Shown piece by piece: positions 1 to 64,000 of a stretch of 64,000 nt of DNA. Position numbers and translations under genes: made by a program. Numbering within the stretch: the first letter of the stretch is position 1; every line of letters starts with the position of its first letter. The stretch spans positions 1 through 64,000 of the forward strand of contig JAIBDZ010000009.1 in NCBI GenBank assembly GCA_024685975.1, written 5' to 3'. The stretch is from Piscirickettsiaceae bacterium (GTDB taxonomy: Bacteria; Pseudomonadota; Gammaproteobacteria; Nitrosococcales; Methylophagaceae). The notes under the pieces are model-generated. The model saw only the letters and a program-made list of their open reading frames with translations. It was not told the DNA's origin and searched no databases.

Positions 1-11
1 AAGAGGTCTAT

Positions 12-1193
12 TTAGATTCTAGCGTAAGAATCATGGTTTTCTGGTAAATCATAACCAGCTTGGGCATTGATTCTTGCAGCGATCTCACGTTCGCCTTCTG
101 TCGCAAAGTCTCTATCCCATGTTGCTAATTTTTTCTTCATCATCATGTGATATAAAGGTGGAATTAACGCAACAGAGAATTCTGTGAAGTAACCCCAACG
201 AGCATTAGGAGAACCTACTTCATCTAATTCCCAGAAGTGTGTTTCACCACGGTCATGGTGATCACCTTGACGACCGATTTCAATGAAGAACCAGCTTGTG
301 AACAAGTTGCTGTTATCCCATGAATGACGGTAGTCAATAGGTTGACCTTTTTCACGGATCAAACCGTAATGTTCCATATAGTTCAATGCTTCTAACTCAA
401 AGTTAGAGATAGTCAATACTAAGAACATCGCAGCGATACCAACAATACCACCAGCCCATGTGAACAAGATTAGCGTTGGTAGCGTCATGAAGTAACCACG
501 GATCCAACGGTTTTCAAGAGAGATGAAAGACTTGCCTAATTTAGCAAGGCGAGTTTGTTCCATTCTATATAAGAACTTAGATTGACCCATATGAGACAAC
601 CAGAAGTGTCTGTACAAAGAACGTCCACGTGGTGATGTTGCAGGATCATCTTCGTGTGCTAACTCTAAGTGATGGTTATATACGTGTGCATAACTGAAGT
701 GTGAAGAACCACTTAAGCCCATCATTAGACGAGAGATTACAAAGCTGAAACCTTTTGTGTGAGCAAGTTCGTGTCCGTAGATAATACCGATACCTGCGAA
801 GATACCTGTAGAAATCGCAGCACCAACTAATTCTGCACCTGTCACACCAATTTGTACTGGTAAGAAACCAAACAATACTGCTTCAGACATCGGAGTGCCA
901 TCAACGTATTGCATTACACGCCATGCCAACGCAACTTGTAATAAAACAAAGATTGGTAGCATTACGTACATCACAGCATTTTGTAAAGCAGGGATACCGT
1001 AAGTATCACCGTTTTCATCAAAACCTGCACCTGGTGGGTGGAAAGGCATAGTTAAAGTGTCAATTAAGATACCGACACCAAGTAAAGCAACACCGACCCA
1101 TACGAATGGACCGCCCATTAATACTGTAAACAAAGTTACTAGAATAAGCGCAGGCGCCATCCAGTATCTGATGTTAATCATTAGCTTTTTCAT
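12..1193 (-). CDS. AlkB-like integral membrane di-iron hydroxylase (copy 1)
   Basis: This 393-residue protein belongs to the membrane fatty acid desaturase / alkane monooxygenase superfamily, which inserts oxygen into hydrophobic substrates at a histidine-bound di-iron site. Visible motifs are HELAH (141-145), HVYNHH followed by a further His (about 170-180), NYMEHYGL and RQGDHHDRGETH. The first three and the EHYG signature resemble AlkB and XylM; the last box differs from the classical LQRHSDHH. Several hydrophobic segments precede the first box. The start has a good Shine-Dalgarno sequence (AGGGGG). No rubredoxin or rubredoxin reductase is nearby. It is a paralogue of the gene at 22175 and diverges from a NorD/NorQ-type pair. 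The superfamily is clear; the substrate is unknown. Confidence 0.82.
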   Translation of the reverse strand: MKKLMINIRYWMAPALILVTLFTVLMGGPFVWVGVALLGVGILIDTLTMPFHPPGAGFDENGDTYGIPALQNAVMYVMLPIFVLLQVALAWRVMQYVDGTPMSEAVLFGFLPVQIGVTGAELVGAAISTGIFAGIGIIYGHELAHTKGFSFVISRLMMGLSGSSHFSYAHVYNHHLELAHEDDPATSPRGRSLYRHFWLSHMGQSKFLYRMEQTRLAKLGKSFISLENRWIRGYFMTLPTLILFTWAGGIVGIAAMFLVLTISNFELEALNYMEHYGLIREKGQPIDYRHSWDNSNLFTSWFFIEIGRQGDHHDRGETHFWELDEVGSPNARWGYFTEFSVALIPPLYHMMMKKKLATWDRDFATEGEREIAARINAQAGYDLPENHDSYARI

Positions 1194-1338
1194 GGTAAAA
1201 ACCCCCTAAAGTCTTGCATTATATTATTTTATTGTTACCTATGAAGTAGTTGAAAAATGCAACATTTCTATTACTCCTCTTTAGTCGAATAGTTTCGAAC
1301 TAAGTTCAACTTTATGATATTTCCCGATATTTTGGGAA

Positions 1339-1346
1339 TACGTATA
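1339..1346 (+). promoter_or_regulatory. TACGTATA element (norD-like upstream, distal)
   Basis: The sequence reads TACGTATAAATCC. The same 8-mer recurs upstream of four other sites in the window, always pointing toward the downstream gene. TATAAA could be a -10 element with an unusual upstream ACG, or the TACGTA palindrome could be half of an activator site. Confidence 0.3.
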
Positions 1347-1498
1347 AATCCTTAGCGCAAAAAAATCGATTAGTAACAGTGTGTTATGCGATATTTTCAT
1401 CTGCTAGCGTTAATAACCTTTTTTTATGGCCATTAATAACAATCACATGAAAATAATCACAGTTGCGTACATTGACTGTATTTTGAAAATATTACAAG

Positions 1499-1506
1499 TA
1501 CGTATA
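1499..1506 (+). promoter_or_regulatory. TACGTATA element (norD-like upstream, proximal)
   Basis: The sequence reads TACGTATAAACCC and lies about 60 bases before the earliest start of the norD-like gene. It is the closer of two copies in this intergenic region. No good -35 hexamer at 16-18 bp spacing is evident, which would fit an activator-dependent promoter. Confidence 0.35.
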
Positions 1507-1562
1507 AACCCTAGATATGGATTTGTGATGGCTATGCGACACTGGCGTAATACTCCGTTTCA

Positions 1563-3659
1563 TTGAGCAAACTTATGTGGTTTTTTTCTAATCTAATTAA
1601 ATTATATTCCCGAAAACGTACTTGGTCGCATTCAAGAAAAAGTGGTTCATTAGAAGGCCGCCAAACTGGATCATCAGGTGGGATGAGCACAACTGAGCTT
1701 TTAATTCGTTTAGAGCTTGTGATGGGCCAAGGTGGTGAATTACCTTTAATGGATTATGCTACAGAAATTGCAAAATTAAGCCATCCTTTGCAATTATTTA
1801 TTTTCGATGAAGTGAATATCTTGTCTGATATCTCTTATCGTCACGCTAATGAGTTTTTAGCCGTTTCTTCTACGGCGCTGACTCAAATGGAACAGAAACA
1901 GTATGAACGTTGGTTAACGGCTGTTAAACAAGCGTTATATGGCAATGATGATGCTCTAGCAAGTGAAGTGTTAGCTGATTTCAAAGCTTATACAACGGAA
2001 GGCAGTGACAATACGGCTTATCTTGATGATTTAACGTATACATTAGAGAAGCTGGTTTTCAGTATTTATCGCTCGGAATTACCTATATTAGAAGCTGATC
2101 CCAGTATGGGGACAAAGTTGGCAAGTTACACCGATGATGAAGCATTGTATCTGCCAGGTAGCATCAATCAATATGATGACTATGATGATAATTATCGTCT
2201 TTATAAAGTACTGACATTTCAACTATTGGGACAAATTTTACATCGAAGCGAATTGGCCCTAGGTACTTTAAATGAAGGGATGCGTCATCATGGCAAGGCC
2301 TATCAAGACTTATTCTCAACTATAGAAACCTTACGAATCGATCAGCATATTAAAAAAGACTATCCTGGGGTTTGGCGAGAGATTGAGAAACTGCACGATA
2401 AAACCACAAATCCTTATCCTAGTACGTTATTTAAGCATCAAGATATTGATAGCGTCGAATCGTCACTACATTTAACCGCATCGTTATTTGATACTAATCA
2501 TGGTTTATCTACGTTAATTTATCAATCCACTTTTCATTTAGACATGATGGCTCATGTGCAACAATTGACCAAAAAGCGTGCAGCGCCATTGATTTTAAAT
2601 CCGACACAAGATGTGGATGAACGTATGTTAGATAATGAAGGCGATCCACGTAAGGCAAGCCGTGGTTATCTTCGTTCTGCAAAAGATAGCAAAGGTGATA
2701 GTGTCTTAACCAAGCCACCTCCTGGTTGGATCCCGGGTACCCCACCAGATGATGAAGATGAACAACACACAACAAAACATAATGAGAAAGGGGTGTTTTA
2801 TTATCGCGAATGGGATACGTCATTAAAAAAATATCGTAAAGACTGGTGTCGTTTGAAGGAGATGGCCGAAGAAGAGCACGAGATCGTAACGGATAATGAA
2901 CAAACTAAAGAACTTCGACATGCAGAATATAAAATCAGAAAGACATTTGATAAATTAATTAACGATCAAAAGTTCATGCGGTCTCAACCAGACGGTGATG
3001 AGCTTGATATCGATGCTTGGGTATCTGCTCGATCAGGTAAAAGTCGAGATGCAGATGACTATCAGAATGTATATATAAGGAATAACACGAACAGCCGAGA
3101 CGTTGCTATTATGTTCGCTGTTGATCTTAGTGGGTCAACAGCAGGTTGGAAAAATACCATGATCAAACAATCGACATGGTTATTATGTAAAACCTTAGCA
3201 AGGTTAGGTGACCAATATGCCGTATATGGATTTTCTGGTTCAGGCCGTAGTAATTGTCAGGTCTTTCCTGTTAAAACGTTTAATGAAGGTTACTCCAAAT
3301 CGGTTAAATCTCGAATCTTTGCGATGAAACCACATCAATATACAAGAATGGGCGTTGCCATTCGCCATCTCAGTATGTTGCTCGGCAAAACAACGGCAAA
3401 AACTCGGATTTTGTTTGTTTTGACCGATGGCCGGCCTGACGATGTGGATAGCTATCGAGGCCAATATGGTGTTGAAGATACCCGTTTGGCTCTCAATGAA
3501 GCGAAAGCGTTATCCTTAAAACCATTTGTATTAACGTTTGATAAAGAAGGCATGGATTATTTGCCCTATATGCTCGGTTCAAGCCGATACCAATTGATTA
3601 CAGACATTTCACAATTACCGATTCAAATTTCTACTATCTATAAACAACTGACGACATAA
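1563..3659 (+). CDS. NorD/CbbO-type von Willebrand factor A domain protein
   Basis: A large soluble protein whose C-terminal third is a vWA domain with an intact metal-ion-dependent adhesion site: DLSGS at 521-525, counting from the TTG, and a downstream LTDG at 620-623. NorD, NirD and CbbO proteins have this layout and work with a MoxR-type AAA+ partner to activate a metalloenzyme such as nitric oxide reductase or Rubisco. The AAA+ partner follows immediately, with TAATG stop/start overlap. No norB, norC or Rubisco gene is present; the only metalloenzyme next door is the AlkB-like hydroxylase. The start is unresolved: TTG 1563, ATG 1575 and ATG 1683 are all in frame and none has a well-spaced ribosome site. 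Confidence 0.75.
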
Positions 3660-4480
3660 TGACTATGACTGCTGAAAATACAATAGAGAATGCTAAATAT
3701 TTCATCACAGAAGAGCCTTACTATTTGCCAACAGGCAATGAAGTTGAGATCTTCAATACTGCCTTGGCGGAAAATATTCCCGTACTATTAAAGGGGCCAA
3801 CAGGGTGTGGTAAAACACGTTTTATGGAATATATGAGTTGGTATACCAAACGTCCATTGATCACAGTGTCATGTCATGATGATTTGACCACCGCTGATTT
3901 AGTGGGACGTTATTTGATTCAAAATGACACCACGGTCTGGCAAGATGGCCCATTAACGACAGCGGTTAGAAATGGCTGTATTTGTTATCTTGATGAAATT
4001 GTAGAGGCCAGAAAGGACACCACGGTTGTCATTCATCCCTTATGTGATGATCGCCGTATTTTGCCCTTAGAAAAATTAGGTCAATTATTACAAGCACCGC
4101 CTGAGTTCTGCTTAGCGATTTCTTATAACCCAGGCTATCAAAGTGCGGTTAAAGACTTAAAACCGAGCACGCGTCAGCGTTTTATTTCGATTGATTTTAG
4201 TTATCCAGAAGCAGGCGTTGAAGCCAAAATTGTCAACGAAGAGTCGGGTCTAGATATCGCCACGTGTGAGCGTTTGGTTAAGCTAGCTGAAATGACGCGT
4301 AACCTTGTCGGAAATGGACTAGAAGAAGGGGCGAGCACACGCTTATTAGTGCATACAGCCAAACTGATCAACCGTAGCTTTGAGCCAAAAATGGCCTGCC
4401 GCTACGGTATTGCAGATGTCCTAACTGACGATGCTGAAACCATTTCGTTGTTGCACGAAATGATCGAAACGATATTCTAA
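3659..4480 (+). CDS. CbbQ/NorQ-type MoxR-family AAA+ ATPase
   Basis: The 273-residue protein has Walker A GPTGCGKT (46-53), Walker B ending LDE (111-113), and the short C-terminal domain typical of the CbbQ/NirQ/NorQ group. These ATPases remodel target metalloenzymes with a vWA partner. The ATG overlaps the stop of the preceding vWA gene (TAATG), so translation is probably coupled. The 3' end overlaps the convergent response-regulator gene by four bases. The target is not shown by the sequence. The neighbouring AlkB-like membrane hydroxylase is the most economical candidate, since the usual partners (cNOR, Rubisco, gas vesicle genes) are absent from the window. Confidence 0.85.
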
Positions 4481-5091
4481 AGCGTCATATTTTCAAAATC
4501 AGCTGCGATGGCAATTTTTAAGACATCGGACAGCGATTTTGCTTCGAGCTTATCCATCACATGGACGCGATGGAGCTCAACAGTACGAATACTGATGCCC
4601 ATATTGTAGGCAAGTTGTTTATTTCTTAACCCTTGTACAAGTCCTTGTAATACTTCGTACTCGCGTGGGGTTAGTTTGGAGACTTTCTCTCTCGCATGTG
4701 CGGTAAAAGCATCTAATTGTCGCTGACTTTGTTGCTCTTGTAGACAATGTTTAATGCGTTCAATGAGTTGATTTGAGTCGAATGGTTTTTCAAAGAAATC
4801 AGATGCACCTAATTTAATTGCTTCGACAGCCGTGCTCACATCGCCATGACCGGTGATGCAGATGATTGGAAACTTGATTCCGCGTTTATTAATTTCCTTA
4901 ATGACATCAATACCAGACATGCCTGGCATCCATAAATCAAGAATAATTAACCCTTCAGGTAGATCATTGATTTGCGATAAAAAGCTTATCGGGTCAGCAA
5001 ACTGCTGAGTAACGTAGTCCTCCGCTTCAAGCAGCATACTTAACGAGTCTCTTAATGCTGCCTCATCATCGACAATGTATATATTATCCAT
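4477..5091 (-). CDS. FixJ/NarL-type response regulator
   Basis: A 204-residue two-domain regulator. The receiver has acidic pocket DDE (8-10), phospho-acceptor Asp52 in [10 protein letters not shown] and Lys102 in FFEKPFD. The C-terminal half (about 138-195) is a LuxR-type helix-turn-helix beginning [12 protein letters not shown]. The fold matches the FixJ, StyR and TodT group, which activates catabolic or respiratory operons. It lies 16 bases downstream of the FixL-like kinase gene on the same strand, so the two form a cognate pair. Its targets are unknown; the divergent and paralogous AlkB-like operons are natural candidates. Confidence 0.88.
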
Positions 5092-5107
5092 ATCTTTAAT
5101 AGCCTAA

Positions 5108-7039
5108 CTATATTGACATACCTGGCAAATTAAATTGGAATGTCGTGCCACCCTGTTCATTGGCCTGCACGGTTAATTCGCCCCCATGTGAATCAATGAT
5201 TGAACGAATAATCGCCAATCCCATACCCATTCCTTCAGGTTTTGTAGTGAAGAACGGTTCAAAAATACGTTCAACTTCATCTTCGCTAATCCCAGGTCCA
5301 CTGTCATGAACAGAAACCATAATGCCTGAATCGTGACATAAACGGGATTCTAGAGTCAAACGACGCTCCTTCTTATCGAGGACTTGCATCGCTTCAATCG
5401 CATTTTTAATCAGGTTTACGATGACCTGTTCAATCAAAATTTGATCGACCTCTATTTGAGGTAAATTATTCGCTAACCGTAGCTGTAAATCAGGTTGACT
5501 ATCACGAATTTCAAGCTGCAAAAACCGGATGGCATTTTGAATAAGTTCGTTGATAGACACTAACTTACGTGAGGTTCCTTTTTTTACGAAATTACGTAAT
5601 TCGTGCATGATGGCTTGGGCACGAGTTGCCTGTGTGGAAATGTTTTTAAAGGCTGTATGCAAAGCCTCTTCATCCCCACGACCTTTCTCGATAAGGCGGA
5701 TACAGGCGCTACTATAAGTTTCGATCGAAGCCAGCGGTTGAGAGATTTCATGCGCCAATTGCGTACTCATTTCACCAATGGTGATGATGCGAGAGGCGTG
5801 CGCCGCTTCTAGCATGTGATGCAGTTTTACTTCTTCTTCATTTTTTGATTGTGTAATGTCTGCGGTTAATAAGAAAAAGCCAACGACACTACCGGTTTCT
5901 GAGAAGTTAGGTACATAAGAGCTTCGAATATAAACATCACCACGATAAGGGTAATTGAGTTTTTCTTCGAAAGTAATAGTTTTGCCAGACATAACTTGTT
6001 TGATATAGGGCGTAATCACTGAGTAAGGGCGTTCACCAATGACCTGCCAAATCTTTTTGCCTCTAATTTCATGGCGTGAAAAACCGAACCATTTTTCGAA
6101 GGCTTTATTATTAAATTGATAAGCTAAATCAGAGTCGACATAGGCAATTAATTCTGGAATGGCATCAATGACCAAACGCAATTGACGTTCTCTAGCTTGT
6201 AAGGCTTTTTCTGCTTTTTTACGTTTTATTTCTTCTAATACTTTGTCAGTCACTTCTTGCATGATCGCCGTCGCAATCGGTTCAGCGGTATGAATGGCTA
6301 ACAGTGAGACACTGATTTCGATATAAGATTTGAGCGCTAACGATTTGAGTGACACAACAATAGGGGCATTTTTTTCTTCGCCAGCCAATGCATTGTCGAT
6401 AAGCGTTTGAATGTTGTCGGTATCGTTAGGGGTGAAGAGGCTATGTAATTCAGTGTTGACTAGTGAGCGCTCACTTTGTCCCAAGAGTAGCTGAGCACTA
6501 CGGTTAAGGTTAAGAATTCGGCCATGAGAGTCGAGATTTAAAATGCCAATGGGAATACGGTCAAGTAACTTATCTAAATAATTTGCCACCAAAGGACGAG
6601 TCGGGGCGATAGCGCTACGTTCTTTTTCCACCACTTCGATGGTGGACTTATATTGTCGTTGTTTTTCAATGCTGGTTAATAATGATTGGAGCTTTTTTTG
6701 TAAACTCTCACAATCATTATATTCAAATGAAGTAACATCAGAGTTTAAAAATGGCGAGAATTGAATCGCCTTTTGCAGTGTATTTTGTCGACCATCTTTA
6801 CATAGAATGACGATCTTAATTTCTCGTCGTAAAACGAGAATATGCTCAGCGGTTCGAATTGGATCTTCGACATCCAACCCCAAGACGATGATGTCTGGTT
6901 TGCCGACGGTTTGCTCTAAACTCTTATATAAATGCTGAGGCAAATCATTGTGTTCTAGGAACACGCCTGCGCTAAGATTTGTATTGAGATGATTGAGTAC
7001 GTCTTCGCCAGTTGCAAGTAGTGATATTCTGCTGCTCAT
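5108..7039 (-). CDS. FixL-like PAS sensor histidine kinase
   Basis: The 643-residue protein has no clear membrane segment, so it is probably a cytoplasmic sensor. Residues about 1-125 resemble a receiver domain, but the expected phospho-Asp and Lys are not in place (VLGLDVEDP, ILCKDGR), so it is probably a degenerate receiver. Two PAS domains follow (about 155-265 and 285-400). The dimerisation helix has phospho-acceptor His430 in LAHEISQPLASI, and the ATPase domain has NLIKNAIEAM and HDSGPGISEDE. This H-box places it with FixL and TodS. It overlaps the acyl-CoA-dehydrogenase-like gene upstream by four bases (ATGA), showing an operon with the regulator downstream. The PAS ligand cannot be told from sequence. 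Confidence 0.87.
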   Translation of the reverse strand: MSSRISLLATGEDVLNHLNTNLSAGVFLEHNDLPQHLYKSLEQTVGKPDIIVLGLDVEDPIRTAEHILVLRREIKIVILCKDGRQNTLQKAIQFSPFLNSDVTSFEYNDCESLQKKLQSLLTSIEKQRQYKSTIEVVEKERSAIAPTRPLVANYLDKLLDRIPIGILNLDSHGRILNLNRSAQLLLGQSERSLVNTELHSLFTPNDTDNIQTLIDNALAGEEKNAPIVVSLKSLALKSYIEISVSLLAIHTAEPIATAIMQEVTDKVLEEIKRKKAEKALQARERQLRLVIDAIPELIAYVDSDLAYQFNNKAFEKWFGFSRHEIRGKKIWQVIGERPYSVITPYIKQVMSGKTITFEEKLNYPYRGDVYIRSSYVPNFSETGSVVGFFLLTADITQSKNEEEVKLHHMLEAAHASRIITIGEMSTQLAHEISQPLASIETYSSACIRLIEKGRGDEEALHTAFKNISTQATRAQAIMHELRNFVKKGTSRKLVSINELIQNAIRFLQLEIRDSQPDLQLRLANNLPQIEVDQILIEQVIVNLIKNAIEAMQVLDKKERRLTLESRLCHDSGIMVSVHDSGPGISEDEVERIFEPFFTTKPEGMGMGLAIIRSIIDSHGGELTVQANEQGGTTFQFNLPGMSI

Positions 7040-8199
7040 GTATCCGCTAAAAGTGGTTGCTCAAGTATTGAACGACCAGTCCATATCCTTAAAATATCGG
7101 TCGTTGGCGTCATGACATGTGCAGCTCGTGCGTCACGTAAAAGACGATCTAATGTTGATCCTTCGCGGTAGGCATAACCACCGCAGAGCGTCATTGATTC
7201 ATTCACAATTTCAATCACCGAGTCTGCGACTTCGGCTTTGGCTGCAAATAAGTCGACAAGGTTATGATCTTGGTCCATGTCATAACATTTTGTTGCATAG
7301 TGCACTAAAGCGCGTGAACGAGCATATTTTGCCCATAAATGGCCGAGTCGATATTGAATAACAGATGAAGAGGCGAGGGCGCGACCATTAAAAGAAAATT
7401 CACGGTTTTTAATATGATTAATCACTTCTTCAATCGCAGCTTTAGCAATACCTAAATAACTGCCAGCCATTGAAGCGAGGAAGTAGGGAGTAATAATATT
7501 GAAGACATACCAAATTTCATCACCAAACTCCCCCAAGACATTTTCACTTGGGATCTTCACATCTTCTAAGAATAAATTACGGGTACTATTGCCTCGTAAG
7601 CCAAGCCCATTCCAATGCTCTCCCCATTGCATGCCTGGCGTAGAAGCATTGGCCATAAAGCAGTTGAATTGTTCACCCGGCGTAGATGAGTTTTCGGCAA
7701 CAGCTGAGATGATATAAGAATCAGCTTGGCCGCCATTGATGACAAAAGATTTGGCACCATTGATGTTGTATTCAGTTTCAGAGTGATATTGCATTCGTGT
7801 TTCTGGCAGATAATATTGCGAGCCAGAGCCGACTTCACTTAATGCGATGCTGGTTAAATGTTTGCCTTCACAGATAGGCTTTATATATTTCTCAAGTTGG
7901 AAATCAGTCACTTTAGATGCAATTACTGCACTGCCGACAGCATGCATGCCAAAACAGACGGAGGTATTTGTACAATATCTGGCAATAATTTCGCTGACTT
8001 TGGCTAAGGTTTGTGTTCCTTGACCAAGACCGCCATACTCAACTGGCACGGTTAAGCCCCCAAAGCCTTCTTTTTGAAAGCTGCGTACAGAGAGTTCAGG
8101 CCAACGCGATAAGCGGTCCGTATTGCTGGCTTCTCCCTCAACCACTTGTTGACAGATAGTTTCAATCGTTTCCAGTATTTTTGATTGATCAGTGTACAT
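7036..8199 (-). CDS. Acyl-CoA dehydrogenase-superfamily flavoprotein lacking the usual catalytic glutamate
   Basis: The 387-residue protein has the acyl-CoA dehydrogenase fold: the SEVGSGSQ flavin-binding region, a central beta domain and the C-terminal CGGYAYREG...RDARAAHV segment. Where medium-chain dehydrogenases carry the catalytic Glu in YEGT, this protein reads MTPTTDIL. The alternative Glu position of isovaleryl-CoA dehydrogenases also appears to be absent. It may therefore be a flavin monooxygenase or another non-dehydrogenase member, as seen for DszC-like relatives. It is the first gene of an operon with the sensor kinase and regulator (ATGA overlap), an unusual association. The family is secure; the reaction is unknown. 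Confidence 0.75.
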   Translation of the reverse strand: MYTDQSKILETIETICQQVVEGEASNTDRLSRWPELSVRSFQKEGFGGLTVPVEYGGLGQGTQTLAKVSEIIARYCTNTSVCFGMHAVGSAVIASKVTDFQLEKYIKPICEGKHLTSIALSEVGSGSQYYLPETRMQYHSETEYNINGAKSFVINGGQADSYIISAVAENSSTPGEQFNCFMANASTPGMQWGEHWNGLGLRGNSTRNLFLEDVKIPSENVLGEFGDEIWYVFNIITPYFLASMAGSYLGIAKAAIEEVINHIKNREFSFNGRALASSSVIQYRLGHLWAKYARSRALVHYATKCYDMDQDHNLVDLFAAKAEVADSVIEIVNESMTLCGGYAYREGSTLDRLLRDARAAHVMTPTTDILRIWTGRSILEQPLLADT

Positions 8200-8561
8200 A
8201 CTTGTTCATTTCTCCACCGAGCTGTAAAAATGCCGCCTTCCCAGCTTATCCGTAACTGATCATATTTGGCGTTCATCGAAAGTAAGCACTTACTATTAAT
8301 AAATAGTGCTTACAAAATAAGTTATTGTTGTTTTGATGATGTTTTACAAAGTTGTACCACTGACAATATGTCACGATTAAAGCATCATCGATAATAAAGG
8401 AATAGTATAACAAATACGTAGACGTAGTTTTACGTATGAAATAAATAAGGCAAAATCAAAATGGTTGCCGAATAAAGTGAACTAGGTGGATAATATCGCT
8501 TGAAAAAATGTCTAGATAAAATGACATTTATTCCACCTTAATTAATCATTAGGAATGATCT
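8200..8561. promoter_or_regulatory. Divergent intergenic region with paired TACGTA sites
   Basis: This 362-base AT-rich gap separates the acyl-CoA-dehydrogenase-like gene (minus) from the metallo-beta-lactamase-fold gene (plus). TACGTA occurs at 8415-8420 and 8431-8436, 16 bp apart, with GACGTAG between them. That clustering suggests a regulator binding site. No small ORF with a ribosome site is convincing. Confidence 0.35.
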
Positions 8562-9512
8562 ATGCGCTATCTTGCTTTAACGTTATTTTTTGTCACATTC
8601 AGCTTGAATGCTTTTGCCGACGCAGATGCAGATAAATACCCTGAATCAGAACTCTATTCAAAGCCGATTGAGGTCGTGCCAGGTGTTTGGTCAGCGATAG
8701 GCGCGACGCAACCTCCTACATATGAAAATGCAGGCCACAATAATAACCTGAGCTTTATTATCAGCGATGATGGTGTGTTGGTCGTTAATGCCGGTGCTTC
8801 TTATTTATTGGCAAAAGCATTACACGATGAAATTAAAAAAATAACCGACCAACCTGTGCGTTATGTTGTCTTAGAAAATGGGCAAGGCCATGCCATGTTA
8901 GGCAGCCTTTATTGGCAGCAACAAGGCGCAAAAATTATTGCTCATGATGATGCAATCGCTGAAATCGAAAAACGTGGATTAATAGAACTAGAAGGCATGA
9001 TGGGCTATAACCGCGATCGTGGTTTAGAGACGACGTTAGCGATGCCTGACGTGAGTTTCTCAGAAACAATGGAGATTCAATTAGGCGATATTGAGATCCA
9101 ATTAATTCATTTTGGTGAAGCGCATTCAGAAGGCGATATTTCAGTTTACCTACCTGAAAAAGATCTCATTATTGCTGGTGACATGGCCTTCCATCAAAGA
9201 ATGTTACCTGTCTTCCCTGAAACCAAAACACTTGAATGGGTAGAGACATTTGATCTTTTTGTCGCAACAGGCGCAAAACATGTCATTCCTGGCCATGGTG
9301 AGCCCACAGATATGGAAACAGTGACCCGCGAGACAAAAGGCTATCTCCTCTATTTACAAGGTGAAGTTGCTAAATTATTAGAAGAAGATGAAGGCTTAGA
9401 TGCCGCTTATAATATTGACCAATCTGCTTATCGTTATCTTGATACCTTTGACGAATTAGCGAAGAAAAATGCCGGTCGTATTTACCAAGAGATGGAACTA
9501 GAAAGCTTCTAA
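8562..9512 (+). CDS. Secreted metallo-beta-lactamase-fold protein with degenerate metal site
   Basis: The 316-residue protein has a clear Sec signal peptide (about 1-19, ending NAFA). The rest follows the metallo-beta-lactamase fold: H188 in EAHSEGD, D207 in IAGDMAF and H245 in PGHGEP are present. The central HxHxDH motif is replaced by ENGQGH (105-110), so only its last His remains and at least one zinc site should be lost. Related periplasmic proteins occur in quinoprotein-dependent bacteria, but I cannot assign a reaction. It has a good ribosome site (AGGAA) and ends one base before the convergent murJ gene. Confidence 0.72.
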   Translation: MRYLALTLFFVTFSLNAFADADADKYPESELYSKPIEVVPGVWSAIGATQPPTYENAGHNNNLSFIISDDGVLVVNAGASYLLAKALHDEIKKITDQPVRYVVLENGQGHAMLGSLYWQQQGAKIIAHDDAIAEIEKRGLIELEGMMGYNRDRGLETTLAMPDVSFSETMEIQLGDIEIQLIHFGEAHSEGDISVYLPEKDLIIAGDMAFHQRMLPVFPETKTLEWVETFDLFVATGAKHVIPGHGEPTDMETVTRETKGYLLYLQGEVAKLLEEDEGLDAAYNIDQSAYRYLDTFDELAKKNAGRIYQEMELESF

Positions 9513-11069
9513 TCAAAGCTCACTTTCATGATGAATGATAGGTTTGAGCAAAGTGCGAAACTGAATGCCGACCAGTCTTAATAAGATGAAATAAACCACA
9601 ACGGCAGCGGCAATGATGCCTAGCAATAAGCTGGCTCGTTGCCAAGCTGTTGAGGCTAGCCAAACAGCTGTTTCTGGTGTGAGCCACCACAATATACTTA
9701 ATAGGGCGATATTAGGTAATAACAACTGTAGTGTGAAGCGAGCCCATCCCGGATTAGGGAGGTAGATATCGGTTTTTCTTAAGCCTCGATATAATAAAAA
9801 GGCGTTTAAGCCTGCCGATAGAGCCGTCGCAAGAGCAAGCCCGACATGGGCAAATTGCATCATTAAAATAATATTCAATCCCATATTAACAACCATCGCA
9901 ATAATGCCAATTTTGACAGGGGTTTTGGTGTCTTGTCGGGCGTAGTAACCTGGCGCTAAGACTTTAATAAAGACAAAAGGTAATAACCCTAGGCCATAAG
10001 CCATTAAACTCAATGAAGCTTGATAGGCATGCTCTGCTTCAAACGCGCCATATTGAAATAAGCTGATCAATAAAGGTTCGGCTAGAAAAATTAAGCCGAT
10101 AGCGGCCGGTGTGGCAATAATAAAGACCCAACGTAACGCCCAATCTAAGATCTGCGAAAATGCAGCGGTGGATGCCGTCGCATGCTGTTTTGATAAGCTG
10201 GGTAAGATGACGGTGGCTAATGCGATGCCAAACACCCCTAACGGGAATTCGACTAATCTATCTGAGTAATACAACCAAGAAATACTGCCGGTCACTAAAA
10301 AGGAGGCCAGTATTGTGTCGAGCAATAAATTGATTTGAGAAACAGAGACCCCAAACATGGCGGGTAACATCAATTTAAAAATCTTTTTCACACCAGGGCT
10401 ATCCGGCCGCCATCGTGGTCGAGGAAGTTGCTTCATTCCGATTAAAAATGGAATCTGGAAAAGGAGTTGTATCAAGCCACCAATAAAAACGCCCCATGCT
10501 AAGGCAGTGACAGGTTGCTCAAATTCGGGCGATAACCAAATAGCAGCACTAATTAAACTTAAGTTTAAGAAAACGGGCGTAAACGCCGGCACTGCAAAAC
10601 GGCCAAAGCTATTTAAGATTGATCCAGCTAAAGCAGTTAAAGAAATAAAAAATAAATAAGGGAAGGTGATCGTTAATAAATCGCCAGCCAAACTGAGCTT
10701 GTCAGGTTCATCAATAAAACCAGGCGCAAAAACCATAATGATAATGGGCGCACTAATGACACCAATGGCTGTAATAATGAATAAAATTCCGGCCAAAGTG
10801 CCACTGGTACAGGCAATAAGATCTTTGAGATCCATATCGCTACGCTCACGATATTCTGCTAAGACAGGAATAAATGCCTGTGAAAAAGCCCCTTCGGCAA
10901 ACAAACGTCGTAAAAAATTAGGGATTTTAAACGCAACAAAAAAGACATCGGTTCCCATGCCAGCACCAAAAAAACGGGCAATCACGATATCTCGAACAAA
11001 CCCTAAGATTCGAGATAAAAATGTCATCATGCTGACGATGGCAGTTGATTTAAAGAGTTTTTCACTCAT
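9513..11069 (-). CDS. murJ: Lipid II flippase MurJ
   Basis: A 518-residue polytopic inner-membrane protein of the MviN/MurJ family, which moves the peptidoglycan precursor lipid II to the periplasmic side. The N-terminus carries the family pattern SRILGFVRD...ARFFG, followed by about 14 hydrophobic segments. The length matches MurJ from other gammaproteobacteria. It stands alone, divergent from the SCO1-like gene with about 60 bases between starts. Confidence 0.95.
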   Translation of the reverse strand: MSEKLFKSTAIVSMMTFLSRILGFVRDIVIARFFGAGMGTDVFFVAFKIPNFLRRLFAEGAFSQAFIPVLAEYRERSDMDLKDLIACTSGTLAGILFIITAIGVISAPIIIMVFAPGFIDEPDKLSLAGDLLTITFPYLFFISLTALAGSILNSFGRFAVPAFTPVFLNLSLISAAIWLSPEFEQPVTALAWGVFIGGLIQLLFQIPFLIGMKQLPRPRWRPDSPGVKKIFKLMLPAMFGVSVSQINLLLDTILASFLVTGSISWLYYSDRLVEFPLGVFGIALATVILPSLSKQHATASTAAFSQILDWALRWVFIIATPAAIGLIFLAEPLLISLFQYGAFEAEHAYQASLSLMAYGLGLLPFVFIKVLAPGYYARQDTKTPVKIGIIAMVVNMGLNIILMMQFAHVGLALATALSAGLNAFLLYRGLRKTDIYLPNPGWARFTLQLLLPNIALLSILWWLTPETAVWLASTAWQRASLLLGIIAAAVVVYFILLRLVGIQFRTLLKPIIHHESEL

Positions 11070-11130
11070 AGTGGCATACTTTGCTTAAATGTTAGGATGG
11101 TGACTTTAAACTCACCCATTTGATATTGCG

Positions 11131-11784
11131 ATGCTGAAATATTGTCAGGGCCTTAATTCTAAGTGTTTTTTATTGGCATATCTTATTGCTGTTGGTTTTT
11201 TGTTGACTTTTTGGTTTAACAAAGTCGGTTTGGATTACACTGAATCTCGTATTATTCCAGATAATTTAAAGCCTTATCTCACCTCTCCTCCAAGACCAAT
11301 TGATATTGATGTTGGTGCTCATAACGATAAGTTAGCACTTACTTCACTTGTTTCTAAGTCACAATGGCAACTTGTTTATTTTACCCACTCAAACTGCTTC
11401 CCATTCTGCGATCAGACCTTAAGAAAATTATCGCAATTTCAATCTGCTTTTGAGGCCTCTGATGTCATAACTGCGATAATTGATATCGATACGGAAGCCG
11501 GATCACAAGATCAGTTATCGATAGAGTTGGCGCGAAGAGGGTATGACTTTACCGTTTACGATGACAATAATGAACAGGTGATTGATACGCTTACCCGTCA
11601 GGTTGGTGCTTTGTTTCTAAGAACAGATTTTGATGATGGCCAATACAAGATCGAGCAAAAGCATGATGTGTTTTTAATCGATCCTAAAAATCGTGTTTAT
11701 GCCATGTTTGATGAAAATACCTCTTTCAAAACGATTCAACATAGTTTCGTTATGATGAGACAATTTTATGCAAAAACGGAATAA
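11131..11784 (+). CDS. SCO1/SenC-like membrane-anchored thioredoxin-fold protein
   Basis: The 217-residue protein has one N-terminal membrane segment (about 13-30) and a periplasmic thioredoxin-like domain. It contains a CxxxC pair in HSNCFPFCDQ and a downstream His in KHDVFLIDP, the positions of the copper ligands in SCO1/SenC proteins. Those proteins deliver copper to cytochrome oxidase CuA or manage thiols. The motif differs from the usual CPDVCP. No cytochrome oxidase gene is near. The family is likely; the client is unknown. Confidence 0.72.
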   Translation: MLKYCQGLNSKCFLLAYLIAVGFLLTFWFNKVGLDYTESRIIPDNLKPYLTSPPRPIDIDVGAHNDKLALTSLVSKSQWQLVYFTHSNCFPFCDQTLRKLSQFQSAFEASDVITAIIDIDTEAGSQDQLSIELARRGYDFTVYDDNNEQVIDTLTRQVGALFLRTDFDDGQYKIEQKHDVFLIDPKNRVYAMFDENTSFKTIQHSFVMMRQFYAKTE

Positions 11785-11786
11785 AC

Positions 11787-12686
11787 TTATCTCAGTGCAT
11801 CGGCAAAGTGTTCTGACAATAAATCAATCACCGTTGTCGAACGGTAGCTCGAACGCCAAACCAAACCTAACTCTCTGACCGGTTTCTTTTTCGCTAATAA
11901 GGGTAATAACGTAATATCGGCATGTGTGACCATATCGGAGCTGATGGCCATTTCTGGAATTAAGGTGACACCTAAGCCGCCTGCGACCATTTCAATCAAT
12001 GTATACAAGCTTGTTCCTTGCATGCTGGTACGCTGACTACTGGCTGGTAACTGGCACGCGCTTAATGCATGCTCTCGTAAACAATGTCCTTCTGTTAATA
12101 ACAGTAATTCATTAACAGGCAGCTGCGATGCATCTAATGCCTCGCTGTTGGCGAGAGGGTGATTTTTCGGTAAGGCAACCCAAAATGTTTCTTCGGCAAA
12201 GATTTGATGTGCCAAGTGACCAATATCGAACGGAAATGCCATGATGGCTAAATCGATATCGCCTTCATTTAATTGTTTGACTAAGCGTTCGGATTGCTCT
12301 TCGATCAAGACAAATTCTAGCTGCGGTAATTGTTGTCTAATATTGCGTAACGATTTTGGTAATAAGAAAGGGCTAATACTGGGGATCACGCCAATCCTTA
12401 ATCGGCCTGATAAAGGATTGGTTTCTTGTTGTGCGACCTCAACCAAATCGGCAGATAAAGATAAAATATGTTGTGCGCGCTCGGCTATTTCTTTCCCTAA
12501 TGCGGTGACAAGGACTTTTCTATTCGTTCTCTCTAATAACGGAGCCCCTAATAAGGTTTCGAGATCTTGTATACCTGCGCTCAAGGTGGATTGGGTGACA
12601 AAGCATTGCTCTGCAGCACGACCAAAGTGCTTTAATGACACAACGGCAGTTAAATAACGAAGTTGTCGTAATGTAGGCAAGCTCAT
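11787..12686 (-). CDS. oxyR: OxyR-type LysR-family transcriptional regulator
   Basis: The 299-residue protein has an N-terminal winged helix (about 5-65) and a LysR effector domain. It has the redox signature EGHCLREHALSAC, in which the two cysteines match the peroxide-sensing disulfide pair of Escherichia OxyR. It is therefore probably the hydrogen peroxide sensor that switches on antioxidant genes. No catalase or ahpCF gene is adjacent. It is divergent from recF, about 165 bases apart. Confidence 0.85.
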   Translation of the reverse strand: MSLPTLRQLRYLTAVVSLKHFGRAAEQCFVTQSTLSAGIQDLETLLGAPLLERTNRKVLVTALGKEIAERAQHILSLSADLVEVAQQETNPLSGRLRIGVIPSISPFLLPKSLRNIRQQLPQLEFVLIEEQSERLVKQLNEGDIDLAIMAFPFDIGHLAHQIFAEETFWVALPKNHPLANSEALDASQLPVNELLLLTEGHCLREHALSACQLPASSQRTSMQGTSLYTLIEMVAGGLGVTLIPEMAISSDMVTHADITLLPLLAKKKPVRELGLVWRSSYRSTTVIDLLSEHFADALR

Positions 12687-12851
12687 AATCGTAAATTCCG
12701 TTCAAATTTGATATAATAAAACATTATATGAATGATGATAACCTTTTGACTTATTTTGTCAATGTTAAATAAGTGTTTGAAATGAAAACTTTATTTGAGG
12801 TTCATTTTCCAGTAAAGTGACAGTCTTATTTGTTAAAAGTCGATAAAAATA

Positions 12852-13925
12852 GTGCTTGCGCAGATCCTTATTAAGCAGTTACGCAATATTTCATCTATGA
12901 GCTTGCAACCGCACAATAAAATGAATTTATTGTTAGGGGATAATGGTGCTGGTAAAACAACAATTTTAGAAGCCATTCATTTATTAAGTTTAGCTCGCTC
13001 ATTTCGCACTAGAACATTAAAACAATTGATCCAGTTTCAATGCGATCACTATCAAATTGTTGCCAAAACTACAGAACACCAAACGCCGATTGGTCTGCAA
13101 TATGATCAAAAGTCTGGGCTTACTATTCGTTTAAACAATGCACCCCTTAAAAAACGATCTGATCTTGCCCAAGAATTACCGCTACAATTTATTCCTGCTA
13201 ATAGTCACCAGTTTTTTGAGAATGGCCCAAAATATCGCCGCCAATTATTAGATTGGGGTTTGTTTCACGTGGAACCGAATTTCAATTTTCACTGGCAATC
13301 TTATAAAAAAATTGTTCAACAGCGTAATAGTGCACTCAAACAAAAAAAACAAGATAAAGAAATTCAATTGTGGGATGCACATTTAATTTTACACGGTAAT
13401 CAAATTCATCAATTTCGATTAAACCGTTTAACAACATTATTATCGGCATTTAATGACATCTTTCCGAGAATTTGTCAGGACTTTGGTCAAGTAGATTTCA
13501 AACTGAAATATCGCCCAGGTTGGCCAAAAGAGATAACTTTAGAAGAAATATTATCATCATCATTTGAACGAGATAAACAACTCGGTTATACCAAATCAGG
13601 TATACATGCAGCAGATTGGTCATTTAGATTTGACGATTATGAACCAAACGATATTTTTTCTCGTGGTCAACAAAAGCTGTTTTTTATTGCATTATGTATG
13701 GCGCAAATTAAAACAACGCAACAGGCTAGGGCAAGCAGTATTTTGTTAATAGATGACCTTAGTTCAGAATTGGATAAAGCACATCAGCAAAAAGTGTTAA
13801 CAGAATTGTTAACCTTAAATGTACAAACGTATATTACAAGTACCAATGAATCACTTGTCGAATTATTTAAAAAACAAGATTTATATCATGCGTTCCACGT
13901 GAAACAAGGAGAAATAGTCGCATGA
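12852..13925 (+). CDS. recF: DNA replication and repair protein RecF
   Basis: The 357-residue SMC-like ATPase binds DNA ends and gaps with RecO and RecR. Walker A is GDNGAGKT near residue 30; the C-terminal signature and Walker B appear as SRGQQK and ILLIDDLSSELD. The start is a GTG with weak ribosome-site support, chosen because its N-terminus aligns with other RecF proteins. gyrB follows about 90 bases later. The usual upstream genes dnaA and dnaN are absent; an OxyR-type gene occupies that place. Confidence 0.93.
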   Translation: MLAQILIKQLRNISSMSLQPHNKMNLLLGDNGAGKTTILEAIHLLSLARSFRTRTLKQLIQFQCDHYQIVAKTTEHQTPIGLQYDQKSGLTIRLNNAPLKKRSDLAQELPLQFIPANSHQFFENGPKYRRQLLDWGLFHVEPNFNFHWQSYKKIVQQRNSALKQKKQDKEIQLWDAHLILHGNQIHQFRLNRLTTLLSAFNDIFPRICQDFGQVDFKLKYRPGWPKEITLEEILSSSFERDKQLGYTKSGIHAADWSFRFDDYEPNDIFSRGQQKLFFIALCMAQIKTTQQARASSILLIDDLSSELDKAHQQKVLTELLTLNVQTYITSTNESLVELFKKQDLYHAFHVKQGEIVA

Positions 13926-13994
13926 TATGAACGGCCTACTATCAAGAATGATAGATAAGGAGTAAAATAGCTGATCAAGTTCAAATTTGTTTAA

Positions 13995-16427
<2,433 letters not shown>

Positions 16428-16445
16428 TAGTGAGAAAACAGCTAT

Positions 16446-16475
16446 AAAAAAAGGCCCTTAATTGGGCCTTTTTTA
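16446..16475. terminator. Bidirectional rho-independent terminator, gyrB / ndh
   Basis: A-tract, then AAGGCCC, a TTAATT loop and GGGCCTTTTTT. Because the stem is flanked by A-tract and T-tract, it can stop transcription of gyrB and of the convergent NADH dehydrogenase gene. Confidence 0.9.
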
Positions 16476-16500
16476 TAAGTGACATTGTTAAAGAGTTTGA

Positions 16501-17820
16501 TTAATGTAACTTGATTTTAGGGTGTACGCTACGTCTAAATAAATGTGATAGCGACAACATGCCGACACGGAAAAAGCCAAATAAGGCGACTTGATGCATT
16601 TTGTATAAAGATAAATACATCACTCGAGCAAATAACCCTTCAATCATTAAGCTTCCTTTGGACAGGTTGCCCATCATATTACCTACCGTACTATATTTTC
16701 CTAGAGACACTAAAGAGCCATGGTCATGGTAATGGTACTCAGGAGCGGCTTTGCCTGCCATGCGTTTCTTGATGGATTTATAGGTCAATGACGCCATTTG
16801 GTGAGCCGCTTGTGCTCGCGGGGGTACATTACCTTCATGGCCAACCCAAGGGCAAGCTGCGCAGTCACCGATAGCATAAATATCATCATCGGTGACACTT
16901 TGTAAGGTTTGCTTGACTTCAATTTGATTAATATTATTGGTCGCAAGCCCAAGTTGGGATAAAAATAATGGCGCTTTAATACCCGCTGCCCAGACTTTAA
17001 TGGCAGCAGAAATCGTTTTACCACTTTCTGTTTTGATATCGTCTTCGGTGATTTCAATAACACGTTCATTCGTTAGGACGCTGACGCCTAGCTTATCTAA
17101 TTCAACTTCGGTCGCTTTAGATAGTTTTGCTGGCAAGCCTGGCAATAATCTATCGGCCGCTTCAATAATGCTGATTTTAATCTCAGCGGGTTTCACTTCA
17201 TCTAAACCATAAGCTGATAGAAGGTGAGATACTTCATGCAATTGCGCACTCAATTCGACACCTGTTGCTCCAGCGCCAACGATCGCAACATCGAGTTGTC
17301 CTTGGTCGATTGGGCGACCTTGGGTGTGTGCACGGACATAAGCTTCAAGTAACTGACCATGGAAGCTTTCCGCTTGGCTTGTTGTATCTAAAAACAAACA
17401 ATGTTCTGCGACGCCTTTGATACCAAAATCGTGGCTAATACTGCCAACTGCAATCACTAGATAATCGTAATCGAATGTACGACGAGGAATGATTTCATCT
17501 CCTTCGGCATTTAACGTAGGGGCCAAAGAAATCGTTTTGTTGTCACGATCTAATTGATCCATTCGTCCTAAGCGAAAGCGAAAGCCACTATGTGATGCTT
17601 GACTTAAATATTCAATTTCATCTTGGTGCGAGTCTAATGTACCGGCAGCGACTTCATGTAATAACGGTTTCCAGATGTGAGTTTGGGTATTATCAACTAA
17701 TGTGACTTGTGCTTTGCCACGTTTGCCGAGTTTACGACCTAACTTTGTCACTAACTCTAATCCGCCAGCACCACCGCCGACGACAATAATTTTAGGGATA
17801 GCTTGTGTGTTTAATGACAT
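16501..17820 (-). CDS. ndh: Type II NADH:quinone dehydrogenase
   Basis: The 439-residue FAD enzyme has two dinucleotide-binding motifs, GGGAGGLELVTKLG near the N-terminus and GAGATGVELSAQL near residue 180, plus AIGDCAACP in the FAD region and an amphipathic C-terminus for membrane attachment. It oxidises NADH and reduces quinone without pumping protons. It is divergent from the H4MPT-associated operon. Sulfide:quinone oxidoreductase is a relative, but the length and the C-terminal segment fit NDH-2. Confidence 0.9.
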   Translation of the reverse strand: MSLNTQAIPKIIVVGGGAGGLELVTKLGRKLGKRGKAQVTLVDNTQTHIWKPLLHEVAAGTLDSHQDEIEYLSQASHSGFRFRLGRMDQLDRDNKTISLAPTLNAEGDEIIPRRTFDYDYLVIAVGSISHDFGIKGVAEHCLFLDTTSQAESFHGQLLEAYVRAHTQGRPIDQGQLDVAIVGAGATGVELSAQLHEVSHLLSAYGLDEVKPAEIKISIIEAADRLLPGLPAKLSKATEVELDKLGVSVLTNERVIEITEDDIKTESGKTISAAIKVWAAGIKAPLFLSQLGLATNNINQIEVKQTLQSVTDDDIYAIGDCAACPWVGHEGNVPPRAQAAHQMASLTYKSIKKRMAGKAAPEYHYHDHGSLVSLGKYSTVGNMMGNLSKGSLMIEGLFARVMYLSLYKMHQVALFGFFRVGMLSLSHLFRRSVHPKIKLH

Positions 17821-17858
17821 CGTGGCGCTCCATTATAAAAAGGGTGTACTAGTAATTC

Positions 17859-17866
17859 TACGTATA
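17859..17866 (+). promoter_or_regulatory. TACGTATA element upstream of the H4MPT gene block
   Basis: The sequence reads TACGTATAAAGAG, 90 bases before the flavoprotein start and in the same orientation. It is identical over eight bases to the elements before the norD-like, alkB2 and lexA genes. TATAAA may be a -10 element. Confidence 0.35.
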
Positions 17867-17955
17867 AAGAGAGATAAAAACCATCATAATTTTTGTCTCA
17901 ACCTAAAGAGTCTGTCAAACTTAGCAGTTAAATTACAATAAGGTATCATTAAATC

Positions 17956-18501
17956 ATGCAAGCGAAACCAGAAAAACCAAGGCTAGCATGGGCGGTGACA
18001 GGCTCTGGACATTATCTTGAAGAATGCCTTGATATCGTCCGTGATCTCGATGACGTTGATATTTTTTATAGTCGCGCAGGAGAAGAAGTCGTTCGAATGT
18101 ATGGCCATGATCCTAAAGAAGTGACGCCCTCAGGCCGCGTCTACCGTGACAGAGCAGCTAGTTCTCCACCAGTTGGCTTATTTTATCGTGGTGATTATCA
18201 TACGTTAGTTGTGGCACCTGCGACCTCAAATACCGTGGCGAAGATGGTATTAGGCTTTTCCGATACTTTGGTCACAAATATTTATGCGCAAGCAGGGAAA
18301 TGCCGTATTCCCAGTATTGTATTGGCGTGTGATACTGAGCCTGAAATGGATACGCCAGCGCCAGATCGTATTGTTAAAGTGTGGCCACGAGAAGTGGATT
18401 TAGCGCATACCCATAAATTACGTTCATATGAGGCGACAACCGTTGTTGAAAACCCGGATAAATTGCTGGCTGCCTTAACTGCTCGCTTAAAAGAGATATA
18501 A
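17956..18501 (+). CDS. Archaeal-type flavoprotein, putative dihydromethanopterin reductase (DmrB/AfpA-like)
   Basis: The 181-residue protein has a Rossmann-like flavoprotein domain with WAVTGSGHYL at the N-terminus and VVAPATSNTVAKM in the middle, as in the HFCD/AfpA flavoproteins. Members of this group reduce dihydromethanopterin to H4MPT in methylotrophs and archaea, or have related electron-transfer roles. It is the first gene of a four-gene run in which all the others belong to H4MPT-associated families, so a role in making that C1 carrier is likely. The exact reaction is inferred. Confidence 0.78.
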   Translation: MQAKPEKPRLAWAVTGSGHYLEECLDIVRDLDDVDIFYSRAGEEVVRMYGHDPKEVTPSGRVYRDRAASSPPVGLFYRGDYHTLVVAPATSNTVAKMVLGFSDTLVTNIYAQAGKCRIPSIVLACDTEPEMDTPAPDRIVKVWPREVDLAHTHKLRSYEATTVVENPDKLLAALTARLKEI

Positions 18502-18507
18502 CACGTA

Positions 18508-19920
18508 ATGCCCGATAAGCTGTTACTGCTAACTGGTAAATTGGCGATGCCTAGCCTTCAAAAGGTCCTGGATGATATGGCGCCCTTACCATTTGAGTAC
18601 AGGATCCATGAACTGGGTTTATCGGTAGCAGCATTGATGACCGACAAAATGATCGCGCGCAGGTTAAAACCAGAACATTACCAAGATTGCCAGAAGATTA
18701 TGGTGCCCGGGCGATGCCGAGGCGATCTTGATGCTCTGAGCGAGCAGTTGGGCATTCCTGTTGTTCGCGGGCCAGAAGAAGTGAAAGATTTGCCATTGTA
18801 TTTCGGGCGAGCCAAAAAACAAGCAGATTTGAGCAAATATGATGTGGCTATTTTTGCTGAAATCGTCGATGCACCGGAACGAGATATTGCTGGTATCGTT
18901 GCCAGAGCAAACTATTATGGTGAAGCCGGCGCAGATGTGATTGATATTGGCTGTTTACCACAAGAAGCTTTTCCTCATATGGAAGAGGCTGTGGTGGCCT
19001 TACATGACGCGGGCTTTAAAGTCAGTGTGGATTCTTTAGAGTTAGATGATCTACGGCGGGCAGGTAAAGCCGGCGCCGATTATTTATTGAGCTTAACCGA
19101 GAAGACGTATCACTTAGCCGAAGAAACTGATGCTGTGCCTATTTTAGTGCCAGCAGAGCCCGGATCCCTAGCCTCTTTAGAGCGGGCGATGGAAGCGGTG
19201 GATAAAATCAATCGACCATTTATTGCCGATCCTATTTTAGACCCAATTCATTTCGGTTTAACCGCGTCCATTGTACGTTATTATGAATTGCGACAGCGTT
19301 ATCCAAACGTCGATATGATGATGGGAGTAGGTAATTTAACAGAGTTAACTGATGCGGATACCAGTGGCGTTAATGCCATGTTATTTGGCATGATTTCCGA
19401 GTTAGGTGTCAATCATGTTTTGGCGACAGAAGTGAGTCCCCATGCAAGACGGGCCATTAAAGAAGCAGATGTTGCACGTAGAATGATGTTTGCGGCGAAA
19501 CAAGAAAGCAGTTTGCCTCGGGATCTCACCAGTGATCTACTTGTTGCTCATGAACGACGCCCATTTCCCGATAATGAAGATGAAATTAAAGCATTGGCGA
19601 GCAATATTAAAGATCCTAACTATCGAATCAAAGTCGCAGAACAAGGCATCTATATGTTTAACCGCGATGGTTTGATGCAAGAGACGGATCCTTTTGCCTT
19701 TTATCCTCAATTGACGTTGAAAGAAGAAGATACTGGCCATGCTTTTTATTTGGGAGCAGAACTCGCTCGGGCTCAAATTGCATGGCAATTAGGAAAGCGA
19801 TATACCCAAGATGAAGAATTACAATGGGGATGTGCCACCCAAGCTGAAGAGGAAGACTTAACCCAGCAAAAAGAAGAAGGTACCACCATGACAACAGGAA
19901 AAAAATGTGGCACAGCTTAA
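18508..19920 (+). CDS. DUF6513 dihydropteroate synthase-like protein of H4MPT biosynthesis
   Basis: The 470-residue protein has an N-terminal DUF6513 region of about 130 residues. A TIM-barrel dihydropteroate-synthase-like domain follows, with GADVIDIGC and VSVDSLELDDL in place of the usual DHPS strands. In methylotrophs these genes sit with H4MPT synthesis genes and are thought to act in the step analogous to DHPS, joining the pterin to the arylamine moiety. It starts six bases after the flavoprotein stop and overlaps the next gene by 14 bases. The family and context are clear; the reaction is inferred. Confidence 0.8.
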   Translation: MPDKLLLLTGKLAMPSLQKVLDDMAPLPFEYRIHELGLSVAALMTDKMIARRLKPEHYQDCQKIMVPGRCRGDLDALSEQLGIPVVRGPEEVKDLPLYFGRAKKQADLSKYDVAIFAEIVDAPERDIAGIVARANYYGEAGADVIDIGCLPQEAFPHMEEAVVALHDAGFKVSVDSLELDDLRRAGKAGADYLLSLTEKTYHLAEETDAVPILVPAEPGSLASLERAMEAVDKINRPFIADPILDPIHFGLTASIVRYYELRQRYPNVDMMMGVGNLTELTDADTSGVNAMLFGMISELGVNHVLATEVSPHARRAIKEADVARRMMFAAKQESSLPRDLTSDLLVAHERRPFPDNEDEIKALASNIKDPNYRIKVAEQGIYMFNRDGLMQETDPFAFYPQLTLKEEDTGHAFYLGAELARAQIAWQLGKRYTQDEELQWGCATQAEEEDLTQQKEEGTTMTTGKKCGTA

Positions 19921-20491
19921 CGCTAAAATTCATGAAGTAATTGTGACAACGCTCTCCGAAACAGGGGAGCCACACTCAGCGCCAATGGGCGTGATGGAAC
20001 AAGACGGTACCATCATCATTCAACCCTTTAAACCTTCGGCGACGTATAATAATTTAAAGCGTCATCCTCAATGTACCGTGAATTTTACCGATGATGTGCG
20101 AGTGTTTGCAGGGGCATTAACTGGACACCGATCTTGGCCAACAAGTGCTTGCGAGGTGATAGAAGGGCGATACCTTTCCGATGCGTTGAGCCATATCGAG
20201 CTTGAACGACTGCATTTTGAAGATAATGATCCTAGGGCAAAGTTTGTAGGAAAAATTGTCAGTGACATCACGCATGCGCCTTTTAGAGGATTCAACCGGG
20301 CTCAAAGTGCCGTGATTGAAGCCGCTGTGTTGACCAGCAGACTGACAATGTTGCCTGCCGAAAAAATACAACAAGAAATGGCCTATCTACAGATCGCGAT
20401 TGATAAAACGGCCGGTGAACGAGAATTAGAAGCTTGGCAATGGTTGGTGGCGAAAATAACAGATGCAGGAATAGAGCTTAATAATGACTAA
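19907..20491 (+). CDS. DUF447-family flavin-binding split-barrel protein
   Basis: The 194-residue protein matches DUF447, a split-barrel family related to FMN-binding reductases and found in methanogens and H4MPT-using methylotrophs. The start is a GTG inside the end of the preceding gene, a 14-base overlap indicating coupled translation. The barrel region includes PHSAPMGV and CTVNFTDDVRVFAGAL. The biochemical role is undefined; the operon points to methanopterin synthesis or use. Confidence 0.75.
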   Translation: MAQLNAKIHEVIVTTLSETGEPHSAPMGVMEQDGTIIIQPFKPSATYNNLKRHPQCTVNFTDDVRVFAGALTGHRSWPTSACEVIEGRYLSDALSHIELERLHFEDNDPRAKFVGKIVSDITHAPFRGFNRAQSAVIEAAVLTSRLTMLPAEKIQQEMAYLQIAIDKTAGERELEAWQWLVAKITDAGIELNND

Positions 20492-21194
20492 ATGGTTAGC
20501 AAGCGTGCAATCGTTAGAAGAGGCTCAACTGCTATCGAGCGTACTTCCTGATATCTTAGATATGAAAAACCCGTCACAAGGCGCGCTAGGAGCTTTACCC
20601 GCTAATGTGGTGGGCGACATTGTGCATTGGGTGGCCAACCGTTGTGAAACCAGTGCGACGGTGGGTGATCTTCCAATGGACAGTGACATCATTATGTCGG
20701 CGATTCAAACCATGGCAGAAACCGGCGTCGATTATGTCAAAATTGGTTTATTTCCTTGTAAAGACTTGAATGGGTTATTGAACGAGATGACAGCGCCATT
20801 AACCGCATTGTCAACGCCAGTGATTGCAGTCATCTTTGCCGATAAAATGGCATTTGACCCTGAGCTATTATTGACATTGCATCAAGCTGGGTTTGCGGGT
20901 GTGATGGTCGATACCGCAACAAAAAACGGCCAGCATTTATGCCAACATTGGTCATTAACGCAACTCCATCAATTTACCAGCAAAGCGAAAGCGTTAGGAT
21001 TGCTAACAGGATTAGCGGGAGCATTACGCTATCAGGATATTGCATTATTAAAGGAAGTGAATGCCGATTATCTAGGCTTTCGCAGCGCTTTATGCCAACA
21101 ACAAAAAAGAACAAACCAGCTGACAGAAAACTTGGCTTGCCTTGTTCAACAAGCAATACAAACGGAAGATCAGACGCTAAAAAAAGCAATATGA
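20484..21194 (+). CDS. (5-formylfuran-3-yl)methyl phosphate synthase-like protein (MfnB/DUF556)
   Basis: The 236-residue TIM-barrel protein is of the MfnB family. In methanogens, MfnB makes the furan precursor of methanofuran from glyceraldehyde-3-phosphate; methylotrophs need a methanofuran analogue for the formyltransferase/hydrolase complex. Family patterns visible are SVQSLEEA at the start, DILDMKNPSQGALGAL, and YVKIGLF in the middle. The gene overlaps the DUF447 gene by eight bases and ends convergently within the LysE-type gene. The assignment is by family and operon. Confidence 0.82.
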   Translation: MTKWLASVQSLEEAQLLSSVLPDILDMKNPSQGALGALPANVVGDIVHWVANRCETSATVGDLPMDSDIIMSAIQTMAETGVDYVKIGLFPCKDLNGLLNEMTAPLTALSTPVIAVIFADKMAFDPELLLTLHQAGFAGVMVDTATKNGQHLCQHWSLTQLHQFTSKAKALGLLTGLAGALRYQDIALLKEVNADYLGFRSALCQQQKRTNQLTENLACLVQQAIQTEDQTLKKAI

Positions 21195-21796
21195 ATAGCT
21201 AAAGCCAATAACATGATCCCAGTGAATTGATGAAAACGTCGCTGGTGGTGAGGTTGTTTGACCAAATAACGTTGTAAGGGTTTTGCCATGATGGCATAGC
21301 CCGAAAAAACAATCAGCGTAATCAGAATAAAAATAGTGCCGACTTGAATAAGCTGAACAGCCAGCTCTCCATGCTGTAAATCAATGAACTGGGGCAAAAA
21401 AGCCAAAAAGAATAGTGCCACTTTTGGGTTGCTCAAGTTCATTAAAATACCTCGGCGGTAGAACTGAAAAGCTGTTTTTTGAGGGCTCTGTTGGGCGGTA
21501 AATGTCAGTTGGCTTGTTTGAAAGCTCTGTAGTGCGAGAAAGGCCAAATAAGCCGCGCCACTATAGCGAACGACATCAAATAACCAAGGTGAGGCTAATA
21601 TCGCCGCCGTTACGCCTAATGCAATGGCCATTGTGTGGATCACCAATCCTGTACATAAACCTAAGGTTACCATTACCCCAATTTGCCAGCGATAAAGTGC
21701 TGACTGACTCAACACATAGAGATTGTCTGGGCCTGGTGTGATAGCCAATGTCACAGCCATCATCACAAAAAGCACTAATTCATCGAAAGGTAACAT
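21170..21796 (-). CDS. LysE/RhtB-family amino acid exporter
   Basis: The 208-residue inner-membrane protein has about six hydrophobic segments and the family N-terminal pattern AVTLAITPGPDNLYVLSQS. Members export amino acids such as threonine, homoserine lactone or lysine; the substrate cannot be told. The 3' end overlaps the convergent MfnB-like gene by about 25 bases. Confidence 0.88.
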   Translation of the reverse strand: MLPFDELVLFVMMAVTLAITPGPDNLYVLSQSALYRWQIGVMVTLGLCTGLVIHTMAIALGVTAAILASPWLFDVVRYSGAAYLAFLALQSFQTSQLTFTAQQSPQKTAFQFYRRGILMNLSNPKVALFFLAFLPQFIDLQHGELAVQLIQVGTIFILITLIVFSGYAIMAKPLQRYLVKQPHHQRRFHQFTGIMLLALAIHIAFFSV

Positions 21797-22050
21797 GCGG
21801 GCTAGTGTAGCGTAAATGGGATGTTAAATCAGGGTTTTATTAGACCATATGGTTTTAAGGGTTATTGCTTATCTTATTGTTTTTAATCATGAATAACCTA
21901 GCGGAATAGTCGAGAATAGATTGGATAAAAACGAGATTTATTTCATCACGATGATGTTTTTTTGGTGGAAAAACCCACAAAAATACTAGGTTTAAAAAAC
22001 CTTGTTTTTCAAGTGTTTAAAAGGCATTGTTTTTTGTAAGGGTAATACTG

Positions 22051-22065
22051 ACCAAATGGTTTGGT
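22051..22065. promoter_or_regulatory. Perfect palindrome, candidate operator of the alkB-like operon
   Basis: ACCAAA-TGG-TTTGGT ends five bases before TACGTATA. If TATAGA there is a -10 element, the palindrome covers the -35 position, the place expected for an activator of the FixJ/StyR class. The binding protein is not known. Confidence 0.4.
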
Positions 22066-22070
22066 GTTTC

Positions 22071-22078
22071 TACGTATA
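22071..22078 (+). promoter_or_regulatory. TACGTATA element upstream of the second AlkB-like gene
   Basis: The sequence reads TACGTATAGAGCC, about 100 bases before the ATG. The same element occurs before the norD-like, flavoprotein and lexA genes. Confidence 0.35.
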
Positions 22079-22174
22079 GAGCCAATGAAAGCCCCCTCGG
22101 TAACGTTGCCCCCCATCTACGGAAGTGATGGCCACACAACGTAGTCGTTTTTTTATACTGAGGAGGAAGAATTA

Positions 22175-23350
22175 ATGAATAAGTTACTCATTAATTTAAG
22201 ATATTTTTTAACACCCTTGTTAATTGTGATCGCGACATTAGGCATTGTCTATGGTGGCGTTTATTCGTGGTTAGGTGTTGCCATGTTCATTGCGGCGATT
22301 ATTTTAGATTGGGCGACGAGCTTGTTACCCATGAAATTAGAGCCTGCTGGTGTTGATGAGAATGGTGAATTAAATGGTATTCCATGGTTATTAAATACCA
22401 TGATGTACATGCAATATCCGATTTTTGTTTTATTACAACTGTCGTTAGTGTGGCGGGTTTCTGAATATGCAGCAGGTGTTCCTATTGGCACGATGGAAGT
22501 CTTAGGCGTCACCATTAATAGTGGTACAACAGGCTTTAACTTGATTGGTGCGGCTATTTCAAATGGCATGTTCATGGGCTTGGGTATTATGTTTGGACAT
22601 GAGTTATCACATACTAAAGGCCCAACATTTGTTTTATCACGCTGGATGATGGCGTTAAGTGGTATAGCGCATTTCTGCTATGCCCATGTCTATAATCATC
22701 ATCTTGAATTAGCCCATGAAGATGATCCAGCGACTTGCCCTCGTGGTCGTAGCATTTATAAGCATTTTCTATTGTCACATTTCGGCCAATCTCGCTTTTT
22801 ATACAAGATGGAACAAGCGCGTTTAGCAAGAATAGGTGTGCCATTTATTTCAATCCAAAATCGTTGGTTACGCGGCTATGCAATGAGCTTGCCGACCGTT
22901 TTCCTATTTTGGTATTTCGGCGGTTGGGCAGGATTAGGTGTGATGGGGATTGCGTGGGTTATTTCAGCGTTTGAATTAGAAGTCTTGAACTTCTTAGAGC
23001 ACTACGGTTTAATTCGCGAAAAAGGCCAACCAATTGAGTATCGTCATTCATGGGATGTCGGTGAATCACCGTTTACTCAAATTGGCTTTATCGAAATCGG
23101 CCGTCAAGGTGACCACCATGACCGTGGCGAAACACACTTCTGGGAATTAGAAGAAGTCGGTTCACCTGACACCGGTGTGGGTTACTACGCCATGTTCTCA
23201 ATGTTATTGGTGCCACCAGCGTGGGAAGCCTTTATTAAACCTCATTTAGCAAAATGGGATGATCAAATGGCCTCGGAAGGTGAGCGTGCGATTGCTGAGC
23301 GAATGAATAAGCAAGCAGGCTGGAATGATATGCCTTCATTAACAAGCTAG
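22175..23350 (+). CDS. AlkB-like integral membrane di-iron hydroxylase (copy 2)
   Basis: The 391-residue paralogue of the gene at 12-1193 has the same motif set: HELSH (142-146), HVYNHH with His181 (171-181), NFLEHYGL (272-279) and RQGDHHDRGETH (310-321). Hydrophobic segments lie at about 10-50, 75-95, 125-145 and 235-265. The di-iron site motifs match AlkB/XylM monooxygenases, with an altered last histidine box shared by both copies. It has a very strong Shine-Dalgarno sequence. It heads an operon with a two-segment membrane protein, two GST-fold proteins and a small HTH-like protein, with no rubredoxin. The substrate is unknown. An epoxide-forming role would fit the GST-like neighbours by analogy with isoprene degradation (inference only). 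Confidence 0.83.
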   Translation: MNKLLINLRYFLTPLLIVIATLGIVYGGVYSWLGVAMFIAAIILDWATSLLPMKLEPAGVDENGELNGIPWLLNTMMYMQYPIFVLLQLSLVWRVSEYAAGVPIGTMEVLGVTINSGTTGFNLIGAAISNGMFMGLGIMFGHELSHTKGPTFVLSRWMMALSGIAHFCYAHVYNHHLELAHEDDPATCPRGRSIYKHFLLSHFGQSRFLYKMEQARLARIGVPFISIQNRWLRGYAMSLPTVFLFWYFGGWAGLGVMGIAWVISAFELEVLNFLEHYGLIREKGQPIEYRHSWDVGESPFTQIGFIEIGRQGDHHDRGETHFWELEEVGSPDTGVGYYAMFSMLLVPPAWEAFIKPHLAKWDDQMASEGERAIAERMNKQAGWNDMPSLTS

Positions 23351-23361
23351 AAAAAATGATT

Positions 23362-23392
23362 CTGGGCGGTAGGGCTGCGCTTTACCGCCCAG
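23362..23392 (+). other. Intra-operon RNA hairpin after the AlkB-like gene
   Basis: Perfect 10-bp arms, CTGGGCGGTA and TACCGCCCAG, enclose an 11-base loop starting 12 bases after the alkB-like stop. The following bases are CTTTAAGAGG, not a T-tract, so a full terminator is unlikely. A processing or 3'-stabilising element that sets unequal expression within the operon is more likely. Confidence 0.6.
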
Positions 23393-23410
23393 CTTTAAGA
23401 GGAGATAAAA

Positions 23411-23614
23411 ATGAGTTCATTTAAAGGTTTTTTAGCAATATTAGTTTGGACTGTTGTAGTTGCTTTTGGTGCTATTCAACTGGATGTTGGTTCACATCAC
23501 AGTGATCCAATTTGGGCACTCGCCACATCAGTAGCATTTTTAGTGTGGTTAGTCTGTTCCGTTGCCTTATTTTTTAGTGTGGCAAAAGACGATCCATTCA
23601 AGTGGGAAAAATAG
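23411..23614 (+). CDS. Small two-segment membrane protein of the AlkB-like operon
   Basis: The 67-residue protein has two hydrophobic helices (about 6-25 and 35-56) and a charged C-terminal tail, AKDDPFKWEK. The ribosome site AGAGGAG sits before the ATG. It lies 60 bases after the AlkB-like gene and 71 before the first GST-like gene. I recognise no family. A role as a small subunit or electron-transfer anchor for the hydroxylase is possible but rests on position alone. Confidence 0.7.
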   Translation: MSSFKGFLAILVWTVVVAFGAIQLDVGSHHSDPIWALATSVAFLVWLVCSVALFFSVAKDDPFKWEK

Positions 23615-23685
23615 CATTAAAGCTAATTAAGGTTGAGTTTATGCTCTGCCTACATAATAACGATGACAAATAAAAGGGGTTAAGA

Positions 23686-24360
23686 ATGCCATTTTGGAAA
23701 AAGAAAAAACAACCAGTTCGCATGAAAATGCGTGGCTTTACAGGCGATGTCAATACAGCAAAATGTCTGTTAATGGCAGCTGAGAAAAACGTACAGTTAG
23801 ATGTTGAAGTCTTAGATGTTAAAGCAGGTGCTGCCGACGACGAGGCGTATCGTGCATTATCACCATTAGGTAAGTTTCCTTTCTTGGAAGAAGGGGATTA
23901 CTCCGTCACAAGTGTGAATGCAGTCTTAGCTTTCCTCGATGTTCGTGGTGCAGGAAATTCATTACTCAATCCGAAAAAAGCACAATTATTTGGCCAACAA
24001 AACTATTGGTGTCAAGTGTCTCGTACGCAATGTGAGCCAGCTTTAAAAGTGTTAATCGATGCCAATATTTATGATGAAAAGGGCGGCGATACCGATGCTG
24101 CTTGCGCGACAATCAATATTGCTTTGGATGAGCTAGATAAATTTATCGACAATAAAGAATATATTGTTGGCGAATATAGTTTTGCAGATGTGCACTGGAC
24201 TGCGGTCGCTCATATGCTGGTTTTGGTGGGTGCTGAAGATGCCATCACATCACGGAGCAATATGAGTGCTTGGTTTGATCGTGTCAAAGCAAGACCAAGT
24301 TATGCCGGATTACCATCACTTGATGATGTAAAAAACAAACAACTTAGATCAGTCGCCTGA
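23686..24360 (+). CDS. GST-fold protein A1
   Basis: The 224-residue protein has a basic N-terminus (FWKKKKQ), a thioredoxin-like domain with the cis-proline loop SPLGKFPFL, and an all-helical C-terminal domain with the GST N-cap motif YSFADVHW. At the position where GSTs carry the catalytic Tyr, Ser or Cys it reads RGFTGDVNTAKC, and the usual Glu-Ser glutathione contact is not obvious. It may therefore bind glutathione differently or have a structural role. It is a paralogue of the protein at 25800 and pairs with the longer GST-like gene that follows. Confidence 0.78.
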   Translation: MPFWKKKKQPVRMKMRGFTGDVNTAKCLLMAAEKNVQLDVEVLDVKAGAADDEAYRALSPLGKFPFLEEGDYSVTSVNAVLAFLDVRGAGNSLLNPKKAQLFGQQNYWCQVSRTQCEPALKVLIDANIYDEKGGDTDAACATINIALDELDKFIDNKEYIVGEYSFADVHWTAVAHMLVLVGAEDAITSRSNMSAWFDRVKARPSYAGLPSLDDVKNKQLRSVA

Positions 24361-24390
24361 TCATCACTATAACGATAAAAGGAGAAAGAA

Positions 24391-25182
24391 ATGGCTGATT
24401 TATTTCATTATGGTTCTGCAGCAAAAGCGTTAGATGCAGAGGATCGTTACGGTAGTGACGGTGACATGAAAAAAACACAATACATCATGCAGTTGCTAGG
24501 GTTTCCTGGTGATGTAGAGACATTAAAATGTTTATTGACGGCAGCAGAAAAAGGCATTGAGGTCGAAAGCGGCGTCTTAGATATGACAAAAGGGGAACAA
24601 AACGGCGAAGATTATCGCAAGATTTCTCCGTTTGGATTAACGCCAGCATTAAAAGAAGCCCATTACACTATCGCGGGTGAGCCTGGAACAGCCGTGTTTA
24701 TTGAAGGACGAGGCTTAGGTAACCGTCTAGCGCCACGTAATGCGGCAGTATTGGCTTCGCAAATGTATTGGATGGAAGTCGGTAAAGAAGATGTGCAACC
24801 GCATGTTGAAACATTGATGATGCAAAAAGTCTGTGGTCAGATGGCTGACGCTAACTTTGCTAGCGATGACGCGGCTATTGAGGCGGCACGTGAAGCTTTA
24901 GTGATGCCATTAGGTATGTTTGATGATCAATTACAATCGAATGAATATATTGTTGGACAATATTCCTATGCCGATATTCATTGGACAATTTACATTCATC
25001 TATTAACGATCTTAGGTGAAGGGGCATTATTTGCTAAACATAACAATATCAAAGCATGGTTTGAACGTATTAAAGTACGTAAAAGCTTTTCAGGCCAAGA
25101 TATTGTGGGATATGACTTCTTACCAACATTGGACGAAATCAAAGCGAAAGTATTGAAAGATGTCGAATGTGGTGAGTTCTAA
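24391..25182 (+). CDS. GST-fold protein B1 with N-terminal extension
   Basis: The 263-residue protein differs from its neighbour by an N-terminal extension of about 30 residues containing DRYGSDGDMKKTQYIMQ, followed by LGFPGDVETLKCLL and the SPFGLTPAL cis-proline loop. The helical domain has YSYADIHW. A conserved tail reads FLPTLDEIKAKVLKDVECGEF-like in both B copies. Catalytic positions are again non-standard. It has a good ribosome site (AAAGGAG) 30 bases after A1. It is a paralogue of the protein at 26483. The function is unknown; A and B proteins may form a heterodimer. Confidence 0.78.
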   Translation: MADLFHYGSAAKALDAEDRYGSDGDMKKTQYIMQLLGFPGDVETLKCLLTAAEKGIEVESGVLDMTKGEQNGEDYRKISPFGLTPALKEAHYTIAGEPGTAVFIEGRGLGNRLAPRNAAVLASQMYWMEVGKEDVQPHVETLMMQKVCGQMADANFASDDAAIEAAREALVMPLGMFDDQLQSNEYIVGQYSYADIHWTIYIHLLTILGEGALFAKHNNIKAWFERIKVRKSFSGQDIVGYDFLPTLDEIKAKVLKDVECGEF

Positions 25183-25199
25183 TCTGCGAGACAAAAACA

Positions 25200-25409
25200 A
25201 TGTATAACACCAATATCGAAGCAGCCCAAATTATCGCAGATCTGCAATTAGCAGAGACAGAAGTGGCTAAATATCTCAATGTGACCACAGAAATGGTTAA
25301 AAAATGGTTTCATGAAGATAAGCAACATCAAGTGATGATGCCGGAAGCAGAATTACATTTTTTGAAATATTGTTTGATGACGGATAACAAGCGATCGCAG
25401 TTATTCTAA
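25200..25409 (+). CDS. Small helix-turn-helix-like protein closing the AlkB-like operon
   Basis: The 69-residue protein is predicted mostly helical. LAETEVAKYLNVTTEMVKKWF reads like a helix-turn-helix (about 17-37). It starts 17 bases after GST-like B1 and ends 22 bases before a terminator, so it is the last gene of the first transcription unit. The second GST-like pair has no such gene. It may be a small DNA-binding regulator; no family is recognised. Confidence 0.6.
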   Translation: MYNTNIEAAQIIADLQLAETEVAKYLNVTTEMVKKWFHEDKQHQVMMPEAELHFLKYCLMTDNKRSQLF

Positions 25410-25431
25410 TGGTGGACAATACATTGATGTG

Positions 25432-25463
25432 AAAATAGGTCGCTGTGTGCGGCCTATTTTTTT
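25432..25463 (+). terminator. Rho-independent terminator of the AlkB-like operon
   Basis: AAAATAGGTCGC and GCGGCCTATTTT form a 12-bp stem with one G-T pair and a TGTGT loop, followed by TTT. It closely resembles the terminator at 27301 after the second GST-like pair. Confidence 0.88.
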
Positions 25464-25799
25464 ATGGAATAGATGAACGACTTAACTGCGCAAAAAAACT
25501 AAAATAAAGCCAAAAAGCGAGTCACACTAGTAGAAGCCGATCTGGTGTTATTTCTCTGTCCCTTTATTATTCTATGCTCTATTCCTGACCTTAAATACAA
25601 AAACTTACGATTTAGGACTAGTCAGATTCAATATAAATTTGATATCTTGGCTGGCTTTCATTGCGTTTTCCAGCAACATAAATAGTAATTTAAGGTTGAT
25701 AGAAACTAGGCTAGAACTCACCGTATGACGATATTTGTCGCATACAAGTAAATAAAGTGACTAGCTCAAAATGATATTCATGATAATGAGGAAATAATA
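25464..25799 (+). promoter_or_regulatory. Region upstream of the second GST-like pair
   Basis: This 336-base gap lies between the first operon's terminator and the second GST-like pair, so it should hold a separate promoter. A near-perfect inverted repeat, GTATGACGA / TCGCATAC, lies at 25723-25745, and the ribosome site (GAGGAAA) is at the end. No TACGTATA copy and no ORF are seen. Confidence 0.35.
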
Positions 25800-26459
25800 A
25801 TGTTTGGGCTTTTTAAGAAGAAAAACAAAGGCGCAGAAAGTATGAAATTGCGCGGTTTTCCTGGCGATCTAGGCACGGTCAAATGTCTTGTCATGGCTGC
25901 GGAAAAACAAGTTAAATTAGAAACTGAATTACTCGATGCGCAATCTGGTGTACAAGACCAAGCTGAGTATCGCGCTTTGTCACCTTTCGGTAAATTTCCA
26001 TACCTTCAAGAAGGCGATGCGGTAGCGATTGGCGCTGAAGCGGCATTAGCTTATATGGATACACGTGGTAAAGGTTTCCTAAACCCGAAAAAAGCACAAT
26101 TTTTTGGTCATCAAAACTTTTGGTGGCAAATGGCTGACAGAGTCAATGATGATGTACAAGCATTGATGAATGCTGCAGCATTCGGTAGTAGCGATGACTG
26201 TGATATGGCGAACCTCGAAGCAGTACTAGATGCTTTTGATGCCTTCTTAACAGGTAAAAACTTTATCGTTGGCGATTATTGTTACGCAGATGTTCATTGG
26301 ACTGCAGTGGCACATTTCTTAGAGTTAGCCGGTAAAAAAGACCTGATTGATGCAAGAGCGAATGTTAGTGCTTGGTACAGCAATGTTAAACAGCGTCCTA
26401 GCGCATCCGTTTTGCCATCATTAGATGACATCAAACAAAAACAATTTAAAGCAGCCTAA
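25800..26459 (+). CDS. GST-fold protein A2
   Basis: The 219-residue paralogue of A1 has a basic start (FGLFKKKNKG), RGFPGDLGTVKCL, cis-proline loop SPFGKFPYL and C-terminal cap YCYADVHW. The catalytic Tyr/Ser position is occupied by Pro, as in the B proteins. It has its own upstream region and is followed after 23 bases by the B2 gene, reproducing the A1-B1 order. The function is unknown; a link to the AlkB-like hydroxylase is inferred from the shared pair. Confidence 0.78.
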   Translation: MFGLFKKKNKGAESMKLRGFPGDLGTVKCLVMAAEKQVKLETELLDAQSGVQDQAEYRALSPFGKFPYLQEGDAVAIGAEAALAYMDTRGKGFLNPKKAQFFGHQNFWWQMADRVNDDVQALMNAAAFGSSDDCDMANLEAVLDAFDAFLTGKNFIVGDYCYADVHWTAVAHFLELAGKKDLIDARANVSAWYSNVKQRPSASVLPSLDDIKQKQFKAA

Positions 26460-26482
26460 TCGGCTCTCCGGAGGAAAAAAGA

Positions 26483-27271
26483 ATGAATGATTTATTCCAT
26501 TTTGGTTCAGCCGCCAAGGCATTAGATGCTGATGATCGTTACGGTAGTGACGGTGAAATGAAAAAAACACAATACATCATGCAAGTATTGGGTTTTCCTG
26601 GTCATCCAGACACATTAAAACTGTTGTTAACAGCAGCGGAAAAAGGGATCGAAGTTGAAACTGCGGTCATTGATATGTCTACAAACCAACAAGATTCAGA
26701 AGACTACCGCGCTATTTCACCTCTTGGTGTTGTACCTGCGTTAAAAGAAGCTGATTACATCTGTGTGGGTGAAAATGGCACATCTGTTTTTGTTGAAGGA
26801 CGTGGTTTAGGCCGTTTCTTAGCGCCACGTAATGCAGCCGTCTTAGCAGATCAAAACTATTGGATGGATATTGGTCGTACAGAAGTACAACCGCATATTG
26901 AAACATTAGTTCATGAATTAGTTGTCGGCGAAATGGCGGACCCAAGTTACACCGCTGATGCTGCAAAAGTCGATGCTGCTAGAGCTGCTTTAGCAACACC
27001 TTTTGATGCGCTTGATGCCAAAATCAACAGTGAATATATTGTTGGTGAATTTTGCTATGTTGATATTCACTGGACAGCTTATTGCCACTTATTGACAGTG
27101 ATTGGCGAAGCAGAGTTTTTGAATTCTCGTCCGAGTGTAAAAGCATGGTTTGAGAAAATCAAAGTGCATAAGAGCTACTCTGGTCAAGACATCATGGCGT
27201 ATGACTTTATGCCATCATTAGAAGATATTAAAGCGAAGAAATTAGCTGATATCGAATGTGGTGAATTCTAA
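26483..27271 (+). CDS. GST-fold protein B2 with N-terminal extension
   Basis: The 262-residue paralogue of B1 shares the N-terminal extension with DRYGSDGEMKKTQYIMQ, then LGFPGHPDTLKLLL, SPLGVVPAL and FCYVDIHW. The Cys found after Lys in A1, B1 and A2 is Leu here. DNA encoding the extension is 49/50 identical to that of B1 (24442-24491 versus 26534-26583), much closer than the rest of the gene. A Shine-Dalgarno GGAGGA precedes the ATG. It ends 30 bases before a terminator. Confidence 0.78.
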   Translation: MNDLFHFGSAAKALDADDRYGSDGEMKKTQYIMQVLGFPGHPDTLKLLLTAAEKGIEVETAVIDMSTNQQDSEDYRAISPLGVVPALKEADYICVGENGTSVFVEGRGLGRFLAPRNAAVLADQNYWMDIGRTEVQPHIETLVHELVVGEMADPSYTADAAKVDAARAALATPFDALDAKINSEYIVGEFCYVDIHWTAYCHLLTVIGEAEFLNSRPSVKAWFEKIKVHKSYSGQDIMAYDFMPSLEDIKAKKLADIECGEF

Positions 27272-27300
27272 ACGATTACGTTTAGAAGATTATCATCAAA

Positions 27301-27333
27301 AAATAGGCCGTTAAAAACGGCCTATTTTTTTTA
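27301..27333. terminator. Bidirectional terminator after the second GST-like pair
   Basis: A perfect 13-bp stem, AAAATAGGCCGTT / AACGGCCTATTTT, has an AAA loop and is flanked by A- and T-runs. It can also stop the convergent DJ-1-like gene. Stem and tail resemble those of the terminator at 25432. Confidence 0.92.
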
Positions 27334-27358
27334 TCTGTAGAAAATACCTTGTAAGGCT

Positions 27359-27925
27359 TTAAGCGGGTATTGACTCACCCATCAATGCCGTTTCAACTTG
27401 CTGGCGGACGTCGTCACCTTGCAGCAAAGTGATTAAGGTTAAAGCAAAGTCGAGAGCCGTTGCTGGACCGCGCGAAGTAATAATATTGCCATCGATGGTC
27501 ACAGCTTGTTCTGTCACCGTAATATCAGGCCAAGCAGCAGGATCAATACTGCCTGGGTAGCAACTGATGGTTTTTCCTTGTAATAAACCGGCATCAGCTA
27601 AAATGAGTGGTGCGGCACAAATTGCAGCGATAGCGTGTTCATTGTCTGAATGACGGATTAAAATATCATGGATTAAAGGGTCATTATTCAGGTTGTCCGT
27701 CCCAGGTTGCCCTCCCGGTAAAACAACCATATCAAAAGATTGCCCAGCGACATCATCTAATAGAACATCGGCGATGAGTTGCGTGCCGCGGCTAGCCATA
27801 ATTTGTAAGGATTCGACGCCAGCCGTGACGACTTGAATGCCGCCACGACGGAGTAAATCGATGATTGTTACCGCTTCTAATTCTTCACAGCCATCCGCTA
27901 AAGGGATTAATACTTGCTTAGCCAT
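27359..27925 (-). CDS. DJ-1/PfpI family protein (YajL-like)
   Basis: The 188-residue class I glutamine-amidotransferase-like protein has the nucleophile-elbow Cys in AAICAAPL and the N-terminal acidic residue in ADGCEELE, as in DJ-1 and YajL. These proteins act as stress-protective deglycase, glyoxalase or chaperone-like proteins in the cytoplasm. It starts ten bases downstream of the ctpA stop on the same strand, so it is probably co-transcribed with the protease and the murein genes upstream. Confidence 0.88.
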   Translation of the reverse strand: MAKQVLIPLADGCEELEAVTIIDLLRRGGIQVVTAGVESLQIMASRGTQLIADVLLDDVAGQSFDMVVLPGGQPGTDNLNNDPLIHDILIRHSDNEHAIAAICAAPLILADAGLLQGKTISCYPGSIDPAAWPDITVTEQAVTIDGNIITSRGPATALDFALTLITLLQGDDVRQQVETALMGESIPA

Positions 27926-27934
27926 AAGATTACT

Positions 27935-29260
27935 TTACTTTTGTAAAATGTAGATGCCTTTCAATAAATTTAAGGCTTCTGATAACGCATAATCGGTGAC
28001 AGCTAATGGCGCGTCATCGTCTTTTGCTGTTGTTTTGCTATTTGCCTTGTCTTTGGCGGCATCAGCATTGCCATTTTCTAAATGTTTCGATAAATCTTGT
28101 TCGCGTAATGGCTCAAAAGCAGCTGTTTCGCTTGTTGTCACATTGACGCGATCAACCGTAATATCAGGTTCAATCCCTTCTGCTTGAATAGAGCGGCCTG
28201 ATGGCGTGTAATAGCGTGCGGTTGTCATTTTGACTGCTGTACTATCTGTTAAAGGCATAACGGTCTGTACAGAGCCTTTACCGAAGGTTTTAGAGCCTAA
28301 AATAACGGCACGTTTATGATCTTGTAATGCGCCAGCGACGATTTCTGATGCTGATGCCGAGCCGCCATTAACTAAAACAACGATAGGAGCACCATTGAGC
28401 AAATCGTGAGGTTTAGCAACAAACTCTTGTTTTGAATCAGGAATACGACCATCGGTATAGACAATCATGCCTTTTTTGATAAAGCTATCAGATACATCAA
28501 CGGCGGCATTAAGTAAGCCTCCTGGATTATTTCGTAAGTCCAAGACGAGACCGTTCAATTGACCATCGTTATCTTTTTTGAGCGTTTCAATCGCTTTATT
28601 TAAATTTTCGCCGGTATGTTGCTGGAAAGTGCTAATACGAACATAACCATAACCTGGTGCCAAGGTACGTGAACGCACACTTTTAACCGTAATCACTGCT
28701 CGGGTTAAGGTGACATTTAAAGGTTTGTCTTCGCCGTCACGGATAATGGTGAGATCTAAGTCAGTGCCGGGTTTGCCACGCATGACATCAACAGCATCTC
28801 TTAGGCTCATGCCTTTGACTGGCGTTTCACCTAAGCGAATAATTAAGTCACCGGCTTGCAAGCCCGCTTTTGCTGCAGGTGTATCATCAATAGGAGAAAC
28901 AACGCGCACAAAGCCGTCTTCCATAGTGACTTCAATACCTAAGCCACCAAATTCGCCTGAGGTACCTTCACGTAAGTTTTTAAAATCGTCAATGTCTAAA
29001 TATGTAGAATGAGGATCTAAGCCTGTTAACATTCCGCGGATGGCGTTTTGTAACAACTCTTTATCATCGACAGGTTCGACGTAGTTATTTTTTATACGCC
29101 CAAAAATTTCAGAAAAAGCGCGTAGTTCATTTAAAGGAATATCGGGCCGGTTAGCTTGACGCTCTGGGTTATCAGCCATCACCATTTGGCCAAAAATCAA
29201 CGAAGCACCAAGGATGGCACCAGCAGAAATTAAACCAACGTCGCGTCTTAACAAACTCAT
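27935..29260 (-). CDS. ctpA: Carboxy-terminal processing protease (S41 family)
   Basis: The 441-residue periplasmic serine protease has an N-terminal membrane or signal segment (about 8-29), a PDZ domain (about 90-170, starting GGLGIEVTMEDG) and the S41 catalytic region with LRNNPGGLL, GGSASASEIVAGAL and the Lys of TFGKGSVQT. The Ser-Lys dyad is intact. CtpA-type proteases trim envelope proteins and murein hydrolases. It follows envC by about 20 bases, an order common in gammaproteobacteria. Confidence 0.95.
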   Translation of the reverse strand: MSLLRRDVGLISAGAILGASLIFGQMVMADNPERQANRPDIPLNELRAFSEIFGRIKNNYVEPVDDKELLQNAIRGMLTGLDPHSTYLDIDDFKNLREGTSGEFGGLGIEVTMEDGFVRVVSPIDDTPAAKAGLQAGDLIIRLGETPVKGMSLRDAVDVMRGKPGTDLDLTIIRDGEDKPLNVTLTRAVITVKSVRSRTLAPGYGYVRISTFQQHTGENLNKAIETLKKDNDGQLNGLVLDLRNNPGGLLNAAVDVSDSFIKKGMIVYTDGRIPDSKQEFVAKPHDLLNGAPIVVLVNGGSASASEIVAGALQDHKRAVILGSKTFGKGSVQTVMPLTDSTAVKMTTARYYTPSGRSIQAEGIEPDITVDRVNVTTSETAAFEPLREQDLSKHLENGNADAAKDKANSKTTAKDDDAPLAVTDYALSEALNLLKGIYILQK

Positions 29261-29280
29261 AATGTTTCCTTAAATTATCA

Positions 29281-30465
29281 TTAACTGCGTTTCCCCAACC
29301 AGCGTGTTGGGTTTATCGGGGCGCCCTGATGGCGCAGTTCGAAGTATAAACCAGGGTAGGGTTTTATCCCTTGACTCCCGCTTAATGCGATAACTTCTCC
29401 TGCTGAGACGGTATCGCCCTCGGATTTTAATAGGCTTTGATTATTACCATATAAGGTCATATATTTATCACCATGGTCGATAATTAGCAATAAGCCAAAA
29501 CCACGTAACCAATCGGAGAATATCACACGACCCGCTGCAGCTGAAACGATTTCATCACCATTTGGTGTCTTAATCATAATGCCTTGCCATTTGAGTTGGC
29601 CAATTTGGCGAGGACTGCCAAAACGAGAGTCAATCTTGCCGTTATGTGGCCAAATGAGCTTACCTTTAAGCTGCGGGAATGGAATAGTTAGGCTCGTGAC
29701 GGTCTTAGTCTGTGCGAGTGAATCGAGTAAGTTTTGTAAGGCGGCGGCTTCTTCTTTTAGCGCTGAGACGCGAGCTTGATCGCTACGTAGCTTTTGATCA
29801 AGCTGCTTGGCAGTTGCCAAGCGTTGTGCTGATTGTTTTTTCAATGCTTGTTGTTGTGTTTCTTGCTGTGCGATTAAAGCTTGCTGCTCTTCACGTGCTG
29901 TTAAAACCGCTAGTTTTTGACTGTCTAATTGACTCAATGCGACATCAATTTGTGTTAATTGATCTTGGCGAGCTTGATGAAAATAAGTGAAATAGGTATT
30001 GGCACGACTCAATTTAGCTGGATCTTGCTGATTCAATAAGACTTTTAAAAAGTGAGGTTGAGCCTGTAAATAAGCGGTACGAATTTGTTGGTGTAGATCT
30101 GCTAATTGCTGGGCATGCGATTGCTCAAACTGTTGTTGTTGTTTTTCGAGCTCGGCCAGCTGTTTGTTTTTCTCTGCGAGGGTTTGGTTTAAGGTGCGAA
30201 GGCGACGGTTAAGCGCTGATACAGCGTTGCTTTGTTGCTTGAGTTGTTGATAGAGCGCATCGCGTTCTTTTTGATTTGCGGCAATCGTCTCGGATAATGA
30301 GCGGATCTCAGCATTAACATCATCTAGCCGTTGCGCTTTGTCGGATTCAGCCAAGGCGAAATTCGACAAAGCGCACGCGACGATGAGACTGGATAACGCA
30401 AATAACCGACTGACGCGCAAAAGCTTAGTCCAAATGAACCAGTGATTGTTGTTCGCCCATTTCAT
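29281..30465 (-). CDS. envC: Murein hydrolase activator EnvC
   Basis: The 394-residue protein has a signal peptide (ending NFALA), a long coiled coil (about 45-250) and a C-terminal LytM (M23) domain. The metal-binding residues of active M23 peptidases are missing (KWQGIMI and FELRHQG in their places), as in EnvC, which does not cut murein but activates the amidases AmiA and AmiB at the division site. The ATG overlaps the end of gpmI by 41 bases. A TTG about 15 codons downstream would also leave a complete signal peptide, so the start is uncertain. Confidence 0.93.
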
Positions 30466-31960
30466 CAGGAATCGTTAAATCTAATAATGACAACATAGTC
30501 GGTGCGATATCGGATAAGGAACCATTTTCAATGCAATGCGCAGCTCTACCGGCATAAATAAAAGGAACGGGATCGCAGGTATGTGCTGTATGTGCTTGTC
30601 CTTGTTTGGGATCATGCATCATCTCGACATTACCATGGTCAGCGGTGACCAACATTTCGCCGCCAACTTGTTGCAATGCAGCCCACACTCGACCAAGGGC
30701 GATATCAAGCGCTTCAACCGCTTTGACAGCTGCATCAAATTTACCGCTATGACCAACCATATCGGCATTTGCAAAATTACAAATGATAGCGTCGTATTGT
30801 TGCGACGCTATGGCCGCAACTAGTTTATCTGTCACCTCAGGTGCCGACATTTCTGGTTGTAAGTCGTATGTTTCTACTTTTGGTGAAGGAATTAAGATCC
30901 TATCTTCGCCTTCAAAAGGAGCATCAATGCCGCCATTAAAGAAAAAGGTCACATGCGCATATTTTTCTGTTTCAGCAATACGTAATTGACGTTGGCCTTG
31001 GTCTGCTAGGCAGGCGCCTAAGACATTCTTTAAAGACGAGTTAGGGAAGGCGACTGGATTGCTAAAGTCGGCTTTGTATTCTGTGAGTGTGACAACTGAA
31101 GCTAGGTTCAAAGGGCGGGGGCGAGCAAAACCATCAAAGTCTTGTTCTGTTAATGCTAGCGTTAATTCCCGCGCTCTATCGGAGCGGAAATTCATAAAGA
31201 TAGCGGCGTCATCATCATGCATGCTAACGGCATTGCCAATGATGGTTGCTTTAACGAATTCATCGTTTTCACCGCGGGCATACGCATCAGCTAAGGCATT
31301 GGCCGCGCTGTCTGCTTGGTAGTCAGCTTGAGCATCGGTTAATAAGCGATACGCTTTTTCAACCCGCTCCCAGCGCTGGTCGCGGTCCATGGCATAAAAA
31401 CGACCGATAATAGAGGCAAACCGGCCGACACCTAGTTCTGTAAATAAAGCCTCCATCGCTTCAATAGAGCTAAGGGCGCTTTGTGGCGGAGTGTCGCGAC
31501 CATCCAAAAAGGCATGAACATAAATATCAGTTGCACCGCGTTGAGCCGCTAGTCTGACCATGGCTTGGAGGTGGAGGTCATGACTATGTACACCGCCGGG
31601 AGATAATAAACCTAAGATATGGACAGCTTTGCCAGCGGCTTTAGCTTGATCGACCGTTTGGCAGAGTAATTCATTGTCAAAAAAAGACTGATCTTCAATT
31701 GCGCGGTTGATGCGGGTGAGTTCTTGATAAATGACTCGGCCTGAGCCCATATGTAAATGGCCGACTTCTGAGTTGCCCATCTGTCCACTGGGTAAACCGA
31801 CATTACTCCCTGAGGCATTCAGTAACGTGTGTGGATACTGTGACCATAATTGATCCCAATTAGGTGTATGTGCCGCGTGAATGGCGTTGTAGTCAGTTTC
31901 TTCGCGATAGCCCCAACCATCTAAAATGATTAAAGCAACTGGGCGGTGAGATGGGTTCAT
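30425..31960 (-). CDS. gpmI: 2,3-bisphosphoglycerate-independent phosphoglycerate mutase
   Basis: The 511-residue alkaline-phosphatase-superfamily enzyme interconverts 3- and 2-phosphoglycerate using two manganese ions. Metal and catalytic motifs are ILDGWGYR at the N-terminus, the phospho-Ser in [28 protein letters not shown], and TADHGNVE near the C-terminus. Its length is typical. It heads the gpmI-envC-ctpA run, the same order as in Escherichia (gpmM-envC), and diverges from the rhodanese-grxC-secB-gpsA operon. Confidence 0.97.
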
Positions 31961-32095
31961 AGTATTTCCTCAAACACGTAGGCGAGCATGAATATCGTGC
32001 TTATGCATGTAAATGATAACTAATGCCGTGTATTATAGGACGTTTTCAAATGAATGACAGTGTTGTCATTAATTAAGAGAGTGCTAGCGTCGATT

Positions 32096-32515
32096 ATGGA
32101 AAACTTGGGTGAATTTGTAGTTAACCACTGGATTTTGTGGGTATTATTTATTGGTATATTGGCATTTCTTATCGCGAGCGTCGTGAGTGGTGGTATGAAT
32201 AGTGCCACGCCATTGACAACCGCTCAAGCCGTGCAAATTGTGAATCAGCAAAAAGGGATTTTTATTGATGTCCGAGATAAAAAAGCCTTTGAAAAAGAAC
32301 ATATAGCTGATGCAATCAATATTCCTATCGCGACACTCAGCACTGATACCTCTGCGATCAAAGACAAAAAGAAACCAGTGATTTTAGTGCCCGCACTAGG
32401 ACAAAATATTCATACCGCTGTGAAACAATTGCAACAAGATGGCGTGACAGACGTCTATCTATTGAAAGGCGGTATCAATGCATGGAAAGACGCTAAATTA
32501 CCTGTTTTTAATTAA
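32096..32515 (+). CDS. Membrane-anchored rhodanese-like protein (YibN-like)
   Basis: From ATG 32096 the 139-residue protein begins ENLGEFVVNHW, has one transmembrane segment and a cytoplasmic rhodanese domain. The usual active-site Cys loop reads VPALGQNIHTA, so the catalytic Cys is absent. An in-frame ATG at 32054 would add 14 residues; the internal start is preferred because it matches the N-terminus of YibN proteins. It is first in the order yibN-grxC-secB-gpsA, which is conserved in gammaproteobacteria. It may aid membrane-protein export or sulfur handling. Confidence 0.85.
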   Translation: MENLGEFVVNHWILWVLFIGILAFLIASVVSGGMNSATPLTTAQAVQIVNQQKGIFIDVRDKKAFEKEHIADAINIPIATLSTDTSAIKDKKKPVILVPALGQNIHTAVKQLQQDGVTDVYLLKGGINAWKDAKLPVFN

Positions 32516-32547
32516 TCAACTGATTGTCAGAACAAAAGGCGAATACG

Positions 32548-32802
32548 ATGGCTAAGGTAGAAGTATATTCAAGCGCGCAATGCCCTTATTGCACGATGGC
32601 AAAACAATTGCTTGAGCGCAAAGGTGTCGCTTATCAAGAAATCCGTGTCGATCAAGATCCGGCTAAACGACAAGAAATGATGACAAAAAGTCGCCAACGA
32701 ACTGTGCCTCAAATTTTTATTGATGGTAAATCTATCGGCGGTTATACAGACTTAGCAGCACTCGATCGTTCACATAAACTTGATGATTTATTAGCACAAT
32801 AA
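32548..32802 (+). CDS. grxC: Glutaredoxin 3
   Basis: The 84-residue thioredoxin-fold protein has active site CPYC (SSAQCPYCTMAK) and the glutathione-binding TVPQIFIDG and GGYTDL motifs. It reduces disulfides and glutathione adducts. ATG 32548 is chosen over an upstream in-frame TTG (32524) because AAGGCG lies at proper spacing and the N-terminus AKVEVYSS matches the family. Confidence 0.95.
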   Translation: MAKVEVYSSAQCPYCTMAKQLLERKGVAYQEIRVDQDPAKRQEMMTKSRQRTVPQIFIDGKSIGGYTDLAALDRSHKLDDLLAQ

Positions 32803-32844
32803 ATCATCGACATTATTTAATTTTTACGTTTTTAAGGAAACATC

Positions 32845-33321
32845 ATGGCTGAAGAACAAGGCGGCGCACAACAGCAACAACCGCAATTTATGATCCAAAA
32901 AATCTATACAAAAGATATCTCTTTTGAAACACCGAATTCACCTGAGATCTTCCGCGAAGAATGGAAGCCAGAGTTAGATTTACAAATGACAAATGAGTAT
33001 AAGCAACTTGATGATAATACTCATGACATCACTTTAGTGGCGACAGTCACTGCAAAAATTGAAGATAAAACAGCATTTTTAATCGAAGTGAAACAAGCAG
33101 GGATCTTCACTTTAGCGGGTTATAGCCAAGAAGAAATGGGGCCTTTAGTCGGAAGCGTTTGCCCGAATATTTTATTCCCATATATTCGTGAAGTGATTTC
33201 AGATATCGTTTTAAAAGGTGGCTTCCCACAATTAGTGCTAGCACCAGTTAACTTTGATGGCTTATATCGCAATCAACTTGAACAAGCAAAACAAGCGGCA
33301 GACAAGCAAACAACACATTAA
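32845..33321 (+). CDS. secB: Protein-export chaperone SecB
   Basis: The 158-residue chaperone keeps preproteins unfolded and hands them to SecA. Family patterns include FMIQKIYTKDISFETPNSP near the N-terminus, GIFTLAGYSQEE and CPNILFPYIREVISD. It lies between grxC and gpsA, as in other gammaproteobacteria, with a good ribosome site (AAGGAAA). Confidence 0.97.
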   Translation: MAEEQGGAQQQQPQFMIQKIYTKDISFETPNSPEIFREEWKPELDLQMTNEYKQLDDNTHDITLVATVTAKIEDKTAFLIEVKQAGIFTLAGYSQEEMGPLVGSVCPNILFPYIREVISDIVLKGGFPQLVLAPVNFDGLYRNQLEQAKQAADKQTTH

Positions 33322-33333
33322 GCGTTAAATAAG

Positions 33334-34335
33334 ATGGAATTAACACCAACATTAGTGATTGGCGCGGGTGCTTGGGGCACGGCCCTAGCGATGGCAATTG
33401 CGCGTAATAAACATCCAGTGATGTTGTGGGGGAGAAACCCTGAATTAATAGCCGAGATGCAACAAGCCGGCTGTAATCAGCGTTATCTCCCTGATATTCC
33501 GTTTCCTGAGAGTCTTAGTTTGGTGACGGATCTGGCCGAGGCGGTTAGCCAAGCCAATCATATATTGGTGTCGATCCCGAGCGTGGCATTTTCAGCCATG
33601 CTAAAGACGATTCAACCGCATCTTGCTGCAGGAATACCGATTAGTTGGGCGACGAAGGGACTGATGCCTGAGTCAGGTCAATTTTTACATGATTCAGCCC
33701 GGGAGATATTGGGTGATTCACACCCATTAGCGATTGTTTCTGGACCTTCTTTTGCGGCAGAAGTGGCGAAAGATTTACCAACAGCCATGACCGTGGCATC
33801 AAAAGATGCCGTTTTTTCTCAGCAACTTGCTAATTTGATGCACCGTACAACCTTGCGGATCTACACCACTGACGATGTACAAGGCGTGCAAATTGGTGGG
33901 GCGCTCAAAAATATATTGGCTATCGCATCTGGTATTTCTGATGGGTTAGGATATGGCGCCAATGCTCGAGCCGCACTGATGACGCGTGGTATGGCTGAGA
34001 TTAATCGTCTAGCAATGGCATTAGGTGCTGACATGACCACCATGATGGGATTGGCCGGTATTGGTGATTTAATCTTGACGTGTACTGATGATCAAAGCCG
34101 AAATAGACAATTAGGCCTTGCTATTGGCCGAGGGCTTTCTGTCGAGCAAGCCGTTGCCGAATTAGGCAAAACGGTGGAAGGCATGTACGCAACAAAAGAA
34201 GTGTATAAAAAAGCCAAGCTACTTGGCATTGATATGCCGATCGTTGAGCAAATGCATCAGATCCTTTTTGAGCAATACGATGCTAAATCAGCGGTACAAA
34301 CATTACTTTGCCGAGAGCAAAAAGCGGAAAAGTAA
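33334..34335 (+). CDS. gpsA: Glycerol-3-phosphate dehydrogenase [NAD(P)+]
   Basis: The 333-residue enzyme reduces dihydroxyacetone phosphate to sn-glycerol-3-phosphate for phospholipid synthesis. The dinucleotide motif is GAGAWGTALA (11-20). WATKGL, SGPSFAAEV and GALKNILAIASG (with the catalytic Lys) and GLAGIGDLILTC follow. It is last in the yibN-like-grxC-secB-gpsA operon; convergent with the MidA-like gene. Confidence 0.97.
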   Translation: MELTPTLVIGAGAWGTALAMAIARNKHPVMLWGRNPELIAEMQQAGCNQRYLPDIPFPESLSLVTDLAEAVSQANHILVSIPSVAFSAMLKTIQPHLAAGIPISWATKGLMPESGQFLHDSAREILGDSHPLAIVSGPSFAAEVAKDLPTAMTVASKDAVFSQQLANLMHRTTLRIYTTDDVQGVQIGGALKNILAIASGISDGLGYGANARAALMTRGMAEINRLAMALGADMTTMMGLAGIGDLILTCTDDQSRNRQLGLAIGRGLSVEQAVAELGKTVEGMYATKEVYKKAKLLGIDMPIVEQMHQILFEQYDAKSAVQTLLCREQKAEK

Positions 34336-34340
34336 AACCG

Positions 34341-35519
34341 TTATAATTGATAACGTCGATCGGCTCGCTGTAATCGAGGCAATACATTCGGTAAAGCTTT
34401 ACTCAAACTCAATATTTTGAAATTTTCACCCATTGCCGTAGGTAGAATAAGTTGTTTAACAGCAGCGGTGTATTGCATGCTAGAAAATGTATCGACAGCC
34501 TGCGTTTCTTCTGCTAGAAAATCGGTAATATCTCCTGCTATGAGAAAGTCAGCCTGACTATGAAATCCTGCCACATCTAATCCATTTTGATGAGCGGTTT
34601 CGGCTAAAGCAGTAAAATCTACATGACTGGTAATATCTTGTAATCCAGGCAATACAAATGGATCATCATGACCTTGATGCTGGTAATAACACATTAAGGT
34701 GCCAGTTTGCCGCTCTGGGTGGTAATACTCTGTTTGCACATAACCATAATCGACAATAAAGATCGCGCCAGCAGTGAGCATGTCAGCTAAGCTTGCTAAC
34801 CAGGCTTCAGCGTGTAAATTGACTTCGGTAAAGTAGTCGGTGTCTTCAGGGAGCAGTGCGCTGATTTTTTCTGTGCGGTTTAATAACGGTGGATCGGTAA
34901 TTGGTGTATCGCACCATGTTAACCCGTTTTCATCATAACTTACCGAGCGAGATGACCAATGTTGTTGATGATAATGGAGCCGCGAAACGGGCATAGCATC
35001 ACAGACTTCATTCGCGATGATGACGCCTTCATAGTGGGCCGGTAAGCTGTCCAACCATGAAATGCGATCAAGCCACTCAGGAATAGATTTCTCTAATGTG
35101 TCACGTTGCTTTTGTTGTAAGTAAGCGCTTGCTTCAATGATGTAATAATGTTGTGGCAAACAATCATCTTTGTCTAATTGACGCAGGATTTCTGCCGCCA
35201 TACTGCCATTACCTGCACCAAATTCTAATATTGTCGGTTGGGATAATTGAGTCAATGCATCCTTCAAATGTCGGCTGAAAGCACGGCTAAACAGAGGGCT
35301 GATTTCTGGCGCGGTAGTGAAGTCACCTTGTTGACCAATCTTGTCTTTAGTCGAGCTGTAATAGCCTAACTCCGGTGTATAAAGACAAAGCTGCATGTAG
35401 TGCTCAAAAGGGATATGTCCCCCCGCAGCATCAATTTCCTGTTGAATCCTAGATAATAATCGATCACTATGCTGTTGAGCATAGACATCAGGTGTTGGAG
35501 TAGAGTCAGTATCAGTCAT
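34341..35519 (-). CDS. MidA/NDUFAF7-family SAM-dependent methyltransferase
   Basis: The 392-residue protein is of the COG1565 (MidA) family. Motifs are the N-terminal ELGYYSS, TAPEISPLF and the SAM-binding ILEFGAGNGSMAAEIL. The eukaryotic member NDUFAF7 methylates an arginine of complex I; bacterial targets are not established. Its ATG and that of the divergent folM-like gene share the palindrome CATG, so neither gene has its own upstream leader unless a later start is used. Confidence 0.85.
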   Translation of the reverse strand: MTDTDSTPTPDVYAQQHSDRLLSRIQQEIDAAGGHIPFEHYMQLCLYTPELGYYSSTKDKIGQQGDFTTAPEISPLFSRAFSRHLKDALTQLSQPTILEFGAGNGSMAAEILRQLDKDDCLPQHYYIIEASAYLQQKQRDTLEKSIPEWLDRISWLDSLPAHYEGVIIANEVCDAMPVSRLHYHQQHWSSRSVSYDENGLTWCDTPITDPPLLNRTEKISALLPEDTDYFTEVNLHAEAWLASLADMLTAGAIFIVDYGYVQTEYYHPERQTGTLMCYYQHQGHDDPFVLPGLQDITSHVDFTALAETAHQNGLDVAGFHSQADFLIAGDITDFLAEETQAVDTFSSMQYTAAVKQLILPTAMGENFKILSLSKALPNVLPRLQRADRRYQL

Positions 35520-36252
35520 GGTAGATCAAGTTATAGAACAAGCAATATTGGTAACGGGTGCAGGTAGGCGCGTAGGACATCATATGGCACAGCGCCTACA
35601 CCAAGCAGGGTATCATGTTGTCGCACATTATCGTACGCAGACACCAGAAATCCAAGCATTAACCGAAATGGGCATTGATACACTTCAAGCTGATTTGGCT
35701 TCGGCTGAGCAAGTCTTGGCGTTTGCCGAGATCTTGAGCGAGCGCTATCACACCTTTCGAGCTCTGATTCATAACGCGTCGTCATTTGAACGTACGTCAG
35801 ATGATTTGAATATCGCAGCAGAACAATATCAACAATTCTTCACTGTACATATGTTGGCGCCTTTTTTATTGAATCAGCGTCTACAATCTCAGTTGAAAAC
35901 GGCCGATGGTGCTCCAGCCGATATTATTCATATTACCGATATTAATGTGGAGAACCCGACGCCTGACTTTGATATTTATGGCACAACCAAAGCGGGCTTA
36001 CATAATATGACTTTGGCTTTAGCGAAGAAATTCGCCCCCGAAATCAAAGTCAACGCCGTCGCTCCAGGGCCAGTTTTATTCACACGACAGCACTCGCAAG
36101 AGACGATTACTCAAATGTTAGCCGAAACACCATTAGCAAGAGAGGGGGGCGCAGAACCGGTCTATTTAGCGGTGCAAAGCATTTTAGATAATCCGTTTTT
36201 AACCGGATGTAGCATTCCTGTTGATGGTGGTCGCCGCCTCTCCAAACGTTAG
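35518..36252 (+). CDS. folM: FolM-like pteridine / dihydromonapterin reductase (SDR family)
   Basis: The 244-residue short-chain dehydrogenase has the FolM-type cofactor loop TGAGRRVG (13-20), NADPH-favouring arginines, HNASSF, catalytic YGTTK and the C-terminal PVDGGRRLS. FolM reduces dihydromonapterin or dihydrofolate. It faces folK and folB, which run in the opposite direction, forming a pterin gene group. The 3' end overlaps folK by 54 bases. The start overlaps the divergent MidA-like start by two bases and has a poorly spaced ribosome site. Confidence 0.8.
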   Translation: MVDQVIEQAILVTGAGRRVGHHMAQRLHQAGYHVVAHYRTQTPEIQALTEMGIDTLQADLASAEQVLAFAEILSERYHTFRALIHNASSFERTSDDLNIAAEQYQQFFTVHMLAPFLLNQRLQSQLKTADGAPADIIHITDINVENPTPDFDIYGTTKAGLHNMTLALAKKFAPEIKVNAVAPGPVLFTRQHSQETITQMLAETPLAREGGAEPVYLAVQSILDNPFLTGCSIPVDGGRRLSKR

Positions 36253-36717
36253 TCCGTCATGTTGTATGATGACGCCTGTTTGGTGCAAGGTATTGGGGCG
36301 ATGTGATAAGTAGGCAAATAATTCATCAATCAGTGGGTAGAGAAAATATTCATCGGTAATTTGATTGGCGGCAAGAGAGAAATCATCCGAGGTTTGCAGG
36401 TGTAATAAAATATCTAAATCTGCCGTACGATCTTTGGCTTTTCGATCAGGATCGTTGCGGTCGCGACCGAGTGTCGTTTCGATTTGATTACAAACGGCTT
36501 TGAGTTGCGTCTGCTCCCAGTCTGTTTCGATATAAGCGACTAAGTTCAGAAAGTCATATTGGCTATTCATCCCTATCGGCGGAATACTTAATACACGGCT
36601 GACGGCAATAGTGGGGAAATGGGCGATCAACGCCGCCATGATTTTCCCGATATGAGGGTATGGTGACAGATTACTGCCGATCCCCAATAAATAACCAGCT
36701 GAAAAATCCGAACTCAT
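36199..36717 (-). CDS. folK: 2-amino-4-hydroxy-6-hydroxymethyldihydropteridine pyrophosphokinase
   Basis: The 172-residue HPPK transfers pyrophosphate to the pterin in folate synthesis. Family patterns are LLGIGSNLSPYPHIG at the N-terminus, YDFLNLVAYIETD and GRDRNDPDRKAKDRTADLDIL-type residues around 105-125 (the DRxxxPRxxDxDIL region). The start overlaps the folB stop by four bases. It is shorter at the C-terminus than some HPPKs but has the active-site loops. Confidence 0.92.
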   Translation of the reverse strand: MSSDFSAGYLLGIGSNLSPYPHIGKIMAALIAHFPTIAVSRVLSIPPIGMNSQYDFLNLVAYIETDWEQTQLKAVCNQIETTLGRDRNDPDRKAKDRTADLDILLHLQTSDDFSLAANQITDEYFLYPLIDELFAYLSHRPNTLHQTGVIIQHDGLTFGEAATTINRNATSG

Positions 36718-37067
36718 TTAGCACTGCGTTCGATAACGATTTTGGCATAATTTTGACCGTGAAGCTTAACGGGTTTGGTGACCGTCAAAATTAATTTAGG
36801 AATGGCGTATTGAGCTAATAATGTCGCGGCCAATTCTTCGGCCAAGGTTTCAATTAACTGATAACGACTATTGGTCACGAAAGTCACCAGCGTTTGCGAA
36901 ATAGCATCATAATCTAAGGTATCTGTTATCGCGTCACTACGTGCTGCAGCCCGAATATCCCAATCCATTTCAATGTCAAAACGTAAGGTTTGTGTTGTGT
37001 TTCGTTCCCAGTCATAAATACCGATAAGGGTATCGATATAGATTTCTTGAAGAAAAATTTTATCCAT
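36714..37067 (-). CDS. folB: Dihydroneopterin aldolase
   Basis: The 117-residue aldolase converts dihydroneopterin to hydroxymethyl-dihydropterin and glycolaldehyde. Motifs are IYIDTLIGIYDWER at the N-terminus (catalytic Tyr/Glu region), DTLDYDAIS and the C-terminal TVTKPVKLHG with the catalytic Lys. It overlaps folK by four bases, so the two are co-translated. Confidence 0.94.
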   Translation of the reverse strand: MDKIFLQEIYIDTLIGIYDWERNTTQTLRFDIEMDWDIRAAARSDAITDTLDYDAISQTLVTFVTNSRYQLIETLAEELAATLLAQYAIPKLILTVTKPVKLHGQNYAKIVIERSAK

Positions 37068-37134
37068 CTGCTGCCTGTCTCGTTAAAAATAGCCCTATAA
37101 TGGCGTAATTGTTTAATTAAGACCGCATCATATC

Positions 37135-37728
37135 ATGCTTGAAACATTGACTTTGCCAATCGCTTTATTGATTGCCGCTTACTTAATCGGCTCATTGTCG
37201 AGTGCTATCGTGTTATGCAAACTAGCAGGTTTGCCCGATCCTCGTTCACAAGGATCAGGTAATCCCGGCGCCACCAATGTCTTGCGTTTTGGGGGTAAAA
37301 AACTAGCAGCGACAGTCTTAGTGATTGATGTCGTCAAAGGGGTGATACCGGTTGTGATAGCCATGAGTTTGGGTTTAGATCAGGCTTGGTTAGCCGCGAC
37401 AGCACTAGCAGCCTTTTTAGGGCATCTTTACCCGCTGTTTTTTCAATTTAAAGGCGGAAAAGGTGTCGCAACGGCGTTGGGCGGCTTTTTGGCTTTATCG
37501 TTGCCCTTAGCCGGCATGATATTAGTCACATGGATAGCGGTTTTTAAAATCAGCAGAATTTCATCGCTATCAGCAATTTTAGCGGCTTCAATGGCGCCTA
37601 TTTATAGTTTATGGATGATCGACTCTATTGCCGCGAGATGGATGGTATTAATTATGGCGATATTATTAGTTTACCGCCATCGCGGAAATATTGAACGCCT
37701 TATTGCAGGGGAAGAGGCGAAGTCTTAG
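37135..37728 (+). CDS. plsY: Acyl-phosphate glycerol-3-phosphate acyltransferase PlsY
   Basis: The 197-residue inner-membrane enzyme acylates glycerol-3-phosphate using acyl-phosphate. Three conserved loops are visible: [23 protein letters not shown] (SGNPGATN) and [12 protein letters not shown]. About five to six membrane segments are present. It is divergent from folB, and its end overlaps the tsaD stop by four bases. Confidence 0.95.
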
Positions 37729-38735
37729 GGCGGCGAGAGGGTATCGATAGGCCAGCGTGCCTTGACTGAAAAAGTGGCCGGCCCTGATTGAGCTTGAAAA
37801 CTGTCGTGCCGCATTGCGGCGGCAAACGCTATCATTGCGCCATTATCACTACAAAAACTCGGCCTTGGGTAATATACATTGAGATGTGTCATGGCATCAA
37901 GGCGTGAGCGTAGCGCCGTATTGGCACTGACACCACCTGCGACAACTAAGGTGGAATGCCCTGTTTCAGCCATGGCGCGTTTACATTTTAGTGCTAAGGT
38001 TTCTACAGCGGCCGTTTGAAACGCCAAGGCAATATCTGCTTTATCATGCTCGGTTTGTTCACTATCCAGCCAAGTATTTAAGGCAAAGGTTTTTAAGCCA
38101 CTAAAGCTAAAGTCTAAACCGGGACGATTGGTCATGGGTCTTGGAAAGATAAACCTATCTTTAGTGCCTTTTTCGGCTAGGGCTGCTAATACGGGCCCGC
38201 CTGGATAAGCTAATCCCAACATTTTTGCGGTTTTATCGAAGGCCTCCCCAACAGCATCATCGATGGACTCACCTAATATTTGGTATTGTCCAACCCCTTG
38301 CACATCGACCAACATGGTATGGCCGCCAGACACCAATAATGAAACAAAAGGAAAAGCCGGTGGGTTAGCTTCTAATAAAGGGGATAATAAATGGCCTTCC
38401 ATATGATTGATGGCTAAAGCGGGAATTGATAAAGCCCAAGCAAAACTTCGGGCAATGGCCGCGCCGACTAAAAGTGCACCAGCAAGCCCTGGCCCTGCGG
38501 TATAGGCGACAGCATCAATATCAGTACGGTCGAGTTTGGCTTGTTTTAATGCCTCTTCAATTAAAGGTAAGGCTTTACGAATATGATCGCGTGAGGCGAG
38601 TTCAGGTACAACACCGCCGTATTCAGCATGTAAAGCAACCTGACTGTATAAAGCATGCGATAATAAACCTTGGTCAGTATCGTATATAGCCACGCCAGTT
38701 TCATCGCAAGAAGATTCAATGCCTAATATTCGCAT
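37725..38735 (-). CDS. tsaD: tRNA N6-threonylcarbamoyladenosine transferase TsaD
   Basis: The 336-residue ASKHA-fold protein forms the t6A37 modification in ANN-decoding tRNAs with TsaB and TsaE. Metal-binding HMEGH (in [12 protein letters not shown]), the N-terminal [16 protein letters not shown] and the C-terminal ARWPID are seen. It is divergent from rpsU, the classic gammaproteobacterial arrangement. Confidence 0.97.
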
Positions 38736-38883
38736 AAAGAGAAAAAACTCATCTAATTTATTAACAACAACAGCTTAATAGTATGCCTGACTTGAAAATA
38801 AAAAGAAGAAAGCACTTTTCTTTCTATGAAATTTTTCATACAATGAAGGGCTTTTCCACAAAATTTTAGTTAGGAAACAAGAT

Positions 38884-39099
38884 ATGCCATCAGTTCGCGT
38901 TAAAGAGAACGAACCATTTGATATTGCGTTACGCCGCTTTAAAAGAGCATGCGAGAAAGCAGGTACAGTCGCAGAAGCAAGAGCTCGTGAAGCTTATGAA
39001 AAACCAACAACTGTGCGCAAACGTGCCGCTGCAGCTGCTGTAAAACGTCATCAAAAGAAAACATCGCGTGAAACTTCACGTCGTATTCGTATGTACTAA
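38884..39099 (+). CDS. rpsU: 30S ribosomal protein S21
   Basis: The 71-residue small basic ribosomal protein has the typical start [20 protein letters not shown] and an Arg/Lys-rich tail. It has a strong ribosome site (TTAGGAAAC). It starts the rpsU-yqeY-dnaG-rpoD macromolecular synthesis operon. A weak -10 (TACAAT) lies at 38839-38844. Confidence 0.97.
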
Positions 39100-39116
39100 T
39101 CGGGTAGATTTTATTT

Positions 39117-39578
39117 ATGCCTGCACAAGCGAGTCCATTAAAAGTTACGATTCAAAGTAACGTCAAAGATGCCATGAAAGCGAAAGATAAAGTTCGCTTA
39201 GCAACATTGCGTCAAATCACAGCTGCCATTAAACAAGTCGAAGTCGATCAACGTGCAGACTTGGCTGATGAAGACGTGATTACTATTTTGACGAAAATGT
39301 GTAAACAACGTCGTGACTCTATTAGCCAGTTTGAGCAAGCAGGCAGAAATGATTTAGCTGAAATCGAGATTGCAGAATTAGCAATCATCGAAGAGTTCAT
39401 GCCGCAACAGATGACAGAAGGTGAAGTGGCTGAGGCCATTGCACAAACTATCGCTGAAGCTGGCGCAACCAGCCCAAAAGAAATGGGTGCGGTGATGAAC
39501 TTATTACGACCTAAATTACAAGGCCGTGCCGACATGGGTGCCGTCAGTGGTTTAGTGAAGGCTGCGCTTAATTCCTAA
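39117..39578 (+). CDS. yqeY: GatB/YqeY domain protein
   Basis: The 153-residue protein consists of a YqeY domain, which is also the tRNA-binding tail domain of GatB. It may aid aminoacyl-tRNA amidation or bind tRNA; the role of the free-standing form is not settled. It lies between rpsU and dnaG, a frequent position outside the enterics. Family patterns: RLATLRQITAAIKQVEVD and the GAVMNLLRPKLQGRADMG tail. Confidence 0.92.
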   Translation: MPAQASPLKVTIQSNVKDAMKAKDKVRLATLRQITAAIKQVEVDQRADLADEDVITILTKMCKQRRDSISQFEQAGRNDLAEIEIAELAIIEEFMPQQMTEGEVAEAIAQTIAEAGATSPKEMGAVMNLLRPKLQGRADMGAVSGLVKAALNS

Positions 39579-39640
39579 GCGCAAACGGGCTTCAGCATAT
39601 AGCGCTGGACTTCGTTACTATAGCCAGCTATAACATCACC

Positions 39641-41359
39641 ATGGCTGGCAAAATCCCCCCGCAATTTATTGATGATTTATTAACTCGTGTTGATATCGTA
39701 GATATCATCGATAGTCGGGTTCCATTGAAAAAAGCCGGTAAAAACTTACAAGCTTGTTGCCCTTTCCACAACGAAAAATCTCCCTCATTCACAGTTAGCC
39801 CTGACAAGCAGTTTTATCATTGCTTTGGTTGTGGTGCGCATGGCACCGCCATCGGCTTTTTGATGGAATATGATCAGATGAGTTTTCCTGAAGCGATTCA
39901 GGATCTCGCAGACAGCGTAGGCATGACAGTGCCAACGACGCATTCCGTATCAGCAAGCCCAGCCAAACAAAATTTATATGAGTTAATGGATAAAGTCTCT
40001 CAATACTATGTCCATCAATTACAAACCCATCCCCAACGCCAAATTTTTAACGATTATTTAAGAGGGCGCGGCCTATCTGAGCAGACGATTGCTCATTTCC
40101 AAATCGGTATGGCGCCAGATGGTTGGGACAATGTATTAAAAACATTTGGTGGCAATCCACACGCTATCCAGCAATTAAATGAAGCGGGCCTATTAAGCTC
40201 AAACGATAAAGGGCGTCATTATGATCGTTTCCGTAATCGGGTGATGTTTCCCATTCGTGATCGGCGAGGGCGTGTTGTGGGCTTTGGTGGACGAGTATTG
40301 GATGACAGTACGCCAAAATATTTAAATTCGCCTGAAACCGCCATTTTTCATAAAAGTAATGAACTGTATGGCTTATTTCAAGCAAGAAAGACAAACCGAA
40401 AGCTAGAACGCGTTGTGATTGTAGAAGGCTATATGGATGTAATCGCTTTAGCAGAAAAAGGGATTACGAATGCGGTTGCAACGCTTGGAACAGCCACAAC
40501 TATCGAGCATTTAAGGCAGTTACAACGCGCTGCGCCTGAAATTGTTTTTTGTTTTGATGGTGATAGAGCTGGGAAAGAAGCCGCTTGGCGCGCCGCTGAA
40601 AATGCATTGCCATTGTTGGGAGGCAATCATCAACTTAAATTTATGTTTTTAGCTGATGGTGAAGACCCAGATAGTATGGTGCGTAAGCAAGGATCAGAGG
40701 CTTTTACAGCGGCTGTTAAACAAGCTAAAAATTATTCGGATTTTTTCTTTGAAAGCATTGAGAGCCGTGTCGATATGTCTTCGATGGATGGTAGAGCAAG
40801 ATTAGTCGAAGTCGCCAAACCTTACCTCAAACATATTCCAGCGGGTGTCTATCGAGACATGATGGAGCAACGGTTAGCAGATAGTGCTAAGACGAGCACT
40901 ATGATATTGCACAAACATCTAGATAAACCGCAACAACCAGCAATGGTAAAGAAACCGATGCCGGTCTCGACCAACCTGTCACCTGTTAGGTTGGCGGTCA
41001 CTATTTTGATTCAATACCCATCGTTATATTCTGAGGTGGGCGATTACGATAAAATCGAGACATTATCTCAACCTGGCATTAATGTCTTGCTTGCATTATT
41101 AAATATATTGGCTGAAAATCCGCAACTGAATACGGCGGCGCTATTAGAGCGCACAAGAGACGCTGATTTTAATCCGCATTTGAGAAAGCTGGCGATGCAA
41201 CCCTTAACGCTAAGTGACAGTGAATTAAAGCACGACTTGATCAAATATATCCAACAATTACAACAAGAAGCGATAGCACAGCGGCAAGCTTATCTAACAG
41301 GAAAGCCGTTTAGTGAGCTGACAGAAGCAGAAAAACAAGAGATAAAGCTGTTTAAGTAA
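39641..41359 (+). CDS. dnaG: DNA primase
   Basis: The 572-residue primase has an N-terminal zinc finger (CCPFHNEKSPSF...HCFGCGAHG, about 38-68), a TOPRIM catalytic core with VEGYMDVIAL and FDGDRAGKEA, and a C-terminal DnaB-binding helicase domain. It makes RNA primers at the replication fork. It lies directly upstream of rpoD in the conserved operon. Confidence 0.97.
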   Translation: MAGKIPPQFIDDLLTRVDIVDIIDSRVPLKKAGKNLQACCPFHNEKSPSFTVSPDKQFYHCFGCGAHGTAIGFLMEYDQMSFPEAIQDLADSVGMTVPTTHSVSASPAKQNLYELMDKVSQYYVHQLQTHPQRQIFNDYLRGRGLSEQTIAHFQIGMAPDGWDNVLKTFGGNPHAIQQLNEAGLLSSNDKGRHYDRFRNRVMFPIRDRRGRVVGFGGRVLDDSTPKYLNSPETAIFHKSNELYGLFQARKTNRKLERVVIVEGYMDVIALAEKGITNAVATLGTATTIEHLRQLQRAAPEIVFCFDGDRAGKEAAWRAAENALPLLGGNHQLKFMFLADGEDPDSMVRKQGSEAFTAAVKQAKNYSDFFFESIESRVDMSSMDGRARLVEVAKPYLKHIPAGVYRDMMEQRLADSAKTSTMILHKHLDKPQQPAMVKKPMPVSTNLSPVRLAVTILIQYPSLYSEVGDYDKIETLSQPGINVLLALLNILAENPQLNTAALLERTRDADFNPHLRKLAMQPLTLSDSELKHDLIKYIQQLQQEAIAQRQAYLTGKPFSELTEAEKQEIKLFK

Positions 41360-41401
41360 AAGTTGCGCATCAAAAAATGTGCAAGATTAGTAGCTTATCG
41401 T

Positions 41402-41407
41402 TATAAT
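41402..41407 (+). promoter_or_regulatory. Possible rpoD promoter -10 (TATAAT)
   Basis: A perfect TATAAT hexamer lies 43 bases before the rpoD ATG, in the dnaG-rpoD gap. The -35 at 17 bp spacing (TGTGCA) is poor, so activity is uncertain. Many relatives have an internal promoter here. Confidence 0.35.
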
Positions 41408-41449
41408 GTGCTGTTCGCATTATCAGACATAATTGATGAAAGAGGCCAA

Positions 41450-43276
41450 ATGAAAGATCAACAATCCCGTATCAAAGCGCTTATCACGCTAGGTAAAGAG
41501 CGTGGCTATCTCACGTATGGCGAGATCAATGACCATTTACCCGAAGACTTGGTGGACGCAGATCAGATTGAAGATATCATTGGTATGTTCAGTGACCTTG
41601 GCATCATGGTACATGAAGATGGCATGGACACGGATGAAATGGAACGTCTTGCCGAGGCAGCGTCTGCCGGTGATGATGTCTCCGCTGAAGAAGCCGCGGC
41701 CGTTTTAGCTAGCTCTGATGGTGAGTTTGGACGTACAACCGATCCTGTTCGAATGTATATGCGTGAAATGGGTTCAGTTGAATTATTGACCCGTAAAGGC
41801 GAAATCGTTATTGCTAAACGTATCGAAGCCGGCTTGCGTGAAAGTCTCTATATGTTATCGACTTATCCGCCATGCATCGAAAGCTTTTTAGAGTTTTATG
41901 ATGCTGTTGAAGCAGGTGAAATGCGCTTAAATGAGCTGATTAAAGGTTTTGCTGATCCTGTTGTCGAAGAAGAAGAGAGCTCTGACGATGACGACGATAA
42001 TGGCTCAGAAGAAACGCCAGTAGCGGCATCAGAAAATGACGACGATGACGATGAAGAAGCGAATGCCGGTGTTGATCCTGAAGAGGCACGAGAACGTTTT
42101 ACCGCATTAAAAGAAGCCTACCAAAAAGCGAAACAAGCGAAAGCAAGTGGCGACGCTAGCTTGTCTGAGTTAAGTGAAACCGTCAGCGATATGTTTATGG
42201 AGTTCAAATTAACACCTAAAACATTGATCTTCCTAAATAACTTAATGAATGAAACGGTTGAGGTCATTCGTTCACAAGAACGAACTATTGCTAAAATTGT
42301 TGTTGACCAAGCACGCATGAATCGCCGTGATTTTATTGATTCATTCACTGGAAATGAAGTCAATTTAGAATGGACGGATAAACATATTCGCGCCAAAAAA
42401 CATTATTCTTCGACCATTAAAAAGAATTTAGACAAAATTCTTGAAGCCCAGCAAATTATGGCTGTGATCGCTGAAGAACGAGATATGGAAATTGCTGAAA
42501 TCAAAGAAATCAGCCGTCAAATGTCGATTGCAGAAGCAAAAGCACGTCGTGCTAAAAAAGAAATGGTCGAAGCCAACTTACGTTTGGTTATTTCTATCGC
42601 GAAAAAATACACTAACCGTGGTCTGCAATTCCTCGATTTGATTCAAGAAGGGAATATTGGTTTGATGAAGGCTGTTGATAAGTTTGAATATCAACGTGGT
42701 TATAAATTCTCAACCTATGCTACGTGGTGGATCCGCCAAGCAATCACACGATCAATTGCGGATCAGGCACGGACTATTCGTATCCCTGTTCATATGATCG
42801 AAACCATCAACAAGCTAAATCGTATTGCGCGACAAATGCTGCAAGAAATGGGACGTGAACCAACACCGGAAGAATTAGCTGAACGTGTTGATATGCCAGA
42901 AGATAAGGTCCGTAAAGTCCTTAAAATTTCTAAAGAACCTATTTCGATGGAAACCCCGATTGGTGATGATGAAGATTCACATTTGGGTGATTTTGTTGAA
43001 GATGTCAATGTGATGTCTCCACAAGACTCTGCCATGATCGAAGGGTTGAGAGAAGCCACGCAAAGCATGTTAGGTGGATTAACAGAACGTGAAGCAAAAG
43101 TTTTACGCATGCGTTTTGGTATTGATATGAATACGGATCACACCTTAGAAGAAGTGGGTAAACAGTTTGATGTAACCCGTGAACGTATACGTCAAATTGA
43201 AGCGAAAGCATTACGTAAGTTGCGTCACCCAACACGTTCTGACCAATTACGCAGTTTCCTCGATAGCGATAATTAA
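41450..43276 (+). CDS. rpoD: RNA polymerase sigma factor RpoD (sigma-70)
   Basis: The 608-residue primary sigma factor has region 1.1 at the N-terminus, [11 protein letters not shown] (region 1.2), an acidic non-conserved insert (about 175-215), region 2 with [15 protein letters not shown] (-10 recognition), region 3 and region 4 with [20 protein letters not shown] (-35 recognition). ATG 41450 is chosen over an upstream TTG because AGAGG lies before it and the protein then begins [10 protein letters not shown], as in other RpoD proteins. A tRNA gene follows nine bases after the stop. Confidence 0.97.
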
Positions 43277-43284
43277 GATTTATC

Positions 43285-43361
43285 GGGCCTATAGCTCAGT
43301 TGGTTAGAGCAGTCGACTCATAATCGATTGGTCCCAGGTTCAAGTCCTGGTGGGCCCACCA
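43285..43361 (+). tRNA. ileX: tRNA-Ile2 (anticodon CAT, lysidine-modified)
   Basis: The 77-base cloverleaf includes an encoded CCA. The acceptor GGGCCTA pairs with TGGGCCC; the anticodon loop CTCATAA gives CAT. The body and location directly after rpoD match Escherichia ileX, whose CAT anticodon is changed to read AUA, rather than methionine tRNA. Anticodon and T-stem features agree with this. Confidence 0.9.
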
Positions 43362-43378
43362 ACTTATTCATAGCATGC

Positions 43379-44329
43379 TTATGGGATTAACCCTTTGCTA
43401 GCTAGCTTGTTTAATACATCCGCAGATTGTTCTTTTAAGAAATCTCGTAACAATCGAACGGCTGGTGTGATGGACTGCCGACTCGGGCAAATTAACCATA
43501 GATCTGTTGGTTTAGGTTGAAACTCAGGCATGACATTGACCACATTCCCTGAAAGCAAATCACCACTCATATCAAGACAAGACTTTGTCGCGATACCTTT
43601 TCCTGACACACACCATCGCCGTACCAGATCGCCATCATTTGATGTTCGGTTACCATTCACTTTGATTTTGTATTGTTGTTTTCCATCGGTAAAAGTCCAC
43701 ACATCGTGCACAATATCGTGTAACTGATAAAACAAACCATTATGCGTCACTAAGTCTTGTGGGTGCTGTGGTGTTCCATATTTATCCAAATACGCTTGGC
43801 TGGCACAGAGGCAACGCGGCACAGGACAAATAATATAACCATATAGATTACTATCAGTCGGTGAGCCATAACGTAATGCGATATCAACCGGATCGCGATA
43901 AAAATCAATGGTGCTATCGCTTAGGTGTAATTTGAGGCTAATTTTAGGGTTAGCGTCCATAAACTCATCTAACCAAGGAAGAATGATATTACGGCCAAGA
44001 TCAGATGAAATAGCGATGCGTAACTCACCTTCAATCAGGCCCGGCTGGTCTTTCATCTCTTGCCGTGCTTGATTTAATAACGCTAAAGCTTGTTCACATT
44101 GCGGGATATATTTCTCTCCGGCAGTCGATAACCGTAATTTGCGAGTAGACCGAATAAATAATTCTGCGCCTAATGCTTTTTCAACCCGTTTTAAGGCGGC
44201 ACTTGCTGTAGCCGTATGCATATCTAAGCTTTCAGCGGCAGCGGTAATATTACGAAACTGGGCCACCTTCAATACGATGTTTAAATCTTCTAGCTGCATA
44301 TTTTCAATATATTTTTGATAATAATTCAA
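43379..44329 (-). CDS. LysR-family transcriptional regulator
   Basis: The 316-residue regulator has an N-terminal winged helix (LNIVLKVAQFRNITAAAESL) and a LysR effector domain. It is divergent from the zinc-free oxidoreductase gene at 44406, which is probably its target. The ATG may be either the first or the MQLEDLN Met ten codons later, which matches the usual LysR start. The effector is unknown. Confidence 0.88.
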   Translation of the reverse strand: MNYYQKYIENMQLEDLNIVLKVAQFRNITAAAESLDMHTATASAALKRVEKALGAELFIRSTRKLRLSTAGEKYIPQCEQALALLNQARQEMKDQPGLIEGELRIAISSDLGRNIILPWLDEFMDANPKISLKLHLSDSTIDFYRDPVDIALRYGSPTDSNLYGYIICPVPRCLCASQAYLDKYGTPQHPQDLVTHNGLFYQLHDIVHDVWTFTDGKQQYKIKVNGNRTSNDGDLVRRWCVSGKGIATKSCLDMSGDLLSGNVVNVMPEFQPKPTDLWLICPSRQSITPAVRLLRDFLKEQSADVLNKLASKGLIP

Positions 44330-44405
44330 ATACTACCCTGTTTATCTATGCAGTATCAATCGCTATTCTATTGCTACTTGTTAACAATATGACGTGGAGA
44401 TAAAC

Positions 44406-45431
44406 ATGAAAGCCGTTGGATACGAAAACGCATTACCAATTAGTGACGCAAATGCCTTATTAGATATTGAGTTGCCAAGACCTATCCCGACAGGTCGAGA
44501 TTTATTAATAAAAATCCATGCGATTGCGGTGAATCCAGTCGATTACAAAATCCGCCAAAGTACATCGCCAGAAAAGGAACAATATAAAGTGATTGGCTGG
44601 GATGCCGTCGGTGAAGTTGTTGCCTGCGGAGAAAGTGTCGAGCACTTTAAACCGGGTGACACAGTGTATTACGCGGGTGATTTGACGCGTATGGGCAGTA
44701 ATGCCGAATATCAACTTGTCGACGAACGCATTGTGGGTCATAAACCTAAAAGTCTGACCAACGCTGAAGCCGCTGCCTTACCTTTAACGTCGATTACAGC
44801 GTGGGAATTATTGTTTGAACACCTTGCCTTACCGCTGCAACCAGTGGCGTCAGTAGAAAAATCCGATGACGTGTTATTGGTTGTCGGCGCATCAGGTGGC
44901 GTGGGGTCGATTTTAGTGCAGTTAGCAAAAGCATTAACAGGCGCGACCGTGATTGGCACAGCATCACGACCTAGCTCTCAAGCTTGGGTGAAAGAGTTGG
45001 GAGCAGATTATGTCATTGATCATACGAAACCATTACAAGATGAGTTGGCTGCCTTAGGCATTACAGAAGTGACGCATATTGCCAGTTTAAATAGTACCGA
45101 CACCTACTTTGATGCTTATATTGAGCTATTAACGCCTTTTGGCAAAATCGGCATGATAGATGACCCCGCTGCTTTAGATGTGATGAAAATAAAAGGTAAA
45201 AGTTTGTCGTTGCATATCGAATTTATGTTTGCCCGTTCTATGCATAATGCAAAAGACATGATTGAACAAAGCCGATTATTGAATCGTATTTCAGACTTAA
45301 TTGATCAAGGCAAACTAACAACGACAATGGGCGAGAACCTCGGCACAATTAATGCCAAAAACTTGAAAGCAGCTCATGAGAAGCTAGAAAGCGGAAGAGC
45401 GATTGGCAAAATCGTTTTAGAAGGTTTTTAA
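44406..45431 (+). CDS. Medium-chain dehydrogenase/reductase, quinone oxidoreductase-like
   Basis: The 341-residue MDR-superfamily oxidoreductase has the nucleotide-binding GASGGVGSILVQLAK and a GroES-like N-terminal domain with NPVDYKIR. It lacks the zinc ligands of true alcohol dehydrogenases, so it probably reduces quinones or enals with NADPH. ATG 44406 has GGAGA five bases upstream; an in-frame GTG at 44394 is less likely. It is divergently paired with the LysR gene. Confidence 0.88.
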   Translation: MKAVGYENALPISDANALLDIELPRPIPTGRDLLIKIHAIAVNPVDYKIRQSTSPEKEQYKVIGWDAVGEVVACGESVEHFKPGDTVYYAGDLTRMGSNAEYQLVDERIVGHKPKSLTNAEAAALPLTSITAWELLFEHLALPLQPVASVEKSDDVLLVVGASGGVGSILVQLAKALTGATVIGTASRPSSQAWVKELGADYVIDHTKPLQDELAALGITEVTHIASLNSTDTYFDAYIELLTPFGKIGMIDDPAALDVMKIKGKSLSLHIEFMFARSMHNAKDMIEQSRLLNRISDLIDQGKLTTTMGENLGTINAKNLKAAHEKLESGRAIGKIVLEGF

Positions 45432-45713
45432 ATGACAAGTTATTACGGTTGGAATGGTTTTTTATGATGGCGTTCTTTAAAGGTCATACATGAAGTTATT
45501 CACAGTATGCAGGGGGTAGTTTTATATACAAATAAGTCGGTTGTTAGCCATCATCAAGAGACCTGTGTATGATACGGTAATTACAAATGAGGCAAGCTAG
45601 GTTTAAAGTGCTGATTATATTGGTTTTCTTAGGTGAGAAAAGGTGCTCTTTTCTTTCTATCACGAGATGAGCTGTAGCCTTGCTAAGTAAATAACAGAGA
45701 GATATTCTGGATT

Positions 45714-46487
45714 ATGCACAGTAAAGAGGCCGCTTTCATTGAGTGTATTCGCTTAAAAGCTTTGGCATCCGATGCCGTTAATCACCCTTATTTAACGGCT
45801 TTTTGTCATGGCGAATTTCCAGACATGACTGCGGCGATCCAAGACTTTGCTTTTCAATATGGCCTTTATAGTCGTCAATTTGTGCGATATTTATCTGCCG
45901 TCATTAAGCAATTACAGCAACAAAAACATCGCGAAACCCTAATCGAAAATTTGACGGAAGAGCAAGGGGATACCCACGGTATTGAGTTGCCAGAAGCAGT
46001 GTTAATGACAGTCACAGGCGTGCCGCATACACAATTGTTTCAGCGCTTTCAAACCGCCGTTGGCATTGATAACCAATACCGTACAACCATGCCTCAAAGT
46101 CCAACAGCACAATTGTGGAGTGAGCAGTTTTTACAATTATGTGAGATGGATGAGTGCGTTGGTATCGGTGCGATAGGGATTGGTACCGAATTGATCGTAT
46201 CGAGCATTTATCATCAGATCCTTGAAGGATTAAAAAATCATAGTGACTTAACGATGACAGAGCGGGTGTTTTTTGATTTGCATAGCCAATGTGATGATGA
46301 GCATGCGGTTGAGATGTTATTGATTGCACAAGATTTGGCCCAAGACGATATGGCGTGTGAAAAGATTGAATATGGCGTCAATATGGCCATAAAAATGCGA
46401 ACGCTTTTTTGGGATAAAATGCTAGAACGTGCGTTGGGTTTTCCCGCGTCAGCTACGATAGAAACACAGAGGTTATCCATTGTTTGA
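45714..46487 (+). CDS. Haem-oxygenase-like di-iron oxidase (HDO superfamily, CADD/UndA-like)
   Basis: The 257-residue all-helical protein resembles the TenA/PqqC-fold iron-containing redox enzymes. The expected di-iron ligands are present: Glu82/Glu83 and His88 in NLTEEQGDTHG, Glu159 in GTEL, and His190, Asp194 and His197 in LHSQCDDEHA. The H-x3-D-x2-H spacing is that of CADD and other HDOs. Such enzymes do oxidative decarboxylation, C-C cleavage or N-oxygenation on amino- or fatty-acid-derived substrates. It heads a three-gene operon with a methyltransferase and an A-ACP protein, so an ACP-bound substrate is plausible. The product is unknown. Confidence 0.78.
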   Translation: MHSKEAAFIECIRLKALASDAVNHPYLTAFCHGEFPDMTAAIQDFAFQYGLYSRQFVRYLSAVIKQLQQQKHRETLIENLTEEQGDTHGIELPEAVLMTVTGVPHTQLFQRFQTAVGIDNQYRTTMPQSPTAQLWSEQFLQLCEMDECVGIGAIGIGTELIVSSIYHQILEGLKNHSDLTMTERVFFDLHSQCDDEHAVEMLLIAQDLAQDDMACEKIEYGVNMAIKMRTLFWDKMLERALGFPASATIETQRLSIV

Positions 46488-47229
46488 TACTGAAAAAGTC
46501 TATGATGACAATGCCAAAAAATGGCTCCGATTAGTACCTAGCTCATTATCTGATTTTACCGCTCGTCCTTTTGTTTTTGAGGCCTGTGGTGATGTGACGG
46601 GTAAAGCTGTTCTAGATATCGGGTGCGGAGAAGGATATTGTGCGCGCGAGTTAAAACGTCGAGGCGCCGGTGACTATCTTGGCATTGATTTATCATCACA
46701 GATGATTGATGCCGCCAAAATACAAGAGCAACAAGACCAGTACGGTATTGACTATCAAGCGGGTCATGTCACGGAGTTTGTGCCGACACGCCACTATGAC
46801 CTGTGCATTGCGGTATTCCTGTTTAATTACTTACGTGTAGAAGAAATGCAGCAAGTTTTTGCCATGGTTTATGATGCTTTGGCGCCGGGAGGCGAGTTCA
46901 TTTTTAGCGTGCCGCACCCACTCTTTCCTTTCATGCAAAAACAAAAAGCCGCGCCTTTTTATTTTGATGCCATCGATAAAAACTATTTCACTTCGGTGAA
47001 TGAGCAATTAGAAGGCGAAATATGGAAGCAAAATGGCGAGCCATTACATGTGCAATGTGTACACAAAACCTTCACCGATTATTTTGACAGCCTTTCTTCG
47101 GCTGGGTTTAACACCATGCCAGTAGTGAAAGAGCTGACGGTCACGCCAGCATTAGTCGAACAAGATGAGCCATTTTTCGGGCCGTTACTTCATCAGCCAC
47201 TTCATGTTTTATTCAAACTATCTAAGTGA
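46480..47229 (+). CDS. Class I SAM-dependent methyltransferase
   Basis: The 249-residue methyltransferase has SAM-binding VLDIGCGEGYCARELK near residue 42. It uses a TTG start inside the end of the HDO gene (eight-base overlap) with AGAGG at good spacing, showing coupled translation. Its place between a di-iron oxidase and an adenylation-ACP protein suggests a tailoring role in a small-molecule pathway. The methyl acceptor is unknown. Confidence 0.83.
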   Translation: MFDTEKVYDDNAKKWLRLVPSSLSDFTARPFVFEACGDVTGKAVLDIGCGEGYCARELKRRGAGDYLGIDLSSQMIDAAKIQEQQDQYGIDYQAGHVTEFVPTRHYDLCIAVFLFNYLRVEEMQQVFAMVYDALAPGGEFIFSVPHPLFPFMQKQKAAPFYFDAIDKNYFTSVNEQLEGEIWKQNGEPLHVQCVHKTFTDYFDSLSSAGFNTMPVVKELTVTPALVEQDEPFFGPLLHQPLHVLFKLSK

Positions 47230-47243
47230 GTATGATTCTCACT
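47225..47243 (+). other. Hairpin at the methyltransferase stop / ligase start junction
   Basis: Perfect 6-bp arms AGTGAG / CTCACT enclose TATGATT. The hairpin contains the methyltransferase stop codon and ends one base before the next ATG, which has no Shine-Dalgarno sequence. It may tie translation of the ligase gene to ribosomes finishing the upstream gene. Confidence 0.4.
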
Positions 47244-47244
47244 G

Positions 47245-49926
47245 ATGGACAATCAACAAAATCGTGACAGCACGACAGGGCTTCCGAAGACATTAATCGA
47301 ACGCCTGTTTTATTTTGCCCAAACGACACCATCACAGGGTGCGGTTGTCACACATGACATGACCCTCTCCTATGCCCAACTCGCATTGGTGGTGCAAAAG
47401 CAGGCATATCAGCTGAGATTACAAGGCATTGAAGCGAATACCGTCGTGGGTATTCAATGCGCGGATGATGTTGGACATTTAATACTGACATTAGCAGCAT
47501 GTTATCTAGGGGCGAGATCTTGTACGGTACCGACCTATGATGAGTTACAGGTTCAAGAAGGCATCATTTCACGTTGCGGCGTGACAATCGTATTAGATGC
47601 CAGCGCCGTTATTGATTTACACCAAAGACAAAATTTACCCACAATAGAGATTGAGAGGGCTTTGCAATCTAGTATTGTTTTTGCCACATCAGGCTCAACG
47701 GGACAACCTAAATTAGTGTTGTACTATGACGCTGATTTGGTTGCACAAGCCCATCGGCATATTAGCGGTTCACATGAGCGTTTTACTTGCCGGGCAGCGA
47801 TGGAACATAATTTTGCTAAACGACACCGGCTTTTTTGTTTAGCGATGGGGGCTAGCAACCTATTTTTGCGTACCCAACAAGAGTCATTAATAGAGGATTG
47901 CCTCAAGCTCAACGTGAACGTCATGCATGTGTCTTCATTTCAAGCCCAAGAGTTATTACATCATCCTGAACGCGGCCAATTGGCTTCTATTCGCTTGAAG
48001 TTAGGAGGCTCTCATATTCCCTTGGCACTGCGTGAGCAATTGCGAACAAACATCACGTCACAGTTGCAAGCAGGATATGGCACAACGGAAACGGGTGCGA
48101 TCGCTTTTACTGATCCAGAGGATCTGGAGGCGGGAGAAAGTGTCGGTAAAGCTTTGCCAGGAGTGACGGTACGGGTAGTTGATGCGGATAGAAATCCACT
48201 CCCTTTAGGCCAAAAAGGCGAGCTCGCTATTCATGGGGAAGGCTTATTCCGTGGTTATTTAGGCCAAGCAGAATTAACTGACAAACGCCTAGATAAAGGC
48301 TGGTTCTATACGGGTGATATAGGGTATCTCGATGCACAGCATCGTATTCATCTCAGTGGCAGAATCGATGATATGTTTACGTTTAATAGCATCAATATTT
48401 ACCCGCAAGAAATAGAAGCAGAAATACGCCAGTACCCTGATGTTGTTGATACGGTTGTATTACCGAAAGATTCCTCAGTACATGGGCAAATCCCCGTCGC
48501 TTTGGTCGTTTTTAATAAAGATGCTAAACCTAAAGTGACGGCGCTTGAGGCTTTTATGCAAAAGCGAGTGGGACTGAGAAGTCCAAAACATTACACTATT
48601 GTTGATGCTATTCCGACTAATACAGCGGGCAAAGTATCCAGAGTCGCTGCGGCTAAATTAACAGAGCAAAGTGATGTGCTAAGGCGACAAATTGTCGATC
48701 TGATCGAGGATAAGTATAAGGCACAGATAAAAGCGGCTCACATCACCGAATTTATTGCCGGTAAGCGCGACATATCGTTGAATAAATTCAATATGGACTC
48801 TTTGGCGAGAATGAGTTTATTAGTGTCATTAGAGATCCATTACGACATCATCATTTCCCCTCAAGAACTGGCTCGCTTACGGACATTAGGCAAATTAGCC
48901 GCCAGAGCGTTAATGCTGTCTAAAAGCAAAGCTGAGACGAATGTAAGCCTTAAGCATTACTTTGATGTGTCAATGAACGATATGGACGATAAACCCTATA
49001 TCGTGCGTTTTTTCCAACGTTTGTATCGTTACTGTCCGACGGTGACATTATTAAACCAAACTTTTGCCAAGTTAGAACACCGATTATGTCCACAAGATAT
49101 CTCTTGTTTGGCGCAATACCATGAGAAAAAAGCATTACTTCCTGCTGATGCGGAAAGTAAATTTTATCAGGCGGTGACTGTTTGGTTAAATGAAACTCAA
49201 ACACTGATGTTAAATAGCGGCCGTCGTCATTTAAACTCATTTTCTGCTCAGAAAGTGGGAGTCGGAATGATCTTGTTTTCTTCGTCAGATAAGACAGCGG
49301 AGAAAACATTATTGATTGTTTTTCCGCCGAGAGGCATTCGGCACTTAATGATGCCGAATGCGGTGTTATTGCAGCATATCGATGAGCAACAATATGATCT
49401 ATTGATGATGCCTGATAGAGAGTATCGTTTCGGAGCAGGGGCGCTGATACGAACAACACAATGGTTACAGCAGCAAACATGGTACCAATCTTATGCTAAC
49501 GTTCGGACACTAGGCTTGAGTGCCGGTAGCTTCCCCGCGATGATGATGGGATCTTTATTACAAGCTGAAATGATGTTGAGCATTGCTGGCCGTTTCCATA
49601 AAAAAAAGCATTTTATCGTTAATGCGGACAAAGTCATCACAAGCTGGCGGCTTAGAAAGCAAGCTTATCGTCATAAATTGATATTAAGTTATTCGATCAA
49701 TAACAAGAGAGATAGCCGCTTCGCACGGTTTTTTAATAAAATGTACCACGGTAAAGAAGTCGCTATTTCGGTACAAGATGAAACCTTGCCCCATTTAATG
49801 CTGAGAAGGTTAGCTGAACGAAGTGAGTTAACGCCATATTTGGACAATACACTTTTTGCTCAACCAGATGAGGTGAGTTTGGCCAATTATCAACAACGTC
49901 GCATCATGCATTTTCCATTGACTTAA
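47245..49926 (+). CDS. Adenylation-ACP-alpha/beta-hydrolase trifunctional protein
   Basis: The 893-residue protein has an N-terminal acyl-adenylating domain (about 10-490) with FATSGSTGQPK, GYGTTETG, YTGDIGYLD, the SGRIDDMF hinge and PTNTAGKVSR with the catalytic Lys. A carrier domain follows (about 490-555) with phosphopantetheine Ser519 in NMDSLARMS. A C-terminal region (about 570-893) has a nucleophile elbow GLSAG (Ser759), suggesting an alpha/beta-hydrolase or thioesterase-like release domain. It is thus a one-module loading, carrying and releasing enzyme without condensation. It works with the di-iron oxidase and methyltransferase genes upstream. The substrate acid and the product cannot be inferred. 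Confidence 0.78.
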   Translation: MDNQQNRDSTTGLPKTLIERLFYFAQTTPSQGAVVTHDMTLSYAQLALVVQKQAYQLRLQGIEANTVVGIQCADDVGHLILTLAACYLGARSCTVPTYDELQVQEGIISRCGVTIVLDASAVIDLHQRQNLPTIEIERALQSSIVFATSGSTGQPKLVLYYDADLVAQAHRHISGSHERFTCRAAMEHNFAKRHRLFCLAMGASNLFLRTQQESLIEDCLKLNVNVMHVSSFQAQELLHHPERGQLASIRLKLGGSHIPLALREQLRTNITSQLQAGYGTTETGAIAFTDPEDLEAGESVGKALPGVTVRVVDADRNPLPLGQKGELAIHGEGLFRGYLGQAELTDKRLDKGWFYTGDIGYLDAQHRIHLSGRIDDMFTFNSINIYPQEIEAEIRQYPDVVDTVVLPKDSSVHGQIPVALVVFNKDAKPKVTALEAFMQKRVGLRSPKHYTIVDAIPTNTAGKVSRVAAAKLTEQSDVLRRQIVDLIEDKYKAQIKAAHITEFIAGKRDISLNKFNMDSLARMSLLVSLEIHYDIIISPQELARLRTLGKLAARALMLSKSKAETNVSLKHYFDVSMNDMDDKPYIVRFFQRLYRYCPTVTLLNQTFAKLEHRLCPQDISCLAQYHEKKALLPADAESKFYQAVTVWLNETQTLMLNSGRRHLNSFSAQKVGVGMILFSSSDKTAEKTLLIVFPPRGIRHLMMPNAVLLQHIDEQQYDLLMMPDREYRFGAGALIRTTQWLQQQTWYQSYANVRTLGLSAGSFPAMMMGSLLQAEMMLSIAGRFHKKKHFIVNADKVITSWRLRKQAYRHKLILSYSINNKRDSRFARFFNKMYHGKEVAISVQDETLPHLMLRRLAERSELTPYLDNTLFAQPDEVSLANYQQRRIMHFPLT

Positions 49927-50155
49927 AGTTAAGCCGTGTTCGAGGGGCGCGAGTCGTCAAAGTCTTGGTTATAAAATCAATGCATAAAGCCGCAGGTTTT
50001 CCTTTGTTAATGTCATTTAGACGAAGCGTAAAGAAAGAAAAATTGACCTAGAGCTAATTCAGCGCCCATCGCCTAGTGTTTTTTGGCAACAAATGTGATA
50101 AAACTGAGTCAAAAGAAGTGTCTGCCTATGACTTGATACCGATAAGGAACTGCGA

Positions 50156-51796
50156 ATGAAAACGTCAGATTTATTTGTTAAGGCGCTGGAAAATGAAGGA
50201 GTCGAATATATTTTTGGCATTCCCGGCGAAGAGAATCTGGATTTTCTTAACTCGATCAAGTTATCGTCTATCCGATTAATAGTCACGCGCCATGAGCAAG
50301 CAGCTGGATTTATGGCGGCAACGTATGGCCGACTGACCGGTAAACCAGGCGTTTGTTTGTCGACACTTGGCCCTGGGGCGACCAACTTTGTGACCCCCGC
50401 AGCATATGCACAATTAGGCGGAATGCCGATGCTGATGATTACAGGCCAAAAACCGATTAAATCAAGCAAACAAGGCCAGTTCCAAATCGTCGACGTCGTT
50501 AATATGATGAGGCCGATTACTAAATACACCAAGCAAGTCGTCCATGGAAATAATATTGCTGCGATCGTAAGAGAAGCGTTTCGCTTGGCGACAGATGAAC
50601 GCCCGGGTGCTGTTCATATTGAGTTGCCAGAAGATATTGCAACAGAAGAAGCCGAAGATTTTGTTTACCCCGTTGCGACAACAAGGCGACCCGATGCCGA
50701 TGCCTTAGCAATCAGTATGGCTTTAGATATGTTAAAAGAAGCCAAAATGCCGTTATTGTTGATTGGTGCAGGGGCGAATAGAAAGCGAGCCAGCAATGCG
50801 TTGACCATGTTCATTGAAAAAACGGGCATTCCGTTTTTTAATACGCAAATGGGAAAAGGGGTGGTCGATGAGCGGAATGAAGCTTATTTAGGTACAGCGG
50901 CATTATCTGAACATGACTTTTTGCATTGTGCGATAGATCGGGCCGATGTGATTATCAATATTGGTCATGATGTCATTGAAAAACCGCCATTCTTTATGAA
51001 GAAAGGCGGATCGAAAGTGATTCATATTAACTTCCAACCAGCGCAAATTGATCCCGTGTATTTCCCCCAATTAGACGTAGTGGGGGACATTGCGACATCG
51101 ATTCATCGTTTAACACAAGGGTTAGCCAAACAAGACCATTGGGACTTTTCTTATTTTTATCGTGTAAAAGAAGAAGTGCAGATACGGTTATCGCGTTATA
51201 GCGAAGACACACGTTTCCCCATGTTACCGCAGAGCATCGTTAATAAAATCCGACTTGTGTTGGATGATGATGGCATTGTGACATTGGATAATGGGATTTA
51301 TAAAGTCTGGTTCGCACGGAATTATCTATGTTATGAAAATAACACGCTATTACTCGACAACGCGTTAGCAACGATGGGTGCTGGCTTGCCATCAGCGATG
51401 TTGGCCAAATTGATTAACCCAGATAGAAAAGTCATCAGCGTCTGTGGCGATGGTGGTTTTATGATGAATTCGCAAGAGTTAGAAACAGCGGTCAGGTTGA
51501 AACTTGATCTGGTTATCATCATTATTAATGATAATGCCTACGGTATGATCAAATGGAAACAACAAGGCATGGGGTTTGATAATTTTGGTTTAGATTACAA
51601 CAACCCAGATTTTGTTAAATATGCAGAAAGTTATGGAGCGAAAGGGTATCGGCCGACGAGCCATGCTGATTTTGCAGATATTTTGCGTACAACGATTAAT
51701 GAAAAAGGCGTTCATCTAATTGATTTAGCGGTAGATTATTCATTAAATCATTCGATTCTCAATGAAGGTCTTAAAGAAAAAATTTGTATTTTATAG
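50156..51796 (+). CDS. Acetolactate synthase-like thiamine diphosphate enzyme
   Basis: The 546-residue TPP enzyme is related to the acetolactate synthase large subunit. The catalytic Glu is in TRHEQAAGFMAA, the TPP-Mg motif in GDGGFMMN and downstream NDNAYGMIKW. No small regulatory subunit gene is adjacent, so a catabolic or standalone role is more likely than branched-chain amino acid synthesis. It starts with AAGGA ahead of the ATG and is followed after 18 bases by an aldehyde dehydrogenase gene, forming a pair. Confidence 0.87.
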   Translation: MKTSDLFVKALENEGVEYIFGIPGEENLDFLNSIKLSSIRLIVTRHEQAAGFMAATYGRLTGKPGVCLSTLGPGATNFVTPAAYAQLGGMPMLMITGQKPIKSSKQGQFQIVDVVNMMRPITKYTKQVVHGNNIAAIVREAFRLATDERPGAVHIELPEDIATEEAEDFVYPVATTRRPDADALAISMALDMLKEAKMPLLLIGAGANRKRASNALTMFIEKTGIPFFNTQMGKGVVDERNEAYLGTAALSEHDFLHCAIDRADVIINIGHDVIEKPPFFMKKGGSKVIHINFQPAQIDPVYFPQLDVVGDIATSIHRLTQGLAKQDHWDFSYFYRVKEEVQIRLSRYSEDTRFPMLPQSIVNKIRLVLDDDGIVTLDNGIYKVWFARNYLCYENNTLLLDNALATMGAGLPSAMLAKLINPDRKVISVCGDGGFMMNSQELETAVRLKLDLVIIIINDNAYGMIKWKQQGMGFDNFGLDYNNPDFVKYAESYGAKGYRPTSHADFADILRTTINEKGVHLIDLAVDYSLNHSILNEGLKEKICIL

Positions 51797-51814
51797 GGAG
51801 GCAATAGAGCCACG

Positions 51815-53266
51815 ATGACTGAAACAGCCCATTTTCCACTGATGTTGGCGGGGAGTGACAAACGCAGTGCGACCTATACTAAAGTCACCTCCCCTTTTGA
51901 TGACCATGTGATTGCCACCGTTGAAACGGCATCAGAAGAAGATATCGAGCAAGCCTTAACCACGGCGCATGCACTCTTTACGGATAGGGATGCTTGGCTA
52001 TCTGTGCCGGAACGAATTGCGATTCTTGAAAAATCGGTGACCTTAATTCAAGAGCAGGCTGATGCCTTAGCTCGCGGTGCAGCAGAAGAAGGTGGTAAAC
52101 CTTTAGTCGACTCACAAGTTGAAATGACGAGATGCATCGAGAGTATTCGATTATGTGCTGATGCATTACGTCACGAGGTGGCCAAACCTGTTCCGATGTC
52201 AGTCAATGCGGCTTCACAACATCGGGCTACGATGATAAGTAAAGAGCCCATTGGGGTTGTGGTTGCGGTGAGTGCATTTAATCATCCGCTGAATCTGATT
52301 GCACACCAAGTTGGGCCTGCGATTGCGGCGGGTTGCCCTGTGATTGTAAAACCAGCCGAAAATACACCACTGTCTTGTTTGCGGTTAGTTGAAATTTTTC
52401 ATCAAGCGGGATTGCCAGAAGCTTGGTGCCAAGTGATGTTACCTCAAAATCATGATATTGCTGAAGCTTTAGTGACGGATCCAAGAGTTGCCTTTTTTAG
52501 CTTTATTGGCAGTGCTAAAGTTGGATGGTATTTACGTTCTAAACTGGCTCCTGGAACACGTTGTGCTTTAGAGCATGGTGGTGTGGCTCCTGTCATTGTG
52601 AGCGAAAAAGCCGATATTCCACGAGCAATACCAGCATTAGCAAAAGGTGGTTTTTATCATGCAGGGCAAGTCTGCGTGTCAGTACAACGCATTTATGTCC
52701 ATCAAAGTATTGCAAAAGCTGTTGCAGAGCAATTATCTATTGCAGCAAAAGAGATGGTCGTCGGCGATCCATTATCAGGCAAAACAGAAGTCGGTCCGCT
52801 TATCAGAGCAGGAGAAGTCAAACGTGTCGCAACATGGGTGCAAGAAGCGATTGATGAAGGCGCTGAGTTGCTGTGTGGCGGGACGACATTAGAGAACCAT
52901 TGCTATGCGCCAACGGTGTTATTCAACCCTTCGCCGGACAGTAAAGTGTCACAAGCTGAGGTGTTTGGCCCCGTTGTCTGTATCTATCCTTATGATGACG
53001 TAGAGCAAGCTATTCAATCTGCTAATAGTTTAGATGTGGCATTCCAAGCTTCGGTCTATAGCCAAGATATTGATGAGGCGATGATGATGTCTCACCGTTT
53101 AGCCGCTTCTGCCGTGATGATTAACGAACATACAGCCTTTAGAGTGGATTGGATGCCTTTTGCAGGTTTACGTCATTCTGGACTAGGCACAGGCGGGATC
53201 CCTTATACCTTGGAAGATATGCAAGTTGAAAAAATGATCGTGATCACGTCGAAAGGTATTCAATAA
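51815..53266 (+). CDS. NAD(P)-dependent aldehyde dehydrogenase
   Basis: The 483-residue aldehyde dehydrogenase has catalytic Cys in AGQVCVSVQR and Glu in ALEHGGVAPV, plus the cofactor region SFIGSAKVGWYL. It resembles succinate-semialdehyde and related dehydrogenases, but the substrate is open. It shares an operon with the acetolactate-synthase-like gene, with the ribosome site GGGAGG. It could oxidise the aldehyde that the TPP enzyme makes or uses. Confidence 0.9.
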   Translation: MTETAHFPLMLAGSDKRSATYTKVTSPFDDHVIATVETASEEDIEQALTTAHALFTDRDAWLSVPERIAILEKSVTLIQEQADALARGAAEEGGKPLVDSQVEMTRCIESIRLCADALRHEVAKPVPMSVNAASQHRATMISKEPIGVVVAVSAFNHPLNLIAHQVGPAIAAGCPVIVKPAENTPLSCLRLVEIFHQAGLPEAWCQVMLPQNHDIAEALVTDPRVAFFSFIGSAKVGWYLRSKLAPGTRCALEHGGVAPVIVSEKADIPRAIPALAKGGFYHAGQVCVSVQRIYVHQSIAKAVAEQLSIAAKEMVVGDPLSGKTEVGPLIRAGEVKRVATWVQEAIDEGAELLCGGTTLENHCYAPTVLFNPSPDSKVSQAEVFGPVVCIYPYDDVEQAIQSANSLDVAFQASVYSQDIDEAMMMSHRLAASAVMINEHTAFRVDWMPFAGLRHSGLGTGGIPYTLEDMQVEKMIVITSKGIQ

Positions 53267-53292
53267 CGAAAAAGGATCAAATAAAGCTTGCT

Positions 53293-53300
53293 TACGTATA
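53293..53300 (+). promoter_or_regulatory. TACGTATA element upstream of lexA
   Basis: The sequence reads TACGTATAGTATT, 63 bases before the lexA ATG. If TATAGT is a -10, transcription would start about ten bases later and the inverted repeat at 53319 would lie at the transcript start, a good place for a repressor. Confidence 0.35.
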
Positions 53301-53318
53301 GTATTTTCTCTATATTTT

Positions 53319-53347
53319 CTTCTTATGATTTTCTCAATCATAAGAAG
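53319..53347. promoter_or_regulatory. Perfect 12-bp inverted repeat before lexA, candidate operator
   Basis: CTTCTTATGATT and AATCATAAGAAG flank TTCTC. The repeat ends nine bases before the lexA ATG and contains part of the ribosome site (AGAAGGG), so it could act as a LexA operator in DNA or a hairpin in RNA. No T-tract follows, so it is not a terminator. No Escherichia-type CTGT-N8-ACAG box is visible in this region. Confidence 0.55.
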
Positions 53348-53355
53348 GGTTAAAA

Positions 53356-53964
53356 ATGCTAACTGAACGTCAACAAGATACCTATCAATTTATCGTTCAA
53401 TACATCGAACAATATGGCCGCTCGCCATTATTATCAGAAGTGGCAAAAGGAATTGGTTTATCGTCACAAGGTTCAGTGCATAATTATATTCAAGCCTTGG
53501 TGAATGAAGGGTTGATAACCCGTGAAGTAGGGCGTTCACGTGGCCTGCAATTAACTGAGCAGGACAATAAAACGACGCCTCTATCAGTGACATTGCCCGT
53601 AATGGGTAAAATTGCTGCGGGCCGCCTAGTGGAAGCCATACCCGATGAAGATGAAATTGATCTAGGCGGCATGTTTGCTGGCAAAGGTCGTTTTGTTCTG
53701 AAAGTGAATGGCGATTCGATGATCGATAAGGCCATTATGTCGGGGGATTGGGTTGTGATCCAGTCACAACAAACGGCGCGTCATGGCGATATTATTGTGG
53801 CTTTAGTTGATGGGTTTGATGCCACGTTAAAAACCTTACTGATTAATGATGATGGCACTGTGACGTTGATGCCAGCTAATGTGAATTACGAGCCAGTGAC
53901 TCTGCCATCTGAGCGGGTGAGTATACAAGGCGTTGTAGTCGGGCAGCTTCGTACCTATCCATAA
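53356..53964 (+). CDS. lexA: LexA-type SOS repressor
   Basis: The 202-residue protein is a full-length LexA: a winged helix (about 1-70, LTERQQDTYQFI...GLSSQGSVHNYI) and an S24 self-cleaving domain. The Ala-Gly cleavage bond is in KIAAGRLVEA, Ser in VNGDSMID and Lys in DATLKTL. The recognition helix differs from that of Escherichia LexA, in keeping with a different operator. It is followed after four bases by umuC without umuD, so it may be the global repressor, a local one, or also supply a UmuD-like fragment. Confidence 0.9.
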   Translation: MLTERQQDTYQFIVQYIEQYGRSPLLSEVAKGIGLSSQGSVHNYIQALVNEGLITREVGRSRGLQLTEQDNKTTPLSVTLPVMGKIAAGRLVEAIPDEDEIDLGGMFAGKGRFVLKVNGDSMIDKAIMSGDWVVIQSQQTARHGDIIVALVDGFDATLKTLLINDDGTVTLMPANVNYEPVTLPSERVSIQGVVVGQLRTYP

Positions 53965-53968
53965 TGTC

Positions 53969-55207
53969 ATGACGACACCACAAAAATTGTGGCGGCGGAT
54001 GATTGCTTTAGTGGATATGAATTGCTTTTATGCTGCTGTTGAGCAACTTGACAACGCCACTTGGCGAGGCAAACCTGTTGCTGTCACTAATGGCGTCTTA
54101 GGGAGTACGATTATTACGTCTTCCTACCAAGCGCGAGAATATGGCGTCAAAACAGGCATGTCATTGCGAGAAGCGCGTTTGTTATGTCCAGCCTTGATTC
54201 AAGCACCATCAAGGCCTGATCGTTATGCTGAGCTATCCAGCAGAATCATGGCATCATTGCAAAATATTAGCCCAGAGGTGGAGATTTATTCTGTCGATGA
54301 GGCTTTTATTGAGTTGACGCGAAGCCAGCAAATATTAGGGACTCCTTGGCAAATAGCAAAACAAATCCAGCGGACGGTATATCAGGCTTCGGGTTTGCCT
54401 TGTTCGGTTGGGATCAGTGGTGATAAAACGACGGCGAAATTTGCAGCAAAACAGTATAAACCCAACGGTCTGACGGTGATTGAACCAGAACAAGCTGAAG
54501 CGAGGTTAGCGCCTTATTTAGTGACAGAGTTGAGTGGTATCAATAAAGGCGTGGCAGGTTTTTTACAGCGTTACGGCGTAGTGTATTGCCGAGATATGAA
54601 AACCCTACCGATAGGAGTGTTAGCACAGCGTTATGGTAACGTCGGCCGGCGTATTTGGTTGATGGCCCAAGGCAAAGATCCTGAAAAGGTCATCATGAAC
54701 GTCAAGCCACCTAAAACGATGGGGCATGGTAAAAATATGCCACCCAATACTAAAAGCAAGCATACTATTTTGACCTATTTGCAACATATGTCCGAAAAGT
54801 TAGCAGCAAGGTTACGATTATATGGTTTCCAATCTGATGTGTTTTCTATTGCCTTAAAAGCCAAACCACAAGGCTGGATCATGCACAAAGTGGGGTTACC
54901 TTCTCCAACGAATGATGGGAAGGTCATTTTTGAGCTGTGCGAGCAGTTTTTAGTGCAGCATTGGCAAGGACAAGGTATTTGGCAGGTGAATGTCACCGCA
55001 TTGACATTGCAATCAGCGCAACAATTAGATTTATTTCAACAACATAATGACAGCCCAAATAGAACAAAACTCAACCAAACTGTGGATGCCATTAATCAAC
55101 GGTTTGGTGAGTTTGCTATTGCGCCATCGCGGTTAATCCATCGCTCAGAAATGCCTAATGTCATCACGCCAGCATGGCGACCAGAAGGACACCGGAATAC
55201 GCTTTAA
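53969..55207 (+). CDS. umuC: DNA polymerase V catalytic subunit UmuC
   Basis: The 412-residue Y-family translesion polymerase has ALVDMNCFYAAVEQ (first catalytic Asp) and YSVDEAFIEL (second Asp/Glu pair), then HhH, little-finger and DUF4113-type C-terminal regions. The ATG at 53999 (protein starting IALVDMN) matches UmuC N-termini better than 53969. It is in an operon with lexA, which suggests SOS control. Confidence 0.92.
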   Translation: MTTPQKLWRRMIALVDMNCFYAAVEQLDNATWRGKPVAVTNGVLGSTIITSSYQAREYGVKTGMSLREARLLCPALIQAPSRPDRYAELSSRIMASLQNISPEVEIYSVDEAFIELTRSQQILGTPWQIAKQIQRTVYQASGLPCSVGISGDKTTAKFAAKQYKPNGLTVIEPEQAEARLAPYLVTELSGINKGVAGFLQRYGVVYCRDMKTLPIGVLAQRYGNVGRRIWLMAQGKDPEKVIMNVKPPKTMGHGKNMPPNTKSKHTILTYLQHMSEKLAARLRLYGFQSDVFSIALKAKPQGWIMHKVGLPSPTNDGKVIFELCEQFLVQHWQGQGIWQVNVTALTLQSAQQLDLFQQHNDSPNRTKLNQTVDAINQRFGEFAIAPSRLIHRSEMPNVITPAWRPEGHRNTL

Positions 55208-55253
55208 ATAGGGAAACAAAGACAAGTCCTGCGAATTTACTTATAATCGGCCT

Positions 55254-56831
55254 ATGAAAAAGGTTGATAGAATCAAAATAGGTTTGGCATTAAGTCTTTC
55301 ACTCATCGTGTCAGCGTGTAGCCATAATCAGACGACACAGTCAGATGCGATGACTATCGATCCTGAGTTTGCTCAAGGCCAGCAAGCAATAGAACAAGAA
55401 AGCGACTGGCAACGGGACTATGGTGAACCGCAAGAGTCACATGAAAATACCTTAGCCGATGATCAGAGTTTGCCCCAACCTGATTTATGGCAACGCATAC
55501 GAGCTGGTTTTGTATTAACGCCCGCGACGCCGTTGAATAAAGCCACTCAACGAGAACTCGACCGATTTCTTAAAAACCCTCAATATTTAAACCATTTAGC
55601 TGACCGAGCCAGACCCTATTTACACCATATTGTCACAGAGTTAGATAAACGCAATATGCCGATGGAATTGGCGTTATTACCAGCTGTAGAGAGTGGATTT
55701 AAACCACAAGTCTACTCAAGGAGTGGTGCTGCAGGCATTTGGCAATTTATGCCAACAACGGGCAAGGTCTTCGGTTTACAGCAAAATTGGTGGTATGACG
55801 GGCGTAGAGATATTGTTGCGTCAACAGATGCAGCATTAACTTATTTGCAAAAATTGCATGGTTATTTTGGTGATTGGCAGTTAGCCGTGGCGGCGTACAA
55901 TGCTGGTGAAGGAACCGTTGGACGTGCCATTAAGAAAAATAAAGAGGCAGGAAAAGCAACTGACTTTTGGTCCTTATCTTTACCGAGAGAAACTGTTAAA
56001 TACATTCCTAAATTGATGGCCTTGTCTCATTTGGTATTACAGCCCAGCCATTATGATCGAAGCTTACCCATGATTAAGAATCAACCGGTCTTTACTATGG
56101 TAAATATCGGATCACAGATGGATTTGACCATGGCGGCAGAAATGGCGCAAATCAGTCATGACGAGTTGCATCAATTCAATCCGGCCTTTAACCAATGGGC
56201 CACGGCACCTGATGGGCCGCATCATCTTGTTTTACCTCTGGAAAAAGCCGACATTTTTCGTCAAAGGTTAGCAGGCTTATCAGAGCAAGAACGGATGCGT
56301 TGGCAGCGGCATAAGATTGCACGAGGTGAATCATTAAGTGGTATTGCTAACCGGTATAACACGACCGTTGCTGTACTCAAAAAAGCCAATAAATTAAGCA
56401 GCTATCGAATTAGGGCTGGCAAATACCTGATTATCCCAAGCCCCGTTAACGCTCAGTTAGCACAAGGGACTGCACCAAAAGAAGCCATCACATTAAAAGA
56501 TAACAAGCGGGTTCATACCGTTAAAAAGGGCGATACATGGTGGGATTTGGCCAAGATGTATAACGTTGGCGTGAAGCAATTAGCACAATGGAATGATCGT
56601 GATATTGACGATACTTTGAGCTTAGGACAAAAGCTGGTGGTATGGTCTGTTGAGACTCCCGTTGAAATAGCCGATAAAACCAAAGTCGATTATGAGATCC
56701 AACATGGTGATTCATTATGGAAGATTTCACGACAATTTAATGTCAGTGTCTCTGATGTAAAGGCATGGAATGGCCTAAGTTCTCGGGTACTATTGCAACC
56801 AGGACAAATGCTGAAGCTTTACCTTAAATAA
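55254..56831 (+). CDS. mltD: Membrane-bound lytic murein transglycosylase D with three LysM repeats
   Basis: The 525-residue lipoprotein has lipobox VSAC at residue 22. Its SLT domain (about 120-270) has the catalytic Glu in LPAVESGFKP and GAAGIWQFMPTT. Three LysM domains for peptidoglycan binding lie in the C-terminal part (about 355-400, 420-465, 480-525). It cleaves glycan strands, forming anhydro-muropeptides. The number of LysM units is as expected for MltD relatives. Confidence 0.93.
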   Translation: MKKVDRIKIGLALSLSLIVSACSHNQTTQSDAMTIDPEFAQGQQAIEQESDWQRDYGEPQESHENTLADDQSLPQPDLWQRIRAGFVLTPATPLNKATQRELDRFLKNPQYLNHLADRARPYLHHIVTELDKRNMPMELALLPAVESGFKPQVYSRSGAAGIWQFMPTTGKVFGLQQNWWYDGRRDIVASTDAALTYLQKLHGYFGDWQLAVAAYNAGEGTVGRAIKKNKEAGKATDFWSLSLPRETVKYIPKLMALSHLVLQPSHYDRSLPMIKNQPVFTMVNIGSQMDLTMAAEMAQISHDELHQFNPAFNQWATAPDGPHHLVLPLEKADIFRQRLAGLSEQERMRWQRHKIARGESLSGIANRYNTTVAVLKKANKLSSYRIRAGKYLIIPSPVNAQLAQGTAPKEAITLKDNKRVHTVKKGDTWWDLAKMYNVGVKQLAQWNDRDIDDTLSLGQKLVVWSVETPVEIADKTKVDYEIQHGDSLWKISRQFNVSVSDVKAWNGLSSRVLLQPGQMLKLYLK

Positions 56832-56834
56832 AGG

Positions 56835-57299
56835 CTAGCTACCTCCCAGAAAATCTTGTTGGCGCCAAGCTTCGTAGCTAATAATGGCAACAGAGTTGGA
56901 TAAATTTAAACTACGATTCCCTGCATGCATCGGGATACGAATGCGATGATTAGATTCGAACTGTGCGAGCACATCATCAGGTAACCCAGCAGTTTCAGAA
57001 CCAAATAATAAGACGTCATCGGCTTGGTATGAGACCTGATGATAAGGTTGTGAGCCTTTTGTCGTGCAAGCAAATATTCGATGATGGCCCATTTCTTTTA
57101 AGAAGTGGTCGTAATTCACATACCGACTGACATGGGCTAAGTCATGATAATCTAAGCCTGCTCGTCGTAATTGTTTTTCTTCAAGACTAAACCCTAACGG
57201 TTCAATCAAATGTAAATGGCAACCATTATTGGCAGACAAGCGAATAATATTGCCAGTATTAGGGGCGATGCGAGGCTCATGTAGCGCGATATGAAACAT
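56835..57299 (-). CDS. trmL: tRNA (cytidine(34)-2'-O)-methyltransferase TrmL
   Basis: The 154-residue SPOUT methyltransferase acts on the wobble base of tRNA-Leu. Motifs: [17 protein letters not shown] (motif 1), FGSETAGLP (motif 2) and [12 protein letters not shown] (motif 3, knot). The ATG at 57299 gives the normal N-terminus FHIALHEP; a TTG four codons upstream is possible. Confidence 0.94.
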
Positions 57300-57360
57300 A
57301 AAGAAAGACAACCATTAAAACAACTAGCAAGAGAGTAGAGCAACAGCGCGACTTTATCAA

Positions 57361-58209
57361 CTAAGCAAACTGCCCTGAGCGATAGTCAGTAAATGCTTGT
57401 TCGATCTCTTCTCGTGTGGTCATTACAAAAGGACCGCCTTTGATAATAGGTTCATTAAGCGGCTGGGCTGATACTAATAAAAACTCACTATCACTATTAG
57501 CCTTGATGGTGACATTGTCTCCATAAGACAAAACACCAAGCTGTTTTGTCATTAAAGTATGGCGTGAATCACCGATAAGCATTTCGCCTTGGATTTGATA
57601 GATAAAGGCATGATGCTGCTCAGGAAGGTGTTGTTGGAAACTATGGCCTTTATCGAGATGAATATGAAGATAATAAGGTTGATGATAAGGCGTAGTGACG
57701 AGCCCCGTTGTACCAGTATCACTGATACCCGCAATGACTTTCATTGTGATGCCTGCTTGTTGCTCAGAAGGAATAAGCTTGCGGCTAAATTCTTGATATT
57801 GCGGAGGGATCATTTTGTCTTGTGCAGGTAAATTGATCCACAACTGGAAACCGGCTAATAACCCAGCTTCTTGTTCAGGCATCTCGGAGTGAATAATCCC
57901 TTTTCCGGCGGTCATCCATTGAAGATCGCCTTGCTGGATAATGCCGGCGTGACCTGTACTATCTTCATGGCGTAATTTTCCTGCATGCATATAGGTGACC
58001 GTCTCGAAACCGCGGTGTGGATGGGGCGGAAAGCCTGCGATGTAATCTTGGGGTTTATCTGAACCAAACACATCAAATAATAAAAAAGGGTCGAGCACAT
58101 TCAAGTCGGCATTACCAATATAACGCGATAATTGAACGCCAGCGCCATCATAAACTTGCGTGCCAGTGACAACTTGCCGTAATTGTCGAGTATGAGATAA
58201 AGAAGACAT
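57361..58209 (-). CDS. Pirin-family bicupin
   Basis: The 282-residue two-cupin protein has the pirin metal site HPHRGFETVTY, a downstream His (HSEMPE) and Glu. Bacterial pirins can show quercetin dioxygenase activity or bind partner enzymes. It is the last gene of an operon with an azoreductase and a DoxX protein, three bases after the azoreductase stop. Confidence 0.9.
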   Translation of the reverse strand: MSSLSHTRQLRQVVTGTQVYDGAGVQLSRYIGNADLNVLDPFLLFDVFGSDKPQDYIAGFPPHPHRGFETVTYMHAGKLRHEDSTGHAGIIQQGDLQWMTAGKGIIHSEMPEQEAGLLAGFQLWINLPAQDKMIPPQYQEFSRKLIPSEQQAGITMKVIAGISDTGTTGLVTTPYHQPYYLHIHLDKGHSFQQHLPEQHHAFIYQIQGEMLIGDSRHTLMTKQLGVLSYGDNVTIKANSDSEFLLVSAQPLNEPIIKGGPFVMTTREEIEQAFTDYRSGQFA

Positions 58210-58211
58210 GG

Positions 58212-58775
58212 TTAGCTCGTCGCAGCAATGCGTGATAAAGCCGCAGCTTCATCATTAGCATCAATTAAAGTAATGTCATCGATACCAATAAACTGTAACG
58301 CTTGCCTTAAATAAGGCGAAGCAAAATCAGACGGATCGCCTAAAGTCACGCCACCCGACGCCATCACAAGGTAAGCACGTTTATTTTCTAATAAACCAAC
58401 GGGGCCTGAAGACGTATATCGAAATGTGATTTTGGCGCGAGCAATTTGATCAATCCAGGCTTTTAACGATGCTGGAATGCCAAAGTTATAAATCGGCGAT
58501 GCAATCACAATATGATCGGCTTGTTTGAGTTCGCCAATTAAGTGATCCGATAAAGTGAGCACCTGTTGTTGTTCTGTCGTACGTTGATCGGCATCAGTAA
58601 AATTAGCGGTTACCCATTGTTCATTAATAAATGGCATGCCAGCAGCTAAGTCTCGTTCGATGACGGAGGCATTATTATCAGCCGATAATTGTTCTACTAA
58701 GCGGTTTGCCACAGCGCGCGTAACGGATTGTTCATAACGTGCGCTAGAGTTAACGGATAAGATTGATGAACTCAT
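58212..58775 (-). CDS. azoR: FMN-dependent NADH-azoreductase
   Basis: The 187-residue flavodoxin-like quinone reductase has SVNSSARYEQS (FMN phosphate site), SPIYNFGIPASLKAWID and VMASGGV. It reduces quinones and azo compounds with NADH by two electrons. ATG 58775 is the second of two adjacent ATGs; it is preferred because AGGAG is six bases upstream. It lies 13 bases after the DoxX gene. Confidence 0.92.
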   Translation of the reverse strand: MSSSILSVNSSARYEQSVTRAVANRLVEQLSADNNASVIERDLAAGMPFINEQWVTANFTDADQRTTEQQQVLTLSDHLIGELKQADHIVIASPIYNFGIPASLKAWIDQIARAKITFRYTSSGPVGLLENKRAYLVMASGGVTLGDPSDFASPYLRQALQFIGIDDITLIDANDEAAALSRIAATS

Positions 58776-58788
58776 CATAGTCTCCTGA

Positions 58789-59181
58789 TTATTTTTTATT
58801 GAATACAGTGTCGAGGGAATAAGTACTGGGGCCATTCGCTACCAGCAGTAAGAGACCGCCAGTAATGGCTATATTTTTCATAAATAAAATGGATTGCATT
58901 TGGTCTGCAAAATTGGCGTGAAAGCATAAAGCACTTAATACCGTAAACCCTGCTAATAGCACAGCAACAAGACGTGTTTTATAGCCAACGATAAGAGCTA
59001 TGGCCCCAGCTATTTCGAGCAGAATAACCAAAGGTAAAAATAGACTGGTCACGCCCATGGCATCCATATACGCGGCGGTTGGGGCATAAGCAGAACCTAA
59101 TTTACCTAAGCCTGCAAACAAAAAGAGCAGGCTTAATAAAATACGACCAGTTAATGATGAAAGCGCTTGGTTATTTTGCAT
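58789..59181 (-). CDS. DoxX-family membrane protein
   Basis: The 130-residue protein has four hydrophobic segments and the DoxX start GRILLSLLFLFAGLGKL. DoxX-type proteins accompany redox-stress systems. ATG 59181 is preferred over ATG 59229, which has no ribosome site. It leads the doxX-azoR-pirin operon, divergent from a LysR regulator. Confidence 0.88.
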   Translation of the reverse strand: MQNNQALSSLTGRILLSLLFLFAGLGKLGSAYAPTAAYMDAMGVTSLFLPLVILLEIAGAIALIVGYKTRLVAVLLAGFTVLSALCFHANFADQMQSILFMKNIAITGGLLLLVANGPSTYSLDTVFNKK

Positions 59182-59284
59182 CGTGAGAACCTGAATAAAA
59201 AAAGGATGGAGAAAGTTTACCGTTTCCATTTTTTTAAAAAACAGGGTATAAATAAAAACATTGTTTCCAAAATGAGAACATTAA

Positions 59285-60166
59285 ATGGATCAGCTAGAGC
59301 AAATGGTGAATTTCGTTCGCATTGTTGAAGCCGGCAGCATTACTCGTGCAGCGGAGCAACTTGATACGGTGAAATCCGCAGTGAGTAAGAAACTGAGGGA
59401 TTTGGAAAAACGGCTTGGCGTGACATTAATTATCCGAACAACAAGGGCACATACCTTAACGGAATCAGGGCAAAGTTTTTATCAACATTGTGTGCGAATA
59501 TTAGATGACATTAATGAGGTTGAAACTCAAATAGGCCAACAACAAAATGCCTTGTCAGGCCGAATCAGAGTAACCTTACCGACGACATATGGTTTATTGA
59601 AGATCACGCCACTAATACAGCGCTTTCAACAGTTGCATCCTGAGATTATTTTCGACATAGATTTTAATGATAGCCAACAAGATCTTGTTGCGGAAGGCTT
59701 CGACTTAGCGATACGCATTTCAAACCTAAAAAGCTCAAGCCTTATTGCTAGAAAAATTGCTATGACACGACTATTAATTTGTGGCAGCGCAACCTATTTT
59801 TCACTTAATGGCTACCCTGATAAACCGGAAGATCTGCTAAATGGGCATAGTCGCCTAAGCTATAGTAATGCTAATCATACTTGGTCATTTTTAGACCAGC
59901 ATGACAAACCTTTATCAATCAATTTACCCAGCGTGATGTCTGCGAATAATGGTCAGTTTTTATTGCATATGGCGATAGAAGGTAAAGGCTTAGTTTGTAT
60001 GCCGGATTTTATTTGCGAACAAGCAGTTCAAGATGGCAAATTGATTAGAGTGCTAGATGAACAATTACAACAAAGTGAGCTAGGTGTTTACGCAGTCTAC
60101 CCACCGACACGGCACTTATCGAGCAGAATCAGTGCATTCGTCGATTATTTAAAAGACCATTTATAA
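59285..60166 (+). CDS. LysR-family regulator of the DoxX-azoreductase-pirin operon
   Basis: The 293-residue regulator has the N-terminal winged helix MVNFVRIVEAGSITRAAEQLD and a CrgA/DsdC-group effector domain. It is divergent from doxX with about 100 bases between starts, so it is the probable local regulator. By analogy with similar divergons it may sense quinones or electrophiles. No conserved redox Cys pair is evident. Confidence 0.88.
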   Translation: MDQLEQMVNFVRIVEAGSITRAAEQLDTVKSAVSKKLRDLEKRLGVTLIIRTTRAHTLTESGQSFYQHCVRILDDINEVETQIGQQQNALSGRIRVTLPTTYGLLKITPLIQRFQQLHPEIIFDIDFNDSQQDLVAEGFDLAIRISNLKSSSLIARKIAMTRLLICGSATYFSLNGYPDKPEDLLNGHSRLSYSNANHTWSFLDQHDKPLSINLPSVMSANNGQFLLHMAIEGKGLVCMPDFICEQAVQDGKLIRVLDEQLQQSELGVYAVYPPTRHLSSRISAFVDYLKDHL

Positions 60167-60224
60167 TATAAATGGTCCGATTAGTACTCGTATTAAATCA
60201 GCTTATTATTCAGAGTAGAAATCA

Positions 60225-60455
60225 TTGGTTCATCCTAAATATACCCATTACCTCTTTGCTTTTTTGATGGCATTATTTATGTCATGCATTATGTCATTGG
60301 TCATTAGCTTATTTAATGTTGGTTTTGTCGATGACATCATCACCATTTGGCTCAAAGCATGGGCTTTTGCCTTTGTTGTCGCTTTCCCCATCGTGCTAAT
60401 AGTTTCTCCAGTTGTGAGAAAACTGGTCACTATTTTAGTGAGAGAAATGGAGTAG
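60225..60455 (+). CDS. DUF2798 small membrane protein
   Basis: The 76-residue protein has two long hydrophobic helices (about 8-30 and 42-68), characteristic of DUF2798 proteins. The function is unknown. The start is a TTG or a nearby ATG; an SD sequence is weak. It stands downstream of the LysR gene on the same strand. Confidence 0.75.
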   Translation: MVHPKYTHYLFAFLMALFMSCIMSLVISLFNVGFVDDIITIWLKAWAFAFVVAFPIVLIVSPVVRKLVTILVREME

Positions 60456-60498
60456 GAGGATTGGTGATTGAACGTCAAAAGTGTAAAAATAAAGCTGA

Positions 60499-60550
60499 CC
60501 AACCCTCGTGAATGCCTTCAACAACTGAGTTGAGAGTTCAAGAGGGTTGG
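60499..60550 (-). terminator. Long stem-loop between convergent small genes
   Basis: The outer 9-bp arms CCAACCCTC / GAGGGTTGG enclose an inner hairpin CAACT-G-AGTTG. On the minus strand the stem is followed after a few bases by TTTATTTTT, so it may terminate the 98-residue gene; termination in the plus direction looks weak. Confidence 0.5.
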
Positions 60551-60562
60551 CAACAAGTAAAT

Positions 60563-60859
60563 TTATTCTGGATCTGTTATTTTCGCTTCGTCGACAGTGA
60601 TACATTCAAATGCCGTTTTATCATTATCAATATTATTGAGCTCGATAACGCCATGATCATAAATGCCATATTGTGCGGATTCGAAACTCCATCTTAATGG
60701 CGAAATGGTGTGCCACGTTAAATTATTTTTTAAACAAAAATTATCGATAAAAGCATTCGCGTGTTCTTCTAATGCTTGTTCTGATTGAGAATAAAACCCC
60801 GTATTTAATGCTTCGGCATGTAAGTTGATTTGAATTTTAGAAATACTATCTAACAACAT
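60563..60859 (-). CDS. Hypothetical 98-residue soluble protein
   Basis: An acidic protein with no signal or membrane segment. AAGGAG at good spacing before ATG 60859 supports it as a real gene. The sequence has two Cys and several Trp/Tyr residues and resembles no family I recognise. It lies alone, convergent with the DUF2798 gene. Confidence 0.65.
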   Translation of the reverse strand: MLLDSISKIQINLHAEALNTGFYSQSEQALEEHANAFIDNFCLKNNLTWHTISPLRWSFESAQYGIYDHGVIELNNIDNDKTAFECITVDEAKITDPE

Positions 60860-61110
60860 AATTATGGCTCCTTAAATTCCGAATAAAAAGGACTGCAAAG
60901 ACAGTGCTTATTAGCGAGTCGATGGTATTGTTGCAATCACGGGTTTAAGTATAGATAGCTCAATGGCGTTTAAATGTCAGCCAAATCATAATTTCTTGTA
61001 GTCCTTGTCTTGCAAGAGACGGTGACGGTTGTTTTGTAGTGTTACCACCAAAGTTACCATCACATGATTAGATGTATATCGATATATGAAGAGAAAGCAG
61101 ATGGGATAGA
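60860..61110. other. Intergenic gap, no gene seen
   Basis: About 250 AT-rich bases lie between the hypothetical gene and the tRNA-Met terminator. It should hold the promoter of the minus-strand hypothetical gene; no convincing ORF, repeat or structured RNA was seen. Confidence 0.4.
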
Positions 61111-61139
61111 AACAAGAAACCCCGCATGAAGCGGGGCTT
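61111..61139 (-). terminator. Terminator of tRNA-Met
   Basis: On the minus strand, CCCCGC-TTCAT-GCGGGG is followed by TTTCTTGTTT. The hairpin lies 33 bases downstream of the tRNA gene. Confidence 0.75.
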
Positions 61140-61171
61140 GTGGTCTTTCTATAAAGCGTTGAATATTCGCA

Positions 61172-61248
61172 TGGTGGCTATGGGTGGATTCGAACCACCG
61201 ACCCCATCATTATGAGTGATGTGCTCTAACCAGCTGAGCTACATAGCC
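61172..61248 (-). tRNA. tRNA-Met (elongator, anticodon CAT)
   Basis: The 77-base cloverleaf includes an encoded CCA. The gene reads GGCTATGTAGCTCAGCTGG at its 5' end, and the loop CTCATAA carries anticodon CAT. The body matches Escherichia elongator methionine tRNA rather than initiator tRNA (the acceptor starts with a paired G, unlike initiators) or tRNA-Ile2. Confidence 0.93.
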
Positions 61249-61322
61249 AATGCGAAGCAGGGCATTGTACGATGGTGCAGGGTAAATATCAAGCACTTTA
61301 CCGATTATCGTCAATGCTTGGG

Positions 61323-62414
61323 TTAAACATTAAACCTGAAGTGCATGACATCACCATCTTTGATGATGTATTCTTTGCCTTCTAATCGCCATTTTCCGGC
61401 ATCTTTTGCGCCAGATTCGCCATTATGTTCGATAAAATCGTTATAAGCGATAACTTCTGCGCGGATAAAGCCTTTTTCAAAATCGGTATGAATGACACCG
61501 GCACCTTGTGGTGCGGTCGCGCCAATAGCAACTGTCCAAGCGCGGACTTCTTTCACACCGGCAGTAAAATAAGTTTGTAGTCCTAATAAGGCATAACCAT
61601 GACGAATCACTCTGTTTAGGCCCGGTTCTTCCAAACCTAAGTCTTCTAGAAAAGCGACTTTTTCGTCATCGTCTAATTCGGCAATTTCCGATTCAATCGC
61701 AGCGCAAATCACAACAACCATTGCATCTTCTTGTTCTGCATGACTTTGTAAGGCATCAAGGGCGGGGTTATTCTCAAAGCCATCTTCTGCGACATTGGCA
61801 ATATACATCGTCGGTTTGATGGTTAAAAATTGATAGCTTTTGATCAAAGCTAATTGATCGTCATCTAAACCCATCGCGCGGATAGATAAGCCCTGATCGA
61901 GCTGGTCTCGCATTTGAGTTAATAGGTCGAGGCGGGCTTTGGCTGTTTTATCACCGCCTTTGGCATCACGGGTATTTTTAGTGATAGCCTTTTCTACGCC
62001 ATCTAAGTCAGCTAGTGCTAACTCAGTATTAATGACTTCGATATCGTCCAAGGGAGAGACTTTGCCTGCCACATGGACAACGTTTTCATCTTCGAAACAA
62101 CGCACGACGTGGGCAATGGCATCGGTTTCTCGGATATTGGCTAAAAATTGGTTACCTAAGCCTTCCCCTTTTGATGCGCCAGCGACTAAACCTGCAATAT
62201 CAACAAATTCCATTGTTGTGGGCAGTACGCGTTCGGGTTGAACTATTTCTGCTAGAGCATCGATACGAGGATCGGGAACAGGTACGACTCCAACATTCGG
62301 TTCGATGGTACAAAAAGGATAATTTTGGGCTTCAATTCCCGCCTGTGTGAGCGCATTAAAGAGTGTCGATTTACCGACATTAGGTAATCCGACGATTCCA
62401 CATTTAAATCCCAT
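61323..62414 (-). CDS. ychF: Redox-regulated ATPase YchF (OLA1 family)
   Basis: The 363-residue Obg-family P-loop ATPase has [14 protein letters not shown] (P-loop), DIAGLV, and the YchF-specific NVAED instead of the usual NKxD, which gives ATP preference. A TGS domain follows near the C-terminus. It binds the ribosome and affects stress responses. It is downstream of pth in the conserved prs-rplY-pth-ychF order. Confidence 0.97.
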
Positions 62415-62446
62415 AATTTATCCTCAAACTTCGATAGAAGGTAATA

Positions 62447-63022
62447 CTATTGTGAGTGCAGCCATTGCATCGCCTTGTCTAAATCACCCGCAATAATATC
62501 GGGCAAGACTCGCAGCGAATTATCAATCGCTAATTCAATATTCTTTTTGTCGGCGCCGGAGGGTTTGCTCAACACATAGTTGGACACCATGCTGCTATGA
62601 CCTGGGTGGTCAATTCCTAAACGACAACGTAAAAATGATTTATCACCACCGCCACAAGCAATGATGTCTCTTAAACCATTATGTCCGCCATGGCCGCCAC
62701 CGCGTTTTAATTTTGCTGTGCCAACAGGTAAATCCAGCTCGTCGTGAATGACAAGAATGCGTTCGCTTGGGATTTTATAAAAGTTGGCAAGAGCAGAGAC
62801 AGATTGGCCGCTGCGGTTCATAAACGTTAAGGGTTTTAACAAATGTAAGGTCTCTTGACCTAAAGTGCACTGGGCCAATTGGCCATGATATTTTTTGTCG
62901 ACTCGAAACGACGTCGACATATCACGGGCCAATTGATCCAGCCACCAAAACCCGACATTGTGTCGGGTTTGTTCATACTGAGGACCTGGGTTGCCCAAGC
63001 CGGCGATTAACCAGTTAGCCAT
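62447..63022 (-). CDS. pth: Peptidyl-tRNA hydrolase
   Basis: The 191-residue enzyme frees tRNA from stalled peptidyl-tRNA. The catalytic His is in YEQTRHNVGFWWLD; FMNRSG, DELDLPVGTAKLKRGGGHGGHNGLRD and the Asp of HDELD are also visible. It lies 23 bases after rplY and 32 before ychF. Confidence 0.97.
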   Translation of the reverse strand: MANWLIAGLGNPGPQYEQTRHNVGFWWLDQLARDMSTSFRVDKKYHGQLAQCTLGQETLHLLKPLTFMNRSGQSVSALANFYKIPSERILVIHDELDLPVGTAKLKRGGGHGGHNGLRDIIACGGGDKSFLRCRLGIDHPGHSSMVSNYVLSKPSGADKKNIELAIDNSLRVLPDIIAGDLDKAMQWLHSQ

Positions 63023-63045
63023 ATTTAATGGTCCTCAAAAACGAC

Positions 63046-63723
63046 TTATTCTTCAGTCGCTTCTTCGCCTTCTGCAGGAGCTGCTTCTTCTTCGTCATCA
63101 TCAGCAACAACGGCACGAGGCGCGTGAATGTTGACAATAGCTTGGTCATAAGCAGAATGCTCACCTTCTTCTAACTGCTCATCAGGAGCGTGAGAAAGTG
63201 CTGTTAAAGTGACGCCTTCAGGCAAAGTGATTTCAGATAAATGAAGACTTGCGTCCATTTCTAAAGCTGAAATGTTCACTTCGATGTATTCAGGTAAATC
63301 TTGAGGTAAACAAGAAACTTCAACATCCGTCATCAAGTGAGATACGACACCACCAGCTTTGACACCAGGAGCTTCTTCTTCACCTAAGAAGTGTAACTGA
63401 ACAGACATGGTAACGGCATGTTTTGCGTCAACACGTAGGAAATCAGCATGCATAATTTTATTTGAATTAGCAGGGTGACGTTGTAAATCTTTTAAAACGA
63501 CTTGTTGTTTTTTGCCGTCAATATCTAATGTCAGAATATGCGCATAAAAGGCTTCTTCTTCTAGGTGGCGTAAAAAACGGTTATGGTCAATAGCGACAGA
63601 TACAGGCGCATCTTCACCACCATAAATAATAGCTGGTACATTACCGGCATGACGTAGGCGGCGGCTCGCACCTTTCCCCTCGTCAGTCCGTAGTTCAGCT
63701 TGAACTTCGAATAGGTTTTCCAT
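63046..63723 (-). CDS. rplY: 50S ribosomal protein L25 / general stress protein Ctc
   Basis: The 225-residue protein has the L25 domain (GKGASRRLRHAGNVPAIIYG) and the longer C-terminal TL5/Ctc domain, ending in an acidic tail. It binds 5S rRNA. ATG 63723 has GGAG seven bases upstream; a TTG at 63735 is in frame but unlikely. It follows prs. Confidence 0.96.
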   Translation of the reverse strand: MENLFEVQAELRTDEGKGASRRLRHAGNVPAIIYGGEDAPVSVAIDHNRFLRHLEEEAFYAHILTLDIDGKKQQVVLKDLQRHPANSNKIMHADFLRVDAKHAVTMSVQLHFLGEEEAPGVKAGGVVSHLMTDVEVSCLPQDLPEYIEVNISALEMDASLHLSEITLPEGVTLTALSHAPDEQLEEGEHSAYDQAIVNIHAPRAVVADDDEEEAAPAEGEEATEE

Positions 63724-63765
63724 GGTTTTCTCCAAGTAGAGGTATGATTATTTTTGTCATACCCA

Positions 63766-63818
63766 TTAAAAATGCCGCCTTACGGCGGCGTGCTGTTTTC
63801 TCCGCGACCAGAGAAAAC
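63766..63818 (-). terminator. Tandem hairpins between prs and rplY
   Basis: On the minus strand, GTTTTCTC / GAGAAAAC (63795-63818) is followed by GCCGCC-GTAA-GGCGGC (63774-63789) and ATTTTTA. The second hairpin can terminate prs transcription, at least partly, before rplY. Confidence 0.7.
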
Positions 63819-63846
63819 AAGTAAACAATGCAAGGTTAACGCATTG

Positions 63847-64000
63847 CTAATCCATATACAGAGAGCTAACAGATTCCTCAGTATTGATCCGGTACATGGC
63901 TTCACCAAGCATTTCAACAATGCTAAGCGGCCGAATTTTATCACATTTTTCTGCATCTGGGCGCAATGGGATCGTATTTGTGACAACTAATTCATCTAAA
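63847..64000 (-). CDS. prs: Ribose-phosphate pyrophosphokinase, 3' part
   Basis: The last 50 codons of prs run into the end of the window. The translation LDELVVTNTIPL, IRPLSIVEMLGEAMYRI and a stop match the C-terminus of PRPP synthetase, which makes phosphoribosyl pyrophosphate. Its position before rplY, pth and ychF is conserved. Confidence 0.93.
   Translation of the reverse strand, partial: LDELVVTNTIPLRPDAEKCDKIRPLSIVEMLGEAMYRINTEESVSSLYMD

Follow-up and report, generated by a model that had tools for sequence, protein, structure and literature searches.

In the window, by which we mean the whole 64,000-nucleotide stretch of DNA that was analysed, the open reading frames gave three genes in head-to-tail order between positions 45714 and 49926, as the initial annotation had described. 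They encode a heme-oxygenase-like dimetal oxidase/oxygenase (HDO), a methyltransferase (MT) and a single protein joining an adenylation (A) domain, a carrier domain (ACP) and a hydrolase domain. The HDO and methyltransferase genes overlap by 8 bp, and 15 bp separate the methyltransferase gene from the A-ACP-hydrolase gene. A scan for promoters and terminators gave a signal at about the level of shuffled sequences. The genes, their domains and the edges of the genomic slot were placed as follows.

45714..46487, + strand: HDO gene, 257 aa (Pfam, fold, ligand alignment)
46480..47229, + strand: class I SAM-dependent methyltransferase gene, 249 aa, TTG start (Pfam)
47245..49926, + strand: fused adenylation-ACP-alpha/beta-hydrolase gene, 893 aa (Pfam, AlphaFold2 model, alignments)
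47290..48669, + strand: adenylation domain, residues about 16-475 (Pfam, model, alignments)
48799..48801, + strand: codon of Ser519, the ACP phosphopantetheine site (Pfam, alignments)
49222..49923, + strand: alpha/beta-hydrolase domain, residues about 660-893, triad Ser759, Asp823, His850
43285..43361, + strand: tRNA-Met, upstream edge of the slot, downstream of rpoD (genus comparison)
50156..51796, + strand: acetolactate synthase-like gene (ALS), downstream edge of the slot, outside the cassette (genus comparison)

The first protein matched the Pfam families PF14518 (Haem_oxygenas_2, 9e-20) and PF03070. Its structure model (pLDDT 91.0) has the heme-oxygenase-like helical fold, with Foldseek matches to CADD (1rcw, 7e-8), BesC (1.2e-6), UndA (2.9e-5) and HrmI; HamA is also of the HDO fold. 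The full set of metal ligands claimed earlier was recovered in the alignment, with E83 (or E82), H105, E159, H190, D194 and H197 invariant in 17/17 aligned HDOs. These make up the three-histidine, three-carboxylate set with the HX3(E/D)X2H motif (H190-X3-D194-X2-H197); H88 varies among the aligned proteins. Phe56, 27 residues N-terminal to E83, is invariant as well (17/17). AetD has F48 at the corresponding place, 28 residues ahead of D76; according to the available part of PMC11611611, substrate-triggered HDOs are characterised by having a hydrophobic residue rather than a carboxylate at this place in aux alpha2. Judging from spacing, by which F56 was equated with this residue rather than by structural superposition, the HDO presumably has no carboxylate at the seventh-ligand place and would in this resemble free-substrate-triggered HDOs.

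As CADD is the nearest solved relative in both sequence and fold, the operon could be a known HDO pathway in disguise, making pABA in the manner of CADD, an UndA-type alkene or a ham/pvf diazeniumdiolate signal. We regard this as highly improbable. Tyr27, which is sacrificed, and Lys152 are essential residues of the self-sacrificing pABA synthase CADD (PMC11965152, in the part consulted). The place of Tyr27 is occupied by Leu in 17/17 HDOs and that of Lys152 (position 169) by Ile, Leu or Phe, and the NCBIfam CADD model scored the HDO at 67 against a cut-off of 200; the place of Tyr43, the third essential residue of CADD, holds Phe in the window HDO and Tyr in some relatives. Self-sacrificing pABA synthesis is ruled out by the missing residues. 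The ham/pvf signal is ruled out by gene content, since an AurF-like N-oxygenase and a reductase-bearing NRPS, both part of ham in the excerpted text of PMC11659414, are missing from the window operon. UndA-like alkene formation from a free fatty acid is conceivable, though an A-ACP protein and a methyltransferase would be unexpected in it. No known pathway in the literature and family libraries searched matched the operon.

The second protein proved to be a class I SAM methyltransferase (PF13649, 5.2e-19), in line with the earlier assignment. Its distances correlate with those of the HDO across 16 loci (r 0.90) and among the 11 fused cassettes alone (r 0.63). At 1e-30, methyltransferase relatives were found in the source genome only (1/398 in a phylum sample).

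The Pfam scan of the third protein detected PF00501 (3.2e-43), PF13193 and PF00550 (0.00017) and no condensation domain, whose absence had been claimed. Ser519 is the serine of a DS motif and is present in 13/13 fused proteins aligned. No Pfam family scored above cut-off in the hydrolase domain; its AlphaFold2 model (pLDDT 86.7 for the protein) shows alpha/beta-hydrolase order. The site proposed at Ser759 was supported by a GxSxG elbow, with Asp and His in the expected order: Ser759 follows strand 752-758, Asp823 follows 811-817 and His850 follows 837-843 in the model. All three residues are conserved in all complete hydrolase domains examined (L031 is truncated; L041 and L045 lie outside the alignments).

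The pocket of the A domain consists of N189, F190, R193, H228, K252, G254, G277, A285, I286 and K463, positions that we take, by hand assignment from motif positions, to correspond to PheA numbering. This pocket, NFRHKGGAIK, is identical in 16/16 cassette A domains, in proteins with whole-protein identity to that of the window down to about 43%; as background, 107 A-domain columns are invariant among the 445 that could be scored. Because the 16 domains share one ten-residue pocket, the acid substrate is probably fixed. In trios of A, ACP and hydrolase without an HDO, the pocket differs at two places, F being replaced by N and H by D, in 7/7 A domains examined (6 loci). The Asp of alpha-amino-acid A domains, presumably at PheA position 235, is absent and replaced by Asn in 16/16. 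An alpha-amino acid as the substrate of the A domain is therefore disfavoured. Asn at 235, the only pocket position compared in this respect, is also found in aryl-acid A domains of the EntE/DhbE type. The best fold matches of the A domain were MatB, 4CL, feruloyl-CoA synthetase and MenE, with EntE ranking lower.

All parts of the cassette occur together at 13 loci, the window included, so the arrangement is not due to chance, and the conservation of the three genes is borne out. Among 12 closer loci (L029-L040), seven are complete with A, ACP and hydrolase fused, two are complete but have a separate A gene and carry HDO-MT on the opposite strand, two are cut by contig edges and one is degraded; a second search added three further complete sets. 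Across 369 genomes of the class, the hydrolase half was found in the source genome and as two weak matches, and HDO matches at 1e-3 in 18 genomes, the source included. No methyltransferase match lay near the HDO of the 17 others (pieces of about 2.5-3.6 kb). Within the order (63 genomes), the hydrolase half was present in the source genome and in G012, whose set is without HDO. No plasmid record covered 80% of P0003, and viral contigs gave 0 matches to six short peptide patterns, a weak test. The cassette is patchily distributed and probably horizontally spread.

The slot between tRNA-Met and ALS is variable in gene content across the genus. It contains a LysR gene, an ADH gene and the cassette in the window, is nearly empty in the two genus-mates L072 and L064, where tRNA-Met and ALS stand about 185 and 600 bp apart, respectively, and is occupied by other genes in L062, L063 and L075. 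An att-like repeat search of the window yielded just a 10-bp match, at chance level. LysR and ADH had no tblastn match at 1e-10 in 14 cassette-free genus stretches, and may thus have come along with the insert. Neither is retained as a pathway gene; a comparison with the gene content of other cassette loci turned up 0 relatives of the two. ALS was rejected as a pathway gene too, being present in 26/29 genus genomes (source included) and in 14/14 cassette-free stretches, as was ALDH, which belongs to the conserved slot flanks (L062, L063, L072). A mis-binned contig was ruled out, since L062, L063 and L072 have rpoD, tRNA-Met, ALS and ALDH arranged around the slot as in the window; rpoD identity to these is 85-87% where the gene is whole.

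What is new about the cassette is its modularity. All nine fetched pieces of the more distant loci L041-L049 carry A, ACP and hydrolase relatives without an HDO or a close methyltransferase relative. An HDO of the cassette kind was found at 1e-10 in 0/9 of these genomes, with a profile that does recover HDOs in another genome search. At L076, L080 and L096, HDO, MT, ATP-grasp-like and 2OG-oxygenase-like genes stand together with the HDO ligands kept, and no A-ACP-hydrolase match was found in the stretch. In whole-record searches, G1030 (L096) and the L080 plasmid (searched without the host chromosome) yielded nothing beyond relatives of the A domain at 28-34%, and G429 (L076) yielded just the degraded copy and two A relatives. 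As the HDO-MT pair and the A-ACP-hydrolase are found apart, the HDO and MT need not act on this carrier.

This bears on the order of steps proposed in the initial annotation, in which the A domain loads an acid, the HDO oxidises and the MT methylates it on the ACP, and the hydrolase frees a small acid. Such an order would account for activation and hydrolysis in one protein without a condensation domain or an acceptor gene. It agrees with the fusion of A, ACP and hydrolase where HDO and MT share the operon and their separation in the convergent loci L038-L040, and has a precedent in chm, where an A enzyme, an ACP, two oxidases and a hydrolase carry out loading, ACP-bound oxidation and hydrolytic release (PMC10849742, in the section consulted). 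However, it is weakened by the three HDO-MT clusters with intact ligands that are without this A-ACP-hydrolase, by the missing carboxylate at the presumed seventh-ligand place (PMC11611611, available part) and by the retention of the hydrolase in 9/9 HDO-less trios, from genomes without an HDO of this kind. We consider oxidation and methylation on the carrier possible, though doubtful. The claims of a dedicated small-molecule cassette and of parts conserved together stood, that of one acid substrate is likely in view of the invariant A pocket, and the on-carrier order is what was weakened.

We tentatively prefer, at a little under an even chance, a self-contained biosynthetic cassette of two modules, with HDO-MT working on a free acid and activation and transfer following. 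In the first module, the HDO would bind a small (amino) acid through its free carboxylate at the dimetal site and oxidise the acid with O2, and the methyltransferase would methylate the HDO's substrate or product. In the second module, the A domain would adenylate the resulting non-alpha-amino acid and load it onto the ACP at Ser519; the hydrolase domain, with its triad Ser759-Asp823-His850, may then remove the acyl group, handing it to water or to an alcohol, amine or sugar acceptor. We infer the order of steps, the substrate class and transfer over plain hydrolysis. Hydrolysis alone would undo the loading and be futile, so that the order with HDO-MT first needs a hypothetical acceptor, a point against it. 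The precedent of chm is a counterpoint to this order. The ATP-grasp variant may mask the carboxylate before oxidation, a further counterpoint. The cassette probably makes one fixed small methylated acid.

Another reading concerns the neighbouring genes. The HDO-MT variant adjoins the genes for FlgK, flagellin and a glycosyltransferase in L080, is close to two GT2-domain proteins in L076 and is accompanied in L096 by a sulfotransferase and a GT2 glycosyltransferase. Genes for RgpF, a glycosyltransferase or a sulfotransferase also border three other loci, namely L045, L046 and the complete split cassette L040. HDO-MT may make an acid that the A-ACP-hydrolase or, in the other variant, the ATP-grasp-like ligase puts as an acyl group on a sugar of a cell-surface glycan or flagellin. 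As a precedent, a methyltransferase and an ATP-grasp protein take part in Shewanella flagellin modification (PMC3765264, in part). Against this, 0 glycan genes were found among the neighbours of the fused cassettes L029, L030, L033, L034, L035 and L037 and of the window, in a scan that covered one or a few proteins at each locus and left out L093-L095. We consider such surface decoration unlikely. It overlaps with the two-module explanation by a free acid. In its broader form, HDO-MT would be a portable building-block module, joined in evolution to two unrelated systems for activating acids, the A-ACP-hydrolase and an ATP-grasp protein with a 2OG oxygenase, and attaching an unusual acyl group, oxidised and methylated, to flagellin or to glycans of the cell surface, with the free-standing cassette as its mobile form; this is speculative and rather improbable.

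If surface decoration were true, this would be the first HDO in such a role, as far as the literature searched shows. HDO chemistry ranges over N-oxygenation, desaturation, C-C cleavage, methine excision and nitrile, alkyne and azetidine formation (PMC13185094, PMC10849742, both in part), which makes a new HDO setting a good place to seek a new reaction. The cassette has no conserved accessory genes and is small enough to be rebuilt entire in a laboratory strain. It keeps a single acid pocket unchanged in distantly related bacteria. Its two natural re-wirings allow the chemistry of the HDO and methyltransferase to be tested by itself. Sets this small may be expected to evade gene-cluster tools geared to larger assembly lines.

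Among known systems, CADD/NePabS is the nearest solved HDO and its metal ligands align, whereas its sacrificed Tyr and its Lys are missing here and its partner genes are others. The ham, pvf and mgo clusters resemble the cassette in having an HDO-fold protein (HamA) and a compact NRPS-like protein, and theirs is a small signal metabolite. The mgo diazeniumdiolate cluster differs from the cassette in the same respects as ham/pvf. The window operon has a hydrolase in the reductase's place and no Asp235; ham/pvf have the AurF-like N-oxygenase, a cupin and the NRPS with reductase domain, none of which occurs here, and a valine substrate (PMC11659414, excerpt). Mangotoxin mboA-F places an HDO beside ATP-grasp ligases, as the HDO-MT variant does, but its HDO acts on a tripeptide with the redox partner MboB and there is no A-ACP-hydrolase; methyltransferase occurs 0 times in the available text (PMC13185094). 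Shewanella sfmABCDE, an operon for flagellin modification, resembles L080 by combining a methyltransferase with an ATP-grasp carboxylate-amine ligase, and differs in that no HDO is named among its five gene products in the part of PMC3765264 consulted. In chm, unlike the cassette, the oxidases are annotated as ACADs, the substrate is proline, the genes are separate, the acid is activated again by ChmK for the NRPS ChmL, and the SznF homologue falls in a group with a degenerate HDO domain (PMC10849742, in part). Its chmF-J genes nevertheless resemble the cassette, with the A enzyme ChmJ, the ACP ChmI, the oxidases ChmG/ChmH and the hydrolase ChmF making and freeing one small acid (same section).

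The cassette comprises three forward-strand genes, and the coordinates proposed for them in the initial annotation were all confirmed, here with their Pfam matches:

45714-46487 (+), heme-oxygenase-like dimetal oxidase/oxygenase (HDO); PF14518/PF03070
46480-47229 (+), SAM methyltransferase (MT); class I SAM methyltransferase models
47245-49926 (+), adenylation (A)-ACP-hydrolase protein; AMP-binding, AMP-binding_C and PP-binding

The first two genes share 8 bp, and a gap of 15 bp separates the second from the third. The 21 other window genes scanned were housekeeping, regulatory or common metabolic genes. The Pfam scan detected no condensation domain in the third protein, in agreement with the initial annotation, and no family above cut-off in its C-terminal 218 residues. 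An AlphaFold2 model of this whole protein (30-row alignment, pLDDT 86.7) showed the proposed hydrolase domain to follow the alpha/beta-hydrolase order: Ser759 sits at the nucleophile elbow, and Asp823 and His850 come behind strands further along. These three residues were conserved across all complete related hydrolase domains in the alignments. In Foldseek, A-domain matches dominated for the whole model (MatB, 4CL, feruloyl-CoA synthetase, MenE). L009 (254-1252), close to a contig end, encodes a solitary hydrolase-domain relative that keeps Ser, Asp and His.

The HDO model (10-row alignment, pLDDT 91.0) matched CADD, BesC, UndA and HrmI in Foldseek. Alignment with CADD supported a complete ligand set, consisting of E83 (or the adjacent E82), H105, E159, H190, D194 and H197. 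The second ligand is H105, displaced by a loop; H88 is not conserved. The ligands were unchanged in all 17 relatives.

The species genome collection was scanned once with an A-domain pattern, giving 21 loci. Among the 12 closer loci (L029-L040), seven were complete and fused, and two (L039, L040) were complete but had A in a gene of its own, with HDO-MT lying convergently on the opposite strand. Two more were interrupted by contig edges: for L032 HDO was absent from the whole assembly, and for L038 the HDO and the MT start turned up on a different contig, at its edge (L077). The last, L031, was degraded, with no HDO adjoining, the MT start missing and the frame disrupted near residue 817. When 390 genomes of Zhongshania's order were searched with a profile, 11 had an HDO at 1e-25, namely four already-known loci (L034-L037), three new complete cassettes (L093-L095), one HDO-MT cluster lacking A-ACP-hydrolase (L096), one HDO with no MT within the fetched stretch (L097) and two distant HDOs without MT (L098, L099). 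In total 13 complete cassette loci were found, the window counted, and the parts occurred together in the closer loci, which bears out the joint conservation of the three genes. The record titles name Cellvibrionales, Pseudomonadales, Spongiibacteraceae, Porticoccus, Zhongshania, Salinisphaerales, Gammaproteobacteria and one uncultured bacterium; one further locus came from a Planctomycetota record, possibly through a binning error. No genes outside the cassette recurred among the compared loci, with three exceptions: two Zhongshania loci, an rpsU-yqeY-dnaG-rpoD block close to the cassette both in the window and at L037, and a single outer gene common to L029 and L048.

Ten pocket positions were placed by hand using the PheA motifs, with the 4CL alignment for comparison. 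The residues found there were N F R H K G G A I K for 16/16 cassette A domains, in which 107 of 445 scorable columns were invariant overall. Where A domains for alpha-amino acids have an aspartate that binds the amino group, these have asparagine; R, H and K occupy predicted pocket places. From these residues we infer one conserved, non-alpha-amino substrate, perhaps polar or acidic.

Relatives of A, ACP and hydrolase were also found as separate genes in 9/9 loci (L041-L049), several of which reach contig edges; the A frame of L049 is broken. No HDO match was present in these stretches, and HDO of the cassette kind was absent from all nine genomes at 1e-10. The sole MT match was weak (E 0.001) and distant from the trio, in L041, a locus with two A genes. 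In a pocket alignment, seven A domains from six of these loci (L041, L042, L044, L046-L048) had F->N and H->D in 7/7 and K->R and second G->R in 6/7. The hosts include Devosia, Sphingomonas, Thiobacillus and Porticoccus, and these trios have an unclassified alpha/beta-hydrolase and their own pocket code. In L048 a single condensation domain adjoins the trio. Its matches were identical to those of L006 from G012, a genus-mate of the window, and its record (Piscirickettsiaceae, isolate Methylophagaceae-3) hints at the window's family.

HDO and MT occurred in one cluster, with A-ACP-hydrolase absent, in three places:

L076, 5641-9484, HDO and MT side by side and divergent (in the genome that also has the degraded L031)
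L080, 9266-12981, HDO and MT adjacent (Indioceanicola profundi megaplasmid NZ_CP030127.1)
L096, 2939-8939, HDO and MT in the same cluster, about 4.4 kb apart

Whole-record searches of the three sources, for Indioceanicola the megaplasmid, gave no further A-ACP-hydrolase. Together with the trios lacking HDO, these clusters show the cassette to be two modules joined. All three clusters encode an ATP-grasp-like protein (BLAST identity to the L076 copy 37% for L080 and 48% for L096), of which only the L096 protein passed a Pfam cut-off (CPSase_L_D2). All three also encode a protein whose invariant HxD...H pattern resembles that of 2OG-Fe(II) oxygenases (43% and 44% identity) and for which Pfam gave no match at cut-off. 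The genome of L076 keeps this HDO-MT pair open while its cassette (L031, 9070-12164) is degraded.

The retention of HDO-MT where the cassette's carrier is absent argues that both enzymes would act on the free acid, and against the order proposed initially, in which the loaded acid is oxidised and methylated on the carrier. Two further points argue the same way. A Phe, and no carboxylate, lies 27 residues N-terminal of E83 in 17/17 HDOs; the place that fits it by spacing is F48 in AetD (28 before D76) and Glu in SznF and RohS, and PMC11611611 associates a hydrophobic residue there with substrate-triggered HDOs. Substrate carboxylates coordinate Fe1 in AetD, UndA, HrmI, PolF and MboA, as described in PMC13185094. 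If loading came last, however, a hydrolase would reverse it. This leaves two options: acyl transfer to an acceptor by the Ser759 domain, or the on-carrier order. The on-carrier order has a precedent in chm (PMC10849742); we consider it rather unlikely. Free-acid action of HDO and MT, then loading and acyl transfer by the Ser759 domain to an acceptor, is tentatively favoured, at somewhat under even chances. A surface-decoration reading overlaps with this free-acid-then-transfer explanation. The three HDO-MT clusters sit in glycan or flagellin islands. The L080 cluster follows FlgK, flagellin and a glycosyltransferase and precedes a TylF-like methyltransferase and a DegT aminotransferase; L076 has GT2 domains in two proteins, and at L096 a GT2 protein is accompanied by a sulfotransferase and an asparagine synthase.

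Within the genus of the window rpoD, tRNA-Met, an acetolactate synthase-like gene (ALS) and ALDH were collinear wherever the tRNA-Met to ALS slot was readable (5/14 fetched stretches; in the other nine rpoD was not found near ALS), as was LexA where the stretch extends. The slot measured about 185 bp in L072 and about 600 bp in L064. In L062 and L063 it held a PAS/GGDEF gene plus neighbour, and in L075 genes for RuBisCO and a kinase function; in the window (43285-50156) its contents are LysR, ADH and the cassette. A tRNA-Met also lay at most 0.4 kb from the cassette in L029, L030 and L037, whose settings differ from one another. The scan of 12 further cassette loci, of which several are short, gave no such tRNA-Met. 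Upstream of the L029 cassette lies an exact 46-bp duplicate of the tRNA-Met 3' end (6998-7043), with a second related copy at about 7189-7235; the intact tRNA (12573-12649) is on the opposite side. This is a pattern as left by site-specific integration. No integrase was identified among the part of the flanking genes scanned.

No paper on this gene set was among the literature matches listed, in a search of mainly open-access papers. The cassette is real, conserved and not ordinary, and is a variant of its own among HDO-containing biosynthetic gene sets.
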